From contig NZ_VJOK01000001.1 in NCBI RefSeq assembly GCF_013302895.1, positions 996,135-1,060,134 of the forward strand: a stretch of 64,000 nucleotides of DNA. The letters run 5' to 3'. The DNA is from Streptomyces albus subsp. chlorinus. Lineage in GTDB: Bacteria > Actinomycetota > Actinomycetes > Streptomycetales > Streptomycetaceae. The notes below the pieces were generated by a model. The model was not told the origin of the DNA. It saw only the letters and a program-made list of their open reading frames with translations, and searched no databases. Shown one piece after another: positions 1 through 64,000 of this stretch (the stretch's first letter is position 1; every line of letters starts with the position of its first letter). The position numbers were made by a program, and so were the translations under genes.

Positions 1-821
1 TGAGGGCGCTCTCCGCGCAGCTGCGCATGGCCCGGCTGCGGGCCGGTCAGGGGCTGCCGGTCCAGCCGCCGAAGCGGCACTTCGTCTTCTCCGGGCCCTC
101 CGGCACGGGCAAGACCACGGTGGCGCGCATCCTCGGCCGCGCCTTCTACGCGCTGGGCCTGCTGGGCGGGGACCACCTGGTCGAGGCCCAGCGCGCCGAC
201 CTGGTGGGCGAGTATTTGGGGCAGACCGCCGTCAAGGCGAACGAGCTCATCGACTCGGCGCTGGGCGGTGTGCTGTTCGTCGACGAGGCGTACGCGCTCT
301 CCAACTCCGGCTACACGAAGGGCGACGCGTACGGCGACGAGGCGCTCCAGGTGCTGCTCAAGCGCGCCGAGGACAACCGGGACCAGCTCGTGGTGATCCT
401 GGCCGGCTATCCGGAGGGGATGGACCGGCTGCTGGCGGCCAACCCGGGGCTCTCCTCCCGTTTCACCACCCGGGTGGACTTCCCCAGCTACCGCCCGCTG
501 GAGCTGACGGCGATCGGCGAGGTGCTGGCCGCCGACAACGGCGACGTGTGGGACGAAGAGGCGCTGGAGGAGCTGCGCAGCATCAGCGGCCACGTCGTCG
601 AGCAGGGCTGGATCGACGAGCTGGGCAACGGCCGCTTCCTGCGCACCCTCTACGAGAAGAGCTGCGCCTACCGCGATCTGCGGCTCTCCGGCTACACGGG
701 CACACCCACCAGGGACGACCTGGCGACCCTGCGGTTGCCCGACCTCATGCAGGCGTACGGGGAGGTGCTGTCGGGGCGGGGTCCGGACGGCCCTCGTCCC
801 GGCCCGCAGCCGCCCGGCTGA
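1..821 (+). CDS. CbxX/CfqX-type AAA ATPase, 5' end missing
   Basis: This is the C-terminal part of an AAA ATPase of the CbxX/CfqX (SpoVK-like) family. The reading frame is open upstream of the ATG at 27 to the window edge, so that ATG is probably internal. Counting from it, a Walker A motif (GPSGTGKT) lies at residues 23-30 and a Walker B (VLFVDEA) at 82-88, followed by an arginine-bearing sensor region (NPGLSSRF). Family members remodel protein complexes, and some serve Rubisco or type VII secretion; nothing here identifies the substrate. The last 77 bases overlap the convergent gene that ends at 745. Confidence 0.85.
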   Translation, partial: RALSAQLRMARLRAGQGLPVQPPKRHFVFSGPSGTGKTTVARILGRAFYALGLLGGDHLVEAQRADLVGEYLGQTAVKANELIDSALGGVLFVDEAYALSNSGYTKGDAYGDEALQVLLKRAEDNRDQLVVILAGYPEGMDRLLAANPGLSSRFTTRVDFPSYRPLELTAIGEVLAADNGDVWDEEALEELRSISGHVVEQGWIDELGNGRFLRTLYEKSCAYRDLRLSGYTGTPTRDDLATLRLPDLMQAYGEVLSGRGPDGPRPGPQPPG

Positions 822-1893
822 GGCCGAACGGCTGCGGGAGGCTCAGCGCCGCGGGCGGCGTGCGCTCGGCGTGCGCGGGATCGTGGACCTCGCCGACGAG
901 CATCTCCAGCACGTCCTCCAGGGCGGCCACGCCCAGGATCCGCCCCTCGGCGTCCGCGACGGCCGCCAGGTGGGAGGCGCCGGCCCGCATCGCGGTGAGC
1001 GCGTCGTCCAGCGGCAGCTGGCCGGGCAGCGTGGCCATGGGCCGCCACAGCCGCGGCGGCACCGCGCTGTCGCTCTCCTCCAGGTCGAGGACGTCCTTGA
1101 CGTGGAGGTAGCCGAGGAAGCCGCCGTCCTCGGCACGCACGGGGAAGCGCGAGTATCCGGTGCCCACGGTCAGTGCCTCCACCTCGCGCGGGGTGACCCC
1201 GGGCCCGACGGTGACCAGGTCGGTGCCGCCCAGCAGCACCTCGGTCAGCGGTCTTGAGCCCAGTTCCAGCGCGTCGGCGAGCCGTTCGTGCTCGTCGGCC
1301 TCCAGCAGTCCGGCCTGCCGCGAGTCGGCCACCAGCCGGTTGAGCTGCTCGCTGGTGAAGACCGCCTCGACCTCGTCCTTCGGCTCGACGCGGAAGAGGC
1401 GCAGCACCACGGTGGCGCAGGCCCCCAGGGCGGCGGTGACCGGACGGGTGAGCCGCGCGAAGGCCACCAGCGCGGGCCCCAGCCACAGCGCGGTGCGCTC
1501 GGGCGCCGCCATGGCCAGGTTCTTGGGCACCATCTCGCCCACCACCAGGTGGAAGAAGACGACGACGGCCAGCGCGATGACGTATCCGGCGGGATGGATC
1601 AGCGCGTGCGGCATCCGCAGGGCGTGGAAGACGGGCTCCAGCAGGTGTGCCAGCGTCGGTTCGGCCACGGCGCCCAGCGTCAGCGAGCACACCGTGATGC
1701 CGAACTGCGCGGCGGCCATCATCTGCGGCAGCGTCTCCAGCCCCCGCAGCACCCGCCGGGCCCGTGCCGAGCCCTGGGCGGCCAGCGGTTCGATCTGGCT
1801 GCGGCGTACGGAGACGAGCGCGAACTCGGCGCCGACGAAGAAGCCGTTGCCGAGCACCAGCAGTGCGGCGAACAGCAGTTGCAGGGCGCTCAT
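745..1893 (-). CDS. CNNM/CorC-type membrane protein (hemolysin family), downstream copy
   Basis: A 382-residue membrane protein of the CNNM/CorC 'hemolysin' family, whose members are linked to Mg2+/Co2+ homeostasis. An N-terminal DUF21 membrane domain opens with a hydrophobic helix containing GNGFFVGAEFALV, and a pair of CBS domains follows at roughly residues 200-330. The CorC_HlyC domain seen in the upstream paralog is absent; a Pro/Ala-rich tail takes its place. The ATG at 1893 overlaps the stop of the upstream paralog as ATGA, which implies translational coupling and perhaps a heteromeric complex. The 3' end overlaps the convergent AAA gene by 77 nt. Confidence 0.85.
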   Translation of the reverse strand: MSALQLLFAALLVLGNGFFVGAEFALVSVRRSQIEPLAAQGSARARRVLRGLETLPQMMAAAQFGITVCSLTLGAVAEPTLAHLLEPVFHALRMPHALIHPAGYVIALAVVVFFHLVVGEMVPKNLAMAAPERTALWLGPALVAFARLTRPVTAALGACATVVLRLFRVEPKDEVEAVFTSEQLNRLVADSRQAGLLEADEHERLADALELGSRPLTEVLLGGTDLVTVGPGVTPREVEALTVGTGYSRFPVRAEDGGFLGYLHVKDVLDLEESDSAVPPRLWRPMATLPGQLPLDDALTAMRAGASHLAAVADAEGRILGVAALEDVLEMLVGEVHDPAHAERTPPAALSLPQPFGLSRAAAGRDEGRPDPAPTAPPRTPA

Positions 1894-3290
1894 CGTGCCG
1901 CCGCCTCCACGCCGCGCACGGCCCGCACGGGTTCGGCCCGGCCGCGGTCCGGGGCGATGACGCGGACCCGTTCGGCCCGGTGGTGGGCCACGTGCCGGAC
2001 CCGCAGCTGCCACCGCGCCGGCTCCTGGCCGTCGCCCTGGTCCACCGTCAGCTGCGCCGTGTCGCCGGGCACGGGAATGCGCCCCAGCAGGTCCGCGACC
2101 AGCCCGGCCACGGTCTCGTACGGCCCCTCGGGCACTTCCAGGCCGATGCGGCGCAGCTGGCCGACGCGGCAGCCGCCGTCGGCCTCCCAGGCCGGGCGGC
2201 CCTCCGCTTCGGGCGCCACGGGGGCGAGTTCGGGCAGTTCGTCGTAGAGCTGTCCGTCGTGCTCGTCCCGCACCTCGCCGACGATCTCCTCGACGATGTC
2301 CTCCAGCGTCACCACGCCCGCGGTGCCGCCGTACTCGTCGACGACGACGGCGATGGGCTGTTCGCTGCGCAGCCGCGCCAGCAGCGGCCTGACCGGAAGC
2401 GACTGCGGGACGAGCAGCGCGGGTACGGCGACGCGCAGCACGGGCGTGCGCAGGCGCCGGTGCGCGGGGACGGCGAGGGCGTCCTTGAGGTGGACCATGC
2501 CGACGACCTCGTCCAGCGTGTTCTGGTAGACGGGGAACCGGGAGAGCCCGGTGGCGCGGGTCAGGTTGAGCACGTCCTGCGCGGTGGCCTGCGTCTGGAG
2601 GGCGCTGACCCGCACGCGCGGTGTCATCACCTGCTGCGCGGTCAGCCCGCCGAGCCCGAGGGTGCGCACGAACAGGTCGGCGGTGCCTGGTTCCAGGGCG
2701 CCGGCCCGCGCCGAGTGGTGCGCCAGCGAGACGAGTTCGCCCGGCGTGCGGGCGGAGGCCAGCTCCTCGGCGGGCTGGACGCCGAAGAGGCGCACCACGC
2801 GGTTGGCCGCGGCGTTCAGCAGGGCGATCACCGGGCGGAAGAGGCGGGAGAAGAGCCGCTGCGGCCCGGCGACGAACCGGGCCACCGCCAGCGGCCGGGA
2901 GACCGCCCAGTTCTTGGGGACGAGTTCGCCGACGACCATCTGCACGGCGGAGGCGGTCAGCATGCCGGCGGCGACGGCCACGCCGCCGACCGCGCCGAGC
3001 GGCAGCCCCGCGGCGGTGAGCGGGCCGGCCAGCAGCCGGGCCAGCGCCGGTTCGGCCAGCATGCCGGTGACGAGGGAGGTGAGGGTGATGCCCAGTTGCG
3101 TACCGGACAGTTGGAAGGACAGCTCGCGCAGGGCGCGGACGACGGTGCGGGCCTGGCGGTCGCCGTGGGCGGCGGCGCGCTCGGCCTCGGCCTTCTCGAC
3201 GGTGACGAGCCCGAACTCCGCCGCGACGAAGAAGCCGTTGGCGAGGATGAGCAGGAACGCCACGCCGAGCAGCAGGAGCGGGAGGGTCAT
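1890..3290 (-). CDS. CNNM/CorC-type membrane protein (hemolysin family), upstream copy
   Basis: A 466-residue protein with DUF21, a CBS pair and a CorC_HlyC domain, the full architecture of bacterial CNNM-like ion transport proteins. The N-terminus is very hydrophobic and contains the same NGFFVAAEFGLV signature as its neighbour. The CBS pair sits near residues 200-330 (DEYGGTAGVVTLEDIVEEIVGE ends it), and the CorC_HlyC domain fills the C-terminal third. It starts at ATG 3290 and is coupled by ATGA to the second copy, so the two act as one transcription unit. Ion specificity cannot be read from the sequence. Confidence 0.88.
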   Translation of the reverse strand: MTLPLLLLGVAFLLILANGFFVAAEFGLVTVEKAEAERAAAHGDRQARTVVRALRELSFQLSGTQLGITLTSLVTGMLAEPALARLLAGPLTAAGLPLGAVGGVAVAAGMLTASAVQMVVGELVPKNWAVSRPLAVARFVAGPQRLFSRLFRPVIALLNAAANRVVRLFGVQPAEELASARTPGELVSLAHHSARAGALEPGTADLFVRTLGLGGLTAQQVMTPRVRVSALQTQATAQDVLNLTRATGLSRFPVYQNTLDEVVGMVHLKDALAVPAHRRLRTPVLRVAVPALLVPQSLPVRPLLARLRSEQPIAVVVDEYGGTAGVVTLEDIVEEIVGEVRDEHDGQLYDELPELAPVAPEAEGRPAWEADGGCRVGQLRRIGLEVPEGPYETVAGLVADLLGRIPVPGDTAQLTVDQGDGQEPARWQLRVRHVAHHRAERVRVIAPDRGRAEPVRAVRGVEAAAR

Positions 3291-3467
3291 GCCGCGCCCC
3301 CGGGTGCGGGGATCACGGCGCTCGTACTACAGGACGATCCGTCCATCGCTGGTGGTGGTCACTCCTCGGGTCGCAGGTGCCCGCAGAGCGCGGGGCGGCT
3401 CATGCCGGTGGGAACAGAGTAGACACTGCGCCTCACCCCGCGAAGACGCGCTGCACCGCGCCGGGGT

Positions 3468-3986
3468 TCACCTTCCGGGGGAGTCCGCCGTGCCGTCGGG
3501 GGCGCCCTCGCGCGGGCCGCCCTGGTCGACGAGGGCGCGCAGGGCGCGTGCCTGGGCGAGGGCCTGCCGCTTGGCGATGCCGGGCTGGATGCCCATGGCG
3601 GGCAGGCTGGTGCCGTCGGACAGGTCGAGGGAGACCCAGGGGTCGCCGGGGCGCAGCCGGACGGCGAGGATCTGCGCCCAGACCAGGCGGCGCCTGGTCG
3701 TCAGGTTGACGACCGTGACCCCGTCGGCCTCCACGGTCACCCGGGGGCGGCTCAACAGCACCAGGACGGCGAGGAAGAGCGCGGCGGTGACGATGAAGCT
3801 GGCCCGCTCACCGCCGCCCATCCGCAGCATCAGCGAGACGGCGGTGAGGACGACGAACACGGCGACGCCGACCGTCAGCAGCACCACCCGCGTGCGGGTG
3901 GGCCGGAACGTGACGGGCAGCGCGGGCACTTCGGCGGCGGCCACGGCGTCGCCGGCCCGGCCGCTGGTGTCAGGAGTGTCGGTCAT
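3468..3986 (-). CDS. small membrane protein with PH-like domain
   Basis: A 172-residue protein with two adjacent transmembrane helices near residues 30-70, followed by a PH-like domain of the bacterial type (VTVEADGVTVVNLTTRRRLVWAQ, then a W-containing 'DPWVSLDLSDGTSLPAMGIQ' strand region). The start is the ATG at 3986, only 14 nt after the hisG stop, so it is probably cotranscribed with hisG. Such proteins are common in Streptomyces but have no established role. Its position as the last gene of the rib-his run does not by itself imply a role in histidine synthesis. Confidence 0.75.
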   Translation of the reverse strand: MTDTPDTSGRAGDAVAAAEVPALPVTFRPTRTRVVLLTVGVAVFVVLTAVSLMLRMGGGERASFIVTAALFLAVLVLLSRPRVTVEADGVTVVNLTTRRRLVWAQILAVRLRPGDPWVSLDLSDGTSLPAMGIQPGIAKRQALAQARALRALVDQGGPREGAPDGTADSPGR

Positions 3987-4000
3987 GCGGTTCGCTCCGG

Positions 4001-4849
4001 TCACAGACGGCAGGCGTGGATGCCCGTGGTCAGGATGGCGCGGGCCCCCAGCTCGTAGAGGTCGTCCATGATCCGCTGGGCCTCCGTGGTGCGGACCATG
4101 GAGCGGACGGCGACCCATCCCTGGTCGTGCAGCGGGGAGATGGTCGGCGACTCCAGACCCGGGGTGAGGGCGACGGCCTCCTCCAGGTGCTCGGCGCGGA
4201 TGTCGTAGTCCATCATCACGTAGCTGCGGGCCACCAGGACGCCCTGGAGGCGGCGCAGGAACTGCTGCACCTTGGGGGTGTCCGGGTCGGCGCCGGTGCG
4301 CCGGATGACGACGGCCTCCGACTGGAGGATGGGCTCGCCCACGACCTCCAGGCCCGCGTTGCGCAGCGAGGTGCCCGTCTCCACCACGTCCGCGATCACC
4401 TGGGCGACGCCCAGTTCGATGGCCGTCTCCACGGCGCCGTCGAGGTGGACGACGGAGGCGTCGATGCCCTTGTCCGCCAGGTGCTTGGCGACCAGCCCCT
4501 CGTAGGAGGTGGCGACGGTCAGCCCGCTCAGGTCCTCGGCCGAGGAGATGGTGCCGGGCTTGGCGGCGTAGTGGAAGGTGGAGCGGGCGAAGCCCAGCGG
4601 AAGCAGTTCCTCGGCCCGCGCGCCGGAGTCCAGCAGCAGGTCGCGGCCGGTGATGCCGATGTCGAGGCGCCCGGAGCTGACGTAGATGGCGATGTCGCGG
4701 GGGCGCAGGTAGAAGAACTCCACCTCGTTGTCCGGGTCCACCAGCACGAGTTCCTTGGAGGCTTTGCGCTGCTGGTATCCGGCCTCATGCAGCATCTCCC
4801 CGGCAGGGCCGGAGAGAGAACCCTTGTTGGGGACGGCGATGCGCAGCAT
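4001..4849 (-). CDS. hisG: ATP phosphoribosyltransferase HisG (long form)
   Basis: Catalyses the first step of histidine synthesis, joining ATP and PRPP to give phosphoribosyl-ATP. At 282 residues it is the long, hexameric form with a C-terminal regulatory domain that binds histidine; short forms would need HisZ, and none is seen here. The N-terminus (LRIAVPNKGSLSGPAGEML) and the PRPP-binding region (DVVETGTSLRNAGL) are typical. It lies 71 nt downstream of hisE, the next enzyme in the pathway, on the same strand. The rest of the his genes are not in this window, as is usual in Streptomyces. Confidence 0.97.
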   Translation of the reverse strand: MLRIAVPNKGSLSGPAGEMLHEAGYQQRKASKELVLVDPDNEVEFFYLRPRDIAIYVSSGRLDIGITGRDLLLDSGARAEELLPLGFARSTFHYAAKPGTISSAEDLSGLTVATSYEGLVAKHLADKGIDASVVHLDGAVETAIELGVAQVIADVVETGTSLRNAGLEVVGEPILQSEAVVIRRTGADPDTPKVQQFLRRLQGVLVARSYVMMDYDIRAEHLEEAVALTPGLESPTISPLHDQGWVAVRSMVRTTEAQRIMDDLYELGARAILTTGIHACRL

Positions 4850-4920
4850 GAGGGAGCTTCCTTTGTTCGTCAGCGGTGCGGAGAGGGTGCCGAGCGGGGT
4901 GCTCGCGGGGAGGGGGCCGC

Positions 4921-5193
4921 TCAGAGGTGAGCGTATACGTCGTCGAGGGAGATGCCCTTGGCGGCCATGAGCACCTGGAGATGGTAGAGGAGCTGGGAGA
5001 TCTCCTCGGCCGTACGCGTATTCCCCTCGTACTCGGCGGCCATCCAGACCTCGGCGGCCTCCTCCACGATCTTCTTCCCGATGGCGTGCACGCCCTGCGC
5101 GGCGAGCTCGGCGGTGCGGGAGGTGGCGGGGTCGCCGTGGACGGCCTTGTGCTCCAGCTCGGCGAAGAGCTGCTCGAATGTCTTGTTCGCCAT
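4921..5193 (-). CDS. hisE: phosphoribosyl-ATP pyrophosphatase HisE
   Basis: A 90-residue stand-alone PRA-PH that hydrolyses phosphoribosyl-ATP to phosphoribosyl-AMP, the second step of histidine synthesis. It is an all-alpha MazG-like fold with the metal-binding signature [17 protein letters not shown]. The ATG at 5193 gives the family's usual N-terminus ([10 protein letters not shown]); an in-frame GTG 12 nt upstream is an alternative. It sits 34 nt after ribH, so it may be read from the riboflavin operon. Confidence 0.96.
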
Positions 5194-5227
5194 GGTGTCT
5201 GACACCCTACGCGGTCGCGGGCTCCCC

Positions 5228-5713
5228 TCAGCGCCAGGGTTCGGCGACGGTCCGCAGCGCCGCGGCCGTGGCCACCGCCGCGGTGACGGCCTCATGTCCC
5301 TTGTCCTCCGCGGACCCGGGCAGGCCCGCGCGGGCGAGCGCCTGCTGGTCGTCGTCGCAGGTCAGGACGCCGAAGCCGACGGGGACGCCGGTGCGGACGG
5401 CCACCTCGGTGAGGCCCTGGGTGACGCCTTGGCACACATAGTCGAAGTGCGGGGTGCCGCCCCGGATGACGACGCCGAGTGCGACGATCGCGTCATAGCC
5501 CCGGTCGGCAAGGACCTTGGCGACGACGGGCAGCTCGAAGCTGCCGGGGACACGCAGCAGGGTCGGCTCGTCGATGCCCAGCTCGCGCAGCGCCCGCAGG
5601 GCGCCGTCGACCAGGCCGTCCATCACCTGCTGGTGCCACTGCGCCGCCACCACGGCGACCCGCAGGTCCTGGCAGTTCTTGACGGTCAGTTCGGGTGCGC
5701 CCTTGCCGCTCAC
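5228..5713 (-). CDS. ribH: 6,7-dimethyl-8-ribityllumazine synthase RibH
   Basis: Condenses 5-amino-6-ribitylamino-uracil with dihydroxybutanone phosphate to form lumazine, the penultimate riboflavin step. The 161-residue length is standard. Recognisable segments are the substrate-binding VPGSFELP, the phosphate-binding region around [17 protein letters not shown] with the catalytic His, and the family's GVLTCD near the C-terminus. It is the last rib gene of the operon, 114 nt downstream of ribBA, and family members assemble into pentamers or icosahedral shells. Confidence 0.97.
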
Positions 5714-5827
5714 GGTGGCTCCTCGTGCTGTGCGTGGTGACTGGTGTGTGTACTGGTTGTCGCTGGTGCTGTGCCGGTAGCGGGTACCGGTACCGGGCCC
5801 CCGGCCGTTCCCCGCGGGGGCGGTAGG

Positions 5828-7189
5828 TCACTGGCTGCCGCAGGGCGAGGTGCGGTCCGCGTCCAGCCAGGGCAGGTCGTGACCCATCCGGTCACGCTTG
5901 GTGCGCAGGTAGCGCAGGTTGTGCTCCCCCGCCTGTACGGGCATCGGCTCCCGCCCGGTGACGCGGAGCCCGTGGCGGAGCAGCGCGGCGGTCTTGTCCG
6001 GGTTGTTGGTCATCAGCCGCAGGGAGCGCACGCCCAGGTCGGAGAGGATCCGCGCGGCCGCGGTGTAGTCGCGCGCGTCCGCGGGCAGGCCCAGTTCGAG
6101 GTTGGCGTCCAGGGTGTCGCGGCCCTGCTCCTGCAGCTCGTAGGCGCGCAGTTTGGACAGCAGGCCGATGCCCCGGCCCTCGTGGCCGCGCAGGTACAGG
6201 ACGATGCCCCGGCCCTCCCGCTGCACACGTTCGAGCGAGGCGTCCAGCTGCGGTCCGCAGTCGCAGCGCTGCGAGCCGAAGACGTCACCCGTCAGGCACT
6301 CGGAGTGCACCCGCACCAGGACGTCCTCGCCGCCGACGGCTCCCTCCCGCTCGCCGGGGCCGGCGATGTCGCCGACGACCAGCGCGATGTGCTCCACACC
6401 GTCGACGGTGGAGCGGTAGCCGTAGGCGCGGAACTCGCCGTGCCGGGTGGGCAGCCTCGTCGTGGCCTCGCGGCGCACGGTGGGTTCGGCGGAGCGGCGG
6501 TAGGCGATCAGGTCCTCGATGGAGATGATCCGCAGCCCGTGCTTGCGCGCGAACGGCACCAGTTCGGGCAGCCGCAGCATGGCGCCGTCCTCGCCGGCGA
6601 TCTCGACGATGGCGGCGGCGGGCCGCAGCCCGGCGAGCCGGGCCAGGTCCACGCCCGCCTCGGTGTGGCCGGCGCGGGCGAGGACCCCGCCCGGCCTGGC
6701 CCGCAGCGGGAAGGCGTGCCCGGGGCGGACGAAGTCCTCGGCGCCGGCCTCGGCGCTGGCCAGCAGCCGTATGGTGGCGGCCCGGTCGGCGGCGGAGATG
6801 CCGGTGGTGACGCCGTGCGCGCCCGTCGCGTCCACGGAGACGGTGAAGGCGGTGCCCATGGACTCGGTGTTGTCCGCGACCATCTGCGGCAGGGCCAGCC
6901 GGTCGAGGTCGGCGGCCTCCATGGGGGTGCAGATCAGCCCCCGGCACTCGCTCATCATGAAGGCGACGATCTCGGGGGTGATCAGCTCGGCCGCCACCAC
7001 GAGGTCGCCCTCGTTCTCCCGGCTCTCGTCGTCCACGACCACGACCGGGCGGCCCTCGCCGATGTCGCGGACCGCCTCCTCGACGGGGTCGAGCGCGAGG
7101 GCGAGCGCCTCGCCGGCGGCGTCCGGTCCGGGGATGCCGGGGACGCGCGGCGCGGGAGGCGCGTCGTACCGGTCGGGAAGCGCGGTCAT
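5828..7189 (-). CDS. ribBA: bifunctional DHBP synthase / GTP cyclohydrolase II (RibBA)
   Basis: A 453-residue fusion supplying both riboflavin precursors. The N-terminal half is 3,4-dihydroxy-2-butanone-4-phosphate synthase, with acidic motif [19 protein letters not shown] and GHTEAGVDL. The C-terminal half is GTP cyclohydrolase II, with zinc ligands in [12 protein letters not shown], the catalytic stretch [11 protein letters not shown] and [10 protein letters not shown]. The ATG at 7189 was chosen because homology begins just after it; the open frame extends 45 codons further upstream without support. It lies 46 nt after ribM. Confidence 0.97.
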
Positions 7190-7235
7190 GGGCGGGCTCC
7201 TTCCATTGCGGTGCGCTGCGGTGGCGTCCGCCGGT

Positions 7236-7916
7236 TCACAGCGCGGCTCCGGCCCCGGGCAGGGCGGGCTCGGTGCGGGCGGCCAGGGCGCGGGCGTCGC
7301 TGCGGGAGCGCTGCCACCAGGCACGCAGGCCCCACAGGACGAGGCCGAGGTAGACGACGTAGACGAGGGCGGAGAAGGCCAGCCCGCTGTGGAAGGCGAG
7401 TGGCACTCCGACCACGTCGACCAGCAGCCAGGCGAACCAGAACTCCACCAGGCCGCGCGCCTGGGCGACCATCGCCGTCAGCGTGCCCACGAAGATGTAG
7501 GCGTCCGCCCACGGGCTCCACGAGAGGGCGGGGACGAGGGTGAAGAGGGTGCCCACGGCGACGGTGCCCAGGGCGGTGCCCAGTGCCAGCACGCCGCGCT
7601 CGCGCCAGGTGGCGAACCGGACGGCGATGGAGCCGTCCTGCGCCTTCCGGTGGCCGCGCCGCCACTGGTACCAGCCCCACACCGCCACGGTGATGACCAG
7701 CAGCTGCTTGCCGACACCGCCCGCCAGGTGCGCGTACGCGAAGGCGCCGACGAGGACGAGCCCCGACAGCAGCTGTGCGGGCCAGGTGACTATGGAGCGC
7801 CGCCAGCCGAAGGCGAGGGCGAGCAGGCCGATGCTGTTGCCCAGCATGTCGGACCAGATGACGTGCTGGCCGAAGGCGGTGAACGCCTCGCTGTTGAGCC
7901 ACTGGAAGACGTTCAC
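7236..7916 (-). CDS. ribM: PnuC-family riboflavin transporter RibM (PnuX-like)
   Basis: A 226-residue integral membrane protein of the Pnu transporter family, with about seven hydrophobic helices and the family's WGWYQWRRG signature. Pnu proteins import vitamins by facilitated diffusion. A homolog in the same operon position in Streptomyces davawensis, RibM, transports riboflavin and roseoflavin. Its place inside an FMN-riboswitch-controlled rib operon favours riboflavin over nicotinamide riboside here; this is inference. The GTG start at 7916 overlaps the ribE stop as GTGA. Confidence 0.85.
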
Positions 7917-8572
7917 CGCAGGACTTCCTTCGCCGCCTGTGCCGCCTCCTGCCGCGCCTGCCCCTGCGCGCCGGCGCCCTGCGCGGAAGCGCCCAGCAGC
8001 CGCTCGACGTACTTGGCCAGCACGTCGACCTCCAGGTTGACCGGGTCGCCGGGCTGCTTGGTGCCGAGGGTGGTGAGCGCAAGGGTGGTCGGGATGAGGG
8101 AGACCGTGAAGTGGTCGCCGGCGGCCTCGACCACGGTGAGGCTGACACCGTCCACGGTGATGGAGCCCTTCTCCACCAGGTACCGGCCCAGCCCGTCGGG
8201 CAGCGCGATCGTCAGGTCGGTGCCGCTGTCGGCGTCGCGGCGGGCGGTGAGGGTGCCCGTGCCGTCCACGTGGCCCTGGACGAGGTGGCCGTCGAGCCGC
8301 CCGCCCAGCGCCAGGGGGCGCTCCAGGTTGACGGGCGAGCCCACGCGGAGCGCGCCGAGGCTGGAGCGGTGCAGGGTCTCGGCCATGACGTCGGCGGTGA
8401 ACTCGCCCTCACTCGTCTCGACGACGGTCAGGCACACGCCGTTGACGGCGATCGAGTCGCCGTGCCGCGCGTCCGCGGTGACGCGCGGTCCGCGCAGCCG
8501 CAGCCGGGCCGACTCGCCGCGGTCCTCGACGGCGACGACCTCGCCCAGCTCTTCCACGATTCCGGTGAACAC
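7913..8572 (-). CDS. ribE: riboflavin synthase alpha subunit RibE
   Basis: Dismutates two lumazine molecules to riboflavin and the pyrimidine precursor. The start MFTGIVEELG and two tandem lumazine-binding barrels (each with an NGVCLTVV or DGVSLTVV strand) are diagnostic; 219 residues is close to the usual length with an Ala/Gln-rich tail. The GTG at 8572 directly follows the ribD stop (TGAGTG). In actinobacteria the gene is also called ribC. Confidence 0.96.
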   Translation of the reverse strand: MFTGIVEELGEVVAVEDRGESARLRLRGPRVTADARHGDSIAVNGVCLTVVETSEGEFTADVMAETLHRSSLGALRVGSPVNLERPLALGGRLDGHLVQGHVDGTGTLTARRDADSGTDLTIALPDGLGRYLVEKGSITVDGVSLTVVEAAGDHFTVSLIPTTLALTTLGTKQPGDPVNLEVDVLAKYVERLLGASAQGAGAQGQARQEAAQAAKEVLR

Positions 8573-9853
8573 TCAGGACTCCTCGGACTGCTCGGTCAGC
8601 TCGGACTGCTCGGTCTGGTGGGACGGTTCGGCGCCGGCCGGGTCGGCGGACCCTGTCGGTTCGGTGTGCCCTGCCGGATCGGCCGGCCCGGCCGCGGCGG
8701 CGTGTGCCGTCCCGGACGCCGTGGGGCCCACCGCGGTGATCCGCAGGTCGGGGCCGATGCGCACGCTGTCGCTCACGGTGAGCCGCAACGCCTGCGCGAT
8801 GGTGCTGATTCCGGCCTCCCCCAGCGCGGGCGGCCCCGCGCCCAGCAGTACGGGGGCGAGATAGCCGACCACCCGGTCCACCAGCCCGGCGGCGACGAAG
8901 GCGCCCGCGAGCGTGGCACCGCCCTCCAGCAGCACGGAGCGCACCCCCCGCTCGCACAGGGCCGTCAGCAGCGCGGACAGGTCGAGCCCCGCCGCGCCCT
9001 CGGCGGCCCGGGGCAGCCGCAGCAGCCCGGCGGAGCCCCCGGCGCCCCGCAGCGCGGCCTCGAGCGCGGCGGTGTCCGCGTCCTGGGCGACGGCGACGAG
9101 GGTGGGGGCGACGGCGTCGAGAACCCGCGCTCCGGGCCTGACGACGGCGGCCTCGGTGTCCACGACGACGCGCAGCGGCTGGACCGCGCCCGGAACGTCC
9201 CGTACGGCCAGGTGCGGGTCATCGGTGCGGGCCGTCCCGGAGCCGACGAGGACGGCGTCGGACTCGGCGCGCAGCCGGTGCACGTCGGCGCGGGCCTCGG
9301 CGGAGGTGATCCAGCGGCTGGAGCCGTCGGCGGCGGCGGTGCGCCCGTCGAGGGTGGCGGCGTACTTCCACGTCACGTAGGGGCGGCCGTGCAGGACGGA
9401 GGTCAGCCACGCCACGTTGCCCGCGGCGGCCTCCTCGGCCAGCAGCCCGCCCTCGACGTCGATACCGGCGGCGGCCAGGGTGCGGGCGCCGCCGGCCGCA
9501 CGGGGGCTGGGGTCGCGAACGGCGTAGACGACGCGGGAGACACCCGCGTCGATGAGGGCCTGCGCGCAGGGGCCGGTGCGCCCGGTGTAGTCGCAGGGTT
9601 CGAGGGTGACCACGGCGGTGCCGCCGCGGGCGTCGTCACCCGCCTCGGCCAGGGCGTGGATCTCGGCGTGCGGCCCGCCGGCGCGCTGGTGCCAGCCCTC
9701 GCCCACAGTGCGTCCCGCCTGGTCGAGGATGACGCAGCCGACGACCGGGTTGGGGCTGGTGGAGCCGAGTCCGCGGGCCGCGAGGACGAGGGCGCGGCGC
9801 ATCGCCTCGCGCTCCGCCTGCGGCGCGGACGGCGCCTGGGGATGGGGGGCCAC
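8573..9853 (-). CDS. ribD: bifunctional pyrimidine deaminase/reductase RibD
   Basis: Deaminates and then reduces the pyrimidine intermediate of riboflavin synthesis. The N-terminal deaminase shows the zinc motifs HAEIHAL and EPCDYTGRTGPC; the C-terminal reductase contains WKYAATLDGRTAA and LLEGGATLAGAFV. The GTG at 9853 (VAPHPQAP) is preferred because an AGGAGG sequence lies just upstream (about 9858-9863); the open frame extends to 10036 but would run through the leader. The last roughly 50 residues are a low-complexity Pro/Thr/Glu tail. The gene lies 155 nt downstream of the FMN riboswitch and heads the operon. Confidence 0.95.
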   Translation of the reverse strand: MAPHPQAPSAPQAEREAMRRALVLAARGLGSTSPNPVVGCVILDQAGRTVGEGWHQRAGGPHAEIHALAEAGDDARGGTAVVTLEPCDYTGRTGPCAQALIDAGVSRVVYAVRDPSPRAAGGARTLAAAGIDVEGGLLAEEAAAGNVAWLTSVLHGRPYVTWKYAATLDGRTAAADGSSRWITSAEARADVHRLRAESDAVLVGSGTARTDDPHLAVRDVPGAVQPLRVVVDTEAAVVRPGARVLDAVAPTLVAVAQDADTAALEAALRGAGGSAGLLRLPRAAEGAAGLDLSALLTALCERGVRSVLLEGGATLAGAFVAAGLVDRVVGYLAPVLLGAGPPALGEAGISTIAQALRLTVSDSVRIGPDLRITAVGPTASGTAHAAAAGPADPAGHTEPTGSADPAGAEPSHQTEQSELTEQSEES

Positions 9854-9972
9854 CGGGTCCTCCTGCCTCTTCGGGCACGGACTCCGGGGCTGCTGCGGGA
9901 CGAGGGACGGACGCGCTCCGGGTGCACACCAGTCCGAACGGAGGGGCCCGCTCCGGTTCTGTCGCCCGGAGG

Positions 9973-10005
9973 GGACCGCCGCACGGCGGTGTACCGTCGC
10001 GGTCC
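9973..10005 (-). promoter_or_regulatory. alternative hairpins after the FMN aptamer (possible expression platform)
   Basis: Directly downstream of the aptamer on the minus strand, the 6-nt arm at 9975-9980 pairs perfectly with 9985-9990 (GCAC loop). An overlapping arm at 9973-9978 pairs instead with 10000-10005. The two hairpins cannot coexist, as expected of a switching element. No U-tract follows, so control at translation or by Rho is more likely than intrinsic termination. This is inference from base pairing only. Confidence 0.35.
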
Positions 10006-10008
10006 GCC

Positions 10009-10135
10009 GCGCACTGCCTCCCATCCGGACTTTCACCGTCGGTCCAGGAATCTCACCTGGTCAACCGGCCACTGGATGCGGCCGGGTCGCGGACTGTAAC
10101 CGCCGGTTCGGACTTTCACCGACCCCGGAGTGCGC
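10009..10135 (-). promoter_or_regulatory. FMN riboswitch (RFN element)
   Basis: On the minus strand the conserved RFN blocks occur in order: GTCGGTGAAAGTCC, AACCGGCGGTTACAGTCCGC, a variable arm, GGTGAGATTCCTGGACCGACG, then GTGAAAGTCCGGATGGGAGG. The closing P1 stem is a perfect 7-bp pair between 10129-10135 and 10009-10015. FMN binding to this RNA lowers expression of riboflavin genes. It lies upstream of ribD and so should control ribD-ribE-ribM-ribBA-ribH. Confidence 0.97.
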
Positions 10136-10369
10136 TGACGTCACTGGTACCCGTCCAGTCTGCCACGCGGGGGTGGGGGCTGTGCGACCGGAGCCTGTGG
10201 GCTGACTCACAGCGGCCGCAGCCGGGCCCTCGCGTTTCCGGGCACGCACGCGTTCGAGCGCCCCGCGGGCGGGGCACGATCAGCGCACGGGGCCGCGCTC
10301 GGGCGGGTCCGGCAACGGGACGGACGGCAGGCACCACGAGGTGCGGGCGCGGCGCGGCAGGGAGACGGC

Positions 10370-12016
<1,647 letters not shown>

Positions 12017-12115
12017 CCTGGGAAACGGCTGGGAAACGGCTGGGAAAAGGGCGTCGCCAGGCGAATTAGGATGTGGGCCGATCAGAATCGGCCACAGAAC
12101 AGAGCAGGAGCGATC

Positions 12116-13513
12116 ATGGGCGGGCTCGGCGTGCGGTGGAAGGTGCACGGCGACGGGCGCGTCCCGGCGCCCGGCGCGGTGGTACGGCCCGACGAGCGCC
12201 TCTCCTGGCCCCGCACCGCCGGCCTGGGCGCCCAGCACGTGGTGGCGATGTTCGGCGCCAGTTTCGTGGCACCGGTGCTCATGGGCCTCGACCCGAACCT
12301 GGCCATCATGATGTCCGGGTTCGCGACGATGCTCTTCCTGCTCGCGACCCGCGGCCGGGTGCCCAGCTATCTGGGCTGCAGCCTCTCCTTCGTGGGGGTG
12401 GCCGCCACCATCCGCGGCCAGGGCGGCGGCAGCGCCGCGGTGACCGGCGCCATCCTGGTGGTGGGCGCCGTGCTCGTCCTCGTCGGCCTGGCCGTGCGGA
12501 AGTTCGGCGCCCGCGTCATCCACGCGGCGATGCCCCCGGTGGTGACGGGCGCGGTCGTCATGCTGATCGGCTTCAACCTGGCGCCCGTCACGGCCGCCAC
12601 CTACTGGCCGCAGGACCAGTGGACGGCCCTGCTGACGATGCTGCTGACGGGGTTCGCCGTGGTGTGCCTGCGCGGCTTCTGGTCACGCATCGCCATTTTC
12701 CTGGGGCTGGTCGCCGGGTATCTGATGTCGTGGGCGTTCGACGCCGTCTTCGGCCGGATCCACTCGCCGGACGCGAGCGGCAGGACGGTGGACCACTGGC
12801 GGCTGGACCTGTCGGGTGTGGGCAAGGCGGACTGGTTCGGGCTGCCGTCCGTGCACGGGCCGGGCTTCACCTGGCCGGCGGTCCTGGTGGCGCTCCCGGT
12901 GGTGATCGCGCTGGTGGCCGAGAACGCCGGGCACGTGAAGGCCGTGGGCGAGATGACGGACGACCCGCTCGACGACAAGCTCGGCACGGCGATCTCCGCC
13001 GACGGGGTCGGCAGCGTCCTGTCCACGGCGTTCGGCGGCCCGGCCACCACCACGTACTCGGAGAACATCGGCGTGATGGCCGCGACGCGCGTCTACTCGA
13101 CGGCCGCGTACTGGGCCGCCGCGTGCTTCGCGCTGCTGTTCGGGCTGTGCCCCAAGTTCGGCGCCGTCGTCGCGGCCGTCCCCGGCGGGGTGCTCGGCGG
13201 CATCACCGTGATCCTCTACGGCATGATCGGCCTGCTCGGCGCGCAGATCTGGATCAACAACGGCGTCGACATGCGCAACCCGCTCAACCTCGTGCCGGTG
13301 GCCGCGGGCATCATCATCGGAATCGGCGGCGTCACCCTGAAGTTCACCGACTCCTTCGAGCTGGGCGGCATCGCGCTGGGCACCCTCGTCGTGCTGACCG
13401 GCTACCACGTCCTCAAGGCGCTGGCGCCGCCGCACCTGAAGGCCCAGGAGCCGCTCCTGGACGAAGGCACCAGCGCCTACGACGAGCCGGAGGCGGACGG
13501 CGGCAAGGGCTGA
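12116..13513 (+). CDS. uraA: uracil/xanthine permease (NCS2 family)
   Basis: A 465-residue nucleobase:cation symporter of the NCS2 (UraA) family, importing uracil or a related base. About 14 hydrophobic segments are visible, with family features GLGAQHVVAMFG at the first helix, ENAGHVKAVGEM in the substrate region and GGPATTTYSENIGVMAATRVYS. The ATG at 12116 is chosen over one at 12071 because AGGAG lies 7 nt upstream. The gene is a functional companion to the de novo pyrimidine genes at 37.7-48 kb but is not linked to them in an operon. The 3' end overlaps the convergent acetyltransferase gene by 37 nt. Confidence 0.9.
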   Translation: MGGLGVRWKVHGDGRVPAPGAVVRPDERLSWPRTAGLGAQHVVAMFGASFVAPVLMGLDPNLAIMMSGFATMLFLLATRGRVPSYLGCSLSFVGVAATIRGQGGGSAAVTGAILVVGAVLVLVGLAVRKFGARVIHAAMPPVVTGAVVMLIGFNLAPVTAATYWPQDQWTALLTMLLTGFAVVCLRGFWSRIAIFLGLVAGYLMSWAFDAVFGRIHSPDASGRTVDHWRLDLSGVGKADWFGLPSVHGPGFTWPAVLVALPVVIALVAENAGHVKAVGEMTDDPLDDKLGTAISADGVGSVLSTAFGGPATTTYSENIGVMAATRVYSTAAYWAAACFALLFGLCPKFGAVVAAVPGGVLGGITVILYGMIGLLGAQIWINNGVDMRNPLNLVPVAAGIIIGIGGVTLKFTDSFELGGIALGTLVVLTGYHVLKALAPPHLKAQEPLLDEGTSAYDEPEADGGKG

Positions 13514-14013
13514 GCGGCCCCGGCGGGCGCGGCCAGTTCGAAGTACCGCACCCGGTGGTCCTCCCCCACCTCCCGCATGCCGACGGCCCGCATCACGCGC
13601 TGGGAGGCGAGGTTGCCGAGGTCGGCGTCGGCCTTGACGAGGGTGACGCCGCGGGACCAGGCGAAGTCGAGCAGTGCGCGCAGCGCCTCGGAGGCGTAAC
13701 CCCGGCCGCGCACCGAGGCGTTGAGGGAGTAGCCGATGGTGACGGTGCCGTCCGCGTCGGGCACCCGGTTGAAGCCCAGGCCGCCGACGGCACGTCCGTC
13801 CAAGCGGCGGCGTATCTCGTAGTTGCCGAAGGGGCGCGGGTCTCCCGTGGTGGCACAGGCCTTCAGCAGGTCGGTGGCGCCCTCCACGTCCATGGCGTCG
13901 GGGTACTCGGGGCCCCACAGGTCTCCCTCGCCGGGTTTCCCCGCAACGATCCGCTCGGCTTCCTCGGGCGTCATCGCGTGCAGTACCAGCCGGGCGGTGC
14001 GCAAGTCGGTCAT
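13477..14013 (-). CDS. GNAT-family N-acetyltransferase
   Basis: A 178-residue acetyltransferase of the RimJ/RimL-like GNAT group (N-terminus LRTARLVLHAMTPEEAERI). The acetyl-CoA loop is SVRGRGYASEALRAL, followed by the family's NLASQRVMRAVGMREVG. The substrate is not predictable; relatives acetylate protein N-termini, antibiotics or small amines. It is convergent with, and overlaps by 37 nt, the uracil permease gene. Confidence 0.88.
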   Translation of the reverse strand: MTDLRTARLVLHAMTPEEAERIVAGKPGEGDLWGPEYPDAMDVEGATDLLKACATTGDPRPFGNYEIRRRLDGRAVGGLGFNRVPDADGTVTIGYSLNASVRGRGYASEALRALLDFAWSRGVTLVKADADLGNLASQRVMRAVGMREVGEDHRVRYFELAAPAGAAQPLPPSASGSS

Positions 14014-14159
14014 GCCCGGTGGCGTATCACACGGGCCTGCCGTACCGCACGCGAATAACCGCCGCCGGGCGCCCGCGCGCCGCCGCGGCGTCCTCCGTCC
14101 GGGGGCCGTACGGTGCGGGCTGCCGCCGCCGCGGGCGGACGGCTGTCACGCTGCGGGGC

Positions 14160-14867
14160 ATGACCTCTACGGACCAGGTTCCCGCGCAGCGCGCGGTGGC
14201 ATCGGCGCCCGTCGCCGAAGTGACGGCCCGGATGCGGGAGATCGGCGCGACCCTGCCGCGTGTCGACGGGGTGGCCGTCTTCAACCGGGTGTATCTGTCG
14301 GTGACCGAGGAGCTGGAACGGCGGCTGGTCGCCGGGCACTTCGGCGACCGCCTCGCCACCGGCGAGCTGGGCACCCGGTTCGCGCGGCGCTTCCTGGACG
14401 CGGTGGACGCCGAGGCGGCGGGCCTGCGCCCGCCCTCCTGCTGGCGCCCGCTCTTCCGCTTCCGGCGCCATCCCTCCATCCACCCCCTGCAGTTCGCACT
14501 GGCGGGCATCAACGCGCACATCGGCCACGACCTCCCGCTCGCACTGGTGGACACCTGCCGGGCGCGCGGTGTGGGCCCGGAGGCGCTGGAGGCGGACTTC
14601 GAGCGGATCGGCGAGCTGCTGACCGGCCTGGAGGAGCGGATCCGCGAGGATCTGATGCCGGGCCCCGACCTGCTGGACGTGGCCGACCCGCTGACCCATC
14701 TGATCGGCAGCTGGAGCCTGGAGCGGGCGCGCTGCGGTGCCTGGGCGGCGTTCCGGGCGCTGTGGGAGCTGCGGGTCTTCGACGAGCTGCTGGAGGAGAT
14801 GGCCAAAGGGCTGGACGCGACGGTCGGGATGACGGGCCGCTGCCTGCTGACACCGCTGTGGCACTGA
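14160..14867 (+). CDS. DUF5995 family protein
   Basis: A 235-residue soluble protein matching DUF5995 by its central INAHIGHDLPLALVDTC segment and a conserved HPIQ-like HPLQFALAG strand just before it. It appears mostly helical, and several conserved His/Asp residues may bind a metal; this is inference. The ATG at 14160 has only a weak GGGG upstream. The function of the family is unknown. It is followed by the LLM oxidoreductase on the same strand 130 nt later. Confidence 0.75.
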   Translation: MTSTDQVPAQRAVASAPVAEVTARMREIGATLPRVDGVAVFNRVYLSVTEELERRLVAGHFGDRLATGELGTRFARRFLDAVDAEAAGLRPPSCWRPLFRFRRHPSIHPLQFALAGINAHIGHDLPLALVDTCRARGVGPEALEADFERIGELLTGLEERIREDLMPGPDLLDVADPLTHLIGSWSLERARCGAWAAFRALWELRVFDELLEEMAKGLDATVGMTGRCLLTPLWH

Positions 14868-14997
14868 GGGGGTGCGGGGGTGCCGGCGGCGGGAGGCACC
14901 GTTGCCGGACCGGGCGCACATCGCGTAGGCAGGGGGAGACGTCCGGTACCCGCGTGCCGGACGTGACCTGTCGGGCGTTGGGGCGCATGGAGGCGAG

Positions 14998-15924
14998 ATG
15001 GCACTGCGACTGGGACTGGGACTGCCGCAGACCGGCACCTACGATCTGAGCACCGATGTGACGGCCGTGGCACGCGCCGCCGAGGAGGCCGGCTACGACA
15101 GCGTCTGGGTGCTGGAGCGGATCATGCGCCCGGAACAGCCCGTGGACGACATGTACCTGATCCCCGGCCAGCGGTGGTCGGAGTACTTCCGGTCGGTCTC
15201 CGACCCGCTGGTCACCCTCTCACTGGCCGCCGCCGTCACCGAACGGGTCCGGCTGGGCTCGGCCGTGCTGGTGGGTCCGCTGCACCAGCCGTTCCTGCTG
15301 GCGCGCGCCCTCGGCTCGCTGGACGCGGCCAGCGGCGGCCGGGTCGTCGCGGGGCTGGGCACCGGCTGGTCCCGGGACGAGTTCGCGGCCGCGGGCGTGG
15401 ACTACGCCTCGCGCGGGGCCGCGCTGGACGAACTGCTGGACGTGTGCGCCGCCGTCTGGGGCGCGGACCCGGCCGCCTACGAGGGGGAGCGCACCCGGTT
15501 CACGCCCTCCGCCGTGGGCCCCAAGCCGGCCGGCCGCATCCCGGTGCTGCTGGCGGGCGGCACCGACCGGGCGCTGCGCCGGCTGGTGCGGCGGGCCGAC
15601 GGCTGGCTGCCGTCCCTGGTCGCGAACGACCAGCTGGTCGCCACCCGCGCCCGCATCGCCGAACTGGCCCGCGAACACGGCAGGGACCCGGCGGACCTCA
15701 CCATCACCCTGCGGACCTTCGTACGGGTCACCGACCGCCCGGTCGACGGGAAGCGCCGCCCCTACCAGGGCAGCGTCGAGCAGATCGTGGACGACCTGGC
15801 CTCGGCCGCCCGGGCCGGCGTGGACGAGGTGCTGCTGGACAACCAGCTCACCAGCGGCGACGCACGGGAGCTGATCGAGACCGCGAGGCTGCTGCGGGAG
15901 GCGGCGACGGAAGCGGGGCTGTAA
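14998..15924 (+). CDS. LLM-class F420-dependent oxidoreductase
   Basis: A 308-residue luciferase-like TIM-barrel protein of the type that, in actinobacteria, usually uses coenzyme F420 (TIGR03619-like). Typical segments are RLGLGLPQTGTYD at the N-terminus, AAEEAGYDSVWVLERI, the cofactor-binding SGGRVVAGLGTGWSRDEFAAAGVD, and PVLLAGGTDRALRRLVRRADGWLP. The ATG is preceded by GGAGG (about 14988). Substrates of such enzymes are diverse, and the neighbours give no clear hint. Confidence 0.88.
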   Translation: MALRLGLGLPQTGTYDLSTDVTAVARAAEEAGYDSVWVLERIMRPEQPVDDMYLIPGQRWSEYFRSVSDPLVTLSLAAAVTERVRLGSAVLVGPLHQPFLLARALGSLDAASGGRVVAGLGTGWSRDEFAAAGVDYASRGAALDELLDVCAAVWGADPAAYEGERTRFTPSAVGPKPAGRIPVLLAGGTDRALRRLVRRADGWLPSLVANDQLVATRARIAELAREHGRDPADLTITLRTFVRVTDRPVDGKRRPYQGSVEQIVDDLASAARAGVDEVLLDNQLTSGDARELIETARLLREAATEAGL

Positions 15925-15976
15925 CCGCGCTCCCGCCACCGCCCCGCCTTCCCGCGGTCCCGGCCCACGCCCCGGC

Positions 15977-17698
15977 TCAGTCCTCGGGCAGCCGCACCGG
16001 CTCGATCTCGTCGAAGACGTCACCCGGCCCGGGGTTGGCGGGGTCGCACGAGCCGCCGAAGTGCCGCATGACGCCCCAGACGGCGTTGAGCGCGGTCTGC
16101 ACGGCCCCCTCGGCCCAGCCCGCCGTCCAGGAGATGTCGTCGCCCGCCAGGAAGAGGCCACGGCGGTCGGCGGGCAGCCGGTCCTGCATGAAGTGGGTGA
16201 ACAGCCGCCGCTGGTAGCGGTAGTGGCCCGGCAGGTTCGCCTTGAACGCGCCGAGGAAGTAGGGCTCGTCCTCCCAGGAGATGGTGAGCGGGTTGCCGGT
16301 GATGTGCTTGCGGATGTCGACGCCGGGATAGATCTCGCCCAGCGACTTGAGCATCACCTCCATCCGCTCGCCCGCGTCCAGCGGCAGCCACTTGAGGCTG
16401 TCGTCGCACCACGTGTAGGAGAGGCAGATGACGGCGGGCTTGTCGGGTCCGTCGTCCAGCAGGTAGGTGCCGCGGGTCATGCGGTCGGTGAGCGTCATGC
16501 TCATCGTGTCGCGGCCGGTGACCGGGTCCTTGTCCAGCCAGAACGGCCGGTCCACCGGCACGAACAGCTTCGAGGACTCCATGTAGTGGGTGCGCTCGAC
16601 CGCCGTCCAGTGGTCGATGGGCAGCAGGTCGTCGTCGCAGTCGATGCGGCTGAGCAGCATCCAGGACTGGGCGGTGAAGACGGCCGCCCGGTAGGTGCGG
16701 ATGTCGCCGGCCGCGTCGGTGACGGTCACGCGGTTGCCCGCCGTACGGTGCAGCCGGGTGACGGCCGGGCGCGGCTCGCCGTTCGGGTGCAGCGTGGCCA
16801 GGCTGGTGCCCTGCGGCCAGTGGACGAGCTTGTCCGGCGCGCGTTCCCACAGCCTGAGCGGCAGCTGCTGGCAGCCGCCGACGACGCCGCGGTGGTCGTC
16901 GTCGGCCCCGGTGTAGACGACGCGCAGGATCTCCAGGATGGAGTTGGGGAAGTCGGTGTCCCAGCCGCCGGTGCCGAAGCCGACCTGGCCGAAGATCTCG
17001 CGGTGCCGGAAGGAGGAGAAGGCCGGGGAGTCGCACAGGAAGCCGTAGAAGGTCTGGTTGTCGAGCTTCTCCACCAGCGCGGACCAGATCTCCCGGATGC
17101 GGGGCACGTCCCGCTCGCGTATCGCGCGCTGCATGGCGGAGAAGTCGGCGCCCTCCTCCAGGCAGGTGTTCCACGCCTCCATCACCTGGTGGTAGACGGG
17201 CGGCAGGTCCTCCAGGGTGCGCGCGTAGTGCGTCTCGCCCTTGAGGTCGACGACGGTGGAGGGGGTGTCGGGCGCCAGCGGGTTGGGGAACGGCCTGGTC
17301 TCCAGCCCGGTCAGGTCGATGTAGTGCTGGAGCGCGGTGGAGGACGGCGGGAAGCGCATGGCGCCCATCTCCGCGCGCAGTTCCGGGTCGCCGCCCTCGA
17401 AGGAGGCGGTGCGCAGCCGGCCGCCGAGCTGGTCGGCCTCGTGCACGACCGGCTTGAGCCCCATCTTCATCAGCTCGTACGCCGTCACCAGGCCCGAGAG
17501 TCCGCCGCCGATGACGGCGACCTCGGTGCCGTGCTCGGCGGGCGGTACGGCACCGAGCCCCGCCGGGTGCGCGAGGTAGTCGTCGTAGGCGAAGGGGAAG
17601 TCGGGGCCGAACATGGTCAGCGGCCGCTCGGCGCGGCCCTGGGCGTCCTGCTGCCGCTCGTCCTGCTCGTGGGCGGCCGTGGGCACGGTGGAGGTCAT
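15977..17698 (-). CDS. flavin monoamine oxidase family protein (L-amino-acid oxidase type)
   Basis: A 573-residue FAD enzyme. The ADP-binding motif is at residues 62-69 (VIGGGLSG), followed by EADQLGGRLRT. The C-terminal FAD-binding stretch is LFLAGDDISWTAGWAEGAVQTALNAV. Relatives include tryptophan 2-monooxygenase, phenylalanine 2-monooxygenase and L-amino-acid oxidases. The nitrilase-type amidohydrolase and Lrp-type regulator immediately upstream on the same strand suggest an amino acid to amide to acid route, as in known tryptophan and phenylalanine monooxygenase pathways. That route is inference. The ATG at 17698 has AGGAG about 10 nt upstream. Confidence 0.88.
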   Translation of the reverse strand: MTSTVPTAAHEQDERQQDAQGRAERPLTMFGPDFPFAYDDYLAHPAGLGAVPPAEHGTEVAVIGGGLSGLVTAYELMKMGLKPVVHEADQLGGRLRTASFEGGDPELRAEMGAMRFPPSSTALQHYIDLTGLETRPFPNPLAPDTPSTVVDLKGETHYARTLEDLPPVYHQVMEAWNTCLEEGADFSAMQRAIRERDVPRIREIWSALVEKLDNQTFYGFLCDSPAFSSFRHREIFGQVGFGTGGWDTDFPNSILEILRVVYTGADDDHRGVVGGCQQLPLRLWERAPDKLVHWPQGTSLATLHPNGEPRPAVTRLHRTAGNRVTVTDAAGDIRTYRAAVFTAQSWMLLSRIDCDDDLLPIDHWTAVERTHYMESSKLFVPVDRPFWLDKDPVTGRDTMSMTLTDRMTRGTYLLDDGPDKPAVICLSYTWCDDSLKWLPLDAGERMEVMLKSLGEIYPGVDIRKHITGNPLTISWEDEPYFLGAFKANLPGHYRYQRRLFTHFMQDRLPADRRGLFLAGDDISWTAGWAEGAVQTALNAVWGVMRHFGGSCDPANPGPGDVFDEIEPVRLPED

Positions 17699-17780
17699 GG
17701 GGTGGTGCTCCTGGGGAACGGGACGTGGTCGGTGCACAGGTCGCTCCGGCCGGTGCCGGACGGTCCGGGCCGGGTCCGGC

Positions 17781-18596
17781 TCAGACCGGGTCAGGCTCGG
17801 GACGGGTCAGGCTCGGGACGGGTTCGGCCCGGGACGGATACAGCTCGGGGCGGCGGTCGGCCAGGTAGGGGTTGTTCTCGCGGGAGGTCCGCAGCAGCGC
17901 GGGGTCCGCGTCGGCCACCAGCACGGTGTGCGCCTCGCCGTCGGCCCGGGCCGGCACGGTGCCGTCGGGCGCGGCCAGACAGCTCAGCCCGGCGAAGTCG
18001 AACTCCCCTTCCCGGCCGGCGCGGTTGGCGTAGGCGACGTAGAGCTGGCTCTCGACGGCCCGCGCGGGGACGAGTGTCGTGGCGACGGTGTCGTACGGGC
18101 GCATCAGCGCCGTCGGCACCAGGAGCACGTCCGTGCCCGCGAGGGCGTGCGCGCGGACGGCCTCGGGGAACTCCACGTCGTAGCAGACCAGCAGGCCCAG
18201 GGTGAGCCCGTCCAGCACGGCCTGGACCGGGAGCCGGGTGCCGGGGGTGTAGTGCTCGGCCTCGTACGGGCCGTACAGGTGCGTCTTGCGGTAGTCGGCG
18301 AGGGCCCGGCCGTCGGGGCCGACGAGCCGCACGGAGTTGTGGACGGCGCCGCCCTCCCCGCGCTCCGGGTAGCCGTAGACCACCGCGACCCCGTGCCGCC
18401 GTGCGATCCGGGAGACCGCGGCGGCACTCGGACCGTCGGCGGGCTCCGCGTGCTCGGCCGGGTCGGCGAGGGCGTATCCGGTCAGGGACAGCTCGGGCGT
18501 CAGCAGCAGACGGGCGCCCCGCGCGGCGGCCTCGCGGGCCGCGTCGTCGAGGGTGTCCAGGCCGTGGGACCGGGTCTGGTGGAGGGCGATGCGCAC
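17781..18596 (-). CDS. carbon-nitrogen hydrolase (nitrilase superfamily)
   Basis: A 271-residue amidase of the nitrilase superfamily. The catalytic triad is visible: Glu35 (LTPELSLTGY), Lys104 (YRKTHLYG) and Cys138 (LVCYDVEFPE). The family hydrolyses amides or N-carbamoyl groups. The GTG at 18596 gives the usual family N-terminus (VRIALHQT); a GTG at 18617 and a TTG at 18632 are further in-frame options. It lies 82 nt upstream of the amine oxidase gene and may act on the amide that enzyme could produce. Confidence 0.88.
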   Translation of the reverse strand: MRIALHQTRSHGLDTLDDAAREAAARGARLLLTPELSLTGYALADPAEHAEPADGPSAAAVSRIARRHGVAVVYGYPERGEGGAVHNSVRLVGPDGRALADYRKTHLYGPYEAEHYTPGTRLPVQAVLDGLTLGLLVCYDVEFPEAVRAHALAGTDVLLVPTALMRPYDTVATTLVPARAVESQLYVAYANRAGREGEFDFAGLSCLAAPDGTVPARADGEAHTVLVADADPALLRTSRENNPYLADRRPELYPSRAEPVPSLTRPEPDPV

Positions 18597-18732
18597 GTCT
18601 TCGACGCTACGGAGCACCCCGGCGGGCGGCAAGCGGTCGATCTTGCGAGGTGACCCCCGCTTTCTTGCGCGATTGCCCGTGGCACAGTCGTTTTGTTGTG
18701 CTCAGGTCCCGGGTCAGCTCCGGAAGCGCTGC

Positions 18733-19201
18733 TCACAGCGGCGGGCCGGCGGTGTAGCGGCGCAGCAGCGGGGAGAGCACCAGGACGGATTTGGTGCGCT
18801 CCACGAAGGGCTCCCCCGCGATCCGTTCGAGCACGGTCTCGAAGTGCCGCATGTCCGCGGCGAAGACCTGGACGAGCGCGTCCGCCCCCCCCGGTCACCG
18901 TGGAGGCCGAGGCGACCTCGGGGTAGGGGGCGAGGGCCCGGTGGATGTCCTCCGGGGACGTGCGGGAGCGGCAGTACATCTCGATGAAGCCCTCCGTCTG
19001 CCACCCGAGGGCGGACGGGTCGACCCGCACGGTGAACCCCTTGATGGCGCCGCGCTCCCGCAGCCGGTCCACACGGCGCTTGACGGCGGGCGCCGAGAGG
19101 CCGACCTCCGCGCCGATGTCGGCGTAGGTGCGGCGGGCGTCCTCGGCGAGGGCGTGGACGATGTGTTCGTCGAGGGTGTCGAGATCGTTCTGTGGTGGCA
19201 C
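18733..19201 (-). pseudogene. Lrp/AsnC-type regulator, frameshifted at a G8 run
   Basis: The first about 104 codons from GTG 19201 encode a normal Lrp/AsnC protein: helix-turn-helix (YADIGAEVGLSAPAVKRRVDRL), then the start of the RAM ligand domain ending in STVTGG. At the C8 run on the plus strand (18885-18892, G8 in the sense strand) the frame is lost. With one G fewer, translation continues as TGGADALVQVFAADMRHF and ends at TGA 18733-18735 with LRRYTAGPPL, an ordinary Lrp C-terminus. As given, the open frame instead runs to 18500 in nonsense. Either the gene is broken or phase-variable, or the run is miscounted. It probably regulated the amidase and oxidase genes downstream. Confidence 0.82.
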
Positions 19202-19261
19202 GGCGCTTAGTAGAACACGACGCCGAAGGCGGCACGGAACGACGGAAGGTACAGGTGAGAC

Positions 19262-20293
19262 GTGCGGAGCACCGGGGACGCGGCGGATCGGTGGCAGGAC
19301 GCCAGGCCGTTCGTGCGGGGCGTGGGCTGGTGGGACGGGGACCGCTGCGTCCGCGCCGACCCGGCGGACGCCGCGCGGCTGCCGCTGGCGACCTGGGCGC
19401 GGGCGGTGATGCCGGTGGGGGTGCGGCTGGAATTCACCGCGAAGGGCCCGTTCGAGGTGCGTTACCGGGCCGGTGCCCTGGGCACGGTGGACGCGCTGCG
19501 CGAGGGGGGCCGCGCCTGGGAGGTGCTGCGGGACGGTGAGCGGCTGGCCGTCGTCCCGGAGACCCCCAGCGAGGAGGAGCGCGTGCTGCGCGTCGACTGG
19601 CCCGGCGGCTCAGGCGTCCTCCACCCGCCGGAGGGGTACTCACCCGTGCTGCTGGGCGTACGGGGTGCCCGGCCCGCGCCACCGCGGCCGCGCTGGCTGG
19701 TGTACGGCGACTCCATCGTGGAGGGCTGGTCGGCGGCCATGCCGTCGCGGGGCTGGCCGGCCCGCGCGGGCCGCGCGCTCGGACTGGACACCGTCAATCT
19801 GGGCTATTCGGGCTCCGCGCACGGCGAACCGGCCAGTGCCCAGCAGCTGGCGGCCCTGCCGGGCGAGGTCCTCACCGTGGCGTTCGGCTGCAACTGCTGG
19901 AGAGGAGTGCCGTATTCGGCAGGGCTGCTGGCCGAGACCGTCGATGCCTTCCTCGGCCTGGTGCGCGCCGGGCATCCGCGCACACCGCTGCTGGTCGTCT
20001 CGCCACTGGCGCGCCCCGACGCGGAGCGGACGCCCAACCCGCTGGGCGCCACGCTTGCCGAGCTGCGCACCGCCATGGAGGAGGCGGTGCGCGCCCGTAT
20101 CGCCCGCGGGGACGGCCGTCTCGCCCTGCTGCCGGGCGCCGGGCTGGTCGGCCCCGACCGGCTGGTGGACGGCGTCCACCCCGACGACGAGGGGCATGCG
20201 CGGATCGCCTCGGCGGTGGCCCGCGCGCTGCGCGAGGAGCTGGGCGTCCCCTCGCCTCAGCCGGCCGACGGCACCGCGCGCGCCCAGTCGTGA
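19262..20293 (+). CDS. SGNH/GDSL-type hydrolase (carbohydrate esterase family 2-like)
   Basis: A 343-residue protein with an N-terminal beta-sandwich region of about 130 residues and a C-terminal SGNH hydrolase domain. The nucleophile is Ser151 in VYGDSIVEGW; the Gly and Asn blocks are NLGYSGSA and FGCNCW; the Asp/His pair lies in DGVHPDDEGH. This two-domain layout recalls carbohydrate esterase family 2 acetylxylan esterases, but no signal peptide is seen, so it is probably cytoplasmic. The start is GTG 19262, divergent from the Lrp gene with about 60 nt between. Its 3' end overlaps the convergent methyltransferase gene by 37 nt. Confidence 0.82.
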   Translation: MRSTGDAADRWQDARPFVRGVGWWDGDRCVRADPADAARLPLATWARAVMPVGVRLEFTAKGPFEVRYRAGALGTVDALREGGRAWEVLRDGERLAVVPETPSEEERVLRVDWPGGSGVLHPPEGYSPVLLGVRGARPAPPRPRWLVYGDSIVEGWSAAMPSRGWPARAGRALGLDTVNLGYSGSAHGEPASAQQLAALPGEVLTVAFGCNCWRGVPYSAGLLAETVDAFLGLVRAGHPRTPLLVVSPLARPDAERTPNPLGATLAELRTAMEEAVRARIARGDGRLALLPGAGLVGPDRLVDGVHPDDEGHARIASAVARALREELGVPSPQPADGTARAQS

Positions 20294-20961
20294 CGGTCGG
20301 TCAGCCACCGGTCGAGGCGCAGCCCGGAGGCGGCCAGCACGTCGGTGAAGACCGGTTCGGTCAGCAGCCGCGTGTAGTACGTCTGGCTCCAGGTCCGGCC
20401 GTCGAAGGCGTACTCCACGAGGGAACGCACGATGCCGTCCCCGACGGGTTCGACGCTTCTGGTGGTGATGGTCATCCCGCCGCCGCTCCAGCCGTGCCCC
20501 GGCCCCACGTCCTCGTGCCGGCTGTCGTGCTGGCGCTGGATGACGACGCAGCCGCCGGGGGCGACGTGCCGGGCGCAGGTGTCCAGGAGTCCGGTGCGCT
20601 GGTCGTCGTCGGCGCTGTTGACGAGGAAGGAGGCGAGGGTGACCACGTCGAACCGCTCGCCCAGATCGAGGTCCTCGATGGCGGAGCGCACGGTGCGGGC
20701 GTCCTCGATCAGGTCGAGCATGCCGGGCGACTCGTCGACCGCGGTGACCCGGAAGCCCCGGCGGACCAGGGCGTGGGTCATCCGCCCCGCGCCGGCACCG
20801 AGTTCGAGGAGGGTCAGGCCGCGCGGCTCGGTCACGGCGGAGGCGACGATCGCGGTCTCTCCCATGTCCGGGATCCGGGCGTAGACCTCGACGGCACAGC
20901 CGTCCGGGGTGATCTGCCCCGGCCCGGTACCGGAGTTGGCGTGGCGCGTGTAGGTGGTCAT
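20257..20961 (-). CDS. class I SAM-dependent methyltransferase
   Basis: A 234-residue methyltransferase with SAM motif I LLELGAGAGRMTHAL, an acidic motif II (VTAVDESPGML) and motif IV around FDVVTLASFLVN. The C-terminal region (RSLVEYAFDGRTWSQTYYTRLL) resembles small-molecule methyltransferases. The ATG at 20961 is used; ATG 20970 is equally possible. The substrate is unknown. It is separated from guaB1 by a strong hairpin terminator. Confidence 0.85.
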   Translation of the reverse strand: MTTYTRHANSGTGPGQITPDGCAVEVYARIPDMGETAIVASAVTEPRGLTLLELGAGAGRMTHALVRRGFRVTAVDESPGMLDLIEDARTVRSAIEDLDLGERFDVVTLASFLVNSADDDQRTGLLDTCARHVAPGGCVVIQRQHDSRHEDVGPGHGWSGGGMTITTRSVEPVGDGIVRSLVEYAFDGRTWSQTYYTRLLTEPVFTDVLAASGLRLDRWLTDRHDWARAVPSAG

Positions 20962-21009
20962 GCCGGCCATCCGACCACGCGGACGGGGGCCGTGGAAGAC
21001 CCCCTCACG

Positions 21010-21046
21010 CGCGCGGCGCCGCACCCGTGGGGTGCGGCGCCGCGCG
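21010..21046 (-). terminator. hairpin terminator downstream of guaB1
   Basis: A perfect 17-bp stem with a 3-nt loop pairs 21010-21026 with 21030-21046. It lies just after the guaB1 stop (21068) on the minus strand. There is no U-tract, which is common for Streptomyces terminators. Confidence 0.8.
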
Positions 21047-21067
21047 TCGTGGTGGCCTCGCGGGCCG

Positions 21068-23881
<2,814 letters not shown>

Positions 23882-23910
23882 TCAGTTGTCCAGCGGCTTG
23901 TCCAGCGTTC

Positions 23911-24387
23911 TTACGTGCCGGAGATGATCCGGGTCAGCTCGTCCACCCCTTCCCGGGTGCCGACGGCGACGAGCGTGTCGCCCGCCTCCAGCCGGAAGTC
24001 CGGCCCGGGGGAGGGGACGGCACCGGTGCGGCGCAGGACGGCGACAATGGAGGCGCCGGTGCGGGTCCGCGCCCGCGTCGCGCCCAGCGGCTCCCCGCTG
24101 TAGGGGGACTGGCCCGAGAGCGGGATGCGGACGGTGACCAGGTCGATCTCCATCTCGCACGTCCCCAGCCGGGGGTTCTCGCCGGGGGCGAGGATCTCCG
24201 CGAGGGAGACCGCCTCCTCCCGGTCGAGCTGGACCGTGGCCTGGCACGCGTCCGGGTCGTCCTCCCGGTAGAAGCCGAGGAACCTGCGGCCGTCCTGGTG
24301 GGCGACCACGGAGATGTGCCGGCCGGCCCGGGTGGTGATGTCGTACTGCTTGCCCAGCCCCGGCAGCTTGGTGCTCTTGGTCGTCAT
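23911..24387 (-). CDS. TrkA-C domain regulatory subunit of the antiporter
   Basis: A 158-residue soluble protein with an N-terminal domain of about 75 residues (GKQYDITTRAGRHISVVAHQDGRRFLGFY) and a C-terminal RCK_C/TrkA-C domain (TGASIVAVLRRTGAVPSPGPDFRLEAGDTLVAVGT). This is the layout of KhtT, which gates the KhtU K+/H+ antiporter in Bacillus and in many bacteria responds to nucleotides such as c-di-AMP. It lies upstream of and in the same operon as the antiporter gene. The ATG at 24387 is preceded by a GAAGGGCAG ribosome-binding site. Confidence 0.85.
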   Translation of the reverse strand: MTTKSTKLPGLGKQYDITTRAGRHISVVAHQDGRRFLGFYREDDPDACQATVQLDREEAVSLAEILAPGENPRLGTCEMEIDLVTVRIPLSGQSPYSGEPLGATRARTRTGASIVAVLRRTGAVPSPGPDFRLEAGDTLVAVGTREGVDELTRIISGT

Positions 24388-24485
24388 GGCGTGCTGCCCT
24401 TCTGAACCTTCCACGAGGTCTGCGAAGCGGCCTGCTGTGAGGTCTTCGCGGTGTCCTTGCTGCGCACGTTCTCCGATGCGGCGGT

Positions 24486-25517
24486 CTAGGAAGTGGCGGT
24501 GCTGTCCGGATCCGTACGCTCCAACGCCGGACGGGGCCCCGCTTCTTCCTCGGTGAGCAGCCAGTCCGCCGCCGCCGTGTCGGTCACCAGGCTGGTGACC
24601 AGGCCGGAGCGGAGCACGGCGCCGATGGCGGCGGCCTTGCGGTGTCCGCCGGCGATGGCGACGACCTCCGGGACGCGGCGCAGGCGCTCGGCCTCCACGG
24701 TGATGCAGCGCTCCCCCAGGTCGCGGCCGATCCGCCGCCCCTGGGCGTCGAACAGGTGCGCGGACATCTCGGCGGCGACACCCAGCGACGAGTAGTGCTC
24801 GCGCTCCTGCGGGCTGAGCATGTCGTGCACGGTCGAGATGCCCGGCTCCCAGGAGCCGATGGAGACGGCGGCGACGGTCACCTTGTCGAAGTACTCGAAG
24901 GCCCGGGCGATACCGGTCTGGTTGCGCAGCGCGGCGGCCGTGGCGCTGTCGGGCAGCAGCATCGGCGCGTAGATGGGGTGCGCCTCTCCCCCGGCGACCT
25001 CGGCGGCCCGCCGTACGGCCTCCACCGAGCCGCGGTCGGCCGTTCCGGCGTCGTAGACCCCGGTCAGCTGTACGACGGTGCAGGGCGGCAGCTGGCGCAG
25101 CGCCGTCGCCATGTGGATGGTGGAGCGGCCCCAGGCCAGCCCCAGCACATCGCCGTCGGTGACGAGTTCGCCGAGCAGGTCGGCGGCCACCTCGCCCAGG
25201 TTCTCCGGGTCGGCGGCGTCGTCCACGGCCTCGGTGGGCGACTCGACGACGACCGCGTGGCGCAGCCCGAAGCGGGCCCGCAGCGCGTCGGAGCGCTCGG
25301 CGTCCAGTTCGGCGGGCACCCGGATCTCGATCCGCACCAGATCACGTTCCAGCGCGGTCTCCAGGACCCGGGCCACCTTGAAGCGGCTCACCCCGAACTC
25401 GTCCGCGATCTGGATCTTGGATTTGCCCTCCAGATAGAAGCGGCGGGCCATCGCCGCAGCCTGCATGAGTTCGGCGGGTCCCATTCGCGTGGCTCGCCCC
25501 GACGACACCGCTCTCAC
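24486..25517 (-). CDS. SorC/DeoR-type sugar-binding transcriptional regulator
   Basis: A 343-residue regulator. A helix-turn-helix near residues 33-53 (KIQIADEFGVSRFKVARVLE) is followed by a SorC-type effector domain that in relatives binds a phosphosugar (GLAWGRSTIHMATAL, VVQLTGVYDAG, AIAGGHRKAAAIGAVLRSG). The start is GTG 25517; the ATG at 25484 is a shorter alternative. It lies just downstream of rpe on the same strand, so a sugar-phosphate signal is plausible, but its targets cannot be read here. Confidence 0.85.
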   Translation of the reverse strand: MRAVSSGRATRMGPAELMQAAAMARRFYLEGKSKIQIADEFGVSRFKVARVLETALERDLVRIEIRVPAELDAERSDALRARFGLRHAVVVESPTEAVDDAADPENLGEVAADLLGELVTDGDVLGLAWGRSTIHMATALRQLPPCTVVQLTGVYDAGTADRGSVEAVRRAAEVAGGEAHPIYAPMLLPDSATAAALRNQTGIARAFEYFDKVTVAAVSIGSWEPGISTVHDMLSPQEREHYSSLGVAAEMSAHLFDAQGRRIGRDLGERCITVEAERLRRVPEVVAIAGGHRKAAAIGAVLRSGLVTSLVTDTAAADWLLTEEEAGPRPALERTDPDSTATS

Positions 25518-25617
25518 CTCACTGTCTTGCCGTGTCCGCGCTGGTGGCGCTGGCGCGCCGCGCGTTCATCCTTGCAGATCCCCTGGCCTACGTGACGTCG
25601 GTCACCCGGCGTTCACC

Positions 25618-26301
25618 TCAGCTCTCCCCGGCCGTTCCGGCCGCCCGCTCGGCCTGCCGCCGCAGCGCCCGCACGGCCGCGGCCGGGTCCTCGGTCCCGT
25701 AGACGGCCGAACCCGCCACGAACACGTCGGCGCCGGCCTCCGCGCACCGCTCGATGGTGGACGCCGAGACACCGCCGTCCACCTGGAGCCACATCTCCAG
25801 CCCGTGCTTGTCGATCAGCTGCCGGGTGCGGCGGATCTTGGGCAGCATGATGTCCAGGAAAGCCTGCCCGCCGAAGCCCGGCTCCACCGTCATGACCAGC
25901 AGCATGTCCAGCTCCGGCAGCAGGTCCTCGTACGGCTCGACGGGGGTGGCGGGCTTGAGCGCCATCGACGCGCGGGCGCCCAGGGCCCGCACCTCGCGGG
26001 CCAGCCGGACGGGGGCGGCGGCGGCCTCCGCGTGGAAGGTGACCGAGCCCGCGCCGGCCTCCACGTAGGCGGGCGCCCAGCGGTCCGGGTCCTCGATCAT
26101 CAGATGGCAGTCCAGCGGGGTGTCCGTCGCCTTGCGGAGCGAGGCGACGACCGGCGCGCCCAGCGTCAGATTGGGCACGAAGTGGTTGTCCATGACATCG
26201 ACGTGGAGCCAGTCGGCGCCGCCCTCACCGCCCACCCGCCGGGCCTCCTCGGCGAGGCGGGCGAAGTCGGCGGACAGGATGCTGGGGTTGATCTGAGCCA
26301 T
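25618..26301 (-). CDS. rpe: ribulose-phosphate 3-epimerase
   Basis: Interconverts ribulose-5-phosphate and xylulose-5-phosphate in the pentose phosphate pathway. It is a 227-residue TIM barrel with the standard motifs [25 protein letters not shown] (metal His and Asp), [20 protein letters not shown] and [10 protein letters not shown]. The ATG at 26301 fits the family start. It is 73 nt after rsmB in the probable operon fmt-rsmB-rpe. Confidence 0.97.
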
Positions 26302-26374
26302 GGTTACCAGTATTCCGTGTGGGTGTTCGAGGTGAGCACGCGGTGGGGCCGCCTCCCGGGCGGCCGTCAGGCCC

Positions 26375-27847
26375 TCACGCGGTCCGGCGCAGCAGCGCCA
26401 GATACATCGCGTCGGTGCCGTGCAGATGCGGCCACAGCTGGATGTCCGGGCCCTCCCCCAGCGCGGGGACGCCCGGCAGCAGCTCACGGGCGTCCAGCAG
26501 CTCGGCGGCCGTCCCGTCGGACTCCTTCCGCAGGCCCCGCAGCACGTCGTCCACCACGGCACGGGTCTCGGCCAGGTGCGGCGAGCACGTCACGTACGCG
26601 ACGACACCGCCCGGCCTGGCCGCCGCCACGGCCTGCCGCAGCAGCCCCCGCTGGAGCGGAGCGAACCCCGCCAGGTCCTCGGGCCTGCGCCGCCACCGGG
26701 CCTCGGGCCGGCGCCGCAGCGCTCCCAGCCCGGTGCAGGGCACATCCACCAGCACCCGGTCGAAGCCGCCCGGCCGCCACGCGGGCCGCGTCCCGTCGGA
26801 GGCCACCACGGCCCACGGCCCCGGGTTGCCCTCCAGGGCACGGGCGACGAGGCGGGCCCGGTGCGGCTGCTTCTCGGCGGCCAGCAGCGCGGCCCCCCGC
26901 TCGGCCGCCAGCGCGCCCAGCAGCGCCGCCTTGCCGCCCGGCCCCGCGCACATGTCGAGCCACCGCTCGTCGGGCCCGTCGAGGGGCGCCGCCGCCATGG
27001 CCAGCGCCACCAGTTGGCTCCCCTCGTCCTGCACCCCGGCGCGGCCCTCCCGGACGGCGTCCAGCGCCCCCGGCTCGCCCCCCTCGGCCAGCCGCACCGC
27101 GTACGGCGACCAGCGGCCGGGGAGGGTCTCCTCACTGCTCAACTCGTCGGTGGTGCACCGCCCCGGCCGCGCCACGAGGGTGACCTCGGGACGCTCGTTG
27201 TCGGCCTCCAGCAGGTCGGTGATGTCCCCGCCCCCGCCTCCCTGGGCCGCCGCCGAGGGCGCCCCCAGCGCGTCCCACAGCGCGGAGACGACCCAGCGCG
27301 GGTGCGCGTACCGCAGCGCGAGGTGCTCCTCGGGGTCCTCGTCGTAGGGCGGCGCGATCCGGTCCAGCCAGCCGTCGAGATCGTCGGCGGCGACGCGCCG
27401 CAGCACCGCGTTGACGAACTTCGCGCGCCCGTCCCCCAGCACCACCCGGGCCAGCTCCACCGTGGCGCTCACGGCCGCGTGCCGCGGGATGCGGGTGCCG
27501 AGCAACTGGTGGGCGCCCAGGGACAGCACGTCCAGCACCGGCGGGTCCACCTCGCGCAGCGGCCGGTCCACGCACTCGGCGATGATCGCGTCGTAGGTCC
27601 CCTGCCGGCGCAGCGTGCCGTACACCAACTCGGTGGCCAATGCCGCGTCCCGCGCGTCGATCCCGCCCTCGGCGGGGTCCTTCTCGCGGGCCTTCCGCAG
27701 CATCGGGGGCAGCACGAGGTTCGCGTACGCGTCACGCTCGTCGACGGCCCGCAGCGCCTCGAACGCCAGGATCCTGACCGGGTCCTTGCGCGGACGCCGG
27801 TACGGCCTGCCGGCCGGTCGGCCGCCCCGGCGGGGTTGAGTGCTCAA
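26375..27847 (-). CDS. rsmB: 16S rRNA m5C967 methyltransferase RsmB (Sun/Fmu)
   Basis: A 490-residue RNA cytosine-5 methyltransferase. The N-terminal quarter is a NusB-like RNA-binding domain ([23 protein letters not shown]). The C-terminal RsmB/Nop2 domain has SAM motif [15 protein letters not shown], motif [20 protein letters not shown] with one catalytic Cys, and motif [13 protein letters not shown] with the second. The preferred start is TTG 27847 (STQPRRGG), with GGAG about 12 nt upstream. It sits between fmt and rpe. Confidence 0.94.
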
Positions 27848-27952
27848 GATGAATGTGCTCCGCGAGATGAGGGATCGAGACCCCCACCCTACGACCTCGG
27901 CGCACCGCCCTCACCGCCCCGCTCCCCCGGCACCGCGCGACGGCGCCGGGCG

Positions 27953-28897
27953 TCACTCCCCGAACCGGTCGCCCGGCTCCAGACGCGTCCCGCGCGCCCA
28001 GTCCGCGGCCCGCATCGGCTTCTTGCCCTGCGGCTGCACCCACTCCAGCTCGACGGGGTGCGACCCCGTCCCCACGTGCACGGCGTTCTTGCCGGACCGC
28101 AGCTCACCGGGGGCGAGCGCCTCGCCCTGCCTGCTGTCCGCGCCGAGGGGCGCCAGGGAGCGCACCTTGAGCCGCTCCCCGCGGAAGAGCGTCCACGCCC
28201 CGGGCGCGGGTGAGCAGGCCCGCACCACGCGGTCGACCCGCAGGGCGGGCGCCGTCCAGTCGATACGGGCGTCCTCCACGCTGATCTTCGGCGCCAGGGA
28301 GACCCCCTCCTCCGGCTGCGGCACCGCCTGCAGGGTGCCGTCCTCGATGCCGTCCATGGTGGCCGCCAGCAGCCCGGCGCCCGCGAACGCGAGCCGGGTC
28401 AGCAGGTCCCCGCTGGTGTCCCGCGGGCGCACCTGTTCGGTCACCACCCCGTAGACGGGGCCCGAGTCGAGCCCCTCCTCGATGAGGAAGGTGGTGGCAC
28501 CGCTCACCTCGTCCCCGGCCAGCAGCGCGTGCTGCACGGGAGCGGCGCCGCGCCAGGCGGGCAGCAGGGAGAAGTGCAGGTTGACCCAGCCCTTGGGCGG
28601 CACGTCGAGGGCGACCCGGGGCAGCAGCGCACCGTAGGCCACCACGGGGCAGCAGTCCGGCCCGATCTCCCGCAGCCGCGCCAGGAAGTCCTCGTCCCGG
28701 GGCCGCGCGGGCTTCAGCACCTCGATGCCGGCCTCCTCCGCGCGCTGGGCCACGGGGCTGGGCACCAGCCGCCTGCCGCGCCCCGCCCGGGCGTCGGGCC
28801 GGGTGACCACGGCGGCGACCTCGTGCCGCTCGGAGGCGATCAGGGTGTCGAGCGCGGGGACGGCTACCTCGGGGGTGCCGGCGAAGACGAGCCTCAT
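27953..28897 (-). CDS. fmt: methionyl-tRNA formyltransferase
   Basis: Formylates initiator Met-tRNA using 10-formyl-tetrahydrofolate. The 314-residue protein has the core motifs [45 protein letters not shown] (Asn/His catalytic region) and [15 protein letters not shown], followed by the C-terminal tRNA-binding barrel. The ATG at 28897 matches the family N-terminus; the frame is open further upstream but without homology. It is the first gene of the fmt-rsmB-rpe group. Confidence 0.97.
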
Positions 28898-29211
28898 CGG
28901 TGGCGAACTACCTCTCACACGCGGAAAGACAGCCCAGTTTACGGTCAACGCCCCGGCAGCACCGGAGGGGGCGTACGAGCGTCCGCGCGCCCTGCCGAAG
29001 CTCCCTCCGCGCCCCCGCAGCGTGACCCGAGGCCCCGTCGCGGCGTTGGTCAAGTCAGATTGACCGGATCGAGTGCCATCGAGTGCCGCTGCCGCATCGC
29101 GCGGGCACCGCGGCCTCGCTCCCCCTCCTTCCCCAACGTTCGCACAGTCAGTCACCCCACACAGCACCACAGCTGAACATCCCCCCTTCAGCCGGTCCGA
29201 GAGGCTTTTTC

Positions 29212-30021
29212 ATGGCCGACCACGCAACCCACGACGCCCAGGCGCGGGCCAGCCTGCATCTTCTGGTACGGGACATCGAGCGGGTCCGCCGGCAGGTGGA
29301 CGCGCTGCGCACCCTCACGGCGCAGCTCGGCAACGTCTATCGCCCGCGACGCACCGGCCCCTCCACGGGCTTCGTCGTCTACGGCCGCGCCCCCGCGCCG
29401 ACCGTCAGACTCGCCCAGGAACTACGCGACAGTGTCGAGACCCTGGTGACAGCGGCGGTGGACTTCGACCGCTCACTCGGCTTCTCCTGGGACGCCGTGG
29501 GGTCCGCGCTGGGGGTCACCAAACAGGCCGTGCACCGCCGGTACGGCTCGTCGCGGCGCGGCGCCGCGCGCACCACCCCGGAGAACGCCGAGACACCCGC
29601 GCCGCGCCAGCCCGAGACCGTGGCCGCCGCAGCCCGTGCGCTGCCCTCCCCCGCATCGCAGGGCGCGGCCACCGCTACGCCCCGGGCCGCCGTGCCCGCC
29701 GCCCGCTCCATCCCGCCGCAGCCGACGTCCCCGGCCCCCTCGGCGGCGTACGAGCCCCGCCACGATCCACGGCACGACCCCAGGCACGACCCCCGTCACG
29801 AGCCGCGGCCCGAGACCCGCCGCGACCCACGCCACGAGCCGCGCGCGGGGGGCGCTCCCCTCGCCCCGCAACGGCTAGGCCGCCCAGACCCGTTCGGCCT
29901 CCCTTCCCCCGCCTCCTGCCGCCTTCTGCCCGGTGCCTGCGCACCGGGCAGAGTCGTGTCCGACCGGGTGGAGCCGCCCTGTGCCGGGGGCGCTGTCGTG
30001 CCCGGGAGGTTGTTGTCGTAG
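29212..30021 (+). CDS. HTH-containing hypothetical protein with Arg-His-Asp-Pro repeats
   Basis: The N-terminal about 110 residues are helical ([29 protein letters not shown]) and end in a helix-turn-helix-like segment ([22 protein letters not shown]), suggesting DNA binding. A Pro/Ala-rich linker and an RHDP/RHEP repeat tract follow. The ATG at 29212 has GAGAGG upstream. The 3' end is doubtful: the frame as given passes through a strong hairpin at 29925-29952, whereas loss of one G from the G6 run near 29846-29851 would end the protein at TAG 29876-29878, just before that hairpin. Function is unknown. Confidence 0.65.
29755..29845 (+). repeat. tandem tract encoding [12 protein letters not shown]
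   Basis: Imperfect 12-nt units (of the type CGGCACGACCCC) repeat about six times and encode Arg-His-Asp/Glu-Pro. The tract lies in the C-terminal part of the HTH-containing hypothetical gene. Confidence 0.75.
29925..29952 (+). terminator. hairpin terminator between the hypothetical gene and priA
   Basis: A perfect 12-bp stem pairs 29925-29936 with 29941-29952 around a CTGC loop. It lies between convergent genes and could serve both. Its position inside the annotated frame of the hypothetical gene suggests that the true stop is at 29878. Confidence 0.7.
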
Positions 30022-30396
30022 CGCCATGGCGGGTGCGCCCAAGGCCGGTGCGCCAAGGGGCGCGCGGGAGCCGGAGCCGCCGCCGTGCACGGAAGCGTGG
30101 GCGGCTCCCGGGCCGCCGCCGTGCGCTGCCGCCGTGGAACCGGCGCGCCCGGGGCCGTCGTTGTCCCGCTCGGTGGTGGCGTGACTGGGCCCTCCCCCGG
30201 CGCCGAACGTGCTCAGCGGAACGCCCATTCAAGGCATCCGCCCTCGCTGATACGGCACCCGCCGGAAGGCTCCGGCAGCCCCCGGAAGGCTCCGGCAGCC
30301 GTGGCCCCGCGGAGACGGGGCACAGGCACGTCCCGGCATCCGCACGCCCCCTCGCACCTGGCGCCTCCCCCGGCGCCGGCCGGCCCGGTCGCCGCC
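30022..30396. other. 375-bp convergent intergenic region
   Basis: No gene is supported here. The stretch separates the HTH protein gene (plus) from priA (minus). It holds one exact 19-bp direct repeat (30262-30280 and 30282-30300, CCGGAAGGCTCCGGCAGCC) and several GC-rich partial inverted repeats, but no open frame with family resemblance. Confidence 0.6.
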
Positions 30397-32556
30397 TCAG
30401 CCGATGTCGAGCGGGTCGACGCGCACGTACGGGGCCGGGCCCTCCCTGCGCGCCAACCGCCCTGCCAGCGCCGTCTTCAACGCGGCCGCCAGTGCGGCGC
30501 CGCTGCCCCGTGGCACCCGTACCAGGGCCCGCTCCCACTGCTCCCCGGGTGGCGGGTCGCCCGGACGGCGCGGCCGTCCCGGCTCCGGAACCGGCAGCGG
30601 AACCGGTCCCAACACCTGTGCACCCTCGGGCAGTCCGGCCTCCCACGCGGAAGCGAGCAGCGCGGCCACCGCCTGCGGAGGACCGGTGACCGCCGCCATC
30701 CGCGAGACCGGCGGGAAGCCCAGCTCCGCCCGGTCCGCCAGCTCCCGCAGCGCGTGCCCGGCGGGATCCCAGCGCACCAGAGCCTGCACCGGCCGCATCG
30801 ACTCCTCCGCGACGACCACCACACTGCCGCCCTCACCCTGCGGCCGCACCAGCGAGGCGGCACCCAGCCAGCGGCGCAGCGCCTCCTCTCCCGCACGCAG
30901 ATCGGGGCGCCCCAGCAGCGCCCAGCCGTCCAGCAGCAGCGCGGCCACGTAGCCCTCACCGCCCTCCGGCACCGGCTCGGCGCCCGGCGTGGCGACGACC
31001 AGCGCGGGACGGGCCGGCACCGACTCCAGCACATGCTCTCCGCCCGAGGTCCGCACCGGCACCGAGGGGAACGCGCGTCCCAGCTCCTCCGCCGTACGCC
31101 GGGCACCGATGACGCTGCCGCGCAGCCGTACCCCTCCGCACATGGGGCAGCGCCACTCCGGCGTCTCACGGGCGCACCAGCCGCAGCGCAGGACCGTGCC
31201 CTCGCCCGCCGCCTCCAGCGGCCCGGAACAGTGCGCGCACCGGGCCGGCTCCCGGCACCGCTCGCACACCAGCCGGGGCACATAGCCGCGGCGCGGAACC
31301 TGCACCAGCACGGGGCCCCGCTCCAGCGCGTCCCGCGCGGTGCGCCAGGCGAGGCTCGGCAGCCGGGCGCTGCGCGCCGCCGGGTCCCGCCCCTCGTCCC
31401 CCTCGGCCGCCGTACGCACCCGGGGCATGACCGCCCGCACCGTCTCCCGGTCGGCCGCGAGCGGGCGGGCGAACCCGGACTCCACCAGCTGGGCCGCCTC
31501 CACGGTGCACCCGTGCGCCCCGAGCAGGAACGCCGCCTGCTCGGTGACGGCCCGCTGGAGCAGCACCTCTCGGGCGTGCGGCTGGGGGGCGCGGTCCTCG
31601 CTGTGACCGCTGTCCCCGTCCTCCCAGATCGCGGCGAGACCGAGGCGGCGGACCGGCGCGAACATCGCCGCCCGCGTCCCCACCACGGCCCGCACCGCGC
31701 CCCGGTTGACGGCCAGCCAGCGCCGGTAGCGCGGTTCGGGCCCGGCCTCGGCGGTCAGCAGCACATGCTGCCCCTCACCGACCAGCGCGGTGAGGGCCGC
31801 GTCCACCCGCGCCGCCGACTTCCCGTCCGGCAGGACGGCCAGCGCGCCGCGCCCCGCCGCGAGCGTCGTCGCCAGGGCACGGGCCAGTTCGTCCGCCCAG
31901 CTGTGCGCGCCGGGGAGGGCCGTCCAGACGGCGCGGGGCGTGCCCTTCTCCGCCAGCGCCCGGAGGAAGGCGGGGCCCTGCGGATAGCGTGCCCAGCCGC
32001 CCGGCTCGGGCACCGGAGGTCGCGGCGGCCGGCGCGGCGAGGGCTGCGTCTCGGCCTTGGCCCGCCGGGGCGGGACCGCCAGTTGGACGACGTCGGCGAG
32101 GGAGCCCGCGTAGCGGTCGGCGACGGCCCGGCACAGCTGGAGCAGCTCCGGGGTGAGGACCGGCTCCGGCGAGAGGACCTGGGCGATCGGGGCGAGCCGC
32201 CCCGTGAAGTCGGTGTCGGCACGCCGCTCGACGATGAACCCGTTGATGAGGCCCCCGCCCTCGCGGCGCCCCTCGCGCTCCCCGGCGCCGAACCGCACCC
32301 TGACGCGGACTCCGGGCTGCGCCTCCTCGTCCATCGCCGCCGGCACGGCGTAGTCGAAGAAGCGGTCGAGATGGACCAGCCCCTTGTCCACCAGCACCCG
32401 CGCCACCGGCAGCCGGGCGGCCGACTCGGCGCCCCGCCAGGTGCGGGGCTTGGCCCGGGGCCGGCGGGCCTTGTGCTCGCGGACCGTCTCGCGGATCAGC
32501 GCGAGCTGTTCCGGCTGCCCCTGCCGCTCCTCGCCCTCGCCGTCGTCCCTGCTCAC
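30397..32556 (-). CDS. priA: primosomal protein N' PriA, helicase-motif-deficient type
   Basis: A 719-residue PriA homolog, which in other bacteria restarts stalled replication forks. The N-terminal DNA-binding domain (LPVARVLVDKGLVHLDRFFDYAVP) and the paired CxxC zinc region (CERCREPARCAHC, LRCGWC, RCPMCGG; eight Cys) are intact. The Walker A of true PriA (GxTGSGKT) is replaced by LPGAHSWADELA, and the DEEH box by WEDGDSGHSED. Actinobacterial PriA proteins are known for lacking recognisable helicase motifs and are annotated as probable replication restart proteins without helicase activity. The GTG at 32556 (VSRDDGEG) is the likely start. Confidence 0.92.
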   Translation of the reverse strand: MSRDDGEGEERQGQPEQLALIRETVREHKARRPRAKPRTWRGAESAARLPVARVLVDKGLVHLDRFFDYAVPAAMDEEAQPGVRVRVRFGAGEREGRREGGGLINGFIVERRADTDFTGRLAPIAQVLSPEPVLTPELLQLCRAVADRYAGSLADVVQLAVPPRRAKAETQPSPRRPPRPPVPEPGGWARYPQGPAFLRALAEKGTPRAVWTALPGAHSWADELARALATTLAAGRGALAVLPDGKSAARVDAALTALVGEGQHVLLTAEAGPEPRYRRWLAVNRGAVRAVVGTRAAMFAPVRRLGLAAIWEDGDSGHSEDRAPQPHAREVLLQRAVTEQAAFLLGAHGCTVEAAQLVESGFARPLAADRETVRAVMPRVRTAAEGDEGRDPAARSARLPSLAWRTARDALERGPVLVQVPRRGYVPRLVCERCREPARCAHCSGPLEAAGEGTVLRCGWCARETPEWRCPMCGGVRLRGSVIGARRTAEELGRAFPSVPVRTSGGEHVLESVPARPALVVATPGAEPVPEGGEGYVAALLLDGWALLGRPDLRAGEEALRRWLGAASLVRPQGEGGSVVVVAEESMRPVQALVRWDPAGHALRELADRAELGFPPVSRMAAVTGPPQAVAALLASAWEAGLPEGAQVLGPVPLPVPEPGRPRRPGDPPPGEQWERALVRVPRGSGAALAAALKTALAGRLARREGPAPYVRVDPLDIG

Positions 32557-32830
32557 AGGGCCAGTCTGGCAGACCGCACCGACACCGCGGCCGGCCACGA
32601 TACGCGGCAGCGCGGTCCCCGGGACGGTGCCGTCGAGCATGGCGAGGAACGCGTGGGCGAGCAGCGCGCCGGTCGCCGTACGGCGCCGGTGCGGCCGACG
32701 GTGTCGTGGGGGTGCTCGGCGGTGGGCGCGGCGGGGCGGGGCCTGCCGGAGCGGTGCTCACATCGTCCGGCATCCGCCGGGTGAGGGACGCGCCCGAGGT
32801 CTGGTCGGCCGGGGCCCGGGCATGCACCCG

Positions 32831-32915
32831 GCCATCGCCTTGGGCCGCTCGGCCACACCGGCCGCCGAGGCCGGCGGCGGGATTCGAACCCGCGGAGAGA
32901 CGACTCTCAAATGGA
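32831..32915 (-). tRNA. class II tRNA-like element with permuted halves (3' half before 5' half)
   Basis: Reading the minus strand, the order is: possible anticodon-stem 3' strand CCAT (32914-32911); variable-arm hairpin GAGAG-TCGT-CTCTC (32908-32895); T-arm GCGGGTTCGAATCCCGC (32893-32877) with a perfect 5-bp stem and B-box; acceptor 3' strand CGCCGGC (32876-32870); 7-nt spacer (32869-32863); acceptor 5' strand GCCGGTG (32862-32856); TG at positions 8-9; class II D-arm GCCGAGCGGCCCAAGGC (32853-32837) with a perfect A-box; G26; and ATGG (32835-32832), which pairs with CCAT. The two acceptor strands pair over 7 bp with one G-U. No normal 5' half lies upstream and no T-arm lies downstream. No CCA is encoded, and no 7-nt anticodon loop with U33 can be assembled, so it may be a remnant of a tandem tRNA pair or a non-decoding RNA. 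Confidence 0.6.
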
Positions 32916-32999
32916 GGAAGGAGCCCCCGCCCGCGCACCGGGCGCGTCCGCGTCCACCGTAGGGGACGGGACGGAGGAGGGGCGAGGGACTTTCACCCG

Positions 33000-33043
33000 C
33001 CGAGGGCCCGGCACCCCGCCAGCATGGGGTGCCGGGCCCTCGG
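33000..33043 (-). terminator. strong hairpin terminator downstream of metK
   Basis: A perfect 18-bp stem pairs 33000-33017 with 33026-33043 around an 8-nt loop, 34 nt after the metK stop. No U-tract follows. It separates metK transcription from the tRNA-like element. Confidence 0.88.
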
Positions 33044-33076
33044 TCCGTGCTCGGTGCGCGGCGCGGGCGGGACGGG

Positions 33077-34285
<1,209 letters not shown>

Positions 34286-34861
34286 ATCGCTCCCTGGGGT
34301 TGCAGCGGCTGCTGGCTGAGCATGGGGCGGACCGGTCGGGGGCTGCGCCCAAGCACGGTCCGCGGCCAGTTTATCCATCTCCGCCCGCATCCAATCACGG
34401 ACTCTCGAACTCCGAGACGACCATGACCTGCTCGATCCAGGCTCCAGCGCGGCCGGAGGGCCGCCGGAGATCCGGACAAGTCAGGGAGTGTCGGTCGGCC
34501 GGGCCCTCCGTCAAGAGTGCCGTTCCGGCCCTGTTCGACTACTTCCGGCCCACTCGGGCAAGATGTCGATTTCCACCGTACGACCCCCGGAAGAGGCCCG
34601 GACAGCCCCCGGAGGCAAACCCTCCGCCCCGACCGGCCCTCGGCCGCACCGGGTGCGGGTGCCCCGCGGCGAAACCGTCAAACCGGGGTTCCGGGGCGCC
34701 CCGGGGACTCCCGCCGCCTCCGAGCGCCACCGGCCACCGCTCCGGCCCTCCGCCCCACCGTGACCGTACGTGACCACACCCGCCCCAGCCGTCACCACGC
34801 GGGGGCTGCCGGCGGCGGCACCCGGGAAGACCCCGGCGCCACCGCCGCCGCACGCCGGATG
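34286..34861. other. 576-bp coaBC-metK intergenic region
   Basis: No gene is supported. It must hold the metK promoter and leader (minus strand) and the end of the coaBC transcript. A weak stem (34811-34818 with 34842-34849) just after coaBC could aid termination. Open frames here lack any family resemblance and Streptomyces-like codon-position bias in a convincing frame. Confidence 0.5.
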
Positions 34862-36106
34862 TCAGCTGTGCGGCAAACGCTCCGCGATCAGGTCCCAGAC
34901 CGTCTCGGCGAGGGCCTCCTTCGGGCCGTACGGGACGGGCGTCTCGCTGCCGTCGGCACCCAGTACGACGGCCTCGTTCTCCTCCGAGCCGAAGGTCTTG
35001 CTCTCCCCCACCTCGTTGACGACCAGCAGGTCACAGCCTTTGGCGGCGAGCTTGGCCCGGCCGTGGGCGAGCACGTCGTCGGTCTCGGCGGCGAAGCCGG
35101 CCACGATCTGGCCGGGGCGCGGCCGGTTCGCGGACAGCTCGGCGAGGATGTCGGGGTTGCGCACCAGGGCCAGCGGCTCGGGTTCGCGGCCCTCCTGCTT
35201 CTTGATCTTGCCGGTGGCGTAGGTGGCGGGGCGGAAGTCGGCGACGGCCGCGGCCATCACCACGGCGTCCGCGTCGGCGGCGGCCTCCATCACGGCCTCG
35301 CGCAGCTCCCCGGCGCTGCCCGCCCGGACGAGGTCCACGCCGGCCGGGTCGGGCAGCGCGCTGTTCGCCGAGACGAGCGTCACCCGGGCGCCGCGGGCGG
35401 CGGCCGTACGGGCGAGCGCGTAGCCCTGCTTGCCGCTGGAGCGGTTGCCGAGGAAGCGCACCGGGTCGAGGGGCTCGCGGGTGCCGCCCGCGGTGACGAC
35501 GACGTGCCGCCCGGCCAGGTCGGTGCCCGCGCCCGCCGCCCCGCGGGCGAGGACCCGGCGGCAGACGTCGAAGAGGGCGTCCGGGTCGGGCAGCCGTCCC
35601 TTGCCGGTGTCCTTGCCGGTCAGGCGGCCGACGGCCGGTTCGATGACGAGGGCGCCCCGCCGCCGCAGCGTGGCGACGTTCTCCTGGGTGGCGGGGTGCT
35701 CCCACATCTCGGTGTGCATCGCGGGCGCGAAGACGAGGGGACATCGCGCCGTCAGCAGCGTGTTGGTGAGCAGGTCGTCGGCGAGGCCGTGCGCCGCCTT
35801 GGCCAGCAGGTCGGCGGTGGCGGGGGCGACGACGACGAGGTCGGCCTCCTGGCCGATGCGCACGTGCGGCACCTCGTGGACGGACTCCCACACCTCGGTC
35901 GCCACCGGGTGCCCGGTCAGTGCCGACCAGGTGGCGGCCCCGACGAAGTGCAGTGCCGACTCGGTCGGGACGGCCCGCACGTCGTGGCCGCTCTCGGTCA
36001 GCCGCCGCGCCAGCTCGCACGCCTTGTACGCGGCGATGCCGCCGCTCACTCCCAGTACGACCTTCGGCCTGCCCGCCGCCGCCCGCTCGTCCCGCTGCTG
36101 CCTCAC
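34862..36106 (-). CDS. coaBC: bifunctional phosphopantothenoylcysteine decarboxylase / phosphopantothenate-cysteine ligase
   Basis: Carries out two steps of coenzyme A synthesis. The N-terminal CoaC flavoprotein has GVSGGIAAYKACELARRL, the substrate clamp FAPAMHTEMWEHPATQEN and an active-site Cys in TARCPLV. The C-terminal CoaB domain has VTAGGTREPLDPVRFLGNRSSGKQGYALA and the KIKK motif (ATGKIKKQ). The 414-residue length is normal. The GTG at 36106 follows a GGGGAG site. It is downstream of rpoZ but separated from it by a hairpin terminator. Confidence 0.97.
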   Translation of the reverse strand: MRQQRDERAAAGRPKVVLGVSGGIAAYKACELARRLTESGHDVRAVPTESALHFVGAATWSALTGHPVATEVWESVHEVPHVRIGQEADLVVVAPATADLLAKAAHGLADDLLTNTLLTARCPLVFAPAMHTEMWEHPATQENVATLRRRGALVIEPAVGRLTGKDTGKGRLPDPDALFDVCRRVLARGAAGAGTDLAGRHVVVTAGGTREPLDPVRFLGNRSSGKQGYALARTAAARGARVTLVSANSALPDPAGVDLVRAGSAGELREAVMEAAADADAVVMAAAVADFRPATYATGKIKKQEGREPEPLALVRNPDILAELSANRPRPGQIVAGFAAETDDVLAHGRAKLAAKGCDLLVVNEVGESKTFGSEENEAVVLGADGSETPVPYGPKEALAETVWDLIAERLPHS

Positions 36107-36160
36107 TCGTTACTCCCCACGCGTCGCTGTGCCCGGTCCCCCAGGGCTATGACACACCAG

Positions 36161-36187
36161 GGGCCCGGCAGCCGCGCTGCCGGGCCC
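36161..36187 (-). terminator. hairpin terminator between rpoZ and coaBC
   Basis: A perfect 12-bp stem pairs 36161-36172 with 36176-36187 around a 3-nt CGC loop, 22 nt after the rpoZ stop on the minus strand. It probably ends the sIHF-gmk-rpoZ transcript. Confidence 0.82.
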
Positions 36188-36208
36188 TTGTGCAGTGGTA
36201 CCGACCGG

Positions 36209-36487
36209 TTACTGGGTGACCGGCGGAGCGTCGACGGACTCGGAGGTGAGGAGTCCGGCGTTGATCTCACGGAGCGCGATGGAGAGCGGCTTCTCGTGCA
36301 CGTGGGTGTCCACCAGCGGGCCGACGTACTCGAGGAGGCCCTCACCGAGCTGGGAGTAGTACGCGTTGATCTGTCGCGCGCGCTTGGCGGCGTAGATCAC
36401 GAGGCTGTACTTGGAGTCGGTGGCCTCGAGCAGCTCATCAATCGGCGGGTTGATGATGCCCTCGGGCGTGGTGATGGAAGAGGACAC
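36209..36487 (-). CDS. rpoZ: RNA polymerase omega subunit
   Basis: A 92-residue omega subunit that helps RNA polymerase assembly. The signature is [35 protein letters not shown]. The GTG at 36487 gives the typical actinobacterial N-terminus ([10 protein letters not shown]). It is 66 nt after gmk in the group sIHF-gmk-rpoZ. In Streptomyces, loss of omega impairs differentiation and antibiotic production. Confidence 0.97.
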
Positions 36488-36553
36488 TCTCTGCCTTCCG
36501 AAGGGTGATTGAGGAGGGGATCGATGCGCGCGCAGCGCGCTGAGCGCTGGAGG

Positions 36554-37150
36554 TCAATCGATACGCATCAAGGCTAGCAGCTCGGCGCTCACGTCCTCGA
36601 CGGAGGTGTTGACCAGCGTCCGGTCGAACTCGGACTCGGCCGCCAGTTCGGTGCGCGCCACCTCGAGCCTGCGCTCGATGACGTCCGGCGCCTCGGTGCC
36701 CCGGCCGGTCAGCCGCCTGACCAGCTCCTCCCAGCTGGGCGGAGCGAGGAAGACGAGCTGCGCCTGAGGCATGGACTGCTTGACCAGCCGGGCGCCCTGC
36801 AGGTCGATCTCCAGCAGGACGGGTTCCCCGCGCCGGAGGTGCTCCAGCACCGCCTGACGGGGCGTGCCGTAGCGGTTGCCCGCGAACTCGGCCCACTCCA
36901 GCAGTTCGCCGTTGGCGACCAGCTTGTCGAACTCCTCGTCGTCGACGAAGAAGTACTGCACGCCGTGGCGCTCGCCGGGGCGGGGCCTGCGGGTGGTGGC
37001 GGAGACGGAGAGCCAGACCTCCGGATGGGCCTTGCGCATATGGGCGACGACCGTGCTCTTACCGACCCCGGAGGGACCGGAGAGCACGGTCAGCCGCGAC
37101 GTGCCGACCGGGGGTGCCGGGGTCTCCCCCCGGGGAACTGCAGAACTCAT
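36554..37150 (-). CDS. gmk: guanylate kinase
   Basis: Phosphorylates GMP to GDP. The 198-residue protein has a P-loop ([13 protein letters not shown]), the GMP-binding [13 protein letters not shown] and [12 protein letters not shown], and LLEIDLQGA. The ATG at 37150 is used. It sits 37 nt after the sIHF gene and before rpoZ, a conserved arrangement that also links nucleotide supply with RNA polymerase. Confidence 0.97.
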
Positions 37151-37187
37151 GCAGCGATTATCCCGGTTAACGGGAGTGCCTGAGACC

Positions 37188-37511
37188 TCAGGCGTTCGCG
37201 CCTCCGAACTCGCGCTCCAGAGCGGCGATCTGGTTGGAGCCGAGGCCACGGACCCGGCGGCTCTCGGAGATCCCGAGGCGCTCCATGATCTGCTTGGCGC
37301 GGACCTTGCCGACGCCGGGCAGGGACTCCAGGAGAGCGGAGACCTTCATCTTGCCGATCACATCGTTCTCCTGGCCCTGCTTGATGACCTCGTGCAGGGA
37401 CGCGCCGGAGTGCTTGAGCCGGTTCTTGACCTCGGCGCGCTCCCGGCGAGCCGCGGCGGCCTTTTCGAGCGCGGCTGCGCGCTGTTCAGGGGTAAGGGGC
37501 GGAAGAGCCAC
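37188..37511 (-). CDS. sihf: actinobacterial integration host factor sIHF
   Basis: A 107-residue basic nucleoid-associated protein of actinobacteria, unrelated in fold to enterobacterial IHF. A long N-terminal helix ([27 protein letters not shown]) precedes a helix-hairpin-helix-like segment ([21 protein letters not shown]) that contacts DNA. In S. coelicolor sIHF affects chromosome compaction, sporulation and antibiotic production; the mycobacterial homolog is essential. The GTG at 37511 is the start. Confidence 0.95.
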
Positions 37512-37662
37512 GCCTACGTCACCTCGGATGTCGAACTGTCGGATACGGATCGGTGAGGAACCTAGTACTCCCCCACCTGCGGAGCAACGAGCAACGCGGC
37601 TGTTCGCGGTGCTCTCGACGGAGACTAGCGGGCGTGAGCGCAGGAGTCAGCGAGAACAGACG

Positions 37663-37694
37663 AAAAGTCCTGGTCAGCCTCGCTCGACCAGGAC
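37663..37694 (-). terminator. intrinsic terminator of the pyrimidine operon
   Basis: On the minus strand a 9-bp stem (37694-37686 with 37675-37667) is followed directly by TTTT (37666-37663). This is a classical Rho-independent terminator and is rare in such GC-rich DNA. It lies 90 nt after the pyrF stop and before the sIHF gene. Confidence 0.85.
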
Positions 37695-37783
37695 ATTTCT
37701 GGACATAATCGACGCATTTTTTGGATCCGGTCCGGTCTCCGGCTCCGGTTCCGGGTCGAAAACGGGTGCGGATTCCGCAGCCG

Positions 37784-38623
37784 TCAGGCGACCGCGGCCC
37801 GCACCTCGTCGGCGAAGCGCGCCGCGGAATCCCGCAGTCCGCCCACTCCGGGTCCGTGACGAAGAACACCCCGGCTCACGCTGGGTACGACATTCCGGAC
37901 AGCCGGCCCGAAGACCGCGGGCAGGTCCGCCGGCCTCGCACCCTGCGCCCCGATGCCGGGGGCCAGCAGCGGGCCGTTGACCGCCAGGTCGAACGCCGAC
38001 AGGTCACCGAGCGTCGCGCCGACCACCGCGCCGAACGAGCCCAGCGGCGCGGCGCCCGCGTTCCGCTCCGCCAGGTGCCGCAGCACGGTGGCCGCCACCG
38101 TCGAGCCGTCGGCGCGGACCGCGCGCTGCACCTCCGAGCCCTCCGGGTTGGAGGTGAGCGCCAGCACGAAGAGCCCGGCGCCGGCGGCCGTGGCCGCCTC
38201 CACCGCCGGGTCCAGCGCGCCGAAGCCGAGGTACGGGCTGACGGTCAGCGCGTCCGAGAACAGCGGGCTGTCCGGGTGGAGGAAGGCGGCGGCGTAGGCG
38301 TCCATGGTGGAGCCGATGTCGCCGCGCTTGGCGTCCATGACCACCAGGGCGCCGGCGGCGCGGGCCTCGGCCACCGTCTGCTCCAGCACGGCGACGCCCC
38401 GCGAGCCGAAACGCTCGTAGAAGGCCGCCTGCGGCTTGAGGACGGCGGCCCGGTCGGCCAGCGCCTCCACCACCGTGCGGCTGAACCGCTCAAGGCCGGC
38501 GACGTCGTCGTCCAGCCCCCAGGCGTGCAGCAGCGAGGCGTGCGGGTCGATGCCGACGCACAGCGGGCCGCGGGTGTCCATGGCGCGGCGCAGGCGGGTG
38601 CCGAAGGGTTCCGGCCCGGTCAT
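37784..38623 (-). CDS. pyrF: orotidine 5'-phosphate decarboxylase
   Basis: Last step of UMP synthesis. The 279-residue length and the segments CVGIDPHASLL and VVMDAKRGDIGSTMDAYA (catalytic Lys-Asp region) identify the long actinobacterial/mycobacterial type. The ATG at 38623 overlaps the pyrD stop as ATGA, so it is translationally coupled. It ends the operon. Confidence 0.96.
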   Translation of the reverse strand: MTGPEPFGTRLRRAMDTRGPLCVGIDPHASLLHAWGLDDDVAGLERFSRTVVEALADRAAVLKPQAAFYERFGSRGVAVLEQTVAEARAAGALVVMDAKRGDIGSTMDAYAAAFLHPDSPLFSDALTVSPYLGFGALDPAVEAATAAGAGLFVLALTSNPEGSEVQRAVRADGSTVAATVLRHLAERNAGAAPLGSFGAVVGATLGDLSAFDLAVNGPLLAPGIGAQGARPADLPAVFGPAVRNVVPSVSRGVLRHGPGVGGLRDSAARFADEVRAAVA

Positions 38624-39744
38624 GCGGTCCTCCCCCGTCCGTCTCCGGCACGGTGCTCGGCGCCGACGGCCTCGGCGAGGGTGGCGTAGGGGCTGGCCGC
38701 GAGCCTCTCGGCGAGCCCCTTGTGCATCCGGCGCATCCACAGCGGCCCCTCGTACAGGAACGCCGTGTAGCCCTGGACGAGCGTGGCCCCGGCCAGGATG
38801 CGGCGCCAGGCGTCCTCGGCGGTGGTGACGCCGCCGACGCCGACGAGCGTGAGCCGGCCGCCGACGCGGGCGTAGAGGCGGCGCAGCACCTCCAGCGACC
38901 GGTCGCGGACCGGCTCCCCGGACAGGCCGCCGGTCTCGGCGGTCAGCTCCGGGCCGGAGACCAGCCCGAGCCCCTCCCTGGCGATGGTGGTGTTCGTCGC
39001 GATGATCCCGTCCAGGCCCAGTTCGAGCGCGAGATCGGCGACGGCGTCGATGTCCTCGTCCGCCAGGTCCGGGGCGATCTTGACCAGCAGCGGCACGCGC
39101 CGGGTGGTGACCGCGCGGTCGGCGGCCTCCCGGACGGCTGTCAGCAGCGGGCGCAGGTGTTCGCTCGCCTGGAGGTCGCGCAGGCCGGGCGTGTTGGGCG
39201 AGGAGACGTTGACGACGAGGTAGTCGGCGTGCGGGGCGAGCGCCTCGGCGGAGAGGACGTAGTCGGCGGCGGCCTCCGCCTCCGGGACGGCCTTCGTCTT
39301 GCCGATGTTGACGCCGACAGTCGTGCGGAAGACGGGGCGCCGGTCGGCCAGCCGGGCCGCCACGGCCGCCGAGCCGTCGTTGTTGAAACCCATCCGGTTG
39401 ATCAGCGCCCGGTCCCCGGCCAGCCGGAACAGCCGCTTCTTCGGGTTGCCCGGCTGGGCGCTGCCGGTGACGGTGCCGACCTCGACATGGTCGAAGCCGA
39501 GCATGGCCAGGCCGTCGATGCCCTCCGCGTTCTTGTCGAACCCGGCGGCCAGCCCGAGCGGGCCGTGCATCCGCCGGCCCAGGGCCTCGATACGGAGCTG
39601 CTTGTGGCGGGGGGCGAGGACGGCGGCGGCGAAGGTGCGCAGGACGGGGACGCGGGCTGCCGCCCGGATCCAGGAGAAGGCCAGGTGGTGGGCCTTTTCC
39701 GGATCCATGCGGCAGAAGACGGTGCGGAAGAGGAGTCCGTACAT
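38620..39744 (-). CDS. pyrD: dihydroorotate dehydrogenase (quinone), class 2
   Basis: Oxidises dihydroorotate to orotate, passing electrons to menaquinone. The N-terminal helical membrane-association segment ([23 protein letters not shown]) and catalytic Ser region ([15 protein letters not shown]) mark class 2, along with FMN-binding [11 protein letters not shown]. It has 374 residues. The ATG at 39744 lies 107 nt after carB; its stop is coupled to pyrF. Confidence 0.97.
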
Positions 39745-39851
39745 GGGGTGGTGGGTTCCTGTGGTGGGTCGTGCCCCCGCCCCGCCCCTTCCCGGGGTCC
39801 GGGCGCGGAGAGCCCGGTTGCGGAGAGGGGCGGGACGGGAGCGGGAGGGCC

Positions 39852-43164
<3,313 letters not shown>

Positions 43165-43172
<8 letters not shown>

Positions 43173-44322
43173 GCTGGTCCTCCATGAGGGTGACGAAGCG
43201 GTCGAAGAGGTAGGCGGCGTCGTGCGGACCCGCTGCCGCTTCGGGGTGGTACTGGACGCTGAAGGCGGGCCTGTCGAGGAGCCGCAGTCCCTCGACGACA
43301 CCGTCGTTCAGACACACGTGCGAGACCTCGGCTCGGCCGTAGGGGGTGTCGCTGACCCGGTCGGTGGGCGCGTCCACGGCGAAGCCGTGGTTGTGCGCGG
43401 TGACCTCGACCTTTCCGGTCGTACGGTCCTGGACCGGTTGGTTGATGCCGCGGTGCCCGTACTTGAGCTTGAAGGTGCCGAAGCCCAGCGCGCGGCCGAG
43501 GATCTGGTTGCCGAAGCAGATCCCGAACAGCGGGGTGCCGCGCTCCAGCACGCCGCGCATCAGCTCCACCGGGTGGTCGGCGGTGGCCGGGTCACCGGGG
43601 CCGTTGGAGAAGAACACCCCGTCGGGCGCGACGGCCTCGATGTCCTCGGCGGTCGCGGTGGCGGGCAGCACGTGCACCTCTATGCCGCGCTCGGCCATCC
43701 GCTGCGGGGTCATGCCCTTGATGCCCAGGTCCACGGCGGCGACGGTGAACCGCTTCTCCCCGAGCGCGGGGACGACATAGGCCTCCTTGGTGGCGACCTC
43801 GCCGCTCAGGTCGGCGCCCTTCATGACGGGCGCCTGCTGGACGCGGGCGAGCAGTCCGGCCTCGCCCGCCGCCGCGGCCTCGCCGGAGAAGATGCCGACC
43901 CGCATAGCGCCGCGCTCGCGCAGATGGCGGGTGAGGGCGCGGGTGTCCACGCCGCTGATGCCCACGACGCCCTGGTCGCGCAGCTCCTCGTCCAGGGAGC
44001 GGGTGGCGCGCCAGTTGGAGGGGGTGCGGGCCGGGTCGCGGACCACGTAGCCGGCCACCCAGATCCGGCCGGACTCGGCGTCCTCGTCGTTGACACCGGT
44101 GTTGCCCACGTGCGGGGCCGTCATCACGACGACCTGGCGGTGGTAGGAGGGGTCGGTCAGGGTTTCCTGGTAGCCGGTCATCCCGGTGGAGAACACGGCC
44201 TCGCCGAAGGTCTCCCCCACGGCCCCGTAGGCACGCCCGCGGAAGGTACGGCCGTCCTCCAGGACGAGAAGGGCGTCCCTCGCCGTCGTGCCGGTCGCTC
44301 CCCTGGCGGAGGTCGTCATCAT
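43165..44322 (-). CDS. carA: carbamoyl-phosphate synthase small (glutaminase) subunit
   Basis: Releases ammonia from glutamine for CarB. The 385-residue protein has an N-terminal CPSase domain ([17 protein letters not shown]) and a C-terminal class I amidotransferase domain with the Cys nucleophile in [11 protein letters not shown] and catalytic His in SVQYHPEA. Two ATGs stand in tandem (44322 and 44319); the first overlaps the stop of the upstream membrane protein gene as ATGA. Confidence 0.98.
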
Positions 44323-44918
44323 GCGCCTTCCTTGTGCTGCTGCGTCGCCGCGACGCCGTTGTCGCCGCTCATTGCGTTGATCTTCTCGACCCACTCGGCC
44401 TGCGCGGCCGAGTGGTCGAAGCGGAATCCGGAGTCCAGCCGCCGTCCGCCCAGCTCCCAGGTGACGATCAGCAGGCCGCCCTCGGTCAGGACCTTGCCCG
44501 CGATGCCGGTGTCGAGCCGGGCGCCGCGCAGCTGCCCGGCGGGGACGAAGAAGTCCTCAGCGCCGGGGCGCCGCACCTGAAGCCCCTCGTCGGTCAGGAT
44601 CAGCTCGGCCCGGCTGCGGGTGCCCAGGCCGTGGGCGACGATCCGGTCGAGCCACTGCCCGGCGCTGGTGGAGCCGTGGTAGCGGCCGGCCGCCTCCAGC
44701 AGCGGCTCGCCCACCTGCGCGGGCCGCTGCGGCAGTTCGGGCAGGTCTCCCTGGAGGGTGCCGCGCCACTTCCAGCCCTGGCGCATCAGCCAGTACAGCA
44801 GGGCGATGAACAGCAGGAGGCCGACGACCCAGCCCGCGCGGGCGGCCCAGTCGGTGACTTCCTGGGATTTCTGGGCGGCCGCCAGTGCGGCCCCAGGGTG
44901 GTTCGACACGCCGCTCAC
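44319..44918 (-). CDS. membrane protein of unknown function within the pyr operon
   Basis: A 199-residue protein with one clear transmembrane helix (about residues 28-45, [18 protein letters not shown]) and a cytoplasmic domain of about 130 residues that looks like a PH-type fold ([34 protein letters not shown], then [19 protein letters not shown]). It is coupled to both neighbours, as GTGA with pyrC at 44915-44918 and ATGA with carA. This tight placement is conserved in Streptomyces as far as I recall. A role in pyrimidine synthesis is possible but unproven. Confidence 0.8.
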
Positions 44919-46213
44919 CTCAGTACCCCGTCCACAACCGTCGCGCGGCCCCGCAGCCAGGTGTGGGTGACGCGTCCGGGCAGCTCACGGCCCTCGTAGG
45001 GGGTGTTGGCGCTGCGGGAGGCGAAGCCCGCGGGGTCCACCTGTCCACGGTAAGCCGCGTCGACGAGAACCAGGTTGGCGGGCTCGCCGTGCGCCACGGG
45101 GCGGCCGTGGCCCTCCAGCCGGCCGATGGCGGCGGGCCGGTGGGACATGCGGTCGGCGACCTGCGCCCAGTCCAGCAGCCCGGTCTCCACCATGGTGTGC
45201 TGGACCACCGAGAGGGCCGTCTCCAGGCCGACCATGCCCATGGCCGCCGCGCCCCACTCGCAGTCCTTGTCCTCGTGCGGGTGCGGCGCGTGGTCGGTGG
45301 CGACGCAGTCGATGGTGCCGTCGGCCAGGGCCTCGCGGAGCGCCATGACGTCGGCCTCGGTGCGCAGCGGCGGGTTCACCTTGTAGACGGGGTTGTAGGA
45401 GCGCACCATCTCGTCGGTGAGCAGCAGGTGGTGCGGGGTCACCTCGGCGGTGACGTTCCAGCCCTTGGACTTGGCCCAGCGCACGATCTCCACGGAGCCG
45501 GCCGTGGACAGGTGGCAGATGTGGACGCGGGAGCCGACGTGGGCGGCGAGCAGCACGTCCCGGGCGATGATCGACTCCTCGGCGACGGCCGGCCAGCCGG
45601 CGAGCCCGAGTTCGGCGGAGACGGTGCCCTCGTTCATCTGGGCGCCCTCGGTCAGCCGGGGCTCCTGGGCGTGCTGGGCGACCACACCGTCGAACGCCTT
45701 CACGTACTCCAGGGCCCGCCGCATGATCACCGCGTCGTCCACGCACTTGCCGTCGTCGGAGAAGACCCGCACCCCGGCGGCGGAGTCGTGCATGGCGCCC
45801 AGCTCGGCGAGCTGCTTGCCCTCCAGGCCGACGGTGACGGCGCCGACAGGGCGTACGTCGCAGTAGCCGTACTCCTTGCCCAGCCGCCACACCTGCTCGA
45901 CGACGCCCGCGGTGTCGGCGACGGGGAAGGTGTTGGCCATGGCGTGCACGGCGGTGTAGCCGCCCTTGGCGGCGGCCCGGGTGCCGGTCAGCACGGTCTC
46001 GGAGTCCTCGCGGCCGGGCTCGCGCAGATGGGTGTGCAGGTCCACCAGGCCCGGCAGCAGGATGCCGCCCTGGGCCTCGACCACCTCGGCGCCGGGCGCT
46101 TCGATGCCCCGGCCGATCTCCTGGACGGTGCCGTCGGCCAGCAGGACGTCCTGCGGCTCACCGCCCAGCAGCCGCGCCCCGCGGATCAGCGTCTTGTCGT
46201 CCGGCTCGGTCAT
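44915..46213 (-). CDS. pyrC: dihydroorotase
   Basis: Cyclises carbamoyl aspartate to dihydroorotate. The 432-residue amidohydrolase has the metal motif LVDLHTHLREPG, the metal His in HICHLSTAGS and the catalytic Asp in CVATDHAPH; it is the type I (long) class. The ATG at 46213 is 1 nt downstream of the pyrB stop, so the two are coupled. Confidence 0.97.
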   Translation of the reverse strand: MTEPDDKTLIRGARLLGGEPQDVLLADGTVQEIGRGIEAPGAEVVEAQGGILLPGLVDLHTHLREPGREDSETVLTGTRAAAKGGYTAVHAMANTFPVADTAGVVEQVWRLGKEYGYCDVRPVGAVTVGLEGKQLAELGAMHDSAAGVRVFSDDGKCVDDAVIMRRALEYVKAFDGVVAQHAQEPRLTEGAQMNEGTVSAELGLAGWPAVAEESIIARDVLLAAHVGSRVHICHLSTAGSVEIVRWAKSKGWNVTAEVTPHHLLLTDEMVRSYNPVYKVNPPLRTEADVMALREALADGTIDCVATDHAPHPHEDKDCEWGAAAMGMVGLETALSVVQHTMVETGLLDWAQVADRMSHRPAAIGRLEGHGRPVAHGEPANLVLVDAAYRGQVDPAGFASRSANTPYEGRELPGRVTHTWLRGRATVVDGVLR

Positions 46214-46214
46214 C

Positions 46215-47231
46215 TCAGTGGTCCTCCTTCGTACGGGACCCGCCGGCGTGCGGGCGGCTTGCCGCGCCACCCTCCGGGGCGGGTGCGGGGCGGGCCGGCT
46301 CGGCGCCGCCGAGCAGCAGATACATCACGGCCATCCGGATGCTGACGCCGTTGGCCACCTGTTCGACGGCGGTGCAGCGGGGCGAGTCGGCGACCTCGGC
46401 GGTGATCTCCATGCCGCGGTTCATGGGCCCGGGGTGCATCACGATGGACCGCTCGGGCATCCGCGCCATCCGCTCGCCGTCCAGGCCGTAGCGGCGGGCG
46501 TACTCACGCTCGGTGGGGAAGAAGGCCGCGTTCATCCGCTCGCGCTGGACGCGCAGCATCATCACGGCGTCGGACTTGGCCAGCACGGCGTCCAGGTCGT
46601 AGGAGACCTCGCACGGCCAGCTCTCGACGCCGATGGGCAGCAGCGTGGGCGGCGCGACGAGCGTGACGTGGGCGCCCAGTGTGGACAGCAGGTGGACGTT
46701 GGAGCGGGCGACGCGGCTGTGCAGGATGTCGCCGACGATGGTGATGCGCCGGCCGTCGAGCCCCGCGCCCTCCGCGCCGACCAGCCGGCGGCGCATGGTG
46801 AAGGCGTCCAGCAGCGCCTGGGTGGGGTGCTCGTGGGTGCCGTCACCGGCGTTGACGACCGAGCCGCCGATCCACCCGGAGGTGGCCAGCCGGTGCGGGG
46901 CGCCCGAGTCGCCGTGCCGGATGACGACGGCGTCGGCGCCCATGGCCTCCAGGGTGAGCGCGGTGTCCTTGAGGGACTCTCCCTTGGAGACCGAGGAGCC
47001 CTTCGCGGAGAAGTTGATCACGTCGGCGGACAGCCGCTTGGCCGCGGCCTCGAAGGAGATCCGGGTGCGGGTGGAGTCCTCGAAGAAGAGGTTGACGATG
47101 GTGCGGCCGCGCAGGGTGGGCAGTTTCTTGATCGGCCGGTCGGCGAACCGGGCCATCTCCTCGGCGGTGTCGAGGATGAGGACGGCGTCGTCGCGGGTGA
47201 GGTCGGCGGCCGAGATGAGGTGGCGCTTCAT
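46215..47231 (-). CDS. pyrB: aspartate carbamoyltransferase catalytic subunit
   Basis: Joins carbamoyl phosphate and aspartate. The 338-residue protein has the carbamoyl-phosphate loop [12 protein letters not shown], a [11 protein letters not shown] motif and [11 protein letters not shown]. No pyrI-type regulatory subunit is present, as usual in actinobacteria. It follows pyrR after a 186-nt gap in which I see no gene. Confidence 0.97.
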
Positions 47232-47417
47232 CTGTTGCCTTGTGCCTTCCGTGGGGTCGGATGGAGGTCGTCGCGAGGCCGCGGGGCTCCGCGCACAGGT
47301 GTACGCGCCGGGAGCACCCGGGTCGTGCGGGCATGACGGCGTACGGCGGCGTTCCGCGCGCCCCGTCGCGTACCGTCAGCGGGTGCCGGGCGGGGGCCGG
47401 AGCGGTTCGGGGCGCGG

Positions 47418-48076
<659 letters not shown>

Positions 48077-48165
48077 AAGGACGTCTGTCTGTCGTCGCTC
48101 AACGCTACCAGGCCCCGCCGACGGCCCCGCCCGGGGGCAGCACCAGCCGTCTGGACCCCCTCGGC

Positions 48166-48194
48166 TTGACGCGGCACATTACGCTGCGTAACCT
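48166..48194 (+). promoter_or_regulatory. bldD promoter (-35 TTGACG, 17-nt spacer, -10 TAACCT)
   Basis: TTGACG at 48166-48171 and TAACCT at 48189-48194 are separated by exactly 17 nt, a sound housekeeping-type promoter, about 90 nt upstream of the bldD start codon. The -10 abuts and overlaps the BldD-like box. Confidence 0.75.
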
Positions 48195-48207
48195 CACAGT
48201 GAGTTAC
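48193..48207. promoter_or_regulatory. BldD operator (autoregulatory box)
   Basis: CTCACAGTGAGTTAC matches the published 15-bp BldD consensus (nTnACnCWGnGTnAn) at every conserved position except position 7. It lies at and just after the bldD -10 element, where binding would block transcription. BldD is known to repress its own gene in S. coelicolor. Confidence 0.75.
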
Positions 48208-48285
48208 CAAGAGCGCGGCGCAGCGATTCGCGTGGCGCAGCCGCTCAGCGTGAGACAGCGCGAAACACAGCGTCCGGGGAGCCAT

Positions 48286-48786
48286 ATGTCCAGCGAATAC
48301 GCCAAACAGCTCGGAGCCAAGCTCCGCGCCATCCGCACCCAGCAGGGCCTCTCCCTCCACGGTGTCGAGGAGAAGTCCCAGGGCCGTTGGAAGGCGGTCG
48401 TGGTGGGCTCGTACGAGCGCGGCGACCGGGCCGTGACCGTGCAGCGCCTCGCCGAGCTGGCCGACTTCTACGGTGTCCCGGTGCAGGAGCTGCTACCGGG
48501 AACCACTCCGGGCGGGGCCGCCGAGCCCCCGCCGAAGCTGGTGCTCGACCTGGAGCGCCTCGCCCACGTGCCGGCCGAGAAGGCCGGTCCGCTCCAGCGG
48601 TATGCCGCGACCATCCAGTCGCAGCGCGGGGACTACAACGGCAAGGTCCTCTCGATCCGCCAGGACGACCTGCGCACACTGGCCGTCATCTACGACCAGT
48701 CGCCGTCCGTGCTGACGGAGCAGCTGATCAGCTGGGGTGTACTGGACGCGGACGCCCGCAGGGCGGTGTCCCACGAAGAGGTGTGA
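48286..48786 (+). CDS. bldD: BldD, c-di-GMP-responsive master regulator of development
   Basis: A 166-residue regulator that, bound to tetrameric c-di-GMP, represses sporulation genes during vegetative growth. The N-terminal helix-turn-helix (about 8-65, LRAIRTQQGLSLHGVEEKS) is joined by a linker to the C-terminal domain. The c-di-GMP signature RGD-x8-RQDD is intact at residues 114-116 and 125-128. The ATG at 48286 follows a GGGGAG site. It is divergent from the pyr operon and convergent with nusB. Confidence 0.98.
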   Translation: MSSEYAKQLGAKLRAIRTQQGLSLHGVEEKSQGRWKAVVVGSYERGDRAVTVQRLAELADFYGVPVQELLPGTTPGGAAEPPPKLVLDLERLAHVPAEKAGPLQRYAATIQSQRGDYNGKVLSIRQDDLRTLAVIYDQSPSVLTEQLISWGVLDADARRAVSHEEV

Positions 48787-48877
48787 CCCTCTTCCGCGGA
48801 GCATCTCCTTCCGCCGCGACCGGGGACACCTCCCGGCCAGCCGGAGGCGGGGGGGGGAGCGCCGCCCCATGGCGTGG

Positions 48878-48944
48878 ACCGGCGGTGCCGAACCGGCCGT
48901 GACCCGATCCGCAGGACGGGTCCGGCCGGCTGGGCACCGCCGGT
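48878..48944 (+). terminator. long hairpin terminator after bldD
   Basis: An outer 12-bp arm (48878-48889 with 48933-48944) encloses further nested GC pairing (CCGGCC with GGCCGG). A T-rich tail (TTTGTTGCGTTG) follows on the plus strand. It lies between convergent bldD and nusB and may serve both. Confidence 0.8.
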
Positions 48945-48985
48945 TTGTTGCGTTGTGACCCACCGCCGCCGCGGCGGAAAGAGGG

Positions 48986-49411
48986 TTACCGCCTCAGCGT
49001 CGGCTTCAGTTCCTTCAGCCGGCCCAGCAGGCCGTTGACGAAGCCCGGGGACTCGTCGGTCGAGAACTCCTTCGCCAGCTGGACGGCCTCGTCGATGACG
49101 ACGGCGTCCGGGACGTCGTCGACCCACAGCAGCTCGTGGACCCCGAGCCGCAGGATGCTCCGGTCCACGTCGGGCATCCGGTCGAGCGTCCAGCCCACCG
49201 CGTAGGTGGAGAGCAGTTCGTCGATCCGCGCGGCGTTCTCCGCGTACCCCTCGACGAGGTCCATCGCGTACTCGGAGACCGGCGGCTGCCGGCTGTCCGT
49301 CCGGGCGAGCCGCAACCAGTCCGCGAGCACGGTCCGCACGTCGGCACCGCGCTGGTCGGCCTCGAAGAGGATCTGGAAGGCGCGCTTGCGGGCCTTGTTG
49401 CGTGCGGCCAC
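48986..49411 (-). CDS. nusB: transcription antitermination factor NusB
   Basis: A 141-residue all-alpha protein that, with NusE, loads onto boxA in rRNA transcripts. Typical segments are RNKARKRAFQILFEAD and LRLGVHELLWVDDVPDAVVIDEAVQLAKEFS. The GTG at 49411 is 2 nt after the efp stop, so they are cotranscribed. Nothing is unusual. Confidence 0.97.
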   Translation of the reverse strand: MAARNKARKRAFQILFEADQRGADVRTVLADWLRLARTDSRQPPVSEYAMDLVEGYAENAARIDELLSTYAVGWTLDRMPDVDRSILRLGVHELLWVDDVPDAVVIDEAVQLAKEFSTDESPGFVNGLLGRLKELKPTLRR

Positions 49412-49413
49412 GG

Positions 49414-49980
49414 TTAGCTGTTCACCCGGCCGAGGTACTCGCCGGAGCGGGTGTCCACCTTGATCTTCTCGCCGGTGGTGATGAACAGCGGCACCTGGAT
49501 CTGGTAGCCGGTCTCCAGCTCGGCGGGCTTGGACCCGCCGGTGGAGCGGTCGCCCTGGACGCCCGGCTCGGTGTGCTTGATCGTCAGCTCGACGGCGGCC
49601 GGCAGCTCGACGTTGAGCACCTCGCCCTCGTGCATGGCGACCGTGGCGTCGAAGCCCTCGATCAGGTAGTTGGCCGCGTCGCCGACGGTCTTGCGGTCGA
49701 CGTGGAGCTGGTCATAGGTCTGCATGTCCATGAAGACGAAGTAGTCGCCGTCCATGTACGAGAACTGCATGTCCCGTCGGTCCACGGTGGCCGTTTCGAC
49801 CTTGGTGCCCGCGTTGAACGTCTTGTCGACGATCTTGCCGGACAGGACGTTCTTCAGCTTGGTGCGGACGAAGGCGGGGCCCTTGCCCGGCTTGACGTGC
49901 TGGAACTCGACAACGGACCACAGCTGGTCGCCGTCGAGCTTGAGCACCATGCCGTTCTTGAGGTCGTTCGTGGAAGCCAC
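49414..49980 (-). CDS. efp: translation elongation factor P
   Basis: A 188-residue EF-P that relieves ribosome stalling at polyproline. Three beta-barrel domains are expected; the exposed domain I loop is [12 protein letters not shown], with the Lys in KPGKG that contacts the P-site tRNA. The GTG at 49980 has AGGAGA about 12 nt upstream. Several proteins of this window (mltG, the P-loop protein at 51.5 kb) carry Pro-rich stretches that would depend on it. Confidence 0.97.
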
Positions 49981-50062
49981 GGTCGCGGAATCTCCTGAGA
50001 CTGCTGCGGAGACCAAAGCGGCTGCCGCGCCTCCGCGACCCGTGGGCCGGCCCCCGCAGGGG

Positions 50063-51259
50063 CTAGAGGGCGAGCAGCTCCTTGGTCGTGATGGTGAGTA
50101 GCTCGGGTCCGCCGTCCGCTTGCGGGCGGACGACGAGCGTGTCGTCGATCCGGACGCCGCCCCGGCCCGGGAGATGGACCCCCGGTTCGACGGTGACCGG
50201 CACACAAGCGTCCAGTTTACCCACGGCCGCCGGGGAGAGCCGAGGGTCCTCACCGATTTCCAGCCCCACCCCGTGCCCCGTCGACTCGCCGAGCGCCGCG
50301 CCGTGCCCGGCGGCCCCCAGCACCTGGCGGGCGGCCCGGTCCACCTCACGGCACTCCGTCCCCGGGCCCAGCGACTCCCGGGCGGCCCGCTGGGCGGCGA
50401 AGACGATGTCGTACAGCTCGATCTGCCAACTGGCGGGCGCGGTGCCGATGACGAACGTGCGGCCGATCTGGCAGCGGTAGCCGCGGTAGCGGGCCCCCAG
50501 CCGTACGGAGAGGAAGTCGCCCTCCTCCACCCGCCGGTCGGTGGGCCGGTGGCCGGCCAGCCCGGAGTTGGGGCCGGTGCCCACCGAGGTGGGGAAGGCC
50601 GCGCCCTCGGCGCCGTGGTCGATCAGACGGCGCTCCAGTTCGAGGGCCAGGTGCCGCTCCGTGCGGCCGACCAGGATCGACTCCAGCAGTTCGCCCAGGG
50701 CCTGGTCGGTGATCTCGGCGGCGACGCGCAGCGCGGAGATCTCCTCCTCGTCCTTGACGACCCGCTGCTGCTCCACGGCCAGCCCCAGGTCCGCCAGGTG
50801 GAGCGAGGGCGCGGCGGCGGCCAGCGCGCGGTGCCGGGCGACGGTCAGATGGTGCTCCTCGACGGCGAGGGCGCGGGCCCCGCTCCGCTCGGCGAGGCCG
50901 GCCGCGGCCACGACGGCGTCCCCATGGGCGCCGCTCCCGCTCTCCGCGTCTCCCGGACAGCTCCCCGGACCGTGGCCGGGGGGTACGCCCAGCGGGCCGC
51001 CGCGCACCTGAAGCGTGACTTCGCGCAGGTCGTCGGCGGGATGGGCACCGTTGGCCGGACCCCCGCCCGGTACCGAGACGAGGGTGTCCTGGCCGTCCGG
51101 GCCGAGCAGCAAGGCGCTGCCGGGGGCCGCGCGGCCGGTCAGATAGCGGACATTGGCGGGACTGGAGATCAGCACCGCGTCGGCGGGGCCGTCGTGGGCG
51201 GTGCTCGCCGCACAGCGGTCGCGCAGCCGGGCGCGGCGGGACACATGCACCTCAGACAT
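50063..51259 (-). CDS. aminopeptidase P-like M24 protein with altered metal site
   Basis: A 398-residue M24 'pita-bread' protein in the position of the Streptomyces X-Pro aminopeptidase gene next to efp. Two canonical metal-binding Asp residues are replaced: Arg253 (SVRLGA instead of VDFGA) and Gln264 (CQIGRTF instead of SDITRTF). The metal His is present (His329, TGHGVGLE), as is one Glu (Glu358, VEPG), while the last Glu is Asp372 (RIDDT). The second family His is Gly336. Classical dinuclear-metal catalysis is therefore doubtful; it may bind without cleaving or use one metal. Confidence 0.85.
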
Positions 51260-51495
51260 ATGCCGAGGGTACGCAGCACGGGGCGCGGGGGCCGCCCGGA
51301 CGCGGCCGGACGGGCGACGGCGGAGAAGATCCCCGGCCCACCGTACGGCCCGGCACGCCCGGCAGCGGGCACCAAGCCGGGGACCGGGACCGCCCCAGGG
51401 CCAGAGCCAGGATCAGGGCCGATGACAGGGCCACGGACAATGACAGGGGCAGGAACAGTGACTGGGGCAGGGGGGTCAGAGCACGGAGGCGGCCG

Positions 51496-52575
51496 TCACC
51501 AGCTCACCGGGCTGGCGAGGCTGCGCGCGACCACGTTGTCCAGCATCTGCGCCGTGCTGGCCACGTCCTGCCGCGAGTTGTCGATGATCGGCAGCCCGGA
51601 GCTGTACCAGCCGGCCATGCGGCCGTGGATGTGCGCCACCTCCTCGTCGGCGAGCCGCCGGTTCCCGGTCCGCTCCGCGTTCCGCTCCAGGACGACGTCC
51701 AGGCCGGGGAGCAGCACCACGGGAATCAGCCCGGGGCCCACGTGGCGCTTCCAGCCGCCGAGGCCGATGACGGGCCAGTCGGGGAAGACGGCGTCGTCCA
51801 GGATGCAGGAGATGCCGTTGGCCAGGAAGTTGCGGGCCGCGAAGCCGCAGGTGCGGCGCGCGAGGCGGTACTGCGCCTCGGAGTTCTCGTTCCAGCCCGT
51901 CTGCGGGTCGGCGAACCCGGAGCGGACCCACTCGCGCACGTCGTCCAGGCTGATGTGGGCCGTGGGCACGGCGCGGTGGTCGGCCCAGTACCGGGCGACG
52001 GTCGTCTTGCCCGCGCCCGCGGGGCCGATGAGCAGGACCGCGACGGCGGCGCGGGTGGCGTCCAGCTGGGCCGGTGTCGCGTCCGGCGCCGGTATCTCCA
52101 CGGGGGCGCCGGCCGGCAGCCTGACGTGGCCCGTCGCCTCGGCCGGCGGCATGCTGCCGCCCGGCTGCGGAGGGGCGCCCGCCGGAGGAGCGGGGACGGC
52201 CGGCGGGGGGCCCGGAACCGGCCGCGGGTGCTGCTGGGGCGGTGCCGGGGGCTGTTGCGGCGGCTGGGGAGCCTGCTGCGGGTGCGGGGAGTGCGGCGGG
52301 GTGTGCGGATGCGGGTGGGTGTGGGGGTGCGGGGAGTGCGGCGGCGGGACCTGGGTGTGGCCCTGCGGCTGCGGCACCTGGGCGTGCGGGTGCGGCGGCG
52401 GGACCGGACCGCCCGCCGCGAGGGCGCCGGGAGACGCCGGCGGGGCCGGCCACCGTGCCCCGAAGCCTCCATAGGCACCTTGGGCACCGCTGTGCTGCAT
52501 CCGGACCCCAACTCCGTCCCAGGTGTGTCGGGCGCTGGTGGGCAGCGCCATCCGATATGCCGTGCGTTCGACCAC
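51496..52575 (-). CDS. P-loop ATP/GTP-binding protein with Pro/His-rich N-terminus
   Basis: A 359-residue protein. Residues about 40-150 are low complexity, rich in Pro, His and Gln, with alternating His-Pro units. The C-terminal about 190 residues form a P-loop kinase-like domain with Walker A LLIGPAGAGKTT and a downstream HISLDDVREWVRSG, as in AAA_33/zeta-toxin-like small kinases. The start is placed at GTG 52575 because GGGGAAGG precedes it; ATG 52500 is the main alternative. It lies between aroB and the M24 gene, and its function is unknown. Confidence 0.8.
   Translation of the reverse strand: MVERTAYRMALPTSARHTWDGVGVRMQHSGAQGAYGGFGARWPAPPASPGALAAGGPVPPPHPHAQVPQPQGHTQVPPPHSPHPHTHPHPHTPPHSPHPQQAPQPPQQPPAPPQQHPRPVPGPPPAVPAPPAGAPPQPGGSMPPAEATGHVRLPAGAPVEIPAPDATPAQLDATRAAVAVLLIGPAGAGKTTVARYWADHRAVPTAHISLDDVREWVRSGFADPQTGWNENSEAQYRLARRTCGFAARNFLANGISCILDDAVFPDWPVIGLGGWKRHVGPGLIPVVLLPGLDVVLERNAERTGNRRLADEEVAHIHGRMAGWYSSGLPIIDNSRQDVASTAQMLDNVVARSLASPVSW
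52195..52400. repeat. G/T- and C/A-skewed low-complexity tract encoding Pro/His
   Basis: Strand-asymmetric units such as GTGCGGGTGCGG and GTGTGGGGGTGC recur imperfectly. On the minus strand they encode the His-Pro-rich region of the P-loop protein. Confidence 0.7.
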
Positions 52576-52643
52576 TGACGGTACCTTCCCCGGCCGTCTC
52601 CGTGTGAACGGCCGGATCAGCTCCCAAGTGCCCGACGCCTGGT

Positions 52644-52681
52644 GGCGGCCCGCGGTTCCGCACCGGAACGCGCGGGCCGCC
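52644..52681 (-). terminator. hairpin terminator after aroB
   Basis: An 11-bp outer stem (52644-52654 with 52671-52681) continues as 5 inner pairs (52655-52659 with 52665-52669), with one bulged base. It lies 46 nt after the aroB stop and probably ends the aro operon. Confidence 0.8.
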
Positions 52682-52726
52682 CGGCCGCCGGAGGACGCGC
52701 GGACGGCCCGGCGGCGCCCCGGGCTC

Positions 52727-53827
52727 TCAGGCGGCGATCTCGGCGTGCGCCGCCAGCAGCATCGCGGGGTCGGGGCTCTCCAGGACGGCCGGCTTGGCCA
52801 GCCCCTCCAGGACGATGAAACGCAGCCGGTTGCCGCGGGACTTCTTGTCGACCTTCATGGTCTCCAGCAGCTTGGGCCACTGGTCGCCCCGGTAGGTGAC
52901 GGGCAGGCCCACCGACTCCAGCACCGCGCGGTGCCGGTCGGCCGTCGCGTCGTCCAGCCGGCCCGCGATGCGCCCCAGCTCGGCGGCGAAGACCATGCCG
53001 ACCGAGACGGCGGCGCCGTGCCGCCAGTTGTAGCGCTCGTTCTTCTCGATGGCGTGACCGAGGGTGTGCCCGTAGTTGAGGATCTCGCGGCGGCCCGACT
53101 CCTTCAGGTCCTCGGAGACGACCTCGGCCTTGACGCGGATCGAGCGCTCGATCAGCTCGGCGGTGTGCGGGCCCTGCGGGGTACGGGCCGCGGCCGGGTC
53201 GGACTCGATCAGCTCCAGGATCGCGGGGTCGGCGATGAAGCCCGCCTTGATGATCTCCGCGAGCCCGCTGACGTAGTCGTGGACGCCCAGCGAATCCAGG
53301 GCCGCCAGGTCGCACAACACCCCGGCCGGCGGGTGGAAGGCGCCCACCAGGTTCTTGCCCTCGGCGGTGTTGATGCCGGTCTTGCCGCCGACCGCCGCGT
53401 CCACCATGCCCAGCACGGTCGTCGGCACGGCGATCCACCGCACCCCGCGCAGCCAGGTGGCCGCGACGAACCCGGCCACGTCGGTGGTGGCCCCGCCCCC
53501 GACGCCGACGATCACATCGGTGCGGGTGAAACCGGACTGGCCCAGGGCCTTCCAGCAGTAGGCGGCGACCTCGGCGGTCTTCGACTCCTCCGCGTTGGGC
53601 AGTTGGACGGCGACGGTCTCGTATCCCTGCGCTGCCAGGTCCTCGCGGAGTGCCTCCCCGGTGGAGGCGAGCGCCTCCGGGTGCAGCACGGCGACCCGCT
53701 GCGCCTGGGAGCCGATGAGGCCGGGGAGTTCACCGAGGAGCTGCCGTCCGACGAGCACCTCGTAGGGGGCCGTGCCCGCCGTGCCGCCGACGGGGATACG
53801 GGTCACGGCGGGGTCCTGCGTGGTCAT
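52727..53827 (-). CDS. aroB: 3-dehydroquinate synthase
   Basis: Second step of the shikimate pathway, NAD-dependent. The 366-residue protein has [40 protein letters not shown] and the metal-binding [11 protein letters not shown]. The ATG at 53827 overlaps the aroK stop (ATGA). It is the last gene of the aro run and is followed by a hairpin terminator. Confidence 0.98.
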
Positions 53828-54357
53828 TGCTGCTTCTCCGGCTGGGTGGAAGGGAGCTGCAGGGCGGCGAGGATCTCGTCCGCGACCTGCTCGGGCGTGC
53901 GGTCCTCGGTGCTGACGACGGCGCGGGCCACCTCGGTGTACAGCGGCCTGCGCTCCTCCATCAGCCTGCGCCACTGCTGGCGCGGGTTGATCACGAGCAG
54001 CGGCCGCGGGGCGTCCAGGCCGACGCGTTTGACGGCCTCGTTCACGCCCATCTCCAGGAAGACCACCGGGTGTCCGGCCAGCAGCCGGCGGGTCTCCTCG
54101 GCGAGCACCGCGCCGCCGCCCAGCGCCAGGACGCCGGTGTGTTCGGCCAGCGCGGTACGCACGGCGGCCCGCTCCAGCTCGCGGAAGTGCGGCTCGCCCT
54201 CTTCCAGGAAGATCTCCGAGACCGGCTTGCCCGCCGTCTCGACGATGTCCTGGTCGGTGTCGCGGCACGTCACGCCGAGGCGTTCGGCGAGGATCGCGCC
54301 CACGGTCGACTTGCCGACCCCCATGGGGCCGACGAGCACCACGACGGGACCGGTCAC
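53824..54357 (-). CDS. aroK: shikimate kinase
   Basis: Phosphorylates shikimate. The 177-residue protein has a P-loop ([13 protein letters not shown]), the shikimate-binding DTDQDI and ALGGGAVL, and the lid Arg in RRPLYTEVA. The GTG at 54357 overlaps the aroC stop as GTGA, and its stop overlaps aroB, so aroC-aroK-aroB are translated in a chain. Confidence 0.97.
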
Positions 54358-55538
54358 TTGATCTCCAGGCTGTCGAGGAAGCCGCGCACGTTGCGGCGGG
54401 TCTCGGCGACGCTGTCCCCGCCGAACTTCTCGGCCACCGCGTCCGCCAGCACCAGCGCCACCATCGCCTCGGCGACGATCCCGGCGGCCGGCACGGCACA
54501 CACGTCCGAGCGCTGATGGTGCGCCTTGTCGGGCTCGCCGGTGCGGACGTCGACGGTGGCCAGCGCGCGCGGGACGGTGGCGATCGGCTTCATCGCGGCC
54601 CGCACGCGCAGCAGTTCACCGGTGGACAGGCCGCCCTCGGTGCCGCCGCTGCGCCCCGAGGCGCGGCGGATGCCGTCCGGGGTCGCCAGGATCTCGTCGT
54701 GCGCCAGGGAGCCCGGGACGCGCGCCAAGTCGAAGCCGTCACCCAGTTCCACGCCCTTGATGGCCTGGATGCCCATGAGCGCACCGGCCAGCCGGGCGTC
54801 CAGCCGCCGGTCCCAGTGCACGTGCGAGCCCAGGCCGACGGGCACGCCGTGGGCGACGACCTCGACGACACCGCCGAGGGTGTCGCCGTCCTTGTGGGCC
54901 TGGTCGATCTCGGCGACCATCGCCTCGCTCGCCGCCGCGTCCAGGCACCGCACCGGGTCGGCGTCCAGCCGTGCGACGTCACCGGGCTGCGGGAGGGTGC
55001 CGTAGGGCGCCTTGGCCGCGCCCAGCTCCACCACGTGCGAGACGATCTCCACGCCGGCGGTCTCGCGCAGGTAGGAGCGCGCGACGGTGCCCAGTGCCAC
55101 CCGCGCCGCGGTCTCACGCGCAGAGGCGCGCTCCAGGACGGGACGGGCCTCGTCGAAGCCGTACTTCTGCATGCCCGCCAGGTCGGCGTGGCCGGGGCGG
55201 GGGCGGGTCAGCGGCGCGTTGCGGGCCAGCTGCTCCAGCTCGGCGGGGGCGATTGGATCGGCCGCCATCACCTTCTCCCACTTGGGCCACTCGGTGTTGC
55301 CGACCATGATCGCGACCGGCGAGCCGAGGGTCAGCCCGTGGCGCACGCCGCCGAGGAAGGTGACCTCGTCACGCTCGAACTTCATGCGGGCGCCGCGGCC
55401 GTAGCCGAGGCGGCGGCGCGCCAGCTCGTCGGCGACCATGTCCGTGGTCACCGGGACACCGGAGGGGAGGCCCTCCAGCGTCGCCACGAGTGCGGGGCCG
55501 TGCGACTCCCCTGCGGTCAGCCAGCGCAACCTGCTCAA
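54354..55538 (-). CDS. aroC: chorismate synthase
   Basis: Makes chorismate, the branch point for aromatic amino acids and many Streptomyces natural products. The 394-residue FMN-dependent enzyme starts [16 protein letters not shown] and contains [13 protein letters not shown] and [17 protein letters not shown]. The start is TTG 55538, supported by AGGAG 6-7 nt upstream and by homology beginning at residue 2. Confidence 0.98.
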
Positions 55539-55628
55539 CGGTGCTCCTCTCGGCCGTCTTGCGGCCCGTCCACGTTCCTGGAACCGATCCTCCCATGCCG
55601 CGGGGAGGGGCCTGCCCGCAAGGGCCGG

Positions 55629-56468
55629 TCAACCGGCGCGGGCCCGCAGCTCCGCCTCGCCCGCCTCGCGCATGGCGGCCAGCGGCGCCGGGCGGCAGCC
55701 CGTCATCTGCTCGACCTGGAGCACGGCCTGGTGCACCAGCAGGTCGAGGCCGCCCACGACGGCCCCGTTCCAGGCGGCGGCCAGCGGTGTCGGCCACGGG
55801 TCGTAGAGGACGTCGAAGAGGGTGCCGCCCGGGGCGGGCACGGCGTGGGCGAGCCCGTCCGTGGCGCCCGCCGGGGTGGTGGCCACCACGAGCGGCGCCC
55901 GCAGCCCCTCGGCGGCGCGCGACCAGTCGTCCGTGCGCACCCGCATCCCGAGCCGTTCGCCCCAGCCCCGCATCTCGCGGGCCCGCTCCTGGCCGCGTAC
56001 GTAGGCGGTGACCTCGCCGTCGCAGATCCGGGCGAGGGCGGCCAGCGCGGAGGAGGCCGTGGCGCCGGCGCCCAGAACGGTGGCGGTCTCCACCCGTGTG
56101 ATCCCGCGCTCGGCCAGCGCGGCGACCATGCCGGGGATGTCGGTGTTGTCGCCCTTGCGGCGCCCGTCCTCGGTGAACACCACGGTGTTGACGGCCTCCA
56201 CGGAGGCGGCCGTGCCGCTGACCTCGTCGAGCAGCGGGAGCACGGCCCGCTTCAGCGGCATGGTGAGCGAGAGCCCCGCCCACCGGTCGTCCAGCCCGGC
56301 GAGGAAGCCCGGGATGCCCTGTTCGGTCACTTCGTACCGGTCGTACGTCCACCCGTCGAGGCCGAGTTCCGCGTAGGCCGCGCGGTGCAGCACCGGCGAG
56401 AGCGAGTGCGCGATGGGGGAGCCGAGGACGGCGGCACGGCCGGCGGTACGCGAGGGGGAATGTGGCAT
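55629..56468 (-). CDS. aroE: shikimate dehydrogenase
   Basis: Reduces dehydroshikimate with NADPH. The 279-residue protein has the substrate motif LGSPIAHSLSPVLH, the catalytic Lys in LTMPLKRAVL, GDNTDIPG and the dinucleotide loop VLGAGATASSALA. The ATG at 56468 overlaps the mltG stop by one base (TGATG). It precedes aroC by 90 nt. Confidence 0.96.
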   Translation of the reverse strand: MPHSPSRTAGRAAVLGSPIAHSLSPVLHRAAYAELGLDGWTYDRYEVTEQGIPGFLAGLDDRWAGLSLTMPLKRAVLPLLDEVSGTAASVEAVNTVVFTEDGRRKGDNTDIPGMVAALAERGITRVETATVLGAGATASSALAALARICDGEVTAYVRGQERAREMRGWGERLGMRVRTDDWSRAAEGLRAPLVVATTPAGATDGLAHAVPAPGGTLFDVLYDPWPTPLAAAWNGAVVGGLDLLVHQAVLQVEQMTGCRPAPLAAMREAGEAELRARAG

Positions 56469-58486
56469 CAGCCGCCGTTCTCCTTCTCTTTGCGCTGTTC
56501 CCTGTTGAAGTCGTCGACGTTCTTCTGGTGCTCGGCGGGGTCGTCGGTGAAGCGGGTGTCTCCCGGCTTGACGGTGACGAAGTACAGCCAGTCACCGTCC
56601 GTGGGTTTCAGTGCCGCCTCTATCGCCTGGTGCCCTGGGTTGCTGATGGGCCCCGGCGGGAGCCCCTTGTGCAGATACGTGTTGTACGGCGAGGGGTACT
56701 TGGTGTCGGCGACGGAGATGTCCAGCGTGAAGCGCCCCCTCGCGTAGTTGATGGTCGAGTCGAAGCCGAGCCTCATGTCCTTGTCGAGGCGGTTGTAGAT
56801 GACGCGGGACACCTTGCCGAACTCGTGGTCCTCCTGGGCCTCCGCCTGGATGAGCGAGGCTATGGTGACGATCTGCTCGGGGGTCTTGCCGGCCTTCTCG
56901 GCCTCGTCCTCCAGCCCCACCTTGGCGTACTCGGCCTCCGCCCGGTGGACCATCTTGCGGAGCACCTCCTTGGGGGTGCTGCTCTTGCCGATGCTGTACT
57001 TGGAGGGGAAGAGGAAACCCTCCGGCTTCCCGTGCGCCCACTTGGGCAGACCGATGTCCCCGGACTCGGCCACCTTCTTCGTGGTGCCCTTGGAGACGTC
57101 GAGCTTCTTGTCGATCTCCTCGTAGACCCTGGTGGCCCGCCAGCCCTCGGCGACGATGATGCCGTTCTGGCTGGCCGGGTCGAGCATCATCTCCACGGCA
57201 CTGGCACCGGACATCTTCTTGCGCAGCACGTAGGTGCCCGCCTGGATGCGCTGCGCCTTGCCGTTGCCGTCGGCCGCGTCCACGAAGGCACCGGGGCTCT
57301 TGACCACGCCCGCCTTGTGGAGGACCGCGCCCATCTCCGCGAGGGAGGCGCCGTCGGGGATGTCCACCATGACCTCGCCGGAGCCCCGGCCAGGGTAGTC
57401 GGGCGCGGGGGCGAAGTGGGCCTGGTAGAAGTCGTAGCCGACGTAGCCGACCACCCCGACACCGGCGGCCAGGGCGACCGAGATCACCACGCCGCAGCCG
57501 CGTCCGCGCCTGGCCCCGGGCCTGCCGCCCCGGCGGCGGCCCCGGACCTCGTCGTCGTCCTCGTCCTCGTCGCGGCCGTCCTCGGGCCCCTCGTCGTCAC
57601 GGCCCAGGAAGAAGTCCCGTTCGCCCTGGTCGGGGCCGGGGTCCCAGCCGGTCTCCGGGTCCGCTGCCGTACCGGGCGCGGGGCGGGGGTCGGGAGGGGC
57701 GTGCGGGTGCGGGGCGGTCCCGGCCGGGTGGCCGGCCCGCTGCGCGAGGGGGGCCGGGTACTCACCGGTGCCCGGCTCCCCGCCCGGGTAGGCACCCGCC
57801 GGGTACTCGCCGGTCCGGTACTCGCCCGAGGCGTACTCCCCGGTCCCGTACTCCCCCGTGCGGTACTCCCCGGTGCGGTACTCCCCCGTGCGGTACTCCC
57901 CCGTCGGGTACTCCCCGGTCCCGTACTCCGTGCCGTACCCACCGGCCGGGTACTGCCCGGTGTGGTGTCCGGCGGCCGGGTACTCGCCGGTCCGGTACTC
58001 GCCCGAGGGGTACTCCCCGGTCCCGTACTCGCCCGTGCGGTACTCCCCGGTCCCGTACTCCCCGGTGACGTACTCCCCCGTCGGGTACTCACCGGAGGGG
58101 TACTCGCCCTGGTAGTACTCGCCCGTCCCCCAGGGGTCCGTGTAGCCCGCGCCGTGCTGGTGCCCCACCTGCTGGTACCCACCCGTGTCGGCGTAGGCCC
58201 CTGGGTCGTACCGCTGCTCCGCGCCGGGTGCCGGCGGCGCGGCCTGCGGGTGGGCGTGGCCGTCCCAGCCACCGTTGCCGTTGCCGTACTGCTGCTGGTC
58301 GTAGGGGTACTGCTGCTGGTACTGCTGTCCCGCGTACTGAGCGTGACCGGAACCGTCCCCCTGCGGCGGCTGCTGGTCCCAGCCGTCGTACCCGGGCTGC
58401 TGACCACCGCTCCACCCCTGGTCCCCGTAGAGGGGGTCGTCAGGGTCCCACGGTGGGGAACCAGGTCCCCGGCCATACTCAGTCAT
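56468..58486 (-). CDS. mltG: endolytic murein transglycosylase MltG with long GEY-repeat tail
   Basis: Cuts nascent glycan strands and so sets peptidoglycan chain length. Residues 1-118 are Gln/Gly/Tyr-rich, and 119-243 consist largely of five-residue units such as TGEYR, TGEYP and SGEYP. An acidic/Arg-rich stretch leads to one transmembrane helix (about 332-352), and the extracytoplasmic YceG domain fills the rest. The likely catalytic Glu is 549 (ASLIQAEAQ), followed by YNRLDKDMRLGFDSTINYA. The repeat-rich half is predicted to be cytoplasmic. At 672 residues it is about twice the length of E. coli MltG. The ATG is at 58486. Confidence 0.92.
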   Translation of the reverse strand: MTEYGRGPGSPPWDPDDPLYGDQGWSGGQQPGYDGWDQQPPQGDGSGHAQYAGQQYQQQYPYDQQQYGNGNGGWDGHAHPQAAPPAPGAEQRYDPGAYADTGGYQQVGHQHGAGYTDPWGTGEYYQGEYPSGEYPTGEYVTGEYGTGEYRTGEYGTGEYPSGEYRTGEYPAAGHHTGQYPAGGYGTEYGTGEYPTGEYRTGEYRTGEYRTGEYGTGEYASGEYRTGEYPAGAYPGGEPGTGEYPAPLAQRAGHPAGTAPHPHAPPDPRPAPGTAADPETGWDPGPDQGERDFFLGRDDEGPEDGRDEDEDDDEVRGRRRGGRPGARRGRGCGVVISVALAAGVGVVGYVGYDFYQAHFAPAPDYPGRGSGEVMVDIPDGASLAEMGAVLHKAGVVKSPGAFVDAADGNGKAQRIQAGTYVLRKKMSGASAVEMMLDPASQNGIIVAEGWRATRVYEEIDKKLDVSKGTTKKVAESGDIGLPKWAHGKPEGFLFPSKYSIGKSSTPKEVLRKMVHRAEAEYAKVGLEDEAEKAGKTPEQIVTIASLIQAEAQEDHEFGKVSRVIYNRLDKDMRLGFDSTINYARGRFTLDISVADTKYPSPYNTYLHKGLPPGPISNPGHQAIEAALKPTDGDWLYFVTVKPGDTRFTDDPAEHQKNVDDFNREQRKEKENGG
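57758..58132 (-). repeat. 15-nt tandem repeat tract in mltG
   Basis: About 20 imperfect copies of a 15-nt unit (GTACTCCCCGGTGCG type on the plus strand) encode the GEY pentapeptides. Variation is mostly at one codon per unit (R, P, G, V, A). Copy number probably varies between strains. Confidence 0.9.
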
Positions 58487-58625
58487 CGATCCCCTTGAGA
58501 CGCGAGAGCGGCAGCCGGGTCACTCCCCGCCCGACTCCTGCGTCTCGGGCCCCGCCACCGGACGGATACGCCACGAGCGGTGTTGCGGCGGCTGCCGTGT
58601 CGCGCGGAACGTTACCGTACAGCGA

Positions 58626-59120
58626 TCAGACAACCACCTCGACGCACTGCCCGGGCGGACGGCCCGAGCCGCGCTCGGTCTCCAGCGCGTTCTGCAGGAT
58701 CACCACGGCGGCGGCCTGGTCGATACGGGAACGCCCCTTCCTGGAGCCGACTCCGGAGGCCCGCATGCCCTGAGCCGCGGTGACCGTCGAGAGGCGTTCG
58801 TCGACGAGCCGCACCGGCGTGGGTGTGATGTTTTTCGCCAGTTGCCCGGCGAAGGCCCTCACCTTGGCCGCCGCCGGGCCCTCCCCGCCGCTGAGCGAAC
58901 GGGGCAGCCCGACGACGACCTCCAGCGGCTCGTACTCCTCGACCAGCTCGGCCAGCCGCCGCTGCGCCGCCGGGACGTCCCGTCCCGGCACGGTCTCCAC
59001 GGGCGTGGCCAGGAGCCCGTCGGGGTCGCTGCTCGCGACCCCGATCCGGGCGTCCCCCACGTCCACGGCGAGCCGCCGGCCGCGCCGGAAGGCCGCCGGG
59101 CCCTCCGCGTCCGGCACCAT
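58626..59120 (-). CDS. ruvX: Holliday junction resolvase-like RuvX/YqgF
   Basis: A 164-residue RNase H-fold protein, implicated in 16S rRNA 5' processing and in junction resolution. It has LAVDVGDARIGVASSDPDG (first acidic residue), VVGLPRSLSGGEGPAA, RLVDERLSTVTAA (second) and SRIDQAAAVVILQNAL (last Asp). The ATG at 59120 overlaps the alaS stop by one base. A 139-nt gap separates it from mltG. Confidence 0.95.
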   Translation of the reverse strand: MVPDAEGPAAFRRGRRLAVDVGDARIGVASSDPDGLLATPVETVPGRDVPAAQRRLAELVEEYEPLEVVVGLPRSLSGGEGPAAAKVRAFAGQLAKNITPTPVRLVDERLSTVTAAQGMRASGVGSRKGRSRIDQAAAVVILQNALETERGSGRPPGQCVEVVV

Positions 59121-61795
59121 CAGGCGTGCTCCCCCGCCTCGGCGACCAGGCGTTCCACCGCGGCGACGGCCTCGTCCACGGCCTCCGGGTTCTGGCCGCC
59201 GCCCTGGGCGACGTCCGGCTTGCCGCCGCCCCCGCCGCCGAGGGTCTTGGCGGCCGTGCGCACCAGATCACCGGCGCGCAGCCCGGCCTCGCGCGCCCCC
59301 TCGTTGGTGGCGATGACGGTGAGCGGCCGGCCGTTGGTCACCGCGAACAGCGCGACCACGGCCGGACGGGAGCCGAGCCGCTGCCGCACGTCCAGCACCA
59401 GCGTGCGCAGGTCGTCGGCGGCCGTGCCGTCCGGCACCCGGGCGGCGGCCAGCGAGATCCCGCGCACGTCCCTGGCGCCCTCGGCGATGCCCGCCGCGGC
59501 CTGGAGGACCTTCTCGGCGCGGAACCGCTCGATCTCCTTCTCGGCGTCCTTGAGCCGGGTCAGCATGCCGGAGATCCGCTCCGGCAGCTCCTCGGAGCGC
59601 CCCTTGAGCAGCTCGGTGAGCTGCGAGACCACGGTGTGCTCACGGGCGAGGAACTTGTAGGCGTCCACGCCGACCAGCGCCTCCACGCGGCGCACGCCGG
59701 AACCGATGGACGACTCGCCCAGCAGCTTCACCAGACCGAGCTGCGCGGTGTTGTGCACGTGGGTGCCGCCGCACAGCTCCTTGGAGAAGTCACCGATGGT
59801 CACCACGCGGACGGTCTGGCCGTACTTCTCGCCGAACTCGGCGAGCGCGCCCTGCTTCTTGGCGTCGTCGATGCCCATGTACTCGGCGTGCACGTCGAGT
59901 TCCCTGGCCAGCACCTCGTTGATCTTCTGCTCGACGTCGGTGAGCACCGTGCCGGGCACCGCCGCGGGCGAGCCGAAGTCGAAGCGGAAGCGGCCCGGGG
60001 CGTTCTCGGAGCCGGCCTGCGCCGCCGTCGGACCGAGCGCGTCGCGCAGCGCCTGGTGGGTGAGGTGGGTGGCGCTGTGGGCGCGGGCGATGGAGCGGCG
60101 CCGGTCCACGTCGATCTGCGCGTAGGCGGAGGCGCCGACGGTGACCTCACCGACCTGGACGGAGCCCTTGTGCACGCTCACGCCGGGCACCGGCTGCTGG
60201 ACGTCGCGCACCTCGATGACGGCGCCGCCCTCCAGCCGGATGCGCCCGGTGTCGGCGAGCTGGCCGCCGCCCTCGGCGTAGAAGGGGGTGCGGTCGAGGA
60301 CGACCTCGACCTCGTCGCCCTCGCTCGCGGCGGGCGAGGAGACGCCGTCCACCAGCAGCCCGACGACGGTGGCCTCGCCCGAGGTGTCGGAGTAGCCGGT
60401 GAAGTCGGTGGTGCCGGCGCTGTCGGCGATCTCGCGGTAGGCCGACATGTCGGCGTGGCCCTGCTTCTTGGCCTTGGCGTCGGCCTTGGCGCGCTCCCGC
60501 TGCTCCTTCATCAGCCGGCGGAAGCCCTGCTCGTCCACCGACAGGCCCTGCTCGGCGGCCATCTCCAGGGTGAGGTCGATGGGGAAGCCCCAGGTGTCGT
60601 GGAGCAGGAACGCCTTGTCGCCGGAGAGCACCGTGCCGCCCGCCCGCTTGGTGTCGGCGACGGCCGTGTCGAGGATGTTGGTGCCGGCCTTCAGCGTCTT
60701 GAGGAAGGCGGCCTCCTCCGCGAGCGCGACCGTCTCGATGCGCTTGCGGTCGGTGATCAGCTCGGGGTACTGCCGGCCCATCGTCTCGATGACGACGTCG
60801 ATCAGGTCCCGCACCACCGGGCCGGTGGCGCCCAGGATGCGCATGTTGCGGATGGCGCGGCGCATGATGCGGCGCAGCACGTAGCCGCGGCCCTCGTTGC
60901 CCGGGGTGACGCCGTCACCGATGAGCATCACGGAGGTGCGGATGTGGTCGCACACCACGCGCAGCGAGACGTCGGACTCCTCGGCGGCACCGTAGGCGAC
61001 GCCGGTCAGCTCGGTGGCCTTGTCGATGACGGCACGCGAGGTGTCGATCTCGTACATGTTGCGCACGCCCTGGAGGATCATCGCCAGGCGTTCGAGGCCG
61101 AGACCGGTGTCGATGTTCTTGCTGGGCAGCTCACCGAGGATCTCGAAGTCGGTCTTGGTGGAGCCCTCGCCGCGCTCGTACTGCATGAAGACGAGGTTCC
61201 AGATCTCCACGTACCGCTCGTCGTTGACGGCGGGGCCGCCCTCGCGGCCGAACTCCGGGCCGCGGTCGTAGTTGATCTCCGAGCAGGGGCCGCACGGGCC
61301 GGGCACGCCCATGGACCAGTAGTTCTCCTCCATGCCCAGGCGCTGGATGCGCTCGGCGGGCACGCCGACGACCTCGCGCCAGATGCGCTCGGCCTCGTCG
61401 TCCTGCTCGTAGACGGTGATCCACAGGCGCTCCGGGTCCAGCCCGTAACCGCCCTTGTCCTGCGGGGTGGTCAGCAGCTCCCAGGCGAGCTTGGCGGCGC
61501 CCTCCTTGAAGTAGTCGCCGAAGGAGAAGTTGCCGCACATCTGGAAGAAGGTGCCGTGCCGGGTGGTCTTGCCGACCTCCTCGATGTCCGGCGTGCGCAC
61601 ACACTTCTGGACGCTGGTGGCGCGCGGCCACGGCGGGGTGACCTCACCCAGGAAGTACGGCTTGAAGGGCACCATCCCCGCGGGGACCAGCAGCAGGGTC
61701 GGGTCGTCGGCGATCAGCGACGCCGACGGCACGACATGGTGCCCCCGCTCCTCGAAGAAGCGCAGCCAGCGGCGGCGGATTTCAGCCGACTCCAT
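59120..61795 (-). CDS. alaS: alanyl-tRNA synthetase
   Basis: Charges tRNA-Ala. The 891-residue protein has the class II catalytic core (start [23 protein letters not shown]), the editing domain with [16 protein letters not shown] and the zinc/Cys segment [16 protein letters not shown], and the C-terminal oligomerisation domain ending in the glycine-rich [18 protein letters not shown]. The ATG at 61795 overlaps the stop of the upstream small gene (TGATG). Confidence 0.98.
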
Positions 61796-62217
61796 CAGTG
61801 GTCCTCATTCCGGTCGTTCGGGTGGGTGGGGTGGGACTGCTCGTCCGGGTGGTCCGGCCGGCCCGGGTCACGGGGCAGCGCCCTGGCGCCGAGGGGGCCG
61901 GGCTGCCGTGCGGGCCGCCGGGACGGAAGGGCGGCGGTGCGGGCGGGCGCCCGTCGGGCGGGCAGCTGCCGGGGACTCTCCGCCGCGTCGGGCGCCGACA
62001 GCCCCAGCGCGTCCTTGAGTTCGCTCTCGCGCTGGGCCATCCCGGCCCGCACGTCGAGGGCGAACTCGCGCAGCCGGTGGCCGCCTTCGACGGCCTCGTC
62101 GGCCGCGCGGAGCGCCAGCGCGTCGGGCGCCAGGCTGCGGATCTTGCGCTGGACCTTGGTGGTGGCCCAGACCCCGGCAGCGGCGCCGGTGGTGAACCAG
62201 AAGGCTCGGCGGAACAC
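61795..62217 (-). CDS. small protein of unknown function (DUF6167-like)
   Basis: A 140-residue protein with a short N-terminal hydrophobic segment ([18 protein letters not shown]), a helical middle ([33 protein letters not shown]) and an unstructured Pro/Arg/His-rich tail. It resembles the Streptomyces family DUF6167. The GTG at 62217 begins just after the DUF948 gene, and its stop overlaps the alaS start, so it is coupled to alaS translation. No function is known. Confidence 0.75.
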
Positions 62218-62223
62218 GCGCGC

Positions 62224-62664
62224 TCAGCCCCTTCCGCGCTTGCGGCCGCCCCTCCGGGCGGCGGGAACGGTACGGCTGACGACGACCTTCCGGCCGCCCC
62301 GCCCGGTCTGCGTGCCGGCGTCCTTGCGGCCCAGTGCGCGCCGGACGCCGTAGCCGAAGGCCGCGACCTTGACGAGCGGGCCGCCGAACGCGGTGGAGAC
62401 GGTGGAGGAGAGCGCGGAGGCGTTCTGGGTGACCTCCTGGACGTCCGAGGCGATGGCGTCGACGCGGTCGAGCTGGGTCTGCGCGGAGCGGACGGTCGCC
62501 GACGCCTCGCCCAGGAGGGGAACCGCCTGCTCGGTCACGCCTGTCACCAGCTTGGTCGCCGCCTTGAGCGTCTGCGCGAGCCTCACCAGCACCACGGCGA
62601 GGAACGACACCAGGATCGCCCAGAAGACGGCCACGAGGAGGCCGGCCACTTCTCCACCGGACAC
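62224..62664 (-). CDS. DUF948 domain-containing membrane protein
   Basis: A 146-residue protein with an N-terminal transmembrane helix (GEVAGLLVAVFWAILVSFLAVVLVRLAQ) followed by a long amphipathic helix rich in Val/Thr/Gln, typical of DUF948, and a basic C-terminal tail (ARRGGRKRGRG). The GTG at 62664 has AGGGAAG upstream. The pair with the following small gene, between rpsD and alaS, is conserved in Streptomyces as I recall. Function is unknown; a structural role at the membrane is plausible. Confidence 0.8.
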   Translation of the reverse strand: MSGGEVAGLLVAVFWAILVSFLAVVLVRLAQTLKAATKLVTGVTEQAVPLLGEASATVRSAQTQLDRVDAIASDVQEVTQNASALSSTVSTAFGGPLVKVAAFGYGVRRALGRKDAGTQTGRGGRKVVVSRTVPAARRGGRKRGRG

Positions 62665-62898
62665 GCTGCACCGCTTCCCTTGATGGTCATGGGGTCGGCC
62701 GCCGCTCGCCGGGTGGCCGACCGCGGCGGCGTATGAGGTACCGACCTTATCGCGCCCGGCCACCGCCTCCGTACCGCATTCCGCGCGGCCGGGCCCGCGG
62801 GTTGCCAGGCCGGCCCGGGAACGCCGCGGCCCGCCGTGCCCGGCCGGGGTGAGCGGCGTCGGGCAGGCGGGCTGCGGTGTGCGGAGCGGTGCGGCGGG

Positions 62899-63510
62899 TC
62901 AGCGGGCGTAGTACTCGACGACCAGCTGCTCGTCGCAGATCACCGGGATCTCCTTGCGGTTGGGGTCCCGGTCCAGCCGGAAGGCGAGCGCCTGGAGGTT
63001 GACCTCCAGGTAGCGCGGGGTCTCGCCCTCACCGGCGTAGCCGCCCTCGCGGGCGACCTGGAAGGGGTACTTGTCGCGGCTGCGCTCGCGGACGGTGACC
63101 ACGTCGTCGGGACGGACGCGGAAGGACGGCTTGTCCACCTTGCGGCCGTTGACCGCGATGTGGCCGTGCACGACCATCTGGCGGGCCTGGTAGATGGTGC
63201 GGGCCAGGCCGGCGCGCAGGACGAGCGCGTCCAGCCGCCGCTCCAGCTCGATCACCAGGGCCTCACCGGTCTTGAGGTCCGTCTTGCGGGCGCGCTCGTA
63301 GGCGCGGCGCATCTGGCTCTCGCTGATGTCGTACTGCGCGCGCAGGCGCTGCTTCTCCAGCAGACGGACCTTGTAGTCACTGTTCTGCTTGCGGCCCCGG
63401 CCGTGCTCCCCGGGCGGGTACGGGCGCTGCTCGAAGTACTTGACGGCCTTCGGGGTCAGCGCGACGCCCAGGGCACGCGACTTCTTGACCTTGGGACGCG
63501 ACTGGTTCAC
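62899..63510 (-). CDS. rpsD: 30S ribosomal protein S4 (zinc-free form)
   Basis: A 203-residue primary 16S rRNA-binding protein. The S4 RNA-binding domain ([32 protein letters not shown]) is normal. The N-terminal region has no Cys cluster, so this is the C-minus type that needs no zinc. In Streptomyces rpsD stands apart from the alpha operon, as here. The GTG at 63510 follows GGAGGT. Its promoter region faces an iron box shared with the divergent DUF2470 gene. Confidence 0.97.
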
Positions 63511-63532
63511 GTTGAACGGACCTCCGTGTAAG

Positions 63533-63551
63533 TTAGGTGAGCCTTACCTTA
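63533..63551. promoter_or_regulatory. iron box (DmdR/IdeR-type operator)
   Basis: TTAGGTGAGCCTTACCTTA matches 16 of 19 positions of the actinobacterial iron box TTAGGTTAGSCTAACCTAA. It lies 15 nt upstream of the DUF2470 start codon (63566) and 23 nt upstream of the rpsD start on the other strand. Fe2+-bound DmdR repressors bind such sites in Streptomyces. Confidence 0.8.
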
Positions 63552-63565
63552 GCCGAGGAGCACGT

Positions 63566-64000
63566 ATGTTTCGACCTGGGATTTCCCTGCCTGGCACAGA
63601 CGCCGAGGAGGAACAGCCGCGTCCCGTGGAAGACGCCCGGCAGCCCTCCGCCGCCGAGCGTGTACGAACCCTCGCACAATCCAGCGTATCCGCCCTGCTG
63701 ACCATTCCCGGAGCCGAGCAGGGCCCCCCTGAGCTGGGCGCGGGCGTCCCCGAGGCCCGTACCGTCACCCCCTCCGGAGACGTCCTTGTGCTGGTCCCGG
63801 CGGACTCGCCCGAGGCCCGCGTGTGCGCCTACGCCCAGGACGACGACCTCGCCGCGGTGATGGAAATCACGGATGTGGCACCCGTCTCGGTGCCCCACCG
63901 GGTACGGGGCCGCGCCTGGCTCGCCGGCTGGCTCACCCCCGTACGCGGCGACGAGCGCGCCGCCTGCGCCCGGCTCCTGGCCGAGGCCGCGCCCTCCGCG
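63566..64000 (+). CDS. DUF2470 domain protein (HugZ-like), 3' end outside window
   Basis: The first 145 residues are visible. A short acidic N-terminus is followed by ERVRTLAQSSVSALLTIPGAE, VTPSGDVLVLVPADSP and VPHRVRGRAWLAGWLTPV, as in Streptomyces DUF2470 proteins. DUF2470 is also the C-terminal domain of HugZ-type haem oxygenases and of plant chloroplast haem-binding proteins, so haem or iron handling is plausible. The ATG at 63566 has GAGGAG 5 nt upstream and an iron box just before it, which supports iron-regulated expression. Confidence 0.82.
   Translation, partial: MFRPGISLPGTDAEEEQPRPVEDARQPSAAERVRTLAQSSVSALLTIPGAEQGPPELGAGVPEARTVTPSGDVLVLVPADSPEARVCAYAQDDDLAAVMEITDVAPVSVPHRVRGRAWLAGWLTPVRGDERAACARLLAEAAPSA

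Follow-up and report, generated by a model that had tools for sequence, protein, structure and literature searches.

A predicted tRNA-mimicking Y RNA encoded behind metK in Streptomyces

The window analyzed here, a 64-kb (64,000-nucleotide) stretch of Streptomyces albus subsp. chlorinus DNA, very probably encodes, on the minus strand between metK and priA, a bacterial Y RNA of the tRNA-mimicking (YrlA) type, judging from its sequence and pairing; it has a probable promoter of its own behind metK, and its partnership with Ro60 is proposed by analogy. The preliminary description of this DNA reported a circularly permuted class II tRNA-like module, and all elements that it claimed on the minus strand are present, base for base, at the claimed positions. 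This module is the middle of a larger RNA with pairing ends and a second helix, which had not been remarked upon. The features are listed below, with the evidence in parentheses; R1 is the covariance model, and A3 and A5 are the alignments, introduced in the next section.

32786-32949, minus: whole predicted Y RNA gene, 164 nt (R1 match at 32790-32945 plus four perfect end pairs)
32939-32949, minus: end stem, 5' strand, 11 bp (sequence; covariation in A3 and A5 for the inner 7 pairs, as helix 1)
32786-32796, minus: end stem, 3' strand (sequence; covariation in A3 and A5)
32924-32931, minus: predicted Ro60-binding helix, 5' strand (R1 alignment and sequence; 7 of 8 pairs)
32807-32814, minus: predicted Ro60-binding helix, 3' strand (R1 alignment; sequence)
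32911-32914, minus: CCAT, 5' side of the anticodon-stem-like pairing (CCAC/GTGG, CCAG/CTGG, and TCAC/GTGG in relatives; the corresponding helix covaries in A3)
32895-32908, minus: variable-arm-like hairpin GAGAG-TCGT-CTCTC, 5 bp (sequence; group-level hairpin test)
32877-32893, minus: T-arm GCGGGTTCGAATCCCGC (sequence; helix 3 in A3 and A5 covariation)
32870-32876, minus: acceptor stem, tRNA-3' strand CGCCGGC (sequence; helix 4 in A3 and A5)
32863-32869, minus: 7-nt spacer, the loop closing the acceptor stem (sequence)
32856-32862, minus: acceptor stem, tRNA-5' strand GCCGGTG (sequence; helix 4 in A3 and A5)
32837-32855, minus: T8-G9 and class-II-like D-arm with a 3-bp stem (sequence; tRNA comparison)
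32832-32835, minus: ATGG, 3' side of the anticodon-stem-like pairing (sequence; pairing in relatives)
32956-32961, minus: candidate -10 box TACGGT (ends 6 nt before the predicted 5' end; TAnnnT conserved)
33001-33042, minus: strong hairpin between metK and the Y RNA (sequence)
33077-34390, minus: metK, upstream neighbor (annotation of window genes)
30397-32640, minus: priA, downstream neighbor (annotation of window genes)

Architecture of the RNA and its permuted head

The end stem joins the 5' and 3' ends of the RNA through 11 perfect pairs. The four of them that extend beyond the R1 match were read from the window sequence, and the same extension is seen by eye at three other loci (L315, L322, and L323). 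An internal loop sets off the inner helix, which is the predicted Ro60 site on sequence and pairing; its mismatch falls at a column that is unpaired in 17 of the 23 model members, and the GGTGCG motif of this region is retained in the window RNA.

Within the head, the acceptor stem has 7 pairs, including one G-U. The CCAT/ATGG pairing is not significant in any single sequence. The hairpin preceding the T-arm is likewise weak when taken singly (per-sequence P values of 0.02 to 0.72); the combined P value is 8e-4 for the 11 metK-linked RNAs, which are related sequences, versus 0.46 for the 23 others. Set against the tRNAs of this genome (54 distinct calls), the D-arm most resembles those of tRNA-Tyr and tRNA-Ser, the best match being tRNA-Tyr (90% of 21 nt), and no recent donor tRNA for the module was found among these calls. 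On its sequence, the head looks like a long-variable-arm type of tRNA mimic.

ARAGORN identifies no tRNA in the 64-kb window and none in the unrotated window RNA. When the RNA is rotated, as the preliminary description had suggested, or read as a circle, the program returns a cloverleaf, provided that an intron is allowed in the anticodon loop. Among 34 RNAs read as circles (the 23 of A3 and the 11 of A5), cloverleaves were obtained for 33, including the window RNA, with L167 being the sole miss, as opposed to 2 of 1,360 shuffled controls (dinucleotide shuffles, or plain ones where the dinucleotide walk failed). Thus, the permuted tRNA arrangement is real and more than a chance resemblance. 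The anticodons that ARAGORN assigns to these 33 circular readings vary without any pattern.

A TAnnnT box is found 11 or 12 nt upstream of the predicted 5' end in 15 of the 17 first or single copies at metK/priA loci, a distance that counts the four extra end-stem pairs in the group to which the window RNA belongs. At the matching distance, such a box precedes all five Glu-like Y RNAs at unlinked loci, 8 of the 22 Ro60-side copies (some of which are not the first in their row), and none of the 9 second copies. The hairpin at 33001-33042 is likely the end of the metK transcript, and, as far as can be read from the sequence, the window Y RNA is probably transcribed from its own promoter behind metK. 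Two known RNA families are also present on the minus strand of the window: the Streptomyces-metK RNA (RF03063; 34290-34408, 96.2 bits), which overlaps the start of metK, and the FMN riboswitch (RF00050; 10007-10137, 95.8 bits).

Covariation and co-occurrence with Ro60

The initial search, with a 161-base stretch against 61 genomes, returned chance matches along with loci that contain the same module in a longer RNA. The front part of these longer RNAs reads CCGGTGCGnAGGC..CGGTTACTTC and the back part CCGCCG..GATCTCGGG, and several of the loci sit, by their coordinates, just before a gene matching TROVE, the Ro60 domain. Alignments of all types together made with MAFFT (A1 and A2) misplaced the 3' stem; R1 was therefore built from alignment A3, which consists of 23 Streptomyces Y RNAs with an assigned structure, 18 of them encoded beside Ro60, 5 elsewhere, and none between metK and priA (by coordinates). 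A3 leaves out the CCTACTTC type, the long-headed RNAs of L014 and L074, the first copies of L035 and L038, L090, the short Y RNAs that have no tRNA head, and every copy linked to metK.

In the window, which was thus held out, R1 has one clear match, of 50.9 bits after a 21.9-bit composition correction, with an E value of 1.7e-10 (R1 E values are rough by the tool's own note); the runner-up scores 19.2 bits. The match is full length and spans model positions 1 to 138.

The preliminary description had proposed a search for compensatory changes in relatives, and the paired strands are indeed kept with such changes in both A3 and A5, an alignment of 11 metK-linked tRNA-type RNAs; the signal is weaker in the five closest sequences. 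In A3, two-sided changes occur at 18 of 31 pairs, and 95.8% of the cells are paired, neither of which is reached by any of 500 shuffles; sliding the partner by 1 to 3 columns lowers the pairing to 33 to 55%. For the helix that corresponds to the anticodon stem, which was chosen after looking at the alignment, 77.7% of the A3 cells are paired and 19 changes are two-sided, values that none of 500 shuffles attains, whereas two further measures are unexceptional (reached in 116 and 146 of 500 shuffles). In A5, 96.1% of the cells pair, and neither this value nor the 20 two-sided changes nor the covariation score is reached in 500 shuffles; the number of pairs with a two-sided change (17 of 500) and the number of pair types (261 of 500) are less exceptional. 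The five closest sequences give 11 of 500 shuffles for three measures and 47 and 249 of 500 for the others.

TROVE matches were found in 68 of 121 Streptomyces genomes. The best R1 match has an E value below 1e-8 in 66 of these 68 genomes and in none of the 53 genomes without TROVE (Fisher P = 2e-32, a statistic that ignores shared ancestry). The 1e-8 threshold was chosen once the gap separating the worst counted match (1.7e-9) from the best one in a Ro60-free genome (1.1e-7) had been seen, and the counts, which were made with strict search filters, include some genomes that supplied R1 training sequences. The two exceptions in the 121-genome search, G062 and G065, have Ro60 but no strong R1 match. 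Weak R1 matches, with E values of ∼1e-5, occur in most Ro60-free genomes, and 117 of the 121 genomes have some match at an E value of ≤0.1. The one kind of weak match that was examined, in G013 (G013:C1:2941498-2941592, model positions 18 to 117), is a tandem tRNA-Asn pair with no end stem. A rough count by text pattern gave 72 of 121 genomes, with 32 of 121 for the reversed control; some of the pattern matches are not Y RNA-like.

Full-length R1 matches in L215 (Actinomadura terrae) and L217 (Thermocatellispora tengchongensis), located just before Ro60 by coordinates, represent Y RNAs beside Ro60 outside Streptomyces as well. In L010 (G045, a member of the same order), two consecutive permuted tRNA heads that lack the GGTGCG front motif precede a reading frame that appears Ro60-like by eye; these are perhaps a divergent type of Y RNA.

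An RNA recognized by R1 lies right behind metK in at least 9 of the 115 genomes with a metK match (G000, G013, G024, G064, G073, G077, G115, G119, and G125). In G007, the RNA is beside priA, about 5.4 kb from metK. A DNA search of 392 genomes adds G152, G242, G245, G253, G261, G308, G322, and G348, with metK on the same stretch. At nine of the scanned loci, metK is followed by a tandem of RNAs, first a short one and then one of the tRNA type. All 17 genomes in which an R1 match was found behind metK encode TROVE. Among 25 hand-picked (not random) genomes that were included in both the TROVE and the R1 searches, 22 have both TROVE and an R1 match at an E value of ≤0.001, and three (G112, G162, and G392) have neither. 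These three were picked for having a metK that is 94 to 98% identical to that of the window over 199 residues and similar flanks but no Y RNA behind it. Streptomyces diacarni, with a 98.5% identical metK, carries the RNA, so nearness alone is not decisive for its presence.

The closest counterparts of the window RNA, found via Ro60, come from S. smyrnaeus, S. oryzae, S. spirodelae, and S. diacarni (63.8 to 70.8 bits); the S. smyrnaeus record and G322 are probably one genome, as they share the same coordinates. At L315, L322, and L323, metK is upstream of the RNA, and priA was not found within the stretch examined; the contig of L324 begins too near the RNA to show metK.

The genome that contains the window encodes Ro60 (G000:C1:1184977-1185201, E value of 4.6e-14 for TROVE, with the start codon chosen by hand near C1:1185939). 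Its product, P0001, matches PF05731 and PDB entries 9l5y and 9kop, both named TROVE domain-containing protein (E value of 2e-30). The window Y RNA is not near this gene but about 156 kb away from it. At an E value of ≤0.001, R1 finds three matches in the whole genome, namely the window RNA and a pair immediately upstream of the Ro60 gene, at C1:1186006-1186186 (L073). Both of the latter are short, one with a lone T-arm-like hairpin and the other without any, so that no detected Y RNA of this genome other than the window copy has a full tRNA head. The RNA at positions 5101 to 5187 of L073 (minus strand) lacks both an acceptor stem and a D-arm but has the T-arm-like hairpin CAGGTTCGAATCCTG; it perhaps represents a reduced tRNA head.

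Known Y RNAs and alternative readings

Several features of bacterial Y RNAs that are relevant here have been described. The Salmonella YrlA structure (PDB 6CU1) gives circularly permuted superpositions with tRNAs (PMC11472068), and YrlA is a substrate of DusA and TruB (PMC8394870). In Deinococcus, the conserved stem part of the Y RNA binds Rsr, and the part with the T-arm-like hairpin binds PNPase (PMC6181284; also PMC3997798). Rsr binds the lower stem of Yrl RNAs in Salmonella and Mycobacterium smegmatis, and the accumulation of Y RNAs needs Ro60 in a range of species (PMC4726728). The rsr, yrlBA, and rtcBA genes of Salmonella form one operon (PMC7790460), and yrlA-like RNAs occur in some mycobacteria (PMC9569102). 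The partnership of Y RNAs with Ro60 and their circularly permuted mimicry of tRNA are thus already published, and the preliminary description, in knowing of no established bacterial example of such a layout, passed over the bacterial Y RNAs, for which a permuted resemblance to tRNA is on record (PMC11472068 and PMC8394870).

The window RNA resembles YrlA (PDB 6CU1, RF02553) in having a Ro60 end stem and a circularly permuted head with T, acceptor, and D arms (PMC11472068 and PMC8394870), but it is encoded away from Ro60 and scores far below the RF02553 cutoff. Its class-II-like D-arm and variable-arm-like hairpin may be further differences from YrlA. The Streptomyces Y RNAs encoded upstream of Ro60 share its end stem, inner helix, and permuted order, and R1 finds both groups; however, the A3 training Y RNAs, 18 of 23 of which are beside Ro60, have 4-bp D-stems (98.9% of the cells paired) and no clear hairpin before the T-arm. 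These class-II-like features may make the window RNA a variant. On sequence alone, it can also be likened to the Deinococcus Y RNA of the Rsr-PNPase complex (RYPER), whose conserved stem binds the Ro60 orthologue, while the region with the T-arm-like hairpin binds PNPase (PMC6181284).

Published bacterial Y RNAs were found via their nearness to Ro60, which is a way of finding them rather than their defining property. Chen and others reportedly recorded, in 2014, Y RNAs near Ro60 in over 250 species. Among the titles listed by the literature searches, which did not extend to most subscription papers, none concerned Streptomyces Y RNAs, and these searches turned up no description either of a Y RNA gene that follows metK at a distance from Ro60 or of a class-II-like head. 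A tRNA-like head that does not decode is also a property of tmRNA, including its permuted forms, but neither ARAGORN nor Rfam detects a tmRNA within the 64-kb window.

The Rfam YrlA model matches the window RNA with only 15.6 bits (E value of 1.8, model positions 31 to 62 of 114), well under its cutoff of 69 bits, and gives no match at an E value of ≤0.001 anywhere in this genome. That cutoff is reached by none of 14 Streptomyces loci and none of 296 genomes of the class, so that such genes can stay unannotated even in a heavily studied genus. Below the cutoff, YrlA and R1 match the same places in G080, G242, G091, G131, G111, and G013 (YrlA scores of 41 to 56 bits, E values of 1.4e-11 to 3.7e-7), and YrlA also has matches in 6 of 14 control genomes and at a tandem tRNA-Asn pair. 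As this pair is matched by both models, the tRNA part alone is not specific. An Rfam match to tRNA-Sec (26.6 bits, below the cutoff of 47) was rejected because its alignment has missing arms. In L002, L014, and L024, ARAGORN calls tRNA-Asp, tRNA-SeC, and tRNA-Lys across Y RNAs; hence, false tRNA calls arising from Y RNAs are possible in Streptomyces.

Among the alternative readings, the one that fares best, although it is still improbable, accepts the family assignment and holds that the window copy is losing its function in this species. Its score, 50.9 bits, is the lowest of the close group, its TACTTC motif has become TCCTTC, it is very GC rich, and its folding energy in single-sequence folding is on par with that of shuffled sequence (z = -0.10). 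However, pairing is preserved throughout the T, acceptor, and D stems, at all 11 positions of the outer helix, and at 7 of the 8 positions of the inner one, and the -10 box is unaltered. TCCTTC is also found in L169, and the genome, which retains Ro60, has no other full tRNA-type Y RNA among those detected.

The preliminary description had left a choice between a permuted or non-decoding RNA and a remnant of a tandem tRNA pair. Its first option holds insofar as the RNA is permuted and non-decoding but not in the sense of a permuted tRNA gene. A gene whose transcript is cut and circularized into a decoding tRNA, as happens in some algae and archaea, would account for the order of 3' half, short spacer, and 5' half and for the cloverleaf obtained upon circular reading. 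Such a gene is, nevertheless, very hard to reconcile with predicted anticodons that vary without pattern among relatives, with a would-be leader and trailer that form a covarying helix, and with an occurrence that tracks Ro60. Processing through a bulge-helix-bulge motif by a tRNA-splicing endonuclease is not known in bacteria. The algal and archaeal permuted tRNA genes, which share with the window RNA the order of 3' half, intervening sequence, and 5' half, mature into tRNAs by that route (PMC3978253), whereas the window RNA does not look like a gene of this kind.

Equally poor are the prospects of the second option, a leftover of a tandem tRNA gene pair that has lost its outer halves through decay. 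In a tandem tRNA arrangement, a 3' half does come ahead of a 5' half, and both R1 and YrlA weakly match the tandem tRNA-Asn pair (L304). However, that pair matches R1 only at positions 18 to 117, with no end stem, as opposed to positions 1 to 138 for the window RNA, and the two halves of the module are held together by compensatory changes. An unpermuted tRNA gene at this place in close relatives, which the preliminary description had named as a sign of a local rearrangement, was looked for with ARAGORN in three metK/priA loci (L001, L003, and L008), and no tRNA was found there. The module could nonetheless descend, far back, from a tandem tRNA pair. The pair in L304 (1486-1637, minus strand) is of a kind that recurs as a false match and hints at how a permuted head might have come about.

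Finally, a 3'-UTR-derived regulator or terminator-like element of metK, which the position directly behind that gene might suggest, is scarcely credible given the strong hairpin that separates the RNA from metK, the -10-like box at a constant distance, and the homologous RNAs beside Ro60 and elsewhere.

Proposed role of the metK-linked Y RNA

On sequence evidence, the two ends of the window RNA are folded back on each other through the end stem and the inner helix. The head between these helices, with its T-arm, acceptor stem, D-arm, and anticodon-stem-like pairing, takes the shape of a circularly permuted tRNA, its acceptor end closed by the 7-nt loop. The absence of an encoded CCA, the odd discriminator, and the missing U33, which the preliminary description had counted against function, would fit a Y RNA, where the spacer would loop the acceptor stem and the "anticodon stem" would run on into the end stem. 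By analogy with studied Y RNAs, the stem region would bind the Ro60 protein of this genome, and the tRNA-like head would present Ro60 to a partner that recognizes the tRNA shape (PNPase in the case of Deinococcus) or gate the Ro60 ring. In this way, the RNA would steer Ro60-linked processes, either the decay of structured RNA or its quality control.

What appeared to be an oddity thereby becomes a clear case of permuted tRNA mimicry by a bacterial RNA that would act together with Ro60, a protein whose human relative is a lupus autoantigen. A Y RNA that is encoded far from Ro60, and behind metK only in genomes with Ro60 (17 of the 17 checked), offers a genetic handle on the tRNA-like head.

More speculatively, the dispersed Y RNAs of Streptomyces might imitate different tRNAs, each steering Ro60, from a separate promoter, to its own tRNA-recognizing partner or damaged tRNA class; this proposal is tentative and more doubtful than not. 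It is based on the likeness of D-arms, judged from single examples against the tRNAs of this genome: the heads appear Ser/Tyr-like (class II) behind metK, Glu-like at the other unlinked loci, and Met/His-like or Leu-like beside Ro60.

The Y RNAs with tRNA-Glu-like D-arms (L002, L005, L081, L083, and L104; L005 was compared and the others were assigned by eye) have their own -10 box. By coordinates, L002 is some 490 kb from Ro60, and L005, L081, L083, and L104 are on contigs other than that of Ro60.
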